Origin: Daphnia pulex
Taxonomy: Eukaryota; Arthropoda; Branchiopoda; Diplostraca; Daphniidae
Length of the DNA stretch: 64,000 bases
Assembly: GCF_021134715.1 (NCBI RefSeq)
Contig: NC_060025.1
Location: 7,006,001-7,070,000, forward strand
Reading direction: 5' to 3'
Positions 1 to 64,000 of this stretch are shown here, piece after piece. The first letter of the stretch is position 1; each line of letters starts with the position of its first letter. The notes under the pieces were generated by a model that was given only the letters and a program-made list of their open reading frames with translations, searched no databases and was not told the origin of the DNA. The position numbers and the translations under genes were made by a program.

Positions 1-1790
1 AAGCTAACGACCCGGAATATCAAGCCGAAGGGTACACTGATAAATTGATAAACCAAATTTCTGATAGCTAAATTTCATTATTTTGATTAAATGTAGACTG
101 GCTAAACATTTGGCAGAGAACGGAATACGTTGTCCACAATGCCGTTTCCAGTTTTCACTAACTCGCGGAGGATGCATGCACTTCACGTGCACTCAGTGCA
201 AATGGGGTTGGTTTATACGTCCATCAAGTCAATGAAAATTTTAATAATTTGTTACAAAATCCCGCAACAGAATTTTGCTCTGGGTGCGACCGGCAGTTTT
301 TAATGGGTTCCCGGTGTGGAGTTGGACCATTTTGTGACAAACTTGGATTGCACGCCCATCACCCTCGAAATTGTCTATTCTATCTACGAGACAAGGAGCC
401 ACGGGATCTCCAAAAGCTTTTGACGGTATGGTGGAAGCTATATATCGCTGAGAACCATTTGAGTTTACGCAAAATATTTGTATTTTTCATTGCCGCTTGG
501 TTTATTAGGAACATGGAGTTCCATTCATGACTGAGCCACATGATTCAACAGAAGGACCTAAACAGTGCGTTGTCCAACTGCAACGAGAAACATCAGAAGG
601 ATTGGTCGATGATGTCTGTTCCAACGAAGTTAAAGAAGGGCAGGCTGGACTTTGCAGGTGAGACGCTAATAGCTGGGCAAGTTGAATTACATAAGAAAGA
701 AAATTTTACTGGTGGGAGAGGATGTTTTCTGAAATAAAATCTCTGCGGGTGATTGGACTGAAATAAGGCTCCATTATGTGGAATACCTTGCGGCCTTGAT
801 CACGAAAAACGATGTGGATCCCTTGGATATCTTTAGCTCAGATGAACTTGAAACGTTATTACAAACGGCCAGCATTCGGCGGCCATCTAGGAATCTTCCA
901 CCGAACGCACCTCTTGTGTCATACCGCCGTAGACTACTTGAGGTATCACTGAAAGGAACTGATCCTTTTTCTTTTTGTTCTTTTTTCTCTTTTTCTTTGT
1001 TGTTGCCTGGAAATGCACGCGGCCCCTGCCGATTTATTGCTGATTTACTGTGTGCGCCTTCCTTCGCTTGCGGCCCTGCACTCCTGCAGTCAGCACTACA
1101 TAGAATACTTGGTCCAACTCATTAACTTCAAAAAGATCGACCCGTTGAGCGTGTTCGAGGGTTCGGAATTGATTGCCCAGTTACGCCGTTCTGCTATCGA
1201 CATACCTGAGCGGTTAGAGAATGAGTCTGACGCCGAATTCTACGGCCGTTGTGCTCAGGTAAACTAATTTGACATTTTCCCTGTATAGCGATGTAATATA
1301 ACAGAAACTATTGTGAATGAGAAACACTGTCGTGGACAGATTAGATGGGCTGGGTATTTGTATCAAACACCGACTAATTTTTTAATAAGGTTAACTCGTA
1401 GCTATCTTGTGTGCTTTTTTTTCTTTTAACGATCGCCCACACGCATGTTTTGATTTCGATTTTTATAACTCAAAAAACAAAGCTTGCTTTTCTCGACCTT
1501 CATCTGCCAATAACAATTTTTATCCGCCTGGAAAGAAAACATTTCTCCGTGATATTCTATATCTATCAGAGTTGTATCAAACAATTAATGAATGAGTCGT
1601 ATGTGTGAGGCACTTGCGCCAATGCATTAAAAACGAGTCATGCTAGTATATGGCCACTGATTTTGGCTTGTAGGAATTAATCTAGAAGTGTCAATCAATT
1701 CATCATTTACTATCATCTTTTTCCTTTGATGATTCACTGTTATTTGGTTTGGTGAAACAGGTGATCGAAGAGCAGCTGCCACTAAATTGA
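1..1790 (+). CDS. LUBEL: C-terminal part of a LUBEL/HOIP (RNF31-type) linear ubiquitin E3 ligase, 5' end outside the window
   Basis: This is an RBR-type E3 ligase that, in its family, builds Met1-linked (linear) ubiquitin chains in NF-kB/immune signalling. Exons I assemble: 1-31, 97-206, 271-425, 509-657, then either 768-942 or 1090-1258, then 1761-1790. All junctions are GT-AG and in frame. The first two exons read NDPEYQAEG then [15 protein letters not shown], and continue into RING2 with [12 protein letters not shown], whose GGC cysteine is the family's catalytic thioester residue. The next exon gives FCSGC and [12 protein letters not shown], closely matching human HOIP. The LDD (linear chain determining domain) follows, and the protein ends IEEQLPLN. 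The N-terminal RING1, IBR and ubiquitin-binding parts lie upstream of the window. The family call is very secure; the exon choice is inferred from phases. Confidence 0.92.
768..942 (+). other. LUBEL alternative LDD exon A
   Basis: This 175-base exon encodes [19 protein letters not shown] and onward to RRLLE. It starts in phase 2 (the previous exon ends TGC AG) and ends in phase 0 at a GAG|GT donor. It aligns with the HYKEYLVSLI region of the human HOIP LDD. It can splice directly to the terminal exon at 1761, giving [14 protein letters not shown]. Confidence 0.8.
1090..1258 (+). other. LUBEL alternative LDD exon B
   Basis: This 169-base exon encodes [19 protein letters not shown] and ends GRCAQ. 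It is homologous to exon A, with the same entry phase (2) and exit phase (0), and is preceded by a pyrimidine-rich tract ending CTCCTGCAG. Including both exons adds 344 bases and shifts the frame, so they should be used one at a time. Confidence 0.8.
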
Positions 1791-1898
1791 AGCTATGTGA
1801 ACCGTAGGTCGCCTCCGACCGAACCGAGGATTTTCCAACCCAGATGTCGTCTGGTCATATTTGATTTACTAACTTGTACTTTTTTCTCCGATAACTTC

Positions 1899-1904
1899 AA
1901 TAAA
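1899..1904 (+). terminator. Probable polyadenylation signal of LUBEL
   Basis: An AATAAA hexamer lies about 110 bases after the LUBEL stop codon. Its position fits a 3' UTR end, but no transcript evidence was available. Confidence 0.45.
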
Positions 1905-2114
1905 CCAAAGGCGGCTCCGGTCTTTTTTTGGCTATTAAAAATCACCCGTATCTAAATTGTTATAGTTAATAATATCTATTTGATTTTACATCCATTTTTG
2001 ACGTGGTAGTACATGAGCGAAAGGTAAAATGTGATAGAAGAGAAGGTTCAAAAGGGGTGCTAGTTGATGTTTTGGTCCGAGGTAGGCTAATGTCTATGAC
2101 ACGCCGAAAGTGCC

Positions 2115-2345
2115 ACCAAAACCCTTCTGGAATTGTCATCCTTGAGACAGGCGGTTCCTCTCTGAGATGAATTCTTGACGATGGATGATTTCATTCAATT
2201 TCTCTTTCTGCCAAAGAAAAACTAATCCCGTCTATCAAATCATCTATTATAGACTGCAAAACTTAACTATACAGGAAAAGCGTGGATAGAAATATTTCAG
2301 ATTTTTCTTTACAATGAAAAGGTGAGTTTCATCGATGTTGTTGGG
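2115..2345 (-). pseudogene. Truncated GTF2H5 (TFIIH subunit 5) copy
   Basis: On the minus strand the sequence reads IDETHLFI, followed by a GTAAAGAAAAATC intron start and a degraded last exon containing DDLIDGISFSLAEREIE. This parallels LDETHVFI, the intron, and the last exon of the intact gene at 22356-22869. Intron bases are shared too (for example ATATTTCAGATTTTT on the plus strand), so it arose by DNA duplication, not retrotransposition. Homology stops at about 2345, so the first exon and most of the second are missing. The normal last-exon acceptor region is altered: reading from the aligned acceptor meets a stop. It is a relic and should not make TFIIH subunit. Confidence 0.75.
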
Positions 2346-3069
2346 AAGGTTATACATAAAAAAAAATACGTTTGATATCGTTCCGTGTCTGTTTGCCGTT
2401 GCTGTTTGCCGAGTTTGTTGTGGTTTTGGTAAAGTAGGAGAGCTAAAAGTTTTTTTCTTCATTGCTAGATTGTTCGAAAAGAAATTCTCCGTGAAATTTG
2501 AGGTCGATTTCATGTAATTTAATAGAAATCCGGGATTTGGTCAAAATTGAGAATTTTCCTGAACTATTATGGCAGAGCCCAGGAAAAAGTCTCGATTTTG
2601 GACGATTTTGGGGTATACCGGAAGTACGCAATAAAAAAACATGAAATCGACCCCAAATTTGACGACACTCACGAATATGTGGTTCTTTTGTGCGTCAATT
2701 AAATATTTACTGCACTACTGACTCATTTAAAAACCGGAAGTAGCCAATAACGCACAAATTATTAAAAAATCTATCAACTATATTCAACTAACGCTATCCT
2801 ATGACCCTAAGCGATATACGCAGCGTAAAAGTCCATATTTTCTTCACTTAGAAATGAAAGAAGGCTTTAGATCATTTGAAAACCAAAAGCCGCAAAAAGT
2901 AGTCAGCTCCTTAATTATTATAGCTATGCTAGTTGTTTTAACTATGAGAAAAGTAACGCAAAATTTATTTAAGGTTGGTTTGAAGAACACGTTATTTTCA
3001 CGGTAGCCTAAAGTTCTATCACTTTATATTACTAATATATGGAATAAAATGGGTATACGCTAGGAAATT
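2346..3069. other. Intergenic stretch between the GTF2H5 relic and the NHE gene
   Basis: AT-rich sequence with only short unrecognised reading frames (2335-2517 and 2443-2631). It probably includes the 3' UTR of the exchanger gene, which ends at 3070 on the minus strand. I see no gene. Confidence 0.5.
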
Positions 3070-6000
3070 TTAGATGTCATGGAAGAATTCCTTGGGTCTT
3101 TGTTGAGGTGAACCAAGGTCTGTTTTCCAGGGAAGAGGCATTTCAATAACCGCTGAAATCTCCACAGATTTGGAATCTTCATCTATGATTTTTAAACATA
3201 AAAACATTATGTATGTTAAATAGTAACATATCTTAATGGTGTTTACAAGTTTGTGGATAAACAACGAACGAAATTCCTCCTTCTTCTTCGTAATCAATTT
3301 CAATTTTTTCTTCCTTTTTAACTTCATTAATATCTGAAAAATAATGTTTAAATTTAAAAATCAACATTAGCTAGGTAAGTGCCGAAAAAATTAAAGTAAT
3401 AAATTAGTTTACTGCTTTTAACGTAAGATAGTCCTCTTTCATTATCTAACACAACTGCCGGAACTCCTTGTCGCCGATTTCTCATTTCATGTTGTGTGTG
3501 TTGCTGCCAAATTTTATTTTGTCAACGTTATTTTGCTTGCTATAATATTAAATTCTAAAAAAAAAAAATACCTCGCATGAAGTCTGTTTCTCCACTCGAT
3601 GTTTATTAATATTAACTGCTTCAGATCCGGAAACTCTCTTTCGTTTAGAATTATTTCTCGAAATATAACTCGAGGAGGTTGAATGCCCGGCGACACACTA
3701 ATAGATCATGAAATTAAATAGTAATTAGAATAAACCATGATGATTCCAAAAGACACGTGAATTAGCTCTTTTTTTCATAAAATAACTGCTCATTATTACT
3801 TTGCTTCGATGGGACATGCAAACGGCGTCGGGAAGCATATGATGAGTCTCGGCATCCCAGAGATCCTTCGTGGATGGTTTAAAATTGAGTTCTCCAAAAT
3901 CAAGGTTGATTTCACCTTCACTAATGTCGAAAATATGGAGAAACAGAAATAATTTTAAAAATATTTAAATGTTTGTAATTGTGAGCGCATCATGTTTACT
4001 TTGAAGGCAGAAAATTTGCGGTAGTATCGTTCCTGAAAAAACTGGCAAAAGAATTTGTGCCTTGTACGGTCCAGCTAGAAGGATTGCGACGGGCAAACTC
4101 TACTGCATCTTGCATAGTCAACTTCGAGTATGTTTCCAGGATTTTGGGTTCGTGGTGTTTCTTTTCCCGAATCAAATAAGGACGAATGTAGGCGTAGTCA
4201 AACTGTTTGAATCTGTTAAAACATATGATTAATCAAGCTGTATCTGTGCTACATTCTATAATCTACAAAAAAGGGAAATAATCTCACTTATCGCGAACTT
4301 TATTACTACTCAATTGATTCAAAATATCGACGACTCCGGCCATGGTATAATCAAGCATCTATTGAAATTAGTAAACTGGTGAGTTAAAAAAAATTATAAT
4401 AATTAATTAATAGTAAAATACCTTTTCGTGAAGACGTTCGTTCATTGTTTTTTCTTGATTTTCTTCGCGTTTTACTTTCAGAAATTCTACGAGCGGTTTC
4501 ATAGTGATACCCTTTGATAAAAATTCATTTGTAAGAAAACAGAAATGGATAAATTCATCTTGATTCACATACCTGAACAAACACCGTGAAAAAGACAACA
4601 GATATTGTTGCGGTAACAAAAAGCGGTTGGTGAGGGATGCGTTTCGGGTCGATGAGGAGGACTAAAGCGAAAGCGATTGCTCCACGCAACCCACCGTAAG
4701 ACATGACAAATTTTTCCACCCTATTCAGCTGATGAAGACGGAAGTAGTTGGCGATTTCTGTCAATAGCACAACGCCTGCAAAGATAAATTTGATCTGTAG
4801 AATTATGAAGATGAACATGTAGGGAAATTATTATTACCGAGAGCTCTGTACAGCGAACAGAAAAAAATAGTAAGTCCAATGAAAGCAGTGTTCCATTCGT
4901 GATAATCATTGACGGTACTGATGCCTAAAAACATGAATATAATGGATTCGGAACCATTGCTAAGCACTTTCAAACCACATTTAACTGTGGTAAGTGACGT
5001 AGTTGACACGTTCTCTGCAACGTAATTCTTCATGGTTATTCCACAAAACATTATTCTGGTAAAAGATTAATTTCCGGTCAATTATTAACAAAATAACCAA
5101 AATTCAAACTTGACGAATGACTTACGAAAGAATTCCGGACATTTGGAACGCTTCTGCGTTTACATAAGCTACATAGCTCATAATAAAAATAAAAATTGGT
5201 TCGATAACGAGAACACGGTGAGTATACTTGGTGACAAACCCGGTCAAGAAGCCCCAAAAGATGCCTATCATTGTTCCGCCCAAAGCCACGACTACGAAAG
5301 AGGCGAAACCGGATAAGACGTCACTAGCTTCAATGTTCTCTGGCCCAAGAGAGATGTAAGAGTCACACATGTTATAGAGAACCTAAATAAGGATATGATA
5401 GCGTCATCAGATTTTAACAATGAAATATTCGTACCACAGTAACAGCGTCGTTAAGCAAAGACTCTCCAAAGACGATAATGTAGAGCACTTTGTCTACGTG
5501 AATTTCCTCAAAAACGGCCAACACTGCAACAGGATCGACGGCAGATATAAGAGCTGAAAAAATTAGGGTTTCTAGAAGGGAGATTTGGAAACCATAGAGA
5601 CCAGACAAACCGCATGCCCAAAGACTAATACCTTTTAATGAAACACATAAGATAATTAATTGTATAAATCAAATTATACTTTCAACTTTCTTTTTTTACA
5701 AATCTTACCAATGCAAACGGTGTTAAAAATAGTTCCCATGACGGCAAACAGGAGAATAGTGCCAAGGTGGTCGAAAAATGGCCTGTTCGGCATAAAGAAG
5801 CCGGCATCAAATATGATGGGAGGCAACATACAGAAGAAGAAGATGGTTGACGACAGTGGTGACAATACAGTAGTGTTTGTTATGTAGAAGATTATCCCCA
5901 CAAAAATACCGGTAAGGATCAAACAGCAGGATTCAGGAACTACAGTGAGAAGTTTTGGCCAACCACTGAGCACTGATAAAACATGGAAGTAGATAGCAAG

Positions 6001-6479
6001 GTTAGCAGCACCCAAGTGAAATAATGCTCCATGTACTTTAGTTAGTTTATGTGATTACTTAATTTCATGATGCATGTGCCAAACACCCACATAGCAATGA
6101 CAAATGGTACAGCCACTCTTGGAAAATTTGGTTTAGCAATGGGTATTTGAGGTCGGATTGTTGGCAAGGCTTGAGTATCATCTGGAAAAGGAGAGCTTCT
6201 GAGTTCACTGACATCATTGATTTTCTCTAGAAAATTTTTTTTTTTTATAATTCAGAAAGAATATGTAATGAATGGAACTTGTTAATAAAAGATGAATTAT
6301 TAAGATACCAGTTTACCTGTTTGGGAAGGGATTTTCCATTCATTTGATTTATCATCTTCTTTCGTCTCTTTTGTTTCAGTTGTTAAAGCATTACCTACAG
6401 TCTGCTGTGATGTTTGGCAATAATGAAATATGAAAAACATTGAGAATAAAATATAACAAGAGGCTTTTAATTTCCTCAT
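3070..6479 (-). CDS. NHE: Na+/H+ exchanger (SLC9A/NHE family), complete
   Basis: This protein exchanges Na+ for H+ across a membrane. Fifteen exons assemble in frame: 6317-6479, 6059-6226, 5709-5972, 5435-5631, 5126-5382, 4838-5055, 4573-4775, 4422-4511, 4288-4358, 4000-4212, 3800-3920, 3572-3697, 3413-3503, 3247-3333, 3070-3182. They give about 793 residues. The N-terminus has a hydrophobic signal-like stretch ([14 protein letters not shown]). Family landmarks are VVPESC, the conserved [17 protein letters not shown] with downstream [22 protein letters not shown], and [12 protein letters not shown]. The ND motif of transport (GESLLND) is intact. A hydrophilic regulatory tail follows, ending [10 protein letters not shown] and RPKEFFHDI. 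It most resembles plasma-membrane NHE1/2/3-type exchangers; the exact subtype is not resolved. Confidence 0.92.
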
Positions 6480-6982
6480 TGTAAATTGAATGCAGAAAGT
6501 TTGTTCTAGTGAAATTCACAAGATTAAAGCGCTTGTGTTGTTGTCTTAGGAAATCTGCAAAACGCCGAAGGATTTACAAGCTGGAATCATTTTAGCGAAT
6601 TCTCCATCGACATTGACTAGTTACATGCACAAAATTGTGAATTTAAACTAGCGAGGATTAAACAAAAAAAAAATAACATAACGAACATGTCGATCAGTAA
6701 CAGACAGTGTCATCAATGTTTTGTTTTGTTGTTCTGCACATTAAGCCATAGCCATCTATGGGTAGGGAACTGTACTTTGACAAATTGATCGACGGAAATA
6801 ATACAATGACGACCGATCTGCCAACAACCGATCCACCAAGTCACCAACTACTCCTGCTGAACATTCAGAGAATTCGACCCTAGATCGCATCTATCAATCA
6901 CACAAGATTCTAACACTTATTTTTTAAATTCCAATGCTTCTCTTTAGTCATGGTTACCATATCTTAATGCTCGGCTCCATGT
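6480..6982. other. Intergenic: NHE upstream region and 3' flank of LRR gene A
   Basis: About 500 bases of AT-rich sequence. The part next to 6480 should hold the promoter and 5' UTR of the exchanger. Beside the LRR gene, 6910-6980 retains a decayed equivalent of the last codons still present in the sister LRR gene (see the finding on the LRR gene A C-terminus). No further gene is seen. Confidence 0.4.
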
Positions 6983-8671
6983 TCACATCATTTCGACAGT
7001 ATTCAACAAAATTTCGGACAATGGATTCGATTCGTTCAGGAAGAAATCGATGCCTTTCTGGCTCACATTAGAACAACCGTGAAACTTTAACTTGGTCAAA
7101 TACTTGAAACTGTTTTTAGTGCAAACTTCCTCAATCATCTGGTCATCAAGCGTAAAACAATTTTCTATGGAAACCACTGTAAGAGCAGGGGAAGACAAAA
7201 GCAATAGCAACAATTTGCGAGAAATAGTAAATCGAGAAAAATAAGAATACAGAGAGATTTCTTCCAGCATCCTTAACGGAAATACTGCCTTTGGAGAACA
7301 AAGAGAAGAGTGGACGCAATCATCTACCACATGTTCAGGAGTATTTTCCCCATCGGTACTTTTTATAACAAGTCGCAAACGGCGAACATTCGGGCAGCAC
7401 TCGATGATAAGAGAGACTTCTATACTCGTTAATTCCATCCTTAAATATAACTCTTCTAGTGTAGGGCCACGAGCTTGTAGAAGAGGAATTACTCCGCCAC
7501 GAACACCGATTGACGGGAAGGAAATTTCAAGATTTTTTAATAGTTTAAGTTCTCGAAAACCTGAAATAAAAATGCATTTTTAATTGCCAAACACATATGA
7601 ATACCATCATTGCACATTTTTCTCACCTAATAACTCCTCATTAGTAAATCTGTCATCGCATACATTTATGAAAAGATCGACGAGCGACGGGCACATGTCA
7701 ACCATCAAGGAAACGGTGCCTTTTTTATAGGGGACTTCGTATGGCATTGACATAGACAACTTGGTCAAGGAATATTTTTTTGATTCTCTGGTGTCATTAC
7801 GAATTTCATGAAAAACTTTGAGGATATCAGACTCATTGTTGCAATTTAATTCTTTCAACTCTGGTAAATGTTCGATAGCAAATCGAATTCCGATATGAGT
7901 CACGTCCGTTCTCCTAACTGATAATTTGTGAAGGGAACTTTGACCTTTGCAAAACACTTTAACTACGGAATCGGTCACACCAGGGCAGCAATCAACTAGC
8001 AACTCCCTTAAAAAAATGAAGTGGACATAAAGAAAGTTTTCTTAATTCATTAAAGTAGACCCTATACCTTAGTTTTGGTTTATCAGTAAATCCAAGATTC
8101 CTCATGCAACTAGCACCAGCATAAAATGTGCCAGATAAATCAAGGATCTGCAGGTGTTCGAAAAGCTGCAAAATGGGGGCAAAAGTATTTTCTAGTAGAT
8201 TTGATGTGAAAAAACTTATCTTCAGTGTAGTGAGTTGCTGTAAATGAAAAAGTTGTTCATTAATTAACTTCTATATAAAAATAACGAATTAATTTTTACC
8301 GAACATCTGACTGATGCTAAACGCACGATGTGAAGACTGTCAGTGATATGCATATTACTTTGTGAAAAATCCAGAATTTTCAAATGTGGGTTCAGGAGCA
8401 ATTCAAACATCTCTTTTTTTTTACCCCAGTGGTTTCTTTTGACCCATTCAAGAGTCATGTACTCCAGACAATGTGAAGCTGTGTGTAGTCAAAATGGCAT
8501 TATAAAATAAAAGCACACAATTATTCCAAAGAAAAGACACTCACGCAGAAGGTAAAAGAGGCTGGAAACGTGCACTGAACTACGCGATGCCGTCCATTTC
8601 TCCATGTTATCGACGATACTGTCCATACACAATTCTGACAGAGATTTGTGGTACCATTTCGGCTGAGGCAT
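6983..8671 (-). CDS. Leucine-rich repeat protein, tandem copy A
   Basis: Five exons (8545-8671, 8300-8478, 8068-8237, 7627-8006, 6983-7560) give about 477 residues. The N-terminus MPQPKWYHKSLSELCMDSIV resembles the short helical SLxxLC motif found ahead of LRRs in substrate-receptor proteins such as ZYG11; that comparison is inference. The rest is a run of irregular LRRs, for example LKILDFSQSNMHITDSL, LTKLKFHGCSNVSQKGIDFF and SPALTVVSIENCF, so a protein-binding solenoid is likely. The copy-B gene at 9458-11235 shares the same exon structure. A one-base deletion near the end relative to copy B replaces the last ~26 residues with LNTVEMM, so this copy may be in early decay. Confidence 0.75.
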
Positions 8672-9457
8672 GTTGAAGATAACGGTTAGAGAACACAGTG
8701 AAGGACTTCAGTGAAAACCAAGACACATACAAAACGAACATCAACGATCACACTAGAGGTTTTTCTAAATGTTTCTCTCCGCCCCTGATCTCTAACAGAG
8801 TGACAGTGAGAGTGAAGCGTGCCATAAAGGCGCGAACGGAATAATTGCATTGAGGGCGAGATGCACTTTTGCCAGATTTCATTTATAACTCGCGTGATTC
8901 GGTAAAATTAGAAAAAAACGAACTAAATTTCCTCTCAAAAAAGAAAAAAGTTAATTGCAAATAATGTTCAACAGCAAATAATAAAAAATAATGAACATCC
9001 ATTCCTTCTCGTGTCCAGTCTCACAGACTAAGATCACCCGTGCGTTGTTGAAAATGATGCAAATATTTTTTGATCACTTAGAAAAAGAAGAATTTAGTTT
9101 AATATCCAAATTACTTAAACTTGTTTTAAAATTAAAGCAAACTTACAAGTTATTGCATATAATGTCCTAATTGAATAAATGTAGTGTAGGATTTTTTAAG
9201 CTTATTTAGACACCCAATTGTAAAAAGGTGTGGAATGAAGTTCAATTGTAAAATGAAACATGACACATATTGAATTCCGTGACTATATAACCTTGACTCG
9301 TGTACACCAGATAAAGAATCTTATGAGAGTTCCAGGTGAGGATTTTATGAAAGCATACAGTATAAACATAAGGAAATAAGTGTTTGCTGTTTGACAGGAA
9401 AAAAGACGAAAGTTTAAAAAAAAACATTGGATCACATTGTCTTACTGTAATCACCTC
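8672..9457. other. Intergenic between the LRR genes, with a shared upstream block at 8820-9030
   Basis: Bases 8820-9030 (GGCGCGAA..ATTGCATTGA..CCAGATTT..ATAACTCG..CTTCTCGTGTCCAGTCTCACAG) match the sequence upstream of LRR copy B. There, the match is split between 11384-11472 and 15393-15506. The block probably carries the promoter of copy A plus the edge of the duplicated unit. From 9031 to 9457 the sequence is AT-rich with nothing recognised. Confidence 0.6.
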
Positions 9458-11235
9458 TTAATCTTCATCATTCCACTTGACATTCCAATGTTTCTCTTGA
9501 GCCATGGTTTTCATGTGCCCAAGGTTCACATTTCCACAGTCTTCTACAGAAATTTCGTCCAAAGGATTCGTTTCGTTCAGGAAGAAATCAATGCCTTTCT
9601 GGCTCACATTAGAACAACCGTACAACCTTAACTTCGTCAAATACTTGAAACTGTTTTTAGCGCATGCTTCCTCAATGATCTGGTCATCAAGCGTGAAACT
9701 ATTATATATGGAAACCGCTGTAAGAGCAGGGGAAGATAAAAGCAAAAGTAAGAGTTTGCGTGAAATAGCATATGAAAAATAAGAAGACAGAGAGATGTCT
9801 TCCAGCATCCTTAACGGAAATACTTTCTTTGAGGAACAAAGAGATGAGTGGACGCCATCATGTACCACCGGTTCGGGAGTATCCAGCAGATCGGTTCTTT
9901 CTAAAATAAGTAGCAACCGGCGAATGTTCGGGCAGCTCTCAATGATGAGATCGACTTCTTCACTCGTTACTTGCATCGATAAATATAATTCTTCAAGTAA
10001 AAGGCCACGAGCTTGTAGAAGAGGAATTACTCCGCCACGAATAGAGATGATTGACGGTAGGAAGGATATCTGAATTCCGAAATGTTTTAGTTGTTGAAGT
10101 TTCCGAAAACCTGAAATAAAATTGCGTTTAGTTTCTCTACCCATACGAATACCATCATTTCAGATTTTTCTCACCTAATAACTCCTCATCCGTAAATCCT
10201 TCGTCGTTTACTTGTAAGAAAACATCAACTTCAACAAGCGACGGACACATGTCAACCATCAATGAAACGCTGCCTTTCTTATAGGAGACTTCGTCTGGCG
10301 GAGTCCACATAAACCACTTGGTCAAAGAATATTTTTTTGATTCTCTGGTTTCTTTACGAATTCTACGAAACGCTCTTAGGATATCAGAATCATCGTCGCA
10401 ATTTAATTCTTTCAGCTCTGGTAAATGTTCGATAGCAAATCGAATTCCGGAATGAGTCACTTCCGTTCGATTAACTGATAATTTCTGAAGGGAACTTTGA
10501 CCGTTGCAGAAAACTTGCATTGCAGAATCAGTCACGCCAGGGCACGAATTAACTTGCAATTCCCTTGAAAAAAAATTAAGTGGACATTAAGAAAGTTTAT
10601 TAATTTCGTTAAAGTAGACCCTACCTTAGTTTTGGTTTATCAGTTAATCCAAGATTGATCATGCAACTAGCACCGTAAATTGTGTCACATAAATCAAGGA
10701 TCTGCAGGTGTTCGAAAAGCTGCAACATGGGAGTAAAAGTATCTTCTACTTGATATGATGGCAATTTATTGAAAAAACCCATCTTCAGTGCAGTGAGTTG
10801 CTGTAATTGCAAAAAGTTGTTCGTTAATTCATTTCTATATAAAAATGACGAATTAATTTTTACCGAACATCTGACCGATGCTAAACGCACGATGTGAAGA
10901 CTGTCAGTGATATGCATATTCCATTTTGATAAATCCAGAATTTTCAAATGTGGGTTCAGGAGCAATTCAAACATCTCTTTTTTTTTACCCCAGTGGTTTC
11001 TTTTGACCCATTCAAGAGTCATGTACTCCAGACAATGTGAAGCTGTGTGTAGTCAAAATGGCATTATAAAATAAAAGCACACAATTATTCCAAAGAAAAG
11101 ACACTCACGCAGAAGGTAAAAGAGGCTGGAAACGTGCACTGAACTACGCGATGCCGTCCATTTCTCCATGTTATCGACGATACTGTCCATACACAATTCT
11201 GCCAGAGATTTGTGGTACCATTTCGGCTGAGGCAT
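9458..11235 (-). CDS. Leucine-rich repeat protein, tandem copy B
   Basis: Five exons (11109-11235, 10864-11042, 10625-10800, 10175-10563, 9458-10110) give about 507 residues. The protein starts MPQPKWYHKSLAELCMDSIV and carries the same LRR series as copy A, including LHIVRLASVRCS, LTALKMGFFNKLPS, LTKLRLYGCSNVSQKGIDFF and VEDCGNVNLGHM. It ends KWNDED. The intron after SVRCS happens to be nearly open here but carries a GT-AG pair in both genes, so I treat it as an intron. No catalytic domain is seen. A role as an LRR adaptor or receptor is likely, but no specific function can be named. Its upstream region is interrupted by the insertion that begins at 11473. Confidence 0.78.
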
Positions 11236-11442
11236 GTTGATTGTTGAAGATAATTGTTATGAGAACACGTTCAGTGAAAACCACGACACGTACACGACGA
11301 ACATCAACGACAACGATCACACTAAAGAATTTTCTAAATATTTCGCAGTGTTTTCTCCCTAGTCCTAGTCCGTTCTTCTGTCTGATAAGGCGCGAATAGA
11401 ATAATTGCATTGAACGCCATGCACCATTGCCAGATTTTTAAA

Positions 11443-11472
11443 AATAACTCGAGTGAGTCGACTTAAAAATTT
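11443..11472 (+). repeat. Left 30-bp direct repeat flanking the composite insertion
   Basis: AATAACTCGAGTGAGTCGAC followed by TTAAAAATTT is present here and again, without a mismatch, at 15363-15392. In the uninterrupted homologous block upstream of LRR copy A (around 8880-8915) the equivalent sequence occurs once. Confidence 0.85.
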
Positions 11473-11491
11473 TAAAAATTTCCCGTAGGGA

Positions 11492-11766
11492 CAGAGCTAT
11501 AGAATCCCTGGTCGGTTCTCGGCTGTGTTGGCTTCCCTATCCCGGTTTCAGGGTAAACGTGGTCCGATTTTCAGGGGGTTTTAGGGCGGGGCCTGTCATT
11601 GGAAACTGGAAACAGAGCCATCTAGGCTCTCAAAAGTAGCTGAGCGTAGTAGCTGACACACTCACTAGAGCGCTCATTCCAGTTTCCAAATCGGACCACG
11701 TTTACCCTGAAACCGGGATAGGGAAGCCAACACAGCCGAGAACCGACCAGGGATTCTATAGCTCTG
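11492..11766. mobile_element. 275-bp MITE-like element with 79-bp terminal inverted repeats
   Basis: The ends CAGAGCTATAGAATCCCTGG and CCAGGGATTCTATAGCTCTG begin perfect inverted repeats of about 79 bases (11492-11570 and 11688-11766). A 7-base duplication GTAGGGA flanks it at 11485-11491 and 11767-11773. The core has a further short inverted pair (TTGGAAACTGGA / TCCAGTTTCCAA). It is non-coding. The CAGAG terminus fits the hAT-type YARNG pattern, but hAT duplications are usually 8 bp, so the superfamily is open. Confidence 0.88.
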
Positions 11767-11773
11767 GTAGGGA

Positions 11774-12521
11774 TTCTAGTCACAGTCGAAGGAGGCTCAG
11801 TTTCGACACGCCACCGCTACGATACAAATCGCTATTCAAACGTACGAAAAAAGGTTGTATTCTTCAACACGAAACGTACGGAAATGTTACGCAAAATGCC
11901 TTCACTTTTTATAGACATAGATTGCTCGCAGAAATCTCTTTCAGATAGATGTAATTTCCAGGGGTATCTGTGTTTTTACACAGCGTTTTCCCTGTAAAAT
12001 CGCAGTCGCCAAAAACGCGCCACTAGCTTTCGATGGCCACCGCTATTCCCGCCAAAGACGCACTAATCTTTATTTTATGCCACTAGATGCGACACATTGA
12101 GGCTCATTTTCCCGGCTTGAAGCGCGTCAACCCAAGAAGCTAGTTTCCAGGCCTACTAGAAGTGAGTTCGGTAGTAGTTTTAAGTTTAACGACTGTCCGG
12201 CGGCCTTATACATACATGTAGATCCAAAAAAGCGTCCGGTTTGTTTGTTTACGTTTGAACATGGTTTGAATGTTATTAAACTTAAACTTAAAATAAAAAA
12301 TAACAATAAAATAAAATAAAACAATTAAAATAATAAAATAACAACAACATATCTTCTAAAGCAAAGCAAGTTTTCCTATGTGTTTAGACAAACAAATTGG
12401 TTATTTACACATTTTTTGGTATGCCTCAAGTCCATATAGATATGTAGAATTTCAATTTTTGAGTGTGATCTACAACAATTGACAAACATTTCTTACTGAA
12501 ATATTTCTTTTTCCTTTTTAG
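11774..12521 (+). promoter_or_regulatory. Probable captured 5' flank, 5' UTR and UTR intron of an Hsp90 gene
   Basis: The bases just before the Hsp90 start codon end TTCCTTTTTAG, an intron acceptor directly ahead of ATG. Arthropod Hsp83/Hsp90 genes commonly have an intron at that place. A GTGAGT donor at 12162 would give a 360-base UTR intron. I could not find a convincing heat-shock element, so promoter content is inference. Confidence 0.35.
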
Positions 12522-12743
12522 ATGCCTGGAGAAGTTCAAATGGAAGACGAAGCTGAGACTTTCACATTCCAGGCCAAGATTGCTCAGCTTATGAGCTTGA
12601 TTATCAACACCTTCTATAGTCGATCTCCAACTCCTCAAATGCCCTAGACAAGATCCGTTATGAATCCCTGACTGACCCAAGCAAGTTGGACAGAGGTAAG
12701 GATCTTAAAATCAAGATTGTCCTCAACAAGAATGCTGACTCAC
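12522..12743 (+). pseudogene. N-terminal fragment of an Hsp90 gene, internally deleted
   Basis: The frame opens [16 protein letters not shown] then [17 protein letters not shown], which is the Hsp90 (Hsp83/HSP90A) ATPase-domain start. About ten residues (the NKEIFLREL region) are missing, which throws the reading frame into a stop at CCC TAG. The expected sequence resumes as [19 protein letters not shown] and fades out after KIKIVLNKN. The rest of the chaperone is absent. The fragment could yield only a peptide of about 42 residues. Confidence 0.88.
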
Positions 12744-14536
12744 TCTCGACATCAACGCATGATGTCCACAAGAGCATCAAACGGTAACGTCACTGTAGGG
12801 GAGCGCATGGATCCTTACAGTGACTCGAGGAACAGCTCCAGGTTGGATGATTCGACTACAACGACGTTGAGTAGTGTCAACTCGACGCTGGAGGACTTGG
12901 TGAGACAACAACAACAACCCAAATCGGTACAACAAAACTTGAATTCGTGATTTTATTAAAATTCTTACAAAAATAAATGTAATTCGCCCTTATAGTTAAC
13001 TACGGCAACTGATTCGGACATGGAGTCCAAGTTTTCGGCCAAGGTTCTGGTAATGCTGCCCGTCTTCCGCTTCCTGCAGTTGCTGTGTGAGAATCACAAT
13101 CGAGACCTGCAGAACTTTTTGCGGGCCCAGTCCAACAAAAACAGTTACAATTTAGTGTCAGAGACACTCATGTTCATCGACTGCATTTGCGGATCGACGA
13201 CGGGCGAACTGGGTCTGCTCGGCCTCTACATTAATGAGCACAACGTCACCCTCATCAACCAAACCCTGGAAACATTGACGGAATAGTGCCAAGGACCTTG
13301 TCACGAAAACCAAAACTGCATCGCCACTCACGAGTCGAATGGACTGGACATCATCAAGGCTCTTCTTCTTACCGACATCAATCCATTAGGTAACAATTTC
13401 CTTTCATTCCATTTGATTCTAATAATTATTGTATCAATTATTTAGGACAACGGAGAATGGATCTTGTTTTAGAGTTGAAAAACAACGCCTCCAAGTTGTT
13501 GCTGGCCGTCATGGAGAGTCGTGGCGAAAGCGAGAACGCGGAAAGGATCCTGTACAACATGAATCCTCGCCAATTGGTGGACGTTGCCTGCAAAGCCTAT
13601 CACCAAAAGTTGGTCGGTGGAGAAGAGGCGGCCAGTCCCAAAGAAGTCGGCCAGAACATTTACATTTTGTGCCACCAATTGGCGCAGCACAACAAAGAAT
13701 TGGCCGCCCTGATGAAACCGCCGCCAGTGGACGGAGTTAGCGGTGATGCGGCCCTGCAGTGCTACGCCAATCACACGGCGCAAATCGAAATTGTCCGTCA
13801 CGACCGGACGATGGAGCAGATTGTCTTCCCCATTCCGGAAATGTGCGAGTATTTGACCAACGACACGAAAGTGCGCGTCTTCCACACGGCGGAGCGCGAC
13901 GACCAGGGATCGAAAGTGGCCGCCTTCTTCGAAGGAGTCGACATGTTTGACGAGATGAAATGGCAGAAGAAATTGCGCGGACAGCCGTTCCTCTTTTGGG
14001 TCAGCTCGCACATGTCCATCTGGAGTCAAATCCTCTTCAATTTGGCCGTCATTATCAACTTGATTGTCGCCTTCTTTTACCCGTTTGACACTGACGGACC
14101 GGCTCCTGATCCTGGCACTCACCTCTCAGGTCTGCCCAACTTGGAATAGTAACTCCCATTTCCATCTTTTCAACGATCTTTTCCATTTATTAATTCAGGT
14201 CTCATCTGGGCCGTCATGCTCCTATCCGCCGCTGTGGCCATCACGTTACCCAAACCGTCGGGTATCAGGACTCTCGTCATGACAGTCATCCTCCGGCTTA
14301 TTTCCTCAGCCGGCCCTCAACCCACACTGATGCTCCTTGGCACCGCCGCGGTAGTGTTGAAGGGCGTCCATCTGCTGAGCATCATGGGCAACGCCGGGAC
14401 ATTCCAGCGGAGCGTCAGACAAATCTGCACGGACACGGAGATTGTCTACCACGTCGTTTACCTCATCTTTTGCTTCCTCGGACTCAGCACCCATCCGTTC
14501 TTCTTCTCCGTCCTTTTGTTTGACGTCGTCTACCGC
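12744..14536 (+). pseudogene. Fragment of an inositol 1,4,5-trisphosphate receptor gene
   Basis: Exons 12744-12926, 12996-13389, 13446-14129 and 14199-14536 encode the C-terminal coupling region and first membrane segments of an IP3 receptor. Diagnostic stretches are [74 protein letters not shown] and [17 protein letters not shown]. Introns are kept, so it was copied as genomic DNA. A TAG at 13284 replaces the tyrosine of the family's LTEYCQGPC. Homology ends after VLLFDVVYR, so the pore helices and selectivity filter are missing, as is the ligand-binding N-terminus. It cannot form a channel. Confidence 0.9.
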
Positions 14537-15362
14537 AACACAAACTCAGTTTCTCTCAATTGTTCTTATTTCAGCGTTTTTGTGAACTGGAATGAGGGTA
14601 TTCATATGATAAAACTAATCTTATTGTCTTAAAATCATGGCTTTACTACCCTCATTCTTGGCATTGTATAACTACGTGTTACGAGTTGGAATTTAATACA
14701 ACCAATCGCGGTTTGCTATATAAAAACCTTTGTTCGATTTCTCTCCATACCCCTGCTTGTGACAGCTATCCAACGACACCGAGTTTCGAATAGAAAAGCG
14801 GTACATAGAGCTTAACATTTCGGTCATGAGAAATGATTTTAGAAAAATGATGACGAATGGAATTGGTTATCCGTGGAGGATAATCCGCTGAGTAGATCCG
14901 CGGAGTTGGTTGCATAAATTTACTTAGAATGCTTCGTAAGAAATTCACTAGGCTACTCAACTAAGTTGATCCATAAATCACACTTCGCTAATCTATAAGT
15001 GAGTTGAAGAAAATTCTGCCCTCTCTTCATTATAAAACAAAATTTGTTGCCTAGATAGTCCGGCTTTAAAGTTGCATTCAATGTCTTCAATTCCAACATG
15101 ATAGGGATCCAAATGATACAAGTTGTGAAAATGGTCAAAAGGTAACCGAAAAAAAAAAGTTAGGCGTGCTCCTGGATTACAGTTACACCCCAAAATGATG
15201 TTTATAATAAGCGCCGAGCAATCACCCTACATTGCGCGAAAAAATACTTAACCTATATATAACCTTTCTCCGAACCCCCAAAAATTTATTATGCACACTC
15301 CCTCATTTAAGTTAAACCCCAAAAGTCCCGGAGGGAAACTGGCGACGCTAGGCGCGAGGCAC
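14537..15362. other. Right end of the insertion, no gene recognised
   Basis: AT-rich sequence follows the break in IP3-receptor homology. Short minus-strand frames (14953-15193) match nothing I recognise and look like chance ORFs. Confidence 0.4.
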
Positions 15363-15392
15363 AATAACTCGAGTGAGTCGACTTAAAAATTT
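15363..15392 (+). repeat. Right 30-bp direct repeat flanking the composite insertion
   Basis: Exact copy of 11443-11472. From here the sequence continues collinearly (15393-15506) with the right half of the block upstream of LRR copy A, down to TTCTCGTGTCCAGTCTCACAG-like sequence at 15480-15506. Confidence 0.85.
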
Positions 15393-15468
15393 AAAATTAA
15401 GAAACGAGCTAAATTTCCTCACAACAACAAAAAGTAAATTGCAAATACATCAGCAAATAATAAAAATA

Positions 15469-15681
15469 TTAACATCCATTCCTTCTCGTGTCCAGTCTCA
15501 CAGTTAAAGCGATTAAAGTAAGGACTAACAGACTAAGGACTAAGGAGACAGCCAGATCACCCAGGTGTTGGTCAATCGACATTTCCATGACTTTTCTTTT
15601 CTTGTGGCCGAATTGTGACCCAATGGACTCTAAAAAATGTTTGAATCCTCTAGCCAAAGTTGAATGCTTCTTGTCGGTCAT
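15469..15681 (-). CDS. Small hypothetical frame with a C-terminal hydrophobic segment
   Basis: A 70-residue frame starts MTDKKHSTLARGFKHF and contains one hydrophobic stretch, LAVSLVLSLLVLTLIALTV, close to its end, as in tail-anchored membrane proteins. Its ATG overlaps the stop codon of the decayed spinster gene just upstream, so it may be out-of-frame residue of that transcript's 3' part. Its distal end falls in the block duplicated upstream of LRR copy A. I do not recognise it. Confidence 0.2.
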   Translation of the reverse strand: MTDKKHSTLARGFKHFLESIGSQFGHKKRKVMEMSIDQHLGDLAVSLVLSLLVLTLIALTVRLDTRRNGC

Positions 15682-18104
15682 TTTCCTTCTGGCTGTTTTT
15701 CTTTGTGTTCGATGTAACTTGAAGAGGATTGATCCAAGACCATCGCTCCGTCGTAGTAGTAATCATTCGATAAATAAGTTTTCGATTCAGCCGCAGCAGT
15801 CAACGACTTTTTAAAGCTGTCTGATACCTATAAGGAAGGAATATTTAGAAACATTTTTACAACTCTTTCATTTTTCATTCTAAATTATTTGTATTTTACC
15901 AGCCCGACAGCCCGACTATATACGGAGATCCGGCATCACCTAATGCATGGGAAATGACTAAATGAGGATAGAAAAAGCTTCGGCAGTCGAACGTCTAGTA
16001 GGAATGACGACATACTACGCAGTAAAATAGGAAAAAGGAAAATAATTCAATCAAGTCATTCGCTGATCAAATATAATAACGATGATTCAAACTATACCAA
16101 GAGGATGTCACCAACGGGAGCCCTAAAATCAAATTTTAAATAATCTGAATAAAAGAGTCATTAGGAAATAATTCCAAAATAATATCGAACCAGCTAACGT
16201 TGAGGAACCACTGGCCGAAGAAGAGGACGATGTACAACGGCACTGGAGGGCCGGTCGCGATATAGCAGCCCCAATAGAGTAGCGGGGCGCAAATGACCAT
16301 ACTCCAAGCGCAAACTTGGGCGTTGGCACTCGGAAAGCGTTTTCTCAATTTCTGTCCGACCAAAGATCCGGAAGCAACGCCCACCACTCCGGCTAATGCT
16401 GCTTCAAAGCCGACGACTAAAGACACCCTTTACCAAAGATATTTGAAATGATAATCACAGGACAGATGATTTTTCTTAATTTAAAGGTATAAATTACCTG
16501 GTATAAGACACGTCTAATCCTTGTCCGGAGGCTTGTCCCAATGTAATGAATTTCGGACCCCACCAGGCCAGCGCTCCCGAGACATAGGTGGTGAGCGTGC
16601 AGCCCGCGGTTGACAGTATGTAACTTTTACTAATTCATAATTATCTTCTGATTAATTTGTTTTTCTTTTGTTAAAAAATTGGAGTGATGATCTTACTTTT
16701 TGGCCAGATATTTAAGATCGTCCCAATAAGTTGTCGGGGATAAAGTAGATCCTTCGGCTTCACCTCTCGGTGGCTCTTGGACGATAAAGAAGATCAACAG
16801 GACGGCGATAAGGCCTAAGAAAGGCGTAACACGGAGACCCCACTGCCAGGAACCGAAAGCGCTGGCCATCGCTGCACCGACAATAAATCCTAGACCGCTT
16901 TACAATTCATCGCTTTATTAGTACACGTTCATATGACAGCCATTACGCAACTGTCAAATCAAATAAATAATAATAGACTTTACCTTCCAACCGGAATGGC
17001 GAAATAATAAAGGATGAGGAATTTCGACCGAGTGTCACCGACGCACACGTCGGAAATGATAGTCGGCGAAACGGTGGAAAACATGGACTCGCCGATGCCA
17101 ACTAAAATCCTCGACGTCAGAAAGAGACTGTAGGTTTCCGTAAACGAACCGGCTAAATCAAAATAACGAATAAAAATTAATAAAAAAATAAAAATAAATC
17201 TAAATAACGAACTTACCTAAATTGGAAAGACCCCAGAAAATGATTCCACAACCCATGATGATCTTGTGTGAAGAAATGAAAAATTAAATTAAGATATGCG
17301 AACATTTTTGTATCAAACAATTTCGGTAATACTTGCGAGAGAACCTATCGCCCAGGTATCCGACAAGAGGTGAGAAAAGCATGTAGGACACCACGAAAGC
17401 CGTCGACAGTAATCCACCTTGCGCATCGCTGATTCCAAAAAAGCACTGGATCTCCGGCAGGATCCCTGATATCCACCATTGTTGGTTTATATAAAATAGT
17501 TAAAAAAATCGATTGCAAATCGAGACGATGGGATTATGCGTCAGTAAATAACCGATGTGACTATAATAAGACGAGATAAATGTGGGGTGTCATTTACACA
17601 CGCGTACCTGCGATAGTGAACCGATCCATGTACTTTAAAAGATTGACAAAGCACAGGATTAGGACGGTGGCGAGTTGGCGTCTAGACATTTGCTTGACTT
17701 CTTCCGCAGTTGCGATCGACGACGAAGTGGTCGACGACGATGATGATGGCTCACAGCTGATCTGGTCTTCCGGCTTGTCTTTGGTAGGAAGCGATACAGT
17801 CAAGTCTTCGGTCAAAACAGACAGTTTGTCTTTCTCTAGATCAACCTTTGGTTCATGATCGACGGTTTCTTCATCGGTCGGCACCGGGTTGAGTTTGGTC
17901 ACCTGTGACAGAACAAGTTCTCGAGGATAGCGCTGGCTCGTTTGATGTTTTATCGGGAACAATTTCTAGCGCTATTATCGATTCGTTTGGGTTTCCAGAC
18001 GGTTGTAGTTGCTGCTGGACATTTTCGGCGACAACCTGTTCGATAGTCGACTGATGTTGGACGGTTTCGTTGCTGTCGATCAAGTCGATGTCTGGCGAAT
18101 CCAT
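15678..18104 (-). pseudogene. Spinster/SPNS-type major facilitator transporter, decayed
   Basis: Spinster proteins are 12-helix lysosomal or plasma-membrane carriers of lysophospholipids and related lipids. Recognisable pieces in order are [143 protein letters not shown] and ISHALGDAGSPYIVGL. Three lesions are visible. The donor after FSRK (about 17334) lacks a G and joins out of frame. Two separate 8-bp tandem duplications sit in exon 15900-16014, which would be 99 bases without them. The last membrane helix is also missing. The N-terminal part (18104 to about 17932) also needs an extra intron or a frameshift to join the core. The tail ends EKQPEGK at 15678. Confidence 0.7.
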
Positions 18105-18936
18105 CGTAGAAATGTACTTTTTTATTTTTACTCTACTGATTCAATTCGGCGGAAGAAAAATGGAGAGAAAACTACAATGGCGTTTCAGCTTCTCTACTTC
18201 CAGCTGACGGGAATCAACTAACCCCGAAACATGTATACACTTGCATTTGTATCTGTAGTGACAGCATTGTATACCTACAGAGGGTGGGGCCTAAAAATTT
18301 ATATTACATATTTTATCTTTAAATATAATACACGATACGTAAAGAAAACTAAATGTACCTATAAAGAATTTCTTATATGTATCCATAAAATGACCATCAC
18401 AATCATTTTTGAGATCAATCTTTGAAACAAATGAACTAACTATAGTCAATGAACAAATGTCACCAAGGGAAAAAATAACGTCGTCCGACAGCGATGTCAA
18501 TTTGACAATTTCCTCCATATAGAATAAACAGATTAAATAAAATTACCGCACCACATCTAGACTTAAGCCTGGGTTTTCTTGTTAACATTTTTATCGACGC
18601 TTGATCGACTTTTCTGTGATGCCAAATTCGTTTAATTCCATTATAAATTTAACTAGTATGTTTTAGACAATTATTGTTGAGAAACAACTCACAAAAACGA
18701 ACTTGTAATAATGGACACTATTTCGTCAAATCAATGATGAGCTAGCAATGCGAAAGATAAATAAATAAATAACTTGGATTTTGAGAACGACCATTAGTGC
18801 GATAAGAATGTATTATATGTTACTCCTTTTTAAATGTACATAATTAAAATTGACTCCTCATATTATATATTACTCCTTTTTAATACCTTTTATATTTTAA
18901 TGCCATGGACAAAAATGTATAGTTAGTCATGCCATG
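18105..18936. other. Intergenic between spinster and CtBP, with a 23-bp repeat spaced 50 bp
   Basis: Probably the CtBP 3' UTR and flank plus the former spinster promoter. TATTATATGTTACTCCTTTT followed by TAA at 18811-18833 recurs with one change at 18861-18883. No gene seen. Confidence 0.45.
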
Positions 18937-21053
<2,117 letters not shown>

Positions 21054-22355
21054 TATCTTCTTTGCTTTGGGTGGTTGGTCGTGCACTGTTCTGAAAAGGT
21101 AAAGTTTTTAATATAAATACAATTAAGAATTTCATATAATAAATTCGGATGCTAATAATTCGATGGAAAAATAAAACAAATCCCAGTTAGGTGGAAGATT
21201 AATTGCAAGCAGTCTTCAAAATTCGTAGCAGATTCGTAGGAAATGAACTTGATTCTTCTACCAATTTTTACAGAAAATAGGTTAGTTATTATACTAAATA
21301 AAGGAGAAAATAAAGGCGTTGACGTTAGAAGAAAACAAATCATTAAGCAAAAAAATGGTAAAATTTTATGAAATTTCAACTTCGATTCTTCTTCAGCTGA
21401 TTCAAGGCTGATTGACGACGTCTGTCTGCCTGCACGAATGTCGACTGTCAAGTGGGCTGTGTAATGTATGGCCACGCCCAAGTCGTCCATTAAAAATTAG
21501 CGAAGAGGTTCACTGGTTCACTACTGAAAACGGTCTGCGGTGCGCAGTCTTAAATCTTAATAGCGTAACTACTAATTCGCTACTAGCCCCTCCGCCAGGA
21601 AACCAGCTTTCCACAATAGAGAAGTAGTTCCGTAGTTCACTAACCACCGGCCCAGTAGTCAATCTACTCGCGCCATCCTGCGGCTAATAGCGAAGTCGTT
21701 CGCTACTAGAGATCCCCTTACACATTTTGAAAAGATCTCCTTCACGCTACTATAATCCCCCTACAATCCCCCTACATTTTTGAATAGCAAAGCGGTTGGC
21801 TTATGAAATTCCCAATTTTATTTATGAAGCGGTTCGCTAATTAAATCAAAGATTAAATGAATAGCGAACCGCTTCGCTACTCTATTCCTTCTCTTTATCC
21901 TAAACGATCCTAAACGTGCTTGTAATAGCTAATTGGTTCGCTAATGAAATCCCGGTATATTTCACAATAGCGATTACATAATTTGTCCGAAATCAAAAGG
22001 ATTATTGGGCCATTAGATATGAGCATTTGAATACACTCAATCAACGCTGATTTATTTATTCACTTCAGAAGAAAAAAAAAGGTTTAACATTGAGATGAGG
22101 AATTATGAGATGAGAGAACAAGCAAGCAATGGGGTATTGTTAGAAAGTCTACTTTAAACGAGCGATAAACGAGTAGTGATGGGTTTCTGAGCATTTGACG
22201 CTACCTTTCTCTACAAGATAAACAGGTGTGAATTACAATTGGCACGAGGGTCAAAATTTTTTTCCTTATTTCTCCCTGCCTCTTCTTCTAAAAGCTTCCA
22301 CATCCAAAACCCTTCTGATGGCTGACTCTGAGATGCATTCATGATGATAGATGAT
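21054..22355. other. Intergenic: CtBP upstream region and an iterated palindrome patch
   Basis: The first part should hold the CtBP promoter or further 5' UTR exons. The patch at 21498-21975 is listed separately. The remainder to 22355 is AT-rich and likely includes the GTF2H5 3' UTR. No gene seen. Confidence 0.45.
21498..21975. repeat. Cluster of degenerate AGCGAA..TTCGCT inverted motifs
   Basis: At least seven variants of a motif like TAGCGAAGCGGTTCGCTA occur in under 500 bases. They lie near 21498, 21559, 21688, 21784, 21827, 21860 and 21925. Several are self-complementary, for example AGCGAACCGCTTCGCT near 21863. It is non-coding. It may be a foldback repeat or nested small elements. Confidence 0.6.
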
Positions 22356-22869
22356 TTAATCTTTTTCTGCCAAAGGAAAGCTGACGCTGTCCATAAAACA
22401 ATCAATTTCAGACAGCAAAAATTCCAGATGTTTAGACGCCTGTAAGAGAACAATTAAAAAAAAATTAAAAATGGGGTAAAAGTGAAAAGAGATATTTCAG
22501 ATTTTTTTTTACAATGAAAACATGAGTTTCATCCAAATCATGAAGTATGAATTTCTTGTCTGGAGGAAGTTTCTCGTCCAAATGAAGGAGCAGTTGTTTC
22601 ATAGCAGCATCAGCACACTCAACCTTTGGGTACAAATTCAAATATAATTTAAATCAATTAAACATAATGTAAAGAAAAGGTAAACCATTAATAGTTGCCC
22701 CTGAGATACTCTGTTAAATTCTTAATCTACGACTGTTTCTTTTTTCACTTTCAAACAAAATCACAGTAGTGATAAGTTAAAATAGTTTAATAACCATTAC
22801 TTTGGGGTAGCTCACAATTAAAAAGTTACAACGCAATATTACCAGAACGCCTTCAGTTGCGTTTACCAT
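22356..22869 (-). CDS. GTF2H5: General transcription factor IIH subunit 5 (TTDA/Tfb5)
   Basis: GTF2H5 is the smallest TFIIH core subunit. It stabilises the complex for transcription and nucleotide excision repair by stimulating XPB. Three exons (22843-22869, 22513-22623, 22356-22439) give a 73-residue protein, the normal size for the family (about 71). It begins MVNATEGVLVECADAAMKQL, continues LLHLDEKLPPDKKF then ILHDLDETHVFI, and ends FMDSVSFPLAEKD. These match the human pattern MVNVLKGVLIECDPAMKQ, QDIDDTHVFV and LMDQNAF. Every exon is too short to attract attention alone. A truncated DNA copy lies at 2115-2345. Confidence 0.93.
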
Positions 22870-23926
22870 CTTATTCCTTGAAAACGTTGTTGCTACAATC
22901 TTGTTCGTTTCAAACGTTGGTACACTAACTAATCTCCAATTTGTAATTTGTAATTTTTGGCGTCATGCTTCAGTCCTGCCATCTATTGGTAGGAAAGTCT
23001 ACTTTGAAAAATGAATTTCAAAGTTTTCTTTTTTTTTAAGAACACGGAAATATTGAAAATTTTGTGTGATTATAAGAAACCATACAATTGTATAATTTAG
23101 GTATTTGTTTTACTTTTATTATTATTTTATTTACAAATATGAAACGTTGAAATTGGCGAGAAACAATTTGTATTTAAGGGAGGAGTATACAATTATAAAA
23201 TGCGTGTAACCACTAAAGGAATCTCTCTTCTCCACAAGAAAAAGACGGTGGAATCGGATATAATAATTGCGCAATGCATAACACTGAATGCACAGTCAGG
23301 AACGGTGATATTATGTATACTGGAAAACGTATTGATTGTGTGTGTGTGTGTGGATATGCTGTGTAGGAATTTCATGAATAAAAAAGAAACCAACATGAAA
23401 AAGGGCCACCAAAAAGGGCCCACACAAAAGCTGATGGATGTATAGAGTGAGGGAGATGGCGGGCTGGATATTCTTTCATTTCCTCTTTTTTTTTTGTAAA
23501 AAAATCACTACACTGAGTATGATAGATTTACTATTATTATAATATGCACACACAAGGGAGTTGGTGGTTAAAAAGCTACACAAAAAAGTTGTTTTTTGTT
23601 TGTTGCTGTAAAATTGTTGTTGATTGATCTTATTTACAGGTACAGGAGAGAGGTGGGAGCGGGAAGGGAGCTACAAACGACACTGTACACCTATACAAAA
23701 AAAGGCTGTGGGATATTTGTGTTCAGAATGTATATAATAGTGGTATCGATATAGGTCAGGGGGGAGTTTATATATAATTAAAGCGGGCTATACGTACACT
23801 GATATCTCTGTCTTTGTTAAAAAAAAAAGGGAATATTTTATCGGGGGAAATTTAACTTCTTTTGTTTCATGCTGCTGCTAGTCTTTGGCCTCAAGCTGTT
23901 TACCGTCAGGTGCTGCAACGTCTCCG
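22870..23926. other. Intergenic and probable RapGEF 3' UTR
   Basis: AT-rich sequence lies between the GTF2H5 start and the RapGEF stop codon at 23927, and it includes a TG microsatellite at 23337-23352. The right part is likely RapGEF 3' UTR. No gene seen. Confidence 0.45.
23337..23352. repeat. (TG)n microsatellite
   Basis: Eight uninterrupted TG units in the putative RapGEF 3' UTR. Confidence 0.9.
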
Positions 23927-26900
23927 CTAAACAGCTGACACTTGAGCTTCGTCATCGTCTGCAGACACAAACAAACAAAAGATTAGGGCAAACGTTAATT
24001 TTAAATAAGGCGACGGTAACATTTTTTCCACAACAGCCACCTCTCAAACAGGGTGGGATAAATCAAAGTCTTTCAAAAAAATATTAAAAAGACGCTTCAG
24101 AGTTGTGTCAAGTCTTTTTAGCTGGGCATGGCCAAATCACCCACCGCATCTGAGAAACCGGATGTTGAAGCAATTAAGACGTACCGTCTTCTTCTTCAGG
24201 ATCGGAACTGTAGTAGCCCGCCGTGACTCCTTCGTGGGAATGCGCCCGACTCAGCCGAGCCATACGGGCCATCTGGGCCGCTACATTGTAGTCGGGAGGT
24301 CGCCGGGCTCTTGGCGGAAGTTCTCGGGGGATAATGGTCCCTGCGAAAAAAAAAATGAATCGGGAAAAATGAACACAAAAATGCAAAAACAAGTGTAAAA
24401 AAAAGACACAAGACGGACGGAAAGCTCGCGCGCGCGGATGCCGGGTAACACACACAAATAGGCCATTTATAAAAAGAAGCATGCAGAAAACAACAACACC
24501 TGAAGCCTATATACACCATTTTACCTCTCCTCTTTAAAACTACCGGTTGGAGAGGTAGAGCGGGCAAGACCCGAATTGCGTTTTTCATGTAACTGGCCCT
24601 GGCCGGCTTGTTGATTGTTAGATCTTGTGTCACTACCGTAGGATCGTTAGAAACCACAACCTCGGCTACAAACGTAAAAGTCAATCACACCCAAAAAAAC
24701 ACACCATTATATAGCAAATGAACCATTTCCTCATGCATGGATGGACATCGTACTGTAAGTACTGTACTGTAAACTACTCAAGGTGCTAGGGAAGAGGTGG
24801 GGACAACGGACAAGGGGAGCATACCTTGGGTTCCATGCGGGTATAAAGGTACCCTTGTTCGAGGTGCTACAGGAGGTGATTCCGTCGTTCCAGCGTGGGG
24901 ATGATGAAGCAAGTGGGTGTGGCCGCCTCCGGAGACGACTTCCGTCGAGTTGTTGCTGGAATGCGAGTTGAACTGGGTGCAGTAACTGGCGTCGATGCCG
25001 TCGGCGCCGAGGCCGATGCCCAGACCGATGCCCAGCGTCAATCCCAGTCCCAGCGGTTGATGCAAAGATCCGCTTCCGCCGCCGCTGGTGCCGCTTCCTC
25101 CGCCGCCGCTGTCACTCGACGTGGCAGAGCCGGACATGTGCGACTTGCGCATGGCCGCCAAATTGGCCAGACTCGTCACGCTGCTGCTCTCGGCGTTCAA
25201 GTCGACGGGCAGAGCGGCGTCCGAGTGGGAACGCTCGTGTGAACGTTCGTGTGGCGTCGTCCTGACGGGCGGCGGTTGGGGTGGCACTCCGGGCACACGC
25301 CGGTTCAATCCAGGCGATGGAGAAGGGGAATGTTGTTGAAGTAGTCCCGATCCTGGAAGAGGTAGAGCCATCGAGACGTTGCAGGAGCCCATGGGTCGAT
25401 TGGGCGCCTGGTACGGTCTCGTTTTGCTGGGCTCACTCAGAGCCAACATTTTGCGCACAGATTGTGGGCTGGCAGCTCCTACAATTTCAAAATAAAAATG
25501 TGTCAATGGACAACCCAAACAACAAATTCAGGATTTAAAAAATTCTTCGTACCAAATTTGGGTCCTTGTTGGCCTCGGCGACTCTCGCTGGTGGCGCTGG
25601 TCGAACTGGCCGTGCTGGTGGTCGAGAGCGTCGGACTCGGGTGACGTTTACGGACGTGATGATTGACTGCGCTGAGGACCAATGCCCCGGTCGCCCGGCT
25701 TTCAGATCCTCCGCCCCCTCCAGAGCCGCCAGAACTGCCCGAATTGGATGACGTGGCCGCCAATGGATTGCCTCCGGCTGGTGGTTCGACTTCCACCGAC
25801 ATGTGTCGCAGTTGTTCCTCGTCCGTTAGCACCTTGAGAAAAAGGAATGTTAATTATTATCATCATCACCCAAAGAAGGTGACAAAAACCAGCAAAATAC
25901 CTTCATGTTGCTAAGGTAAGCCTTGACACGCCGGACCATCTGGGCTTCCTCGAACATTTTCTTCGAGTTTGGCATGGCGGCCGACTTCTTGCGTCTCTTG
26001 ACCGTGGCCGAGGAGAGGTGGTGGCGGTCGTGATGAACAGCCCCGCCGGCCATTCCCGATCCGGTCGTTAACTGATTCATGGCCATCATGGCGGCAGAAG
26101 GAGGTTGGCCGCCCAATTGCAGCATCGTGAACAGATCGTAGGGCGCCGAGCACATGTGCGACAAGGAGCGCACCTCTTTGGCGATCATGCGCAGTTTCTC
26201 GAAATTGATCAGCCCGTCCACCCGAGTGTCATTGCCGAGATGAATGAACGTCAAATCCTTCTTGACAACGGGGAAAAATGGAATCTGTCGCCAGGGGAAA
26301 CGGAGGGGGGAAACACACAAATATTTTGCTTTACTCAAATGAACACTGACGGGAGAAACCCGCAGGCCCAGAAAATACTCCGTGCGGATGCGGTAATTTT
26401 TTTTTGCGGAATGGAATAAATTTTATACCATGGGCGGCTGAACGTGCTCGCTGTTGATGAGATTTCGGTATTTGGACATGTTACGAGACGGGTCCATCAG
26501 ATCCTGCATGTCTCGGAAGAGACGTTGATATTTTCCCGGTAGTTTCTCCCACGTCTGTTTCAGTCGGGAAACGGCTCCGTGACCAAGACCGGAGATGATG
26601 TTGAACATGGAATTGAAATTCTTGCACTCTTTGCATTGGCGAGCCACTTTGATGAACTGTTTGATAGCGCGCATCCGTCGCATCAGATTGTGTTCCGCAC
26701 AAATTTCCGTCACAACCCAAAACATTTCCCGATTAACCAACTGTCAAAACAAAAAAATGCGTTAAAAAACGGATGAAGAGTGAGAAGCACAGATCAAAAT
26801 GGCTCACCTCGCTGAATTGGGAGAGATGAGGCGTTCCGTATTTGCTGCGCAGCTGGAAGAGGTCGTCGACATACTCTGTGCTTTCGATTTGAGTGAAAAT

Positions 26901-29900
26901 AGCGAAATCTTGTAACGTGAGCTGGACGGCCACTTCAACCGCGTTCAGGTGGAGGAATTGGACTTGAGATTGCAGCATCAGCTCGCCGGCCAATTCATCC
27001 GGCACCAGAGTTTCGGTGCTGTGATTGTTCTTGAGGTAATAGCGACTGGCCACGCCGATCCGCTCGGCCAAATTCTGGAGCTGGTCGGGCAACCGGCGCT
27101 GCTTGATGATGCCACTGTCCGTCACCGTCACCTCGCAAAGGCTGTAGTTGGACGACGGATCCGTGATTTGGAATTCTTGGAGGGACAGCATCACCACTTC
27201 CCTGGCAGTTGTTTCCTGCGCAAATAAAAATTCACGAAATTGACATTTTTCCAATCGATCCAGCTAATGACGGATGAGTCGCTTTTACCTTGTGGATAAG
27301 CAGGTACTTTGACGACTGATCGGCTTTGAAAACCTTGAGGGCGTGTTCGGGGTAATCGGCCCGTGGATCATCGTAGCATATGCTGGTCAAATCCGGATTG
27401 CTGTGACTCATGTACATTTGGTTGACGCTGCTGCCAGTCAGGGCTGAACCGACGGCGCCAGATTGTGCGGCACTCGAATCCGCCGAGCCAGTTGTCGAGC
27501 CGTACATGACTTCATCGCCGACCACTTCCCTGTGTGTTTGTGAAACAAGTTGATGGTTAATCTAAAACATCCGGGCGCCACTTATAAGAGTCATCGTCAA
27601 AATTACGTACCCCGGTTTGCCTCTGGCCATCTGATTGACCTTGCCCCAAATTTGCTTCAATTTGGTTTTGTGGCCAAGTGTCATGAAACCGCCGCTGCCT
27701 CCTTGGCTCTTGGAGCCAATTAGGGCCGCCTTGTCTTTACAAGGCGACGGGCACGTGTGGCCCGCAGAGCCGCTGTCGGAATGAACGTCGGAAGACGACC
27801 CGCCAAGCATTTTGTTGCTGGAAGACGATTTCGACTCGAGTTTCTTACCCCGAGGCCGCGGAGAATTATCAGGGGTGTTTAACATTTCTGAATGAATAAA
27901 AAAATGTGAATGAAAATTTCCCATAAAAATATAGACGATCTGTAATATACCTTTAAACGCGTGGAGATTGGATCGAACGGTGATGGAAAGATGAGTGGAA
28001 GCCCGGAGAATCTCCAGTGCGCGTACGTGGCTGACGTGTTCGAAGCTCTGACCGTTCACTTCGAGGATCTGATCACCTCGTTTGAGTCCAACTTCTTCGG
28101 CTTTGGAACCCTTTTCCACTTTGGAAACGAAGATGCCGAATCCGCGCTCGAATCCGCCCAAGATGCTGAAATGGAGAATTTCATCGCGACTGGGCCGGGT
28201 CAACGTCACCGTCCTGGATCGAGCTTTGGCCGCGCTGGCGAAATCCAGCATCCTCAACTATTGAATCGAATTTTTCAAAAAAATATTTTTCAAAAATTGT
28301 CCCAACATCAGAAAGAAAATGGAATAAATAATCTTACGTGGCTTTGCATCTTGGATTGTTCCAGTAGACACTCGAAGGTTTCGAGGAACTCCATCATGCA
28401 GGGATCCGTTTCAAAGTCGGTAAAATGGTTGTTGACCCATAGGAGAACGACTCGCGTCACTTTATCTCGTACGGTCGGATCGTTAAAACTATCGCGTGAC
28501 ACGAAAGAGTGGATTGAAATGAATGAGCCTCGATGGGACGACAAAGAATAATGGGCGTTACCATTCGAGCAGCTGGCTGCAGACAATCAAGGGACTTTCG
28601 ATAAAGATCCGATGAGTCAAAAGGAAATCTTCGACGTAACTGGGATCGCCAGACGAGTCTTCCAACAAGTGGGACATTAATCGTTCCACCGTTCCCTGCG
28701 TTTTTGGTAAAAAAGAAAAGCCAATTGATGAGAGGTTGTGTTTAAAAAAGAAAAATAAGGAAAAAGGTTATAAATAGCTCATCAATTAAACAAGTGGTCG
28801 ATATCGATCCAATTGTTGTAGGACCTTTTTAATTAGGTTGTAAAAAGAAATAGGAAAGCCACTCTATTATACTCTACTAGGGCTGCTATCTGTCCCACTC
28901 TTGTGCTATCGATGTGCTCTCCACTCACCTTGATGACGATGTGAGAGCGCTGCGAGGAGGATGCTGCGCCAATTTGGGCCCGCTGTTCCGTCACCAAGAC
29001 AACGCGTCCATTCTCTTCGTGCCGGCGCGTATTCTCCTCTCCTTTGTGCAAGATGCTAAAGTAATCGGTTTGCGTGATGCAAACAAATTGACAGTCATCG
29101 CATTTGGTCCGCATTACGCCCCGGTGATACAATTTGTCCATGGTCGGCGTTATCCCGAAACTAAAAACAACAAAATGACAAAATTTTCAAATTTCAAATT
29201 CAGGTTGAGGGAAATGAGTTTTTTTCGTCTTCTTGTCCCCAGATGGGAGGATGGAAAGATTGACTGACCTGTCGCCAAGGTGTAAGGCTCGACCAGGCTC
29301 GCCGGAGGCTCCGCCATCAATTTCGACATGGCCGTTAATAATAACGGACCATGAATCAAGTTCTTCGCCGTCGTTCATGACAACTGTGCCGGCTTTTTCG
29401 ACGACGGCGAACACCATCACCCGGCAAAGGGCCCGTCTCACCGACAGAGTCATATTGGCGAATGCCCTGAGGTGTTGCGTGAATTCGAGCAGGATTTCGA
29501 TATCGTCATCCGTCCGATCGGATGGATCTTTTTCTAGACACTCTCGAACCGTGTCCCGCACAGTTAGGCTCTACAAAAAAGGGAAAAAAGAAAAAATTAT
29601 GAAGAAAATTGATTGAGGAAAAAGTGGGGCCGAGTCACGAAAATTGGTTCCATCGAGCCAAAGTCACGGACGGCAATCAAGAAATGAGATGGAAAATGAA
29701 TCATTACGTCGATGCTCTCGGCTAGGTCTTCTTCCTCGTCGCTGTCGACGATCGATTCCATCAAGCCGGTAAGGTCAACCTCGTCGCCGTCGTGATCAAC
29801 ACCGTCGACGCCAACGCCCTCCGCATCCTGCCATTCATCCAATTGCAATTAGTTTCCCTTTTTTCTTGTTTTTCTTTTTTAAAAAATCTCTCAAAAAGAA

Positions 29901-32900
29901 ACGAAGGGAAGATCCTCTTACCTGATCGGAACTGGGTACAGAAGAGTGCATGGTATCCGAACCGGAATACGCCGAACTCGTATCGGATCCTCTCGAACTC
30001 CGGTGAGATTGGGTGCCCATTCCTCCGCCAACGACGTGAACAGTCGCCGGATCTCGATGATGGTGGTGGTTCATCAGAGGGTGATGTTGCATGTCTCCAC
30101 TCCGATACTGATTTAACCCAAATAGAATCAAACCAATTTGTCAAACGAGAGAGAAAAAAATACAAAATAAAACCGGCGACAACTGTGCGGTCGACCGCAG
30201 TTTAGATCCAGGACGGTGATAAATAAAAATAACTGAATCCCAGGGGGGACTGTATCAGCCTTAGCCAGGCCTCCCGCAGTTTCCTCAAATTTGGTTATTA
30301 TTTTGTGGCAAGGATTTTCCGGATTTTTTTCTTTCTTTTGGGTAGAGGGGAATGAATAAAATAATTTAATAATAACCTGATCATTGTCCATTCTATTGTT
30401 GCCGCGGTCGAGATGGTGTAGGTGAGCCGAGGTGTAGGAAGCCGTTGCCGAACTGGTTGAAGCTGATCGCTGCGTCCGCTGAGGAACGTCAGAATAATCC
30501 ACCTGTCAATATCATTTGGTGCAATCAAGGTATATATATATTGTATAGTCGTAGGACTGTTTATTGACATTTTCGGGGTGTTGACGCATGCGTGAAACAG
30601 CGATCACGACTCCACCCCGATACATTCATTTGATTGAAGATGATGGGATTTATATATATCTATCTATGTTTTTTTGTTTGTGGGGGGGTTTCTTTTCTCC
30701 ATTCTTTTTGTTATTTATTTGTTTGTTTGTTTCTAACCGAAATCAATTTCGAAATGGGCAGGAAACGGAACTTACGACGAGCATTTCCGACGGCTCCAGG
30801 ATGAGGCATTCGTTCGGCCGGCGGATGCTGACGCCACTCCGCTTACCAAAACTGTAATACACACAGAAAAATAAAAAAAAGGGGAAGAAAAATGATTAAA
30901 TTTCCAGATTTTTTGACAACAAAAAATATATACTCCCCCCACCGAACATGTAGGCGCGCTACAACATAGAGAGAGAGTAAAGAGGGCGGGTAAGTACAAG
31001 GACTATCGATCCGGCTGATTGAAAGACTCTGGGAATCAAGCCCGGCAAATAATAATAATAAAAAAAAGGGATTTTTCTTATTTTTTTCCCGGGATTTGAT
31101 TTTTATTTTGTACCAGACGGAAAATCGTCGACGAGGAGTCAACGGTGGAGGCGAAAGAAATCGAGCGGCCGGTTTGGTTACAGGAGGTGCTGTAGGAGTT
31201 GCTCCGGCAGCCGATCCTGTAACAACGACGGGAAGATGAGGAGCAGCCGAGTGGCCAAATGAGCTGCGACGAGAATGGAATGAATGCCATCGTCGGATGG
31301 GTTCCGGTATCACTACAACTGTCTGCCGGGCTCTAGCCCCACCACCAGCCCCAGCAGTTGTCGCAGAAGATGTGGAAGGAGCCGATTCTTCCGTCGATTC
31401 AATGGACGTGCCTCTGGTCGTCGACCGGCTCGATCGCGTATACTTTTGCATCACTAGTCGCTATCGACTTTGGAACCCATCAACAACTTGCACAAAGCTC
31501 CGTCTCGGATGCCGAACCGCACGCAACTGAACGGATCTCACCGTTCAGCGCGCCAGCGCGTCGGCCGAGAAACAACATCCTAGGAAAAAAGGAAAAATTT
31601 CGTATTTTCCTTTTTTTTCTCTCTCTCGTTCACGCAGTTTCCCATCTACTTTTTTTTGTTCTTTATCAAATGCTCGGTGTAGCGAATGTATAAAGGGTCT
31701 AAGGTCAATTCCCCGAGTACGACGAATTCCCGAGTTCCGTTAGCGCGAGCAATCACAATGTCGGCCCTTGTTAGTGCCATCTTTGCCACAGTCTTTTGTC
31801 ATATTTTTCTTCTTCTTCTATCCTTTTTCTCTCATCTTTTCATCAAAGTCAGAGACCTCGTTCCCTCCTTGTCTTACGGGATACGGATCAATACCCCCTT
31901 GGCGACTAGACTGCCATCTAACGGCCAACTACTCTGATGGGGCCCCTCTTCTTCTTGTCATGGGAAAAAATGTACAAGAAGAACAAGAAGATGCACAACG
32001 CATTATGACCATTCTCTCTGCATACATATGCAATGCATGCGCGATTCAAGATCTCTTTTGATGGATGGACCCGAGTAGAGTGTAGATAAAAAGTGAAGAG
32101 CTTTGCGCTCTACTCAAGATCCATTTTAGAAGATGACGTCACACACAAGACACACTCAAAACGCACACAACCCCACTTGAAGAAAAACTGTTTTGTTATT
32201 TTCGTTCGAGTGGCTTGCAACAATTCCCATTTGGATTAGATCGGCAGGAACAAGTAGAAATAAACAGCACACACGGATTTACCTGAAACCGGACCAATCC
32301 ATCGTGTCACGACATGGCACAATCGGCAGTAGTAGGGGAAAAAAAAGTTTCAAAAACAATCCAGTTAAAGTTAATCCGGAGATGACAACAACAACCAACA
32401 AAAACTTTGATGAACACAGAAATCTGGGGGGGACCAGTGACGCCGAACAAACTTATTGCCAGGGCCCCTGACGCTCCAACTGAAGAAGAAGAAGAAGAAG
32501 CAGCAGAGCCAAAAGCAACTGGAGGGCATAGAAAAGAGGCCCCAAGGGCATACCTGTGTGAGGGTCGTCGTCAAGAATACCTGTCTTCTATTATCATTCT
32601 CTCTCTCTCTTTCTACGAGCTTTCCTATACATTCAGCCGTGTGTGCCTCCAGGGTAAATTTGAGCATCCAGCGCCAAAAAAGTTCTTTTTTCTTCTTTTT
32701 TAAAATTTCGTTTGGGGTAGTCACCTCCTCCTCCTTACTCGACAGGTGTGCGATTTTCCGTTTTTCCTTATGGACATTTTCCGTTTAAACACCCCATGGT
32801 CAACATTCTTGGAAAGGGATAATGAGAACTCAATCAAATTTGATTTTTCTTTCCCCAAAAAATTTTGTTGTTGTTCAATCCTGATGACGGCGGATGGAAA

Positions 32901-35900
32901 AAAAATATTCGACTTGGGAGGGCGGATGTCGACCTTTTTCTCTTATTTATTTACATGCGGAGGCGCGCGACCCATGTAAACAAAAAATAACCGCTCGAAT
33001 ATTATTAAGGAGAGAAACATGGGCGATAATGAGGCCAAAGCCAACGGGACTCGGATATATACGTAGTAGTACAAGACAAATCGAGAGATGCCAAAGTGCT
33101 GATGACCTTCCACCTCTTTTTCTTTCTTTCTTTCTTTTTCTTTCCGTCATATTTTATTTTATTTCTTCGGCACCACTCGGGAAAAAAACAAATGAACGCG
33201 ACCGCACTCTGAAGATAACAGGTTCACGCGCCATAGAGTTTCTTATATAATTAGAAACCAAACAGTAGTAGTAGGAGAAGGTAGAAAAAGAAATGTTTCG
33301 TTATTATTATTATCTTTCGCATGGGGGGAGCCAGCCAGCAGCAGCCTCGACGGTGGTGGTGGTGGTGGGTTGGTTATTAAAATACCCCACCACTTGCACC
33401 CACAGTTGCCTTTTTATCTCGGCGGGCGCGAGTGTGTTTTTCATCAATTCCGCCCCCGCTTCCAGACTTAACCGCTTCCGGTCCCGAAGCCAAAAAACCC
33501 TCTCTCTCTTTTTTAACTCTCTCGTTTTCTCTTGTGTGCTTGTGCGTAATCGCGTTTGTTATGCGTGCGTGCGTGTTTTCCTCCTTTCCAACTCGTCGCT
33601 ACGTCTAGCGGCGGTGATTTTAATTAGCTCTAAACACCATCTAGCGGTCAAGTCGATAACTCTACGGGAAACGCCGTTTTATTATAGGGAAAAAAGAAAT
33701 AAGGTGGTCGCCAAATATAAATAAAAAAGGAGAAATTGAAGGGGAAAAAACAGAAGAAAAGAAAATAATTTTTAAGAGAAAACGAAACCGGTCGAAAATG
33801 TGTTGCTACCGGGGTACAGACTTTCGCTCGGCGTGAGTCCGGCTTCTTTTTATATACGTTTACACGAACCACTACGCACACGCCATGTGATTGACACCAA
33901 ATTGGGCCAAAAGTCCACAATCGCAACATCAGAAATAAAATAATCGACGGGTAGTAAGACAGTCGACACAGACAATAGAAAATGAGCGAATCGATCGAAA
34001 TGATTATTAAATGCTTCTATAGCTTCTCATTTCGTCGTGTTCGAAGAGAGTTTCATTGATCGAGCGAATAAGTGGAGACGACGACGAAGAAGAAAGTTGT
34101 GAGCTCCGTGTACGAGAGGAGAAGAAGAAGGATTATCGCCGGAAGGATGTTCAATCAACTCTCTTTTGTCTGGGCTATTGTTGTGTTCGTCTGGCTGCCT
34201 CGAAAGTATTAAAAATGGCCGTAGTATAGAGCAGGAATCACGCTCCATTGTTTCCCAACCATTTGAGATAACCTTGGCTAGGCGACGTGAATACACACAA
34301 CCACCAACGGGATAAAAGGGAAGGGAGAGAGGGATTGTGCATTCGTAATTTGCTAGCTCATGCGAAAAGGCAAGGAAGAACTTGTTGAACGAAAAATCCC
34401 TAAACGGGAGATAAACTCTAATTGCCATTTTGAGAGAGTCAGGAAACTTGGGAGGGAAGCGCAACCCACCGGCACCCACCACCACCGCCGCTTTTTACAT
34501 GGCGTCTGGAATTTTTTAGTTTCGATCCGATCGAGAAAACAAAAACAATCGGGAAAAAAGAAAAAAAAAGACAAACTTTTTTCTCGGCTACCTGGAAAAA
34601 TGAATTCAAACATCTGGTTCAAGATGGTGGCTCCGGGCGCGGGAGTCCCGTAATTCCAATTTAGCATTTTTCTGACAAGAATGAAATTGCTCGACTGTGT
34701 GCGGTTTTTGTTTTTTTTTTCTTCTTCGGTTGGAAATAAATAAGCAGGTGCGGGCCGTGATCGAAAAGAAAAAAAAGAACCTCAACTTGTTTCCGCAAGA
34801 AACAACATTCCAAACAGATATTTTTCTTCGTTATTTGCGCCCACCATAATAACGATGGAGAGCTAGTTTGATGAAGACTAGGTCAAGAAAGTTGTCCATC
34901 AATGGACGACGGTCTATGTATGTGGTTTCGACACAACAACAACAACAAGTGGGACCGGAAAGAGTCCAACCGGAAACAACATTCCCCCCTTCCACCAACA
35001 CACCCCGTTTTCTCTCTCTCGCCATTCAAAAATAACACCCTGACCAAACCAAACCAAAAAATAAAATATAAAAGTATCCGGCTTTGATTCAACCGTATCA
35101 CATACAACATAATGACCGGATACTTACAATTAAACTCATTTTTTTAAACGAGTGAAACGGATTTTTCTTACTTTCATCTTCTTTACCCCCGGTACATTTG
35201 GTAAAGTCATTTAAAAGGGAGAGAAAAAAGAGGAGGGTTTTTTTCTTCCATCTGTTAACTCATCTCCAATTACACCCCTCTGTGGACCACGCCCTTCACT
35301 TTTCTTCTTTCCCCAATTTCTTGAAAGCCATCGATAGATATTTGCTGCTGCAACTGATTTCAAAGAGGGAGAGGAACTTTTTTGAAGATGGCGGGACAAG
35401 TCCCGACGAGGTCATTTGATGATTAGCATTGAAGCTTTTGGGGTCTCTCTACTGAAGCTACGGATATGGACACACGACCGTTTCCTCAAGGACTTTCTCT
35501 TTTTCTTTTTAAAGTTATTTTTTTCGAAAAAATCAAAACACGAAGAAGCGACGCAGTTAGTGAAATGGAAGGAAAATTCTTACCCGATAGTTTTCGAGCT
35601 ACGTAATCCACTTATGGCTTTTTGACGAAAGGATATCAATGGGCTCAACAAATCGTCATGGCGACTTTGTCAATTACACAGGGTCATTAGCACCGACGGG
35701 AGAATGAGATTGACGAGTAGCAGAAATCACGTATTCGCTTCGGGCTGAATCCGACACTCACGAACACATTCGTGTCATTCAAACACACGCACCGACAAGA
35801 AGAAGCCACTCACTTCAATTGGGCGAAATGAAAAATAACAATTTCTTTTCTTGCCGATTTCTTCTTTTGTTGGATAGAAACAACAATTGTTGGATAGAAA

Positions 35901-38279
35901 CAACAACAACAACTAACGGGATCGACGTTGGATTCGTTTTCTTTGTTTTTCTCTTATTTCCCAAATGCGTTATCTCGTGGTTGTTGTGTGTGACGAACAG
36001 TTACGGAATGACAGATAAAAAAGGAGACGGACAGATCCGACGTCGACCAAGACTCGAGCGCCACTGACTTTTCGGCCTTCTCAAAGGGTTTCGCCCGTAA
36101 AGGGGGGCGTCAGGTTTGGGCAACGTAGTGAATCGATCGTCCGCTAGATGGCGTCTTCAATTAAAACCGCCCTTGGACGGCGACGGCGATTGGGTGAGTA
36201 CTTGTTCCAAGTTGAGAGAATTTGATCGATTGAGTTAATTGGTCTCGTTGGTAGGGAAGAAAAGGAGGAAACAGCTGCTGGGGAATGTTGATAATCGAAA
36301 GGGAAAAAACAAAGAAAGAAAAACCCAAAAAGGACCAGAAAGCTTTTCCGTGATTTCCTCAAAAGGGGAGGATATGGAACCACCACCAATGTCACTGCGA
36401 TTGTGTGTCCTGACATTTCTCTTGAGCAAGACAAATGACGCCATAAATTTCCCCATAGTTGGCACGGTGGTGTTGGGTATTTCCTTTTTTCTCTCTTTGA
36501 TATCAAAGTATTTCCAACATCGATTTGTTTCCAATTTAAAAGGAAATCAGAGACAAGAAAAAATAGGTTTTAGATTTCTTTACCTGGCTCCGGGCAAGTA
36601 CATGGATCCATCGATGAAGACCGAGCCGCACAGCAGGACGTACCAACAGGAACACAATTCTCCTCGACTGCAAACGAAATCAGAGAAACGAATAAGAGAA
36701 TTAGATTTATAAGAAAGATGATCTCATTGGATTCAGGGCTCCAGAAGGAGCGATTAGAGTAGCGCATCCGCCGCCGTCTTGTAACATGGGAAACTTCTCC
36801 AATACGGGAAAACATGTTGGTGGTTGCACGACAAACGGATGGGATCATGACGGAGAGATGCTAATGGAAATCGACGGGCCGAGTCCGTTCATATAAAGGC
36901 GGAAGTCGAGCTGCGACTTCTCCTTCACCGTTAAGAAGCTTTTATTTACTGAGACGTGACGTGAGCAGCACACAAGTGGAATGCCACTTTTAATTCCATC
37001 AAACATCCAGAGAATTTCCTTTTTCCCCCAAAAAAGACAAAATCCCACCCCTTTTTTTCTTTTAAAAATAAAAACAAACATTTTTTAATCTGATTGAATC
37101 ACACGGGTCTATCCGAAATCCCGGTTAGATAAAGTCATTAAAATGAGACGGTGACTCTTTGAAAAGACCCAAAAAGAAAAAAACGAAATGGGCTGGATGG
37201 GATGGGAGAGAGGTTATGTGGGGGTTTCCTGTTCTATTGAATTACGACGACGCAGAGGGTGGTATGCTACTACACAAACTGCGGCATGGGAGGAATGAAC
37301 GGGGGGTGGTACATTTTGAATCGCGGGACCGAGATTTTTCTTTTCGTGACCCGAAAGAGCGTTATGTGACGATCAAGGCCATCTTACGGACGGGAGTTGC
37401 ATTCCGCCGGCGGCGGCTGCATTGGTGGTGGGGGGTCATGCGAAGGCGGTGGACTAGGGTCGGTAACGGGAGATGACGAAACGAATGGGAGATTGTCAGA
37501 ATCAGAATCAGAAGAAGAATGAAAAACTCACCAGTAGAGGATGTCGTTGGCGTCGTGACGCTCGTAGCGGATGACGCGGCACAGAGACCGCAGAGCGGAA
37601 TCACGTAACAAACCAAAGGCTCCCATAGGGCGTAATGCCATCCATATCCGGTTGATTTCCTGTCGTGCGAAAACAAAGGAATTAGAATTTGTTTTAAAAA
37701 ATTTGCAAATTTGTATCGTGAATTCATTTTCCACCGCTAGATGTCCTCCAACAGTCCCAATTTTAGCCGCTAGATGGACGTTTGCCAAAAAATCGTTGCC
37801 CTTTTTCAATCCCGTGCGTGATTCGCTCGTGATTCGAGAGTTCGTGACTCTCATCCATTCAATCACGTCAACATGATCGCGTCATTTGACCCAAATCCCC
37901 CCCCTCTCTTTCTCTCTCGGAATCAAGAGATAATGGCTGCTTTTGTTTTACTATTCTCTCTCTCACTCCGCCACCATTGTGTCTGCGTTTCATTTGGATA
38001 ATAGAGACTTTTGGCCCTGACGTCACGGGCGCCGGGCAGGAGAATAGCAAAAATAAACAAGCCAAAAAAGACCGACCGTGAAAGCTGCTTGTATAGACAC
38101 AGCTGAAAGAAGAAGAAAAAGAGTAAGTGACTCACATGTACGGTACGCTGAGTCGGATCCTTTTGCAAAAGGAAAACGAGCTCTCGGTCGGATCGTGTCT
38201 GGATGTCCCGTGGATGGCCGGCGGTTGGATGGTATTGCTGGGCGCCCATCTTCACCTGGAAACGTCGTTTCATCATCAT
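23927..38279 (-). CDS. RAPGEF2: Rap guanine nucleotide exchange factor, PDZ-GEF type (RAPGEF2/Gef26)
   Basis: It activates Rap GTPases at membranes and junctions. Twenty-two exons join in frame to 1,624 residues: 38136-38279, 37532-37659, 36584-36667, 30776-30851, 30377-30502, 29922-30107, 29708-29827, 29269-29570, 28929-29160, 28562-28695, 28338-28488, 27951-28257, 27611-27887, 27289-27529, 26808-27215, 26429-26740, 25901-26284, 25553-25832, 24825-25478, 24525-24665, 24185-24340, 23927-23958. Order: first cNMP-binding-like region ([20 protein letters not shown], before residue 145); second cNMP region ([30 protein letters not shown], 289-466); RasGEF N-domain ([15 protein letters not shown], to 561); PDZ ([20 protein letters not shown], 562-660); Ras-association ([12 protein letters not shown]); RasGEF ([48 protein letters not shown], to about 1204). 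It ends DEAQVSAV, the same PDZ-ligand tail as human RAPGEF2. Confidence 0.95.
31114..31454 (-). other. Probable alternative first exon of RapGEF
   Basis: An open frame from [15 protein letters not shown] through [16 protein letters not shown] to TPRRRFSV ends at a TCTG|GTACAA donor in phase 2. That is the same phase as the regular upstream exon ending at 36584, so it joins exon 30776-30851 in frame and would give a 1,619-residue isoform. It is rich in Ser, Pro and Ala and would replace the first cNMP-binding-like region. It lies only 262 bases from exon 4. An internal-exon reading cannot be excluded. Confidence 0.55.
33637..33647 (+). promoter_or_regulatory. CTCF-like motif CCATCTAGCGG
   Basis: The 11-mer fits the arthropod and vertebrate CTCF core GCGCCMYCTRGYGG in part. 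It lies in the RapGEF intron. Confidence 0.35.
36141..36153 (-). promoter_or_regulatory. CTCF-like motif (reverse of CGCCATCTAGCGG)
   Basis: CCGCTAGATGGCG on the plus strand matches the CTCF core over 13 bases. It lies in the RapGEF intron. Confidence 0.4.
37767..37777 (-). promoter_or_regulatory. CTCF-like motif, with a second degenerate copy at 37734-37745
   Basis: CCGCTAGATGG, with CCGCTAGATGTC about 33 bases to its left, in the intron between RapGEF exons 1 and 2. Confidence 0.35.
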
Positions 38280-41200
38280 AGCAGCAGCAGCCGAAAGTCG
38301 TCGTCGTCGTGAAAACGGATTCCACCGCTTTCACGAACTACCATCCGCCATTCAGAGTCATCTGTCATGAAGCAATCACGAACAAAAAGAAGAAAAAAAC
38401 ATTTTTCATTTTATTTTTTAATATTTTTAGAAAGGGTTTTTTATTTTTATTTTCTTTCTTTCTTTCCAAAACCGCATAAAGAGCAAACAATGCGGGGACG
38501 GCACGAAAAACGTTCGTTCATCACGCGACACGAGCCCCCCTCACCGAGCTCATGAGAGGAGGAGTAATGCGCCGTCACGTTCCAACCGTCTCGGTCCCAC
38601 CCTCAACTGTATTTTTTCTTCTTCTTCACCCATATTGTTGTTATTGTGTTCAGTTTTTCTACAGTCGGTCGGTTAAACGTTCGGAAATTGTTCTTCCAAT
38701 GATGAATTCTCCCGACTTCAACACCTTTTTTTGTTCTTTAAAACATTTACTCTCGCTTACATCGAAATGATTGCCTTACACATTTGGACGCACGACGAGG
38801 GTTCTCTAGTCTAATCATTCAAATGCGCAAAGGGGAAAAAACGGCGGGAAAGTTTGACCGGTTGTGTGCCCGTATTCGGTTTTTCTATATCCATCAAATG
38901 CGTGACACTCGCTATATAGGAAGCGCGTGAAAATTGTTCGTGAAAAAAACAAAAACAACTGTGATTTCATCCCGCATGTGTCCGCGTGATTAGATACTCT
39001 CCCCCTCCTGGGTTATTTTATATTTTTTCGTGCCACCTCATAAGGGAGTTACACACACACACAGTAGAAAGGCTATGAACTTTTGACATTTGGTTGGTAC
39101 TACTATCCGCTGTGTGGAAAAAAAGTGGGTCACCTGGAATACAACCGCCGCTGACTCCGCACTCATAGCACTCCACCAATCTGTGTCACACATAGACACA
39201 GATGGGCAGTGCAGCTCAACCGCACGAAAAAAATAAAAACGACGTCGCCCGTCTTTCCTAACGTTAAAATCGATCGTACGCACAATGGCTAACACAAAAC
39301 TAATAACCTGTTCACCGGCCGGACTTTCTCTCTGGAAGGGAGAAGCTTCGGCTGGCCACTTTCACGCGGGTCCGTCATAATTCATGGGTAAATAATTAAA
39401 CGGAGAGAAAGTCGTCAGCTTTTACCGTCTTCTTATCAACTTAACTGTTTTTTGTGTTATTTTTTTTCGCTCGCCGGAAATCGTTCGAGGTTGCACGGGT
39501 CGTTCGACCTTTTTACACACGTAACCCTTTTCCCGTTCACCTTGTGGCAATTCGTCACACAATGACAATTCCCACATCGACTTTGAAACGGGAGAAAGAA
39601 ACAAAATAGATTTTTTTCGAGATGCGTGCGCAGGTTTTTCATGAACCGGTTGGTTGGCTTCAATCCGGTGAGATTTTTTAAGGGTTTCCCTCTTATCCAT
39701 CGAATCAAAAATATTTTTAATGCCCCAACAAGATTGTTGTTACTCTAACCTTAATGACACCCTCATAGTAGTTGTTGTTGTTTCTCATCGGAAATTAATT
39801 TTCCCGATAGTGCACGATCGGCCATAAAAATTTACTTGCCGACTACTACTACTACTACCAATCGAGTTCAGCGAAGAAAAAGTTTTTTCTAGACGATGGG
39901 GGGGATAAAGAGAGAGTAGCAATGGCACAATCACGAGATGATGTTCTCTGATGAAAGTTCATTGTTCCAACAATCAAGGCGCAAAAACAAAACAAAAGTT
40001 TTTATGTGAAAAACCGGAATAACTCTGATGGAACGTTGGTGAGAAAATAATACGTATAACATGTACACATCTCTCGATAAGTTTAACGAACGGGGGAGGT
40101 CTTCCAAGGTTGCATTGTGGGAACTACTTTTTTTTAGATATTAACGAAATAAAAATGAAAGATTCTATTTGTTTGTTTTGGTGAATCACGCCGATTCATT
40201 TCGCAACTGACGGATATTTCCACTCGAATCGACATGAGGGTCTGTTTAGAAAGGCATAATAGAAAAAGTATCAACGTTGGTTCACAAACATTGAACGACG
40301 TTGTTTCTACTGGTGAACTCGTCGAGATTGAATCGATATTTCTGATTGAACTTGAGTAGTAGCTAACGAATTCAAATGAAAAATGTTGCCAAGGTAACGT
40401 GAAAAAGAGAAAAAAATCAGTTGCCTCTTGCGACATGTGTGCAATAAAACGAAAATATCTCGAGGCCATGCCCGAAAGCAATTGATTCAATAACGAGTTC
40501 CTCATCATCATTCAATGGCGAAAAAAGTTTTTAACCTTACCACCACTCGTCTGACGTTCATATCCACTGGCGTCTCACTTTAAAGTTGGCTAAATCAAAA
40601 CTTTACCACTAAATTATAATATTTTTGGGTTGGAGAGAAATCACACACAAAACACACACACACACACTTTTTCTTAACGTTAAAAACGTTTCACTTGGAC
40701 GTGGGTCTTCAGATGCGACTACACACACTGCAAGAACGAAAATGAAACCACCAGGTGGGGTTCTAGACTTGTAAACTTCGACTGCGAGAGCCCCAACGGA
40801 AAAAAGGGGAGGGTAAGGAAGATGCAGAGAGAGGGGGGGGAGGGTACGAAAGGAAGTTGGAAAAGGAAATCCATTGATGAAAACGAGAGAATGAGAGAAA
40901 CCACGCTGTTTGGCTTCTCCCTTAGGGGGGTGAAACAGTCTGGTAGCCGCATGGCTTTCAGCTTGGCGCGTCGTCTGCTTATTTATACTACGCGCCAAAT
41001 TTCGACGGCTAGCTGCTTTACATTTCTTTCTAACGACCATGAAAATGATTCATCAAGAAAAACTTCTTTTTTCTGTGTGTTAAAAATCAAGTAATAAAAA
41101 TGTAAGGAAATGAAGAAATGAACAATGTGGCTGTCGCTTGTTCGGTAACGGTCTCCAAGGTTTTGAATTTCAAACAAGAGTGTGTGTATGCCCGTCATGT

Positions 41201-42706
41201 CACACCTGCCTTCTTATATGACAAATAACGGCCGGCCCAAAAACTGTGTGTAGTAGGTTGCAGCCTACAAAGTTATACAATCATTCCAATATAGTTGAAG
41301 CTAATTTGGCAGCAGACGTTGGACGTTATTATATAGGAGGGGCGCCATATGTTTTATGGATGTGGCGCGGCCAAAGGTTCACCTCGGTGGCACACAAAAA
41401 TTGGGTAGGCCTTTAACGTTGGTTGTTTTTAATTGGAAAGGGCATCGTTTGTCAAAAGTAACTATTCGCGCCATAATTCAAAAACTTGCGAGAGAATGTC
41501 CTAATTGAGTGATTTACGGACCACACGCTTTATTACGACCTTTCCTCCAGTCACGCTCGGCGTTCAAAAAATGAAATCATTGAGAGAGTCAAAACGATAT
41601 AATCTTGGTATAACATGAGCTGAAATTCTTGTTGTTGTTGTTGTGAAAGTTTTAAACAACAACCAAAAAATGGTCTGTAGAAAAAATGTTCACGAGCGTG
41701 ATTCAATGCACATCCCACGCCTCTAATGAATATTAATTAAAAGGCTCTCGACCAATGGGCAAAGACGGACATTGCTTTGCATTAACGAGCCATTAAAAAG
41801 AAAAAAATCTCATGGATATCGATATTCTATGGCCAATGAATGTTGGAAAACACAAGGAACATTATTTTTTGAAGAAGAAATGGACATGATGGTCATCAAC
41901 TCGCAGCAGTCAACTTTTGTTTTTTTCAAAAGTTATAACAATAATAATTTGCATTTTCCACATGTAACATCCATCACAATTGATTCGGCTCATTGGGGCG
42001 ATGATTGAGTCGTTTTTAATAAAGAACCACAGCAAGCAGCGCGCGGGATATTTCAAAATTTCGATTGCGCAGAAATTATATTTACCTTATAGCAACTTAC
42101 GTAAATAAGTGTTGGGAAACATCGAGTAATAATTCAAATTGATGGTTTTATTCCGCTCCATCCAAGCGCGTCTTACATCAAAAGAAACGGAATTAAACTT
42201 TTTTTTTTTTCTGTTTATTATTATTCTCTCTGGTGTGTGCACAAAAGAAACACCCTCGGCCCCTCTACTATACTATAATCCGACCGTTAAAAACTTTCGA
42301 CTCGGCTCATCTCGGATTACCAGACCCTGGCACACACACATATAGCCTTGAACATTAAGTTATATGGACGAATATGTGAAATACGAGTGTGTGTGCCGCG
42401 ATTGAAATCGACTCAGAGAGAGAGAGTGAAAGGTGCGGGTATATGGTTCCACATGGACAAGTTCCAGTCATCATTCAAAGAAAAAATCTTTTTTTTTCTT
42501 TTGGACATTCAAAAATTGCCCATAGATTAAAAAACCGGCCAGAGATTATGGCGCCTATTTTTTTATGATACAACCGTCATTAATATGTTTTTTTTTTCCT
42601 TTTTTAAATTTTTATTAAATAAAATTGTTGTTGTTTCTTTTTACAGAATTTTTTTTTTGTTGCGAGAGTAACTGTACAATTGTTGTGTTTCGTGCTCAAC
42701 CTGTTT
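38280..42706. other. Intergenic region upstream of RapGEF
   Basis: The left edge should contain the main RapGEF promoter and 5' UTR. The rest is low-complexity sequence with several CA/TG and poly-A/T tracts. The ORFs here are antisense or low-complexity and none resembles a known family. No gene seen. Confidence 0.5.
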
Positions 42707-43693
42707 TCATTTTTTACCCCAAGCGCCGCGACGGATGTAGGGCAAAGGTCCAGCTAGCGCCGCTAAAATAGCTTCGGCGTCGTCGGTTGATGCACCTGAT
42801 GTGATAAGACTACTTTCATCTTCTTTATTCTGCTGGCCGTTGGCGTTTTTCGAATAGATTTTCCTGACGCGGCCGTTTTTGAATTCGGTAAGCTCTTCCA
42901 GCGGGAATCCCATCTCGATCAAAGCGTCTTCCAGCAAACTGAAAAAAAAGGGAGAAGAAAAAAAAGAACGATTACGTCAAGGTGATGGCTTTCGATTAGG
43001 CGATGAAACGCGTGAAAAACCCAAACCAGAATATAAATCATTTGAAATTCAAATCTTTAAAAAAAATTTATATATACTTTCTACCGAAAAAAAAATTGTT
43101 TGAATTTCAAATTCGTCTAAAAATGTTTAAACAGTTGTAGATGTTTTGGTTGTGGATATTTGGTAAATATATATCCACAAATGGAGGGATATTCATCACA
43201 AGTTTATACTATATACCGGCGACTATTGACGCCTTGCTGGACAGCTTCAGCTTCGGGTAGAATCTGATAAACTTCGTCTTTGCCTTCGGGATCTTTGCTG
43301 GTCGGCGAGAAAATGGGAGCCGAAGCGTAGAGGATTGCCATTCCGCCGGGAAGCTGGGAAACTTTTCTCGATCGGTCCATCTCTTCGTAAACGTCGTTGC
43401 TCTGACCATCCATCGCCTCCGGTGGACTCTTCCTAATAATATTATTATAATGATGGGAAAATTCTCAGTTAGGTATTATATTTATCATTTGACTGTAACC
43501 AATAACATATATCCGGGAATTGGAGCGTGACTCTCACCTTAGTTTTCCTAGAGGTAAATATCCTTGTCCATTGGCCAGCGTCGTTAGCACCAAAAGAATT
43601 GCCAATGCGGAGTAAAAATTCATCTAAAAGGATTGGAAATAGGAATATTTATTCGGAAAATTGTTAAATTATGAAATGTGTCGATCCTACCAT
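42707..43693 (-). CDS. Small secreted protein with features of an amidated-peptide precursor
   Basis: Four exons (43691-43693, 43538-43623, 43217-43432, 42707-42938) give 178 residues. The first coding exon carries only ATG, spliced to a second ATG, a layout common in arthropod secreted-protein genes. Residues 1-21 form a signal peptide (NFYSALAILLVLTTLANG). The mature part has no cysteine. It has three basic cleavage-like sites: SRR at 100-102, VRK at 126-128, and RR at 171-172. It ends GAWGKK, and a Gly followed by dibasic residues is the classical signal for C-terminal amidation. Other stretches are LPGGMAILYASAPIFS, ILAALAGPLPYI and MGFPLEELTEF. I recognise no known family. A neuropeptide or peptide-hormone precursor is inference; a structural secreted protein is the alternative. 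Confidence 0.75.
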
Positions 43694-43756
43694 TTTGGAT
43701 GCTGTTCGCTATGTTGATTTTGTAACTGTGATATCGGACCGTTGGCTGCTCGGCCA

Positions 43757-43764
43757 TATTTATA
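43757..43764 (-). promoter_or_regulatory. TATA box of the small secreted-protein gene
   Basis: TATAAATA on the minus strand lies about 30 bases ahead of a TCACAGTT initiator-like sequence and about 65 bases ahead of the start codon. The spacing fits a TATA-driven promoter. Confidence 0.6.
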
Positions 43765-45798
43765 GCAAGTCGCGGGACTAGACGTTGCGCGGAAGATGGG
43801 GAAAACCTTCGGCCGGGAGCCATCGGAAGTGCCTTCACCAATCGGCATCGAGCCGGAAGTTTGCGACGGAGAAGACTCGGGGTGTGAAGAAGACAACAAC
43901 AGTTTGGCCATGAATATGTATACCTATATTCGGCCTTGCCGACGACGACGTTTTTGATAGTTGATGAGCAATCACACTCGTTATCCTTGGCCGATTAATC
44001 CGGCTTCCGCCTGCTACTCTACGCACACACTTTTCTTATATAGCTGTTTATGCATATGCACACAAAAGAGCCGATCGTGTCTTTATGGCATTAAGGCCAG
44101 CCGGCCGGCAATGCCACAGCAAGTGTTGACGGTATAGTTTGATGGGGGGAAAAAAACAACTTGACGACGTCATTTATTGACCAAGAAGTACTTGAAATTA
44201 TGGTAATTAAACGTATGCAAGACGTCTAACCAATTTTCATGGGAAATTCCGCCGCTGCTGGAAGAGAAAAAAAGGATTGCCGGTTTTTTAGGGAAAAAGG
44301 GAAAAACCATTTAGACTCGCTTGACGTGTGCGCTGTGTATATAATATAACGAAACAAATCTCCGATATGGTAGGATTGGTCTTGACCCAAATTTAAATGG
44401 TGTGGGAGCGCTATAGGATATTCGATTCCATAGTCTACACGCACCTATACATGGTCAGCACCACTAGGAATGTTTAACTCCAAAAACCTTGAACAGCAGA
44501 GAGCTGTAAACGGTTATTACATTTCGTATGCCTAAAAAAAGTCTTATTGCGTAACTTATTGACTATAGGAAATTTGTTTTTAAAAACCTTCCGGGAGATT
44601 TGAACGCTCACATGTGTGACTAAACATTTTTGAAAAAAAAATCTTTGGCTGGTGTCCTATTCATTCGTTTAGCATAGAGACCCATAATCCACGTGCTGCT
44701 CATATAATACAACGTAATCACGATAGCGTGAATGATTTTTTTTTTTTTTTCATAAAACTATAATAATGTCATCATCATTGCTGCGTCACGCTTTTCATGC
44801 CAAAAGGAAACAATGGGCCACGCAATTATTAAATTTTTTGAGCGAAGCAAATTTTTTGATCAGATCATATTTTGCAGTTAATTACGTAGACACACAGAGT
44901 AAATTTCCCAAAGGTTCGAGGCTACATATGAGTGAAAGTTTTTGTTATACATATATATTTTTTTTTAAATCAGTGATTGTGTTGGCTTGTAGGTGACGGA
45001 CGGATCTAATTTATATTGACACGCGGGAAACTTGTATTTATACATTTATATCTTTAAACGTGTTAAGAGAGAGATTGGTGTTGCGCTTATTTCGCTATCG
45101 TGGAACGGTTCCAAGTTAAGGTTTTGGTGTTTGATCATCAAGTACAACTTGGGTTTACATTTGACTCTTTTGGGTGTGGCGCAATAATATACTACACAGC
45201 TGATGGATTATGTAGGCCACACCCGTCAACCGCGAAACGACAGCTATTCATTTCTGGTCGGGAGCGGGAAAAGCACATAGCTCTCAGCATTGACACTGTC
45301 TCCGATGAATCTCTCTTTTTTTCTGGTCAAATGAAATATCTCTTTGACATAATGTCAGTGCATTTGTTATTCATGAGAAGCTAGCTGCTAGAGTGGGCCG
45401 GCTACTTTCCTATAATATAATAGCCCTAACCGATGTTTCCATCGTCGTTTTTTTTCTTCTTCTAAAAGGAGATAGGCATCTCACGCCAGGTGACGTTGAA
45501 CACAAAAAACCAGGCATAGATGGAGGAGGACCAGTATATAATAATGTCTACATAATATTCGTGAATAACACACAGCTGTCGACTCATGCGGGACAACTCC
45601 TTTTTTTTTATTTAAGTGTGGGTGGGCGGTTACGCCTTGTCTAGACTCTACTAACGCTCAATAGATGGCAATGAGTAGACGAAATTCGAGTTTTATATTA
45701 TTGAGGAGCTAATAAATAAATAAATTCACGCACGAAAAATGATTGCATGTTAAAGAACAAATTCAGCGGTAGGTATATGTACGTTCTGGGAATTCTGA
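43765..45798. other. Intergenic between the two secreted-protein genes
   Basis: Mostly AT-rich with TATA-like and poly-T runs. Frames at 43835-45644 show no recognisable domains. No gene seen. Confidence 0.45.
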
Positions 45799-47177
45799 TC
45801 ATTGCAATTCCGGCTCTGATTTATTCCCGTATTTGTCCCAAGGCGATGCGATGGGCAGCCAATCCTCGTCCAGCGACGTGATGATGTTGGCCGTCATCGT
45901 TTGCTGGCGGTCGTGATCTCCGCTCACCTGCGGAAATGGTTGGTAACCGGACGATTTGGACCTGAACGATTGGTTTGTTCGCGAAAGATACGGATCGAAA
46001 TTGATCGTGGTCTGCGATCCGATAATGATGTCGTCATCGTCTTTCGACGCCGGATGAGTCATTTGCTGGTCGCCCGCGCTGGCCGACGCCGTCGGGTGTT
46101 GTTCTTCTCCTCCTGCCAGTCGCGTTTCGTTCATCCCCAGATACAAGTACGTCAGGTAATCGTTCCCGTCCAATTCCATACTCAGAAAATTTGGCCCATC
46201 TTCCGACATCATCTGTGACGGATCGGATTCTTCCGGAGGAGATTTAACGGCAGGAAGAATCGTCGCAGGATCTGGTTGCCTGTTAAATTTTTAAAACGTA
46301 AGTACCATCTAGCGGTTAAAATGTAAATTATTGTCAGCGCCATCTAGCGGTGGATTACCTAATCAATTGAATTTGGCCGTTTTGTCGCTGATGATTGCTG
46401 GTTGGTTGTTTATTGTGCGGATAGGGAATGTTTGTGGGCATATTAACGGTCTGAAATTGATGGTTGAGATGTTGTTTCAACGGCTGCTGCTGCTGCTGCT
46501 GCCGTTTGGCGTGATGGAATGTCCCGGGATTATTATTACCGCCCGCAAAAGCTATATTGAGAGAGAGAGACGATCCGCGCGTTCATAACATCAAAGAGGG
46601 GTGGACTGAAACAAAAAAAGCTATATACATGTCAAGATATTGAATTACCACCGAGATGATTGTTGTTGGAAACGGGAGCCGGACGAGGTGGGTGGCGTCC
46701 ATTGGAATTTCGTATTATGAAACCTTGTTGTTTGAGTTGTTGCTGTTGTTGTTGAGACTGCTGGAGACGGCGGTGCGGTAGAGGATAATAACGATTCCGA
46801 AGGGTTGCTAGTGGCCGACGTTGATCAGACTTGAGATAAATCCCATTGGGTTGATCGTTTCTCATCAAAGGCCTGCCAATTCCGCCGTTCTTAATGGCTC
46901 CGAGAGGCTGAGGCAGCAGCAGCAAATGACCAGTCTGGACTCCATCCATTCCGGAATACATCAGCTTTAACCGACCGAGAGATAGTACGCGGAAAAAAAA
47001 GAAAAGGTCAATTTTTTCGGAGAAAAACACCGTCATTAAAGTTCCAGACAGAAATGATAAAAATTTCAATAGACATATTTATACACAGATATTTAGGCTA
47101 AAAGGTTGTGTGTCTATACGTGTGTGTGTACCTACCATCATAAGGAAGCAGCAGAAGAGGTAGTAAGTCACTTCCAT
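45799..47177 (-). CDS. Glutamine-rich secreted protein of unknown function
   Basis: Four exons (47136-47177, 46649-46964, 46359-46551, 45799-46279) join in frame to 343 residues. The start MEVTYYLFCCFLMMLMYS is a clear signal peptide, split by the first intron. The mature protein carries polyglutamine runs (QQSQQQQQQLKQQ-type and KRQQQQQQPLKQ), proline- and asparagine-rich stretches, and an acidic C-terminal half. That half contains NFLSMELDGNDYLTYLYLGM and KDDDDIIIGSQTTINFDPYL. Basic pairs such as QRRP, HRRL and AKRQ could be processing sites, but no Gly-basic amidation signal stands out. After the signal peptide there is no cysteine. I do not recognise the family. Confidence 0.7.
46305..46350 (+). 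promoter_or_regulatory. Pair of CTCF-like motifs in an intron
   Basis: CCATCTAGCGG at 46305-46315 and GCGCCATCTAGCGG at 46337-46350 lie 21 bases apart, in the same orientation. They sit at the end of the intron between the third and fourth exons of the secreted-protein gene; the second copy matches the CTCF core best. Confidence 0.45.
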
Positions 47178-50100
47178 CCTGGCCAATCTCAACTCGGTCA
47201 ATGAGAGAGAGGCTGGATGGCTGGCGCTATATTAAAAAAGATATGGTCAAAGACCTTTTAAAAAGTCCCATCGCTTGTTTTTATCCATTTCAATCCTCCG
47301 TTAACACGAAAATCTTTTGACTTCCGGACAGAATGACGCGCTCCGATTGCTTTCAGAAAAAAATTCTTTGAGCGAAAAAATGTTTTGAATCGTCATATTT
47401 ATTTTTAATAGGTTATTGTTTGAATTTTTTTAGCTTAACGGGTTTTTCTTTTGAAGAAAAACAAAAGAAATTTGTGATTGTGTCGGAACGGTTTGGATAT
47501 TATATAAAAATCTTTCCCATTTTTCAATGTCGCCGTCACGACGAGCGATTTGTCCCTGGCTGGTTGTGTAATATAGGATGAGAGAATGATGAGGTAGAAC
47601 TGTATCAAATGGAGAAGAGCCGGACGTGGCCATATATTATACGTAGCTAGAAGAAAGAGATGAACTCGACTCTTTTGTTGAGATGATTCTTCCCAGACCA
47701 ATTTGGAGAAAAGAAGAAGAAGAGAAATGGCTCAATTCGTCGTCGACTGCAGCAACAAATAGAGAAATATATATATACAAGACAATGATGCATGAAATTA
47801 GGGATCTTTGTGTGGGAAAGGTCAATCTTAACTCATATCTGAACTTATATAAGAACAGGAGAGAGAGAAAAATAAGAACTGGTTGGTATATTATATCTGT
47901 GAACTGTGGGAAAAACCTGCGGGCGCTTGCATTTGGTAGAGTGGCACCCACTCGGTCTATTATAGATGTAACAGCACACACATGTGTGTTGTGTGTGAGA
48001 GTTTGGAAATATGCAATGAGTCATGCGTGTGTTGTTCTTTGCATCCTTCTCTCTCGCGCCTGGCTGGACAAAACGGCGAAAGCGTCAGCTTCCGTTTTGG
48101 CCCATTCAAAAATTGTCCTGGAATTTCTTTCTTTCTTTCTTATATATTCAGACTTTTTCGACATAATCGACATTCCGCGCTGAATGGTTCAGAAGCTCTC
48201 GGCGCGCTCATTCAAACGTAAAACCCCGTTGACACCCGATGCAGTTGGCTGAATGGATTTGTAGTGACTTGAAACTCGCGCTCTTATTGTGTCCTCCAAA
48301 CTATTATTATAATAGTTTTGTTATTCCGATTTCACTATATAAGCCTGAATAATAGATGCTGTGTGTTGTCCAGTATCCAGGAATGTTGCGGAAAACATTC
48401 CTGCGGTGAACTATGCGAACGCCATCTTGAACCCCCCACTGCTGCTGGATGGCCGGAGAAAAATAGCCCCAACCTTTTTTTCTCACACTGGGAATAATAT
48501 AACAAGAGACAAAAAAAAGTATATCTAGATTAAAAGGGGGGTTTTAAAAGGTGGACAGTAGGGGGTGTATACAAGGCGATGACAGACCATCAAACTGTAT
48601 TTTTCTCTTGGCTTTTTAAAAGAGGAATTGACTCTTTTTAAAAGTCACTTTAACATGTGTGTGCGTAGTATAGCGCAGCATCAATTTTTTCGGGCGCCTC
48701 GCATCTTTTTCTGAAAAGAGTCGAGTCTGTGTCTGCACAATAACAAAGAGAAGAAGAAATCTTTTTTCTAGAGAAGATTGTCCAGATAGACAGACAGAGA
48801 AGAGTGTCTAGCACTTTGGCTTTTTTTCTTTCTTCTTCCATGGAGTCACCAACGGTAAGAAGACATTCACTATCAAAAGAGTCACTTCGTGACGTCCATT
48901 AGCACACTACTGCTGAAAGTACATCATCGTCCACAAAAGTGTTTTTTTTTCCTCCTCCTCCCTTCTGGTTGCTGGTTTTAATATAAAAAGAATCCTATTA
49001 AAAAGAAAAAAAAAATAATGTGTGTGTGTATAAATACACATTAAGCCTATGAGAGAGACGGTTGTTGGGAGATAAACAATAATCTTCGTGAGGTGCTTAA
49101 AAACTTTTTCTTTCTTATTTTTTTCCTCCCCCCGAACAAAAAAAAACAACTGACGATAATTTAGTCGGAAAACCAAACAAGCCTCTCGTCTTAACTCACC
49201 TGGAAAATAATAATAATAACCCAACACATTTAAAAAAACAAATAAAGATTTTTTGTAAAAATAAATTTTTTAGGTTTTATTGCAGCGCGAAAATACAAAA
49301 CGTTTTTCTGTTCCAGCCCAGAAAATTTTAAACATCAACTTTAAATATATGTAGGTGATATTTCGGTGTAAAAATAAAAGTGAACTTTTATTTAAAAAAG
49401 TCCGGTAACGCTCGTTAAAATGGGTAGAGAGAAAAAGCCCAACTTTGGTCATCATCTTCTTCTTTTTTATTTTATGACTTTTGAAATGTTGTTTCTTTTT
49501 CTCCTGAAAGGGTGGTGCTCTGCTCTGTGCTGTGTGTGTTGCAGCACATACTATATTCCAGACACGACCGTATATACGTAATATACCTTTACCCCGTGGT
49601 GGTTTTTGGGTTGATAGGGTTAGCGGGGTCACGTTCTTTTTTTACTTTCGCTGAGAACTCCATGGCAGCTCTAGTCTCTTGTGTATACGTCATCGTGAAC
49701 ATGTTGAAGAACAAAATGTTTTCTTTTTTTTAGCCGCAGCAGGAAACGTCTAACAGCATCACAAATTTGAAATTTCCTCTCCTAACAAAATATTCACGAC
49801 GTGTATATAACTCTGTGTGTCGGTTGATTGAATATATTTTTCTATACCAGCAGGACTTACAGTATTTGAGCATGAAGAAAAAAGAAAACCAGTTTGTATT
49901 TTTTGTTTTTTAAATAAGAAAATTGTGTGTAAAATAATCAAAGGTAAAATACGGTACACGTTCACAACACTTTAGGATATATGCGCGCCCAGCTCTTTCA
50001 CGCAGAGAGCGTGATCTGGACCTTGTCATTATAGTTTCCTTTTTTCTTCTTATCGAACTGTTAATAATGAATCGAGCATGACGCGGTCCATACTACTACT

Positions 50101-52123
50101 ATCCATCCAGTTTGTTATTATCCGCGTCTGTATAATCTGCAACACGAAAATAATGGTCCCGTGAGCGCGCGCGTCCAAATCTCACGTGATAGATGGGCGA
50201 GCTTATATAATATCAAAAAGGCGAAACCACCAGTAGCCAAAAAATATACTATATAGAATGTATTATCTTCTCGGCGATCAGATTTTTCTTATTCGTCCAT
50301 CATATTATAATAATTTTTTAAAATTACGTCTTATATGAGGGGGGATTGTTCAACGACCTCCATTGGTACCAGAGGCGATTTCCAGTCACGTGCTGAACCC
50401 CGAAAATGTTTTATTTCGACCATCTGCGATGAGAGCTACTGCGCTTCTTCTTCCATCATCTTCTTCTTCTGGGCAGCACGTACACAAGATGTAATAAACA
50501 TCTGTTGGAATCGAATAACCTTCTTTCAACCCCCCTATGGAGGGGGGATATCTACTTTTATCCTTCAAATTTATTTTTTAAACCTATCAAGATTGTGTCC
50601 CATCAAATTGATATAGCTACCGACCAATCAAACCGCAAGAAAATAATCTCAACTCAAATTTTTTAAAAAGAATGACCAGCAGACGATATATTTGGCTTCT
50701 GAGAGTCTCTCTATTCGTCGTTAGAATAATCATCGTGATTAGAATCTCTGGAAGAAAAACAAGAAAGGGGGGAAAATATATAATTGTGGCCAGCACACAT
50801 CATCCCACCACCCCACCAAGTACAAAAGGGGAGAAAGAAGAAGAAGGTGCTGGCGAAAAAGCATCCGGCCCGAGGGGGTCAAGCACACTGCTGCTATAAC
50901 TCAGGTGTGCTGCTGCCGTGCGTGTGTGTGTGTGTTGTACACAGAAGAAGAATAACAACCCAAGAGATGAGGAGGGGTTCTTTTTTTTCTCTTCTTCTTG
51001 CTAGACAGGTAAATAAAAAATTTCTTTCTTTTTTTCAAAGAAAAGTATAGACGGCCATCGTCTCTTTTGTCCTTGAGACAGGCCAATAGGGTTTTTCTTT
51101 TTTCTCTCCCCCCCAAACTTTTGTTAGTCTTACCTTTTCTTTCTTTTTTACCTGGTTCTTCTTTTCAACCCTCCCCAACCTCCTTCTCCCCACCACCCTC
51201 TTAAAATACCCGCCGGGCATTTTGACTATATCGCAGCGATGGCGCCACAGTCTATGTGGAAGAATCACACACCTTTGGCTGCTGGTGCTGCAGAAGAAGA
51301 AGTTTTTTCTCCGGAGGGTTTTTTAGCGCGCGCAACTTTTTCGGGGACTTTTAAATAAAATGCAAATATATATTTTATTTCGAATAAAAATAAAACATTG
51401 AAAAAGGAAGAAAAAAACTGGTTTGTTTTAAAAAGTTTAATCGCCAGGCGACATCTGTTGCTACAGGCGATACCTTCTGGTTTTTTATTTCATTCAAATC
51501 ATTCACATGTATGTGTACAGATAGAAAGAAATGTTTTGGTGATACCCAATGTAACTACACTATTGTTTTATAAATTTTTTTGTTGCTTATAAAAATCTGA
51601 AAACCCGTTTCGCAATCGAGAAAAAGGATAGACCGGAATATTCCACAGTCGGATGGTCACGCTCACATTCTTATTTTTTGTTTCTTTTCCCTTTTTCAAA
51701 TCCAATCGTGGCATTTCCGCCGACATGAACAACGACATGTTGAAAATCCCGCCGAAAACTGAACAAAAAATATAAAACTAAAAAACGTTTTTCCTATGAA
51801 AACCTTTTTTTATTTTACTTTTTATTTTAAGGGAAAAAATGGTAATTTAACATTAAGGAACCCAGGAGTCGGTTGCTGGGCGCCCCTGACAAGAGCACCT
51901 GTGTGTCTGGTTGGGAGGGAACCGCCTGAGGGTCACGTGACTCTGAAAGGGACGCAGGGGGCAGGAGGAGGAAAAAGAAGGAGGTGGGCGAGAAACAATC
52001 TCGGATAGGGGATTCTATACGATGCCCGTAGTTGACTGTCGACCGTCGTCTTGACCAGTTCACGTTCCCACACACTCTGAATCTTTCTCAACAGTTTCAC
52101 ACAAGCACACACGCTAGTTTTTC
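47178..52123. other. Long intergenic stretch
   Basis: About 5 kb of low-complexity, microsatellite-rich DNA. Reading frames on both strands are short, rich in K/F/S or poly-purine translation, and show no family signature. It should contain the promoter of the minus-strand secreted-protein gene at its left edge. No gene seen. Confidence 0.5.
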
Positions 52124-52131
52124 TATTTAAA
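52124..52131 (+). promoter_or_regulatory. TATA-like box ahead of a probable 5' exon
   Basis: TATTTAAA lies about 50 bases before ATGGATATTTCACG. That stretch ends in a GAG|GTAAGA donor at 52198. It suits a first exon of the downstream USP gene, but that link is inferred from order and strand only. Confidence 0.35.
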
Positions 52132-52154
52132 GTGCTCGACACATTTAACACCAT

Positions 52155-52198
52155 TCGATTTGGATTAATTGACAATGGATATTTCACGATTCTTGGAG
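52155..52198 (+). other. Probable 5' UTR exon of the USP gene
   Basis: The segment ends at a strong donor (GAGGTAAGA). The next acceptor on the strand is TTTTTCAACAG at 54210, just before the coding exon. Joined, they create a 10-codon upstream ORF (ATG at 52175, TGA at 54217-54219) ahead of the main start at 54292. The left border is approximate. Confidence 0.4.
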
Positions 52199-53064
52199 GT
52201 AAGAAAATTTTGGTTTGAAATTCATTTTTTTGGGGGGGTAATTTTATCCGGGGGAGTACATTAGAAACAATTGAAATTTTCTACCTGATTTAGTTGAGGC
52301 CCCCCCAAGAAGTTTTGAAACCAAAATTTTTCAATAGAATTCTATTCAATCTCTAATGAGGGAGATTTTCTATTTTCTTTCGGGGGGATTCCACTAAGAA
52401 ATTTGGAGGAAAGAATTAAACACAGGAGAAAAAGCATGTGGGTTCCCACGATCCGCAACCGGATTTCCATATACGTCCAGGTTGTTTCTTGTGCGGAGAA
52501 AAACTCAGCAGGAAGGTCTCTCCCCCTCTCTATCCACTTTTCTATTTTGTTACCCTCTCCCCTCTCTTTTCAGCCATTTTTAAAAAATGCTGCACCTACA
52601 ACAGCACAAGATTTTCAAATTTTGAGTTTCTCACACCGGTCGGTCCCTCTGGTCGTCTTTATTTCATAAACAATTTGTCGTCACTATGGTTACGCACGAC
52701 TAACCGAGCCTGACGATTCATTTAGTAGGTTGTTGTTGTTGTTGTAGCCCCAAACACTTTCTCATGTTTCACATTTTCACATCGTTTTCATTTTTGTTTC
52801 TCTCACCAATTATTTATGATACGAAACATTAGAATAATAGACTACCTGGCGGGATCATATCGATGACGAATGAGTCATGCAGAGTTTATCATAGACCACC
52901 ACCACCACCCTGATGGTTACAGGGGGGTTGCAATAGAGAACCCCAAAAGGGCAGATAGTTTATTATAATGAATCACCTTTGCGAGCAGTCAAGTCGAATC
53001 CCCCCACCATTTTTTGAATACATTCATCCGATATTTATGAGCCGTTATGAGGGCACCCCCACAC

Positions 53065-53082
53065 GAGAGAGAGAGAGAGAGA
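53065..53082. repeat. (GA)n microsatellite
   Basis: Nine GA units. Confidence 0.9.
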
Positions 53083-53828
53083 TGTAGGCTAGACGATTTA
53101 ATTTTATATTTTTATTTTACTTTTTTACCTGGAGGAAATTGTGTGTCATTGTCAGTGAGACCCGCGTCCAGGAAAAAAACGGGTTAGGGAAATCTTTTAG
53201 AAAAAGAAAAATTGATTTGTATTTGAGTATCATGTCGGTGTGTTTTTAATATTTACGTCTAAATGGGAAATTTCCAAAATAAAGTGGGAGGAGTGAAATG
53301 TGCCCGAATCTTGACAGTCCCATCTCAAAGTAACTTTTCATTTTGTATTATCCTAATCTCTCCTGGAAAAAAAGAATTATTTAAAAAATAAAATAAAATA
53401 AAGAAAATTATTATTAGATTATAATTTTCGGGAGAAAAGAAAAGAAAAGGTCTTTTCTTACACGTTCTTTTATCTAATGAAGAATACACGAAAGAACAAT
53501 AAAAAAACAAAAAAACAAGAGCGGAATATATATATTCTTACAACCTTTTGTTATTGAACTGATTAAGTTCGTCATCAGCCCCTCCGGAGGTCAGAGGCGA
53601 CCGCAGAAACAATGAAGCATTTTCGTATAGGTAAAAATTATACACAAGTTGGAATGAGTCATCGAACCAATAGACTGACCTCTTTATTCCAGAAAAACAA
53701 CAGGGAAAAACAAAACAGAAAAGAATATTAGAACGAACAAGGTCCTAACTCTTGTTAGAAAGTTCAAGTTACCTGACCAGCCGAAAAATAGATATACATG
53801 CTCGTATGGAAATGAGATAGGGATCTAT

Positions 53829-53830
53829 TT

Positions 53831-53853
<23 letters not shown>
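53829..53853. repeat. (TTC)n microsatellite
   Basis: About eight TTC units within a longer pyrimidine tract. Confidence 0.85.
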
Positions 53854-53862
<9 letters not shown>

Positions 53863-54291
53863 CTCCACACATCTTTTATGACATGATATCGTATTTTACT
53901 TTATTGCCCGTGACCTTTTTGGCATCAACACAATAATTCTGTCGATCCAACGTTTTACGGCGGCAGCCCATCTGTTTTTCTTTTTCTTTTTCCCGCGGGA
54001 GAAAAAACAAAAATATCATTTTTGCCAACTATAATCCCGGCAGCTTTTGAATCGAAAAAATAATATTTTTATTTTCTGCTGTGTCGTTCACCCAACTAAA
54101 AAAAAAAAAATACGAAAATTCCCGCACGGTCATAGCTGACGTCATGCGTTCATCCGTCTAAAACTATAACCGCACCGTTATTGATTCAAATTTTTTATCT
54201 TTTTCAACAGATTGTCTGAAGAAGAAGCCCAAAATATTTTTGATATATAACTGAAAAAATAAAAAACAAAAACAAAAGGGGGATTGAAATC

Positions 54292-57200
54292 ATGACTCCG
54301 GCACCGGTGACGATGGCCACCACCCTGCCCCGTGACTATGGCCAGCAACAACAACAGCAGCAGACATCGGAACATCAGCGCGTGACTGAGCATTCGCCTC
54401 ATCATCAGATCTTCGCTCCCAACACCAAAGGTCTTCTCAACGCTCCCGGACAGAACAATTGCTTCCTCAACAGCGCCGTCCAGGTCAGTTTCAAACATTT
54501 TTTTCTATTTCTTTTTAAAAAAATAAAAGACACACACACACACACTTGGGGGCACGCTGATTTATACCGACGACACGATACATGCACGCACGCCCAGCTG
54601 GAATGTGTTACTGTCCCCTTTGGTAATTTACGTCGAAACGCTTTTTTTTCTTTTACTTTTTTCACTTGGACTGTTTAAGTGTCCAGAGTATTTTTCTATA
54701 TCTCCTGGACAAGCTGTCTCACATATTCTTGTCAAGGTGGTCTCAGGGACGTGACCAAACTCAATGTCGCTCCGCTTTTTTTTCTTTCCCCCTTTGAAGA
54801 AGAAAAACATTTGAGTGTAAAGCTTTTTATTCTTTCAAATCTCTGATGAGAAAATATTAGATCCCTAAAGTCGGTGTCCAGGTGCGTTTTTTCCTGATAA
54901 GCTTCAGAATCTTTCCCCCAGCTGCTGTCATAGTTTTACGGCTGAGAAAACACCTTACTTTCTTCTTCTTCCAGGAGATATTGGGCGCGCGGATTAAAAG
55001 AGAGACTTGAATAATAAAAAGCGGGTGGCTATTTTTAGATTAGTCTCTGTGGAAATCCGGTCGACTATATATGTTGGCACTGGCGAAATGGTGGGAAGAG
55101 AATATACGTGCCGGAGAACGCGTTTCCACGAATTATTTTGTGTTCCGATTTTTATTGAGAAATATTTTTTCAAGAGACCGGGCGGATTGAGCACACACGA
55201 AGGTCTTTATTTGGCAAAGAAGAGATAGATGTGTGTGTTTTTTTAAAGGTGGGGCCAGCTATATATATTTAAAGAGGCCGGCAGCGCAAAAAACAAAATT
55301 CTCCCGCAGGTGATGGTGGTGGTATCTTTTAACGGGACTTGGTCCGCACGGGTCATTTGTAAAAGAATTGAATATCTCATTTCTCTTATTTTATTTATTT
55401 TTCTTTTCACCAAAATCTTTGGGGGCTATTTGCATTTGGATCTTTGCCTATTTGTCAAAATGTCTGGTGGGGTTTTTTCCTAAGCCAAACAGAAAATGTT
55501 TACATTTAAGTTTGATTGATTTAAAAACTTGTTGAGGATTTGACGGAAAGGTGGGGTGGGGGAGGTTTGCAACAGAGGGTTGACGGGCGGGGGAGGAAGA
55601 GGAAGTCGAATCTGAAAGAGGAGACAAAAGGTTGGAAGTAAACCGGATGCGTAGGTGGAAATGTTCCACAGGTAAGAAAAAAAAGTGCCATGTGGCCAGC
55701 ACGGTGGGGGGAAACCACCCCTTTTAGATATTATTCCGCTGCCTAATTGAATATATCGAAGGGAGAGAAAATCCCGAGCTTCCGTTCTTCCTTCCTTAAC
55801 CAAAATAAGAAAAAAGCTTTTTCTTATTTCTTATTCCTTAGTCATCTCATCATAGAGTTTCCGTGTGTTGTTTCTTCTCTCTCTCTCCTTTTGTGTAATA
55901 TTTACGGACCCACGCCAATGGCCGCGACGTGCCGAGTCACCGTTCATTGTGAAACGGAAGAAAAGATATCTCTCTAGCTAGCCTCAAAAGATGAATTTTG
56001 TTTTCTCCTTCTTCTTATACATGACTATACACTTCGTTAGCCGCGCGAATAGAACTAGCTCATTATTATTATATTTTTTCCAAAGGGGAGGAAATCTTTT
56101 TTTGATCCTAGACAGCTCTCGCAAGAGCAACGTCAGCGGTAGCGCATTAAATTATGGTGTGTGAATATTCATCTTGTAGACTAGCTCAGACATTTGAATA
56201 TCGAGTTACACACACGAGCAGAGTTCTCTCTACACAAATTTATTCAGCTTTGGAATATATATATTTTGGGTTTTTTACCCTACAGGTTATTTCTTTTTTT
56301 TTTCGTAATGATTCCTCTGAAACAATGGGCCTTTGGGGTATTTTCTCTCTCTTCTTGTTACACTCAAATTGTATAGTGGAGGTCACACGGAGAGAATATT
56401 CTGCCTCCCTAATGGTCTCTCAGCTTCTTCTTCTCGGCCATCAAAGCTCCGGGGTTTGTTCTTCTTCTTCTACTTTGTACACCTCGTTAACATTTTCCAC
56501 AGCTGCCCGCGGGATATAAGATTATGTGTAACATTCAAATTTCGAAGAAAATGTATTTTTTTTTAAGGCGCGCAAATGTCGCCTATAAAAATAGAAGCGG
56601 GCGGTCGCTTCTATTCAATTAGAAGAAAATTCTTTTCTATAAGACGCGGGAGGTTTGAAATGTCCATTTCCCAACCCCAACTTTGAACAACTCTCGTGAA
56701 TCTTTTTACGATTTCTCCGGGTTTTGGGGGAAGGAGGTTGATGTCATCGCTGGACGTGGGTGTTGCGGCTAACGTCAATATTTAACCGGCTGGAAACCCC
56801 CAAGTAACAAAACACAAATAGATGTGTACACCTACTAGTATATAGAGAGATATACTATTTTTCTGATGGTCTGTGCACGCGAACGGCGACTCCTCCCTCA
56901 CGATCGTATAGAAGAAGAAGAAGATGGTGTAGAGGGGTTAAGATGTTGTTTAAACACAGGCGCGCGCGCGCGCGGGCCTTTTAAAGTGCCAGCAAAACCT
57001 TTTTTAACTGCCCAGTTTTTTTCTTCGGAAGAAGTTGAAACACATGGGCCGTTTTGGAACTTTTTTTGGTTTGTTTGGATAATCATAATCGTTAAAACGA
57101 GCTGGAAAGTTGTGGCTCGTTTTGTCAAGTTCCTTCCATTTTTTGTTGTTTATTTTTGGCGCTAGGTGTAATAGAATAAAACAAAAGGCGAAAAAAAAAT

Positions 57201-60200
57201 GATTATTTCGAAGGTTTCAAGGTGGGCAGATCCTGGATGAGTCTTTTGTTGACGGGTTTTTGACTTGATGCTTTCGTTTCGACGAGACTTTTGGTGGGAG
57301 GTTTATTCTTTGATGGGTGGCCATCAAAACATCCCGAGGCGGGCGAGGCGGAATGACGCTTTGGTTTAGTTACATGACGCTACCGCTAGATGGCCCACGT
57401 TTTCAACCTGTCAAACTTCTTTTCCCTTTTTATCTTTTTTTTTGTAAGAGTAGAAGGTTAAGTAGGCGGGGTCGCCAGGTATAAGAAACTAACCAGGCGC
57501 AACCAACTGATCGTTTGATGTTTGACTCTTTTATGTTTTCTTCTTCTTTGGGATGTTGCGTCGTTATGTTTTCCCCGACGTTTTCCACTATTTCCACCTA
57601 GCGGTAGAGAAATGAAATTTTACCTGGTTTACCTGACCTCCATATCTATCCCCGGCTGTATATATCCTCATCTGCGTAGACTCTAATCGACTGGGCTAGT
57701 CTGGGTAGATTGTTTTGACCTCGATTTCCCCCTTAATCATGATTACCATAACACAATGAAAAGGGAAAAAAACAAAAAGACAAAAAACACCACGTACATT
57801 TCCCTTTTCACCTCGCCATTTCTCTCGGTTCGCCTTTTACTCGCCAGGAAAGTTTCCCTATACTGTACCGTAACATAATCAAAAAAACCGAAAAAAGAAC
57901 AGAGGGTGAATGTAGCGTAGTAGTTGTTGCCACCTGTAATTGGATCGGGGGTTTGTAAAAGACCACACGACTCGCGTACAAGATGGTGCGGCGCGCGCGC
58001 GCTTGAGAGATGCGGGGGTTATTCAAAAACTGGTTCAAAATGGCCGCAAGGAAACCGTCTGTCTGCTGCCAGTCTCTTATTAGCCCAAGGAGGGAGGAAT
58101 ATATCTACACACAGACAAAGTTGCTGATGTACATATAATAAAAAAGAAGGGACATCATAAGTCTCACAATGTCTAGAAATGGACATCTGGCACACGCTCC
58201 TTTCTCCGACTCTCCTTCTTTTGTCGATTCTTGCCTTTTCAACACCCACAAGTCTGCAGATCTCCGTGTTTTCTTTATTTATTTAAAAATAGAAATGGGA
58301 AAAAAGGTATATGAACTTGAAAAAACTTTTTCAAGACAAATCTTTCAGCTGCTGCCGCACTCGGTCATTTCCCTGGCGCAGTTCGACACATCTGCCCAGG
58401 AGAAGATTTTTGAGCCATTCAAGTAAAGAAAGAAAGAAAAATAAAACATACATTGTCATTGAAATGTCATTAAGGCCGAGCTTGTGTTTCCCTTTTCTAA
58501 CCCTCGAGACTTTCTCTCGTCCAAGAAACTTTTTTAAAAAAGAAAAAAGAAGAATGAAGATGATGACAAAAGAAACTCGATTACCCTTCGTGTACACATC
58601 CGCACGAGTGAAGTTTTTTCTACCACGCAAAGGCTCGTCACGACCGACAGTTAGTCGCTCCCGAGGGGGTTTTTTGTCGATCGCCACCTTTTTTTAAAGC
58701 ATTCCGAATCGGAATCGGTTTTGACCTATTCGAGAGAGTCTACCCCTTTTATATTTTCTTTGATTTAATTACGTTTACCTTAAAAGGATTTTCGGGCAGA
58801 ACCTCTAACTGATGATGATTACTCTATACCCCGGGACAACACACACACACACACCCAACACACACACTATTTCTTCAGCCTATTCGATTTTTATCGCTGC
58901 GCCTTGTCAATAAATCAAGAAACATTTTTCTTTTTTTGAATCTCGCGCGCTGGCGCTCGCTTGCCGAAAACTGAAAAATTTCCGGAATAAAAATAATATC
59001 TGATGAAGCGGATCTCTTTTGTGTGTGTGCGTCCACACATTTCCGAAAAAAAGAGAAGAAAAAGAAAGAAAAGAAAAGATTCTATTGTTTTCTGTGTTGT
59101 TTTCCAAGCAGAAACCGGCCAAGATATTGGCCGTATAGTGTGTGATGCGCACGCAGGGGGGTTGATGGCAATCTGATGATGATGGAAGGATTTTTCGGGG
59201 AACAATTTTTTCCTATAAGACTAGACAAGACGAGAAAAAATGTAGTCGTCAATTTCGTCTTTCGGAGCGCCGGTGTCTATTAAGTTGTCGACGGAATCTC
59301 GTAGCGCCATCGCTAAAAAATAAGATTGTGGGGGGAAGAAAAAAGACAAAATATGATCATCTTTTCACGTAAAAAAAATTTTTTTCGGGTGTGATTTACG
59401 TCGCCCAACGACTCCCGTTGGAAAAAGCATTTTTGTTTTGTTGCGTCTTATCAGCCGCTGAAAATCTTTTCTCCTCGGCCGCAAATTTATTGTGATGGAA
59501 TCAACTTATATATTTTGGTTGTTGCTGTTGTTGTCGAGAGTATAGCGGGTGTAATGATTGTAATCATCGGCGTGTGAGTTGTTGGCTAAAAAGTTGCTGA
59601 AACCGAGTCATTGCGTGACTCACGACGCGCTCCGGCCCTCCTGCAGTTCTACTGGGAAAGAAAAGAAGAAGAAGAAGAAGGATGAAAGGTTGTGGAATGG
59701 GGGAGAAGATGGAGAGGGCAGCAATCAGACACACACACACACACACAAAAACCTTTTTTCTTATTTTATGTTGCGAGGGGAAGAAGAAGAAGAAAAAAGA
59801 TTTAAATAGGACGGGGTCCCCAGGTGTGTTGAGGAAAGGTGTAATAGCCTCGGGCGGCATACCTTCTTGCAGGCCAGGTCCAATCGGAGCCTTTCGCCGT
59901 AAGTCGAGAGTCTAGCCCTGCGGCCAAGTTCAAATCACCCGCCCTAGCCCCCACCGCCGCCGCCGCCAAACTATTACTACTACGACGAGAGTTGTAGCCC
60001 TTTGCTCATAGGTGTACCTCTCCTCGGGTTTGGGTTGGTGGTGAACCCAGCGCTTTCCATCAGTTCCCAAACGAGAGTTCTAGCCGACTGCCGTTTGTTT
60101 GCCTCCCAAACCGAATCATGTGTTACAACTCCGCACCGAGTGATTGAATTTTTGAAATCCGCCAAAAGTTTTTCTCGCCAATTTCGTTGGAAAAGTTTGT

Positions 60201-63200
60201 CGAGTTTAAATCGAACGAAAATGAGGCTCGAAAGGAATATAGCACGACATCCGCTCTTCCAAGTCACCAAGGTTTGAGCTATTTTATTATTATTTTTGAA
60301 TAGCAGGGGGGACAAAGTGCGTGCGTGCTTATTCATTTTGTTTTTCTTGGCTTTACTATATCCCCCTCCCTTGGAAATAAGAGATGAGGGGGAGTTGTCT
60401 CTCGACATTTCCGGTTGTATAAAGCACGCCGTGAATCCTGTGTGCGTACAATTTTATAATGTGGCCAGGTCACTGGGACTCGCTACGTCGTACGCACACG
60501 GCCGGTTCAAATCTCTTAAGATAAAAGAAAAGTCGAGAAATGATTAACATGGAAACAAATCAGCCGTGCAACAATCATGCCAGAGCCTGGAATATCATGA
60601 TAACCCTCTCATTAAAAGAGGGGTGGGTGGGGTAGAGAGATGGTCCAGAATTTCCAGCCCCCAAAATGTCGATGGGATTTCACGGAGCAGAACCGTCACG
60701 CGTTCCCCCGCCGAACAGAACCAACAATTTCCTTAAGGAGAAGGAAAAATAGAAAATGATTGAAATGCGCTTATATAGCCTTTGAAACGATGGGATACAG
60801 TTTGATTGGACGTTTTCTAGTCCACAAATAACAAAAGTTGCGGTTGAGTTTACCGGGAATTCGGGAGAAAATCCCGGAGAAAATCCAGAAAAACCTGCCA
60901 AATAAATTTTTGTTTCAAACGTGCCGCGCGCTCGATCCGTTTTTGTAGATGATTCACCTGTCGCCAAAACAAAGTCGATTACTACCTGGTTTTCCGGGTG
61001 CGCCGAGAAATTCTTTTTCAGGGAAATGAGAGCACAAGTTATAATCTTGATTGACTTACGCGTCGACATGTTTGAGAGATTCTTACGAGACCCGTTGAAT
61101 GCCAAACGAGTTATTCCATTATAGACAGTCTGTGACATTCGTCACCTAAACTGTGACCGAATTCTTTTCCAGGCAAAAGAATTTTTCAATATGTACAAAA
61201 CGGGAACAAAAGAAGTTTGTTGTTTTTACCGTCGTTCGACTTCGTGAAAAAATCTGACGTTTTGGGGTCTATTACAATAAATGACGTTGTAAAAATTTCC
61301 TTTTTTCTAACAAACACAATTTCATGGCTTCGTGATTTCGAAAGAAACAACAGCCGCCGTTTTTGAATATACTAAACACAAATTTATTCGTTTTTTCGAG
61401 AAGAATGCCTGCTGTTGCTTATACCAGACATTTTAGCAACCATTTAAATATTTTGAAAAAAAAAGCAGATTGGAAAACGAGATTTTCCAGGGTACCGAAA
61501 ATGATGAATGGGACCTGCGTTTTCCATTTTTTTTTTCACCGATTCGATTTACTATTTTTATATGTAACTCAAACGGGTAGAGGGGGGTGAATATGTCTGA
61601 GATTACAAAAGAAATATCTTCCTTATATTATAAAGTAATTCCATCCCCCCCCCCTTTTTTTGATTCCATCATGGCGCCGCATTTTAGTTCCACATGACTC
61701 TCCCCTGTTTGGTCTACCTGTAGTCCCTTCCTTGTTGGTAGTATCAAAGCGGAAAAAAAATACGCTTCTTTCTTTGATAGGGAGAGAGAATATTCTCTTC
61801 CGGCCGGATTCCCATACGATATTTCTTATTCCCCCCTCCTTGTGTGCGTAGTTTGTGTAGTATGACGGATGAAGCGTGATTATAATGTGGCCCTTTTCCC
61901 ATTCACTGTCATTCTCATGGGAGGAGTTGATGGAACTTTTTCTCTTTTTTTGAAAAATGAAAAGAATTTTTTTTTTTACTTTTACACAGAAGAAGATTGA
62001 CGTCCGTGAATCGGCGTCGATTATTGAGGGGAGCGTCACTCTATGATCAGACATTTTTTATTCTGGTGGAGAAAATAAAAGGCAATATAATAATAATAAT
62101 AAGATATGGATAGTCACGGCACTTTACGGGCGACCGTAGAGGTTAATTACATCCCATTTGCTGTTTTTAAATTTTTCTACGACGTCATGGAGGAATAAAA
62201 AACCAAAAAGAATCGTCGTAAAAAAAAGAACGGAACAAGCCCGCGGTGATATCATCGATAGTTGTTGTTGTTTTCCTCCTCGGCATAAATCATATCAAAT
62301 TAAAGTTTTCAGGTGACTTTGAAAAAATATATGAAAAAATATGAAGATATTAGAAAAGAAATAATAAATAGTAAAGTCAAAAAGAAAAAAAGAGCGTGAG
62401 AAATATCGGTGGGAATCGGAAGGTTTTCGTCTTCCCGCTTTCTTAAAAGAGTATTTAAGAACTTTTTCTTCTTCTTGTACGACCCCTCGTCTGACCTCTT
62501 TACGCCCCCCCCCCATACCCCCTGAGACCTTTGAGATACGAAAATTCCCGCACCATCGAACCTCTCACGAAAAGCTTCACCCTCTGTTGCACATTGCGGA
62601 TAATTGAGCCAACATTTTCGTAGAGGAATAAAAACCAAATGAATTTTTCTTCCAATAGTCTGGTAGATTTTTCGCTTCTACTCTTTTCTTACATGTTACC
62701 TGGGGAGGAGCTGAACATCATCTCCTGGAATGTGCTCACATTTTGAATAGAAAAACCGCCCTAGGGGGGGTAGTAGTAGTAGTAGCCTGGGCGGGGATCG
62801 TCTGGCGTATTATGTGTATTGTATACGATATTATATCGGCCGCGCGGTATTATCGCGCAAGGAGATCGCATTCCTTCCGCCATCTTGTTGTTGTTGTTGC
62901 TGCGCCCGTTCATTCGCGCATGTAAAAAGACGCTGACCGCATGGAATTCAGACGACGCAATCAGATATTATAGGGGGAATAGCTCTGGAGATGATCCGTG
63001 AGAAACTAACATCTCTCCCCTCTTCTTCTTCTTCTTTCTACTTCATAGTACAATTCTCTTTTGACACGCTGTGGAATGTGTGAGCTGACTTACAATGGGG
63101 GAGAGACACCCAGCGGGAGATTATTATTTCTTTTCTCTTATTTCATCAAAACGAAAAGAATTTCACTTTTTGTTTCTTTTCTTCGAATAAAATGAAACAA

Positions 63201-63781
63201 AATGAAATTTTAGATTTTTTTATTTTTGTTTCGTCGCGCAATTTTAGCTGCAAGGCAAATTTGCGGTGAAGGAATTAAAAAATAAAAAAAAGGGAGGAAC
63301 GTGATTTTTTGATTTCCGGTCCGATGGCTATCCGCACGTGCGGTGGTAAACGGCGGATAGATAGAAGAGGGCCACCGATGGTTATTTTATTTTTCACGGA
63401 GTTGTATATGGCTCGTGTTGTTGCGGTCACTCGAGCGGAACCCAGGCCCATACGGTCGTGAGCGCCAAAGAAACAATGAAATCACCACCACCACCACCAC
63501 ACACGATCGTTATTTTGACGTCGTCTCACGTTGCGGTCACGAATTATTTTTTTTTTATTCCTGACCATGTCTATACACTTCCGAAACTGATTTCATATTT
63601 TTTGACCAGTTATAATATGCCACACACACACACAATTTGCCGTTACTTATATTTTTTGTTAAATGTTTCCTTTTTTGAATTTTTACAGGTTTTGTGGCAT
63701 TTGGACATTTTCAGAAGAAGTTTCCGCGACCTGACCGGTCACGCTTGCCTCGGCGAATCGTGCATCTTTTGTGCCCTGAAG
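54292..63781 (+). CDS. USP53/USP54-type ubiquitin-specific protease homologue, N-terminal part only
   Basis: Coding exons 54292-54483 and 63689-63781 give the first 95 residues; the gene continues beyond the window. After a Gln-rich start ([15 protein letters not shown]) the sequence reads [20 protein letters not shown], then [20 protein letters not shown] and [12 protein letters not shown]. This matches the Cys box and following region of human USP53/USP54 ([21 protein letters not shown]). The Drosophila relative is echinus. The GQNNCFLN cysteine is the catalytic nucleophile position, and its presence suggests the Cys box is intact; the His and other catalytic residues lie outside. USP53/54 cut Lys63-linked chains in mammals; activity here is unknown. 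Both exons end in phase 0. Confidence 0.88.
56961..56974. repeat. (CG)n tract
   Basis: Seven CG units, unusual in this AT-rich intron. Confidence 0.85.
57383..57393 (-). promoter_or_regulatory. CTCF-like motif
   Basis: CCGCTAGATGG on the plus strand. A related CCACCTAGCGG follows on the plus strand at 57594-57604, so the two face opposite ways. Confidence 0.35.
59729..59746. repeat. (AC)n microsatellite
   Basis: Nine AC units. Confidence 0.9.
62771..62785. repeat. (TAG)n microsatellite
   Basis: Five TAG units following a run of G. Confidence 0.85.
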
Positions 63782-64000
63782 GTAACAATATATATATATT
63801 TTTTTCCAGTTAGAAAGAAAGAAGATGGGTTATCTTTTTTATTTCCCGTTTTGGAATTTTGTTTCTTTCTCGGGTGGGTTTGGCTTCTGCTGCGCTTTCT
63901 CGAATCCGACGACTCCCGCAGAAAAGCATAAAAAAATATGAACGATCTTCTCTCTCTGACTGGCTAGCTAGCGTCTATTCTTTCCCGGCGGCCAGTCAGT

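Follow-up and report, generated by a model that had tools for sequence, protein, structure and literature searches.

Can a single gene supply a HOIP-type ubiquitin ligase with two alternative endings of its LDD, the domain that makes these ligases build Met1-linked chains? This question is raised by a stretch of 64,000 nucleotides of Daphnia pulex DNA (bases 7006001-7070000 of contig 9, forward strand; hereafter the window). Its first bases contain the 3′ part of a gene related to human HOIP, the arthropod orthologue of which is named LUBEL. Here, two neighbouring exons, termed A and B, appear to encode the same segment of the LDD, and we asked whether both could serve one gene.

Gene identity and the two homologous exons

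The gene begins upstream of the window. Taking the base before the window as position 0, we read exons at about -815..-618, -554..-276, -213..-124 and -51..31, followed by the exons listed in Table 1, that is, three further constant exons, either A or B, and the terminal exon T. As judged by reading frame and splice sites, the spliced exons encode an open RING1-IBR-RING2-LDD protein. The form containing exon B matches human HOIP (5edv_A) at 5.4e-95 and lies above the Pfam cut-off for PF18091 (1.4e-28), IBR_1 (1.6e-23) and IBR (2.9e-12), the zf-RING_2 match of its RING1 being below the cut-off. Each of the two RBR-LDD forms shares 157 of 364 aligned residues with human HOIP. Moreover, an open frame that lies 2.5-2.8 kb 5′ of the window encodes the HOIP UBA pair (PF16678, 1.2e-26), and its position suggests that it is part of the same transcript. 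The succession of RBR and LDD, the catalytic Cys and His and the upstream UBA pair indicate that the gene encodes a predicted ligase of the HOIP/LUBEL type.

For residue numbers we added 692 to the position in 5edv_A, which places C885, H887, R935 and D936 on the expected letters. When 18 HOIP positions were compared, C871, C874, C885, H887, C890, C893, C916, R935 and D936 as well as C969, D983, C986, C998, H1001, Y1002 and L1063 were found to be identical in both forms. HOIP Q1055 corresponds to Q in B and to E in A, and K1056 is replaced by V in both forms. The candidate poly(A) signal given in Table 1 is the single AATAAA in 1201-2600; an ATTAAA is located at 1626 inside the last intron.

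Table 1. Features of the HOIP/LUBEL-type gene in the window (position 1 is the first base of the window; HOIP numbering refers to the human protein)
Feature	Position	Strand	Basis or remark
End of constant exon	1..31	+	exon begins 52 bases before the window; splice sites, frame
Constant exon, RING2 with catalytic Cys C885 (codon 173-175) and His H887 (codon 179-181)	97..206	+	5edv_A alignment
Constant exon, rest of RING2, start of LDD, R935/D936 (codons 387-392)	271..425	+	5edv_A alignment
Constant exon X, LDD with C969, D983, C986, C998; two codon bases left over	509..657	+	
Alternative exon A, HOIP 999-1055; probable Zn ligand H1001 (codon 772-774)	768..942	+	
Alternative exon B, HOIP 999-1055; probable Zn ligand H1001 (codon 1094-1096)	1090..1258	+	
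Shared terminal coding exon T, VIEEQLPLN and stop, HOIP from 1056	1761..1790	+	
AATAAA, candidate poly(A) signal 3′ of the shared stop	1899..1904	+	pattern only

The coordinates, phases and joins of A and B proposed in the first-pass annotation were correct to the base when splice sites and frames were recomputed. Exon X comprises 149 nt, A 175 nt and B 169 nt; A and B differ by 6 nt, both leave a remainder of one when divided by three, and they encode 58 and 56 residues, respectively, plus a split codon. Their assignment to the HOIP LDD was likewise borne out, since each exon alone exceeds the cut-off of 23 bits for PF18091, the HOIP C-terminal domain (A, 2.2e-7 and 31.3 bits; B, 5e-9 and 36.6 bits), with matches confined to the initial 32-33 residues per exon, as the profile does not extend further. 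Compared directly, A and B match at 7e-11. Placed between X and the last exon, A yields 59.9 bits and B 59.5 bits to human HOIP, scores that derive in part from the common exon X. Searches of the whole genome (133,188,837 bases, 13 contigs) returned, besides X, A and B themselves, a single decayed copy of A, and no third alternative exon among the best candidates scored. Contig 13 of this genome is probably mitochondrial, since its full-length COX1 match contains nine internal TGA codons. In the bacterial, archaeal and viral contig collections no relatives of the pair were found, as expected there.

Thus, A and B are neighbouring, homologous, similar in length, equal in phase and compatible in their splice sites. 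A duplicated exon inherits its phase, and the matching phase of A and B is therefore no independent evidence. A published predictor of exon pairs uses similar length, splice sites and frame, and homology (PMC3228551). As read directly from the sequence, A and B agree with each of these features.

Exon combinations, splice sites and exclusion

All six possible joins are of the GT-AG type, and no minor-class donor was noticed by eye among them. The combinations X-A-T and X-B-T remain open through to one common stop. In line with the earlier claim that inclusion of both exons breaks the frame, X-A-B-T runs into a stop codon at 1123-1125, 33 nt into B and 133 nt upstream of the last junction. When both are skipped (X-T), the codon right after the junction is a stop. 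As joint inclusion and joint skipping both truncate the protein and are thus unproductive, a complete LDD requires exactly one of the two exons. A stop codon 133 nt before the last junction is the usual setting for nonsense-mediated decay, to which the double-inclusion message should consequently be open.

A join of 942 to 1090 had been named beforehand as a finding that would speak against exclusivity. It would not do so, because it leads to the early stop and because the classification of human exon pairs as mutually exclusive tolerates frame-breaking joins (PMC5740500). The same source counts 377 human mutually exclusive clusters (60%) with lengths not divisible by three, and tandem pairs with frame-based exclusion are well known (PMC5740500, PMC3228551). 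Two LDD versions with one exon each are the best reading of the sequence, the switch between them having the standing of a prediction.

The splice sites of the two exons differ in appearance. Exon A is preceded by the acceptor AAG with 6 pyrimidines in 17 positions, and exon B by GCAG with 11 in 17. Among the ten acceptors that belong to the 3′ portion of the gene, nine carry C or T at -3, that of A being the only one without, and the pyrimidine count of A is the lowest, with 8-13 at the other nine. As the acceptor of A is the poorest-looking of the ten, B probably represents the default and A the regulated exon; A could also be used only rarely. Separate last exons for A and B were considered and rejected, as reading past the donors gave nothing recognisably domain-like and the shared exon fits the end of HOIP.

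The intron between A and B measures 147 nt, that between A and T 818 nt, and the seven upstream introns 62-88 nt. Steric exclusion by a short intron is unlikely, because the A-B intron is longer than these seven. Pairing between introns as an exclusion device received no support, as the best duplexes were often matched by shuffled sequences: the duplex of the X-A with the A-B intron was equalled or beaten by 59 of 60 shuffles, that of the A-B with the B-T intron by 47 of 60, and that of the X-A with the B-T intron by 9 of 60. These shuffles were crude in that two-base blocks were moved and dinucleotide counts not exactly kept. A raw listing of 650-1800 contains 10 short inverted pairs of 9-23 nt. 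Exclusion is probably brought about by regulators together with the frame.

Divergence, decayed copies and competing explanations

In a three-way alignment with human HOIP comprising 56 gap-free columns, A and B are identical at 18 positions, and each of them is identical to the human sequence at 20; a two-sequence alignment of A and B contains 19 identical residues. The columns divide into 13 shared by all three sequences, 7 shared by A and human only, 7 by B and human only, 5 by A and B only, and 24 by none. The distance between A and B is thus about as large as that of either exon to human HOIP, suggesting a very old duplication or fast divergence thereafter. Over the first 41 codons, 48 of 123 nucleotides and 6 of 41 third positions are identical, corresponding to a saturated pS of 0.99 and a pN of 0.49. 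Since synonymous sites are saturated while residues of HOIP are kept, neither exon looks like a relic.

Neutral drift was simulated with A as an unconstrained copy of B, using uniform substitution and no indels. After drift to the observed identity of 48/123, at least 13 of the 20 human-matching residues were kept in none of 20000 runs, and the frame stayed open in 1322 of 20000. At 60% identity, at least 13 of 20 residues were kept in 0 of 5000 runs, and at 80% in 1715 of 5000. Both tests were passed in 0 of 5000 runs at 50%, 0 of 5000 at 60%, 19 of 5000 at 70% and 413 of 5000 at 80%. The constraint argument depends on an old divergence, and the saturated synonymous sites support such an age.

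Copies of parts of the gene are present elsewhere in the genome. The segment -1125..532 recurs with 96.0% identity at contig 9:5807690-5809350, on the same strand and 1.2 Mb away, and 638..953 recurs with 98.4% identity at 5809376-5809691, likewise on the same strand. The copy as a whole (5807690-5809691) carries an in-frame TGA in the RING2 exon, a 5-nt loss and a net loss of about 80 nt in X, which rules it out as a second working gene. It ends 11 bases 3′ of exon A and has A, the splice sites of which are unchanged, and not B. This copy is a decayed segmental duplicate and says nothing on the use of exon A. Just past it, at contig 9:5811210-5811657, lies an inverted match (88% identity, about 440 bases) to 6378-6811 of the window, possibly a repeat element common to both places.

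On contig 2 (1459696-1460286, minus strand), 1352-1402 (79%) and 1753-1908 (71%) of the window recur, which correspond to parts of the last intron and to the terminal exon along with sequence 3′ of it. As no RBR or LDD piece was found in the 20 kb examined there, this fragment was dismissed as a second gene; it may be an older relic of the gene's 3′ end, or this end was captured on contig 2.

As the best explanation, to which we assign a probability of roughly 0.78, we propose an old tandem exon duplication in the HOIP/LUBEL gene that has been kept as a mutually exclusive pair. From the exons, their frames, their homology and the retained residues we infer the following course. One internal exon of the gene would have been duplicated in tandem long ago, and splicing would connect exon X with either A or B, and this exon in turn with the last exon that both share. 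The outcome would be two full-length ligases that are identical except in the final third of the LDD, with exclusivity at the protein level enforced by the frame, as both exons or neither would yield a truncated LDD. B with its ordinary acceptor would be the default, A would need an activator or a cell-type cue, and the exchange would adjust stability, rate or the binding of partners such as CYLD. What speaks against a maintained pair is that the acceptor of A looks weak, that intron pairing gave no sign of enforced exclusion, that neutral drift at 70-80% identity can pass both tests and that duplicates of this gene do go dead.

One alternative is that a single exon, most likely B, is in use, with A being an abandoned duplicate that still resembles coding sequence. 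The weak-looking AAG acceptor of A would be consistent with it, as would the decayed copies, which show that the gene duplicates and decays. However, A keeps 13 of the 20 residues common to B and human and 7 human residues besides; drift preserved 13 of 20 in no run at the observed identity or at 60%, even though it often did so at 80%. Moreover, exon A is open, has GT-AG ends and is in the right phase, and we consider its abandonment improbable. A little less probable still is a dosage switch, in which A would mainly give rise to the early-stop message containing A and B, and LUBEL would be lowered via decay. The location of the stop in X-A-B-T relative to the last junction would permit this, and joining of A to B may be easy, as the intron between them is far shorter than that between A and T; yet a poison exon need not keep an LDD-like sequence in frame with the last exon, as A does. 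The near-identical partial copy on the same contig could finally suggest an assembly error or a recent, meaningless local duplication. This appears highly improbable, because the low nucleotide identity of A and B over the 41 codons is neither that of a recent nor that of a technical duplicate, and because exon A occurs twice in the assembly with unchanged splice sites.

The swapped segment and its possible meaning

The exchange of A and B, if the exons form a mutually exclusive pair, concerns the end of the helical LDD base together with what is probably the last zinc ligand. C969, C986, C998 and H1001 are conserved, and we take them to be the second zinc site of the LDD. Three residues of this probable site are constant, and H1001 is contributed by the swapped exon and present in A as well as in B. 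RING2-LDD binds four zinc ions (PMC12441119).

The first-pass annotation had connected the exchange with the positioning of acceptor ubiquitin by the LDD, which holds only in part. R935 and D936, for which contacts with Glu16 and Thr14 of the acceptor ubiquitin are reported (PMC7125101) and which have been mutated in fly LUBEL (PMC5090701), are encoded by the constant exon 271-425. An indirect effect on acceptor placement is possible, because the helical LDD base, together with the first zinc finger, is needed for it (PMC5413910). A beta-hairpin of the LDD helps to hold the tail of the donor ubiquitin (PMC5135002, PMC5413910) and would be located in the constant exon X, between C969 and C986, and the extreme C-terminus at S1066 is far from both ubiquitins (PMC12441119). 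Since the contact residues are constant and the swap affects the end of the helical base, a change in stability, rate or partners appears likelier than a change in linkage. Both forms probably make Met1 chains, as the catalytic centre, the acceptor pair and the four zinc-site residues are kept, and would differ in stability, surface or partners. CYLD, which binds the RBR-LDD region of fly LUBEL in vitro (PMC5413910), is one candidate partner for the swapped LDD end.

With human HOIP/RNF31 (PDB 5edv, 4ljo) the Daphnia protein shares RING1, IBR, RING2 and LDD, C885/H887, R935/D936 and the probable zinc residues; in contrast, no two-version LDD turned up for the human protein among the open-licence matches listed. 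Drosophila LUBEL (CG11321), which is likewise the HOIP orthologue of an arthropod and contains UBA as well as RBR-LDD regions, differs in that its isoforms are described as having or lacking the RBR region (PMC5090701, PMC6462001). Four isoforms contain the RBR, and the length of the fly protein is given as 2892 residues in one paper and 2902 in another. Homologous neighbouring exons of similar length and the same phase are present in Dscam and muscle myosin heavy chain (PMC3228551), and U2AF1 exons 3/Ab are mutually exclusive tandem exons of the same kind. Unlike these examples, the Daphnia pair is situated in the linkage-determining domain of a ubiquitin ligase and is predicted from sequence.

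We found no report of such a pair in the LDD among the matches listed for open-licence papers on LUBEL, HOIP, RNF31 or CG11321. Words beginning with 'splice' or 'exon' do not occur in the main text of the LUBEL papers checked, and 'splicing' occurs in PMC6462001. CG11321 is not named in PMC3303723, which deals with mutually exclusive exons in 15 insects, and among the matches listed for Daphnia LUBEL none addresses this gene by title. The A and B isoforms may already stand in public gene annotations.

Paired LDD endings in one gene would constitute a ready-made structure-function experiment, indicating which parts of the LDD are free to change in evolution against a constant background of catalytic and acceptor-binding parts. 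In the fly, the counterpart of this arthropod gene works without the mammalian subunits HOIL-1L and SHARPIN (PMC5413910), and the pair would also provide the gene with a means of regulation. More speculatively, and in our estimate rather unlikely, the two endings might differ in Met1 rate or in partners such as CYLD, in which case cells would determine how much chain is made through the exon they choose, and not through LUBAC co-subunits.

Elsewhere in the window, 6983-11052 on the minus strand contains two similar sets of open frames that look leucine-rich-repeat-like by eye and apparently reflect a tandem gene duplication; the three frames tested, out of five, had no Pfam match at 0.001. On the same strand, 26733-28257 comprises a PDZ exon and an exon with an RA match above and a RasGEF match below the cut-off, reminiscent of a Rap-GEF, and 19814-20266 matches 2-hydroxyacid dehydrogenase and appears CtBP-like by eye.
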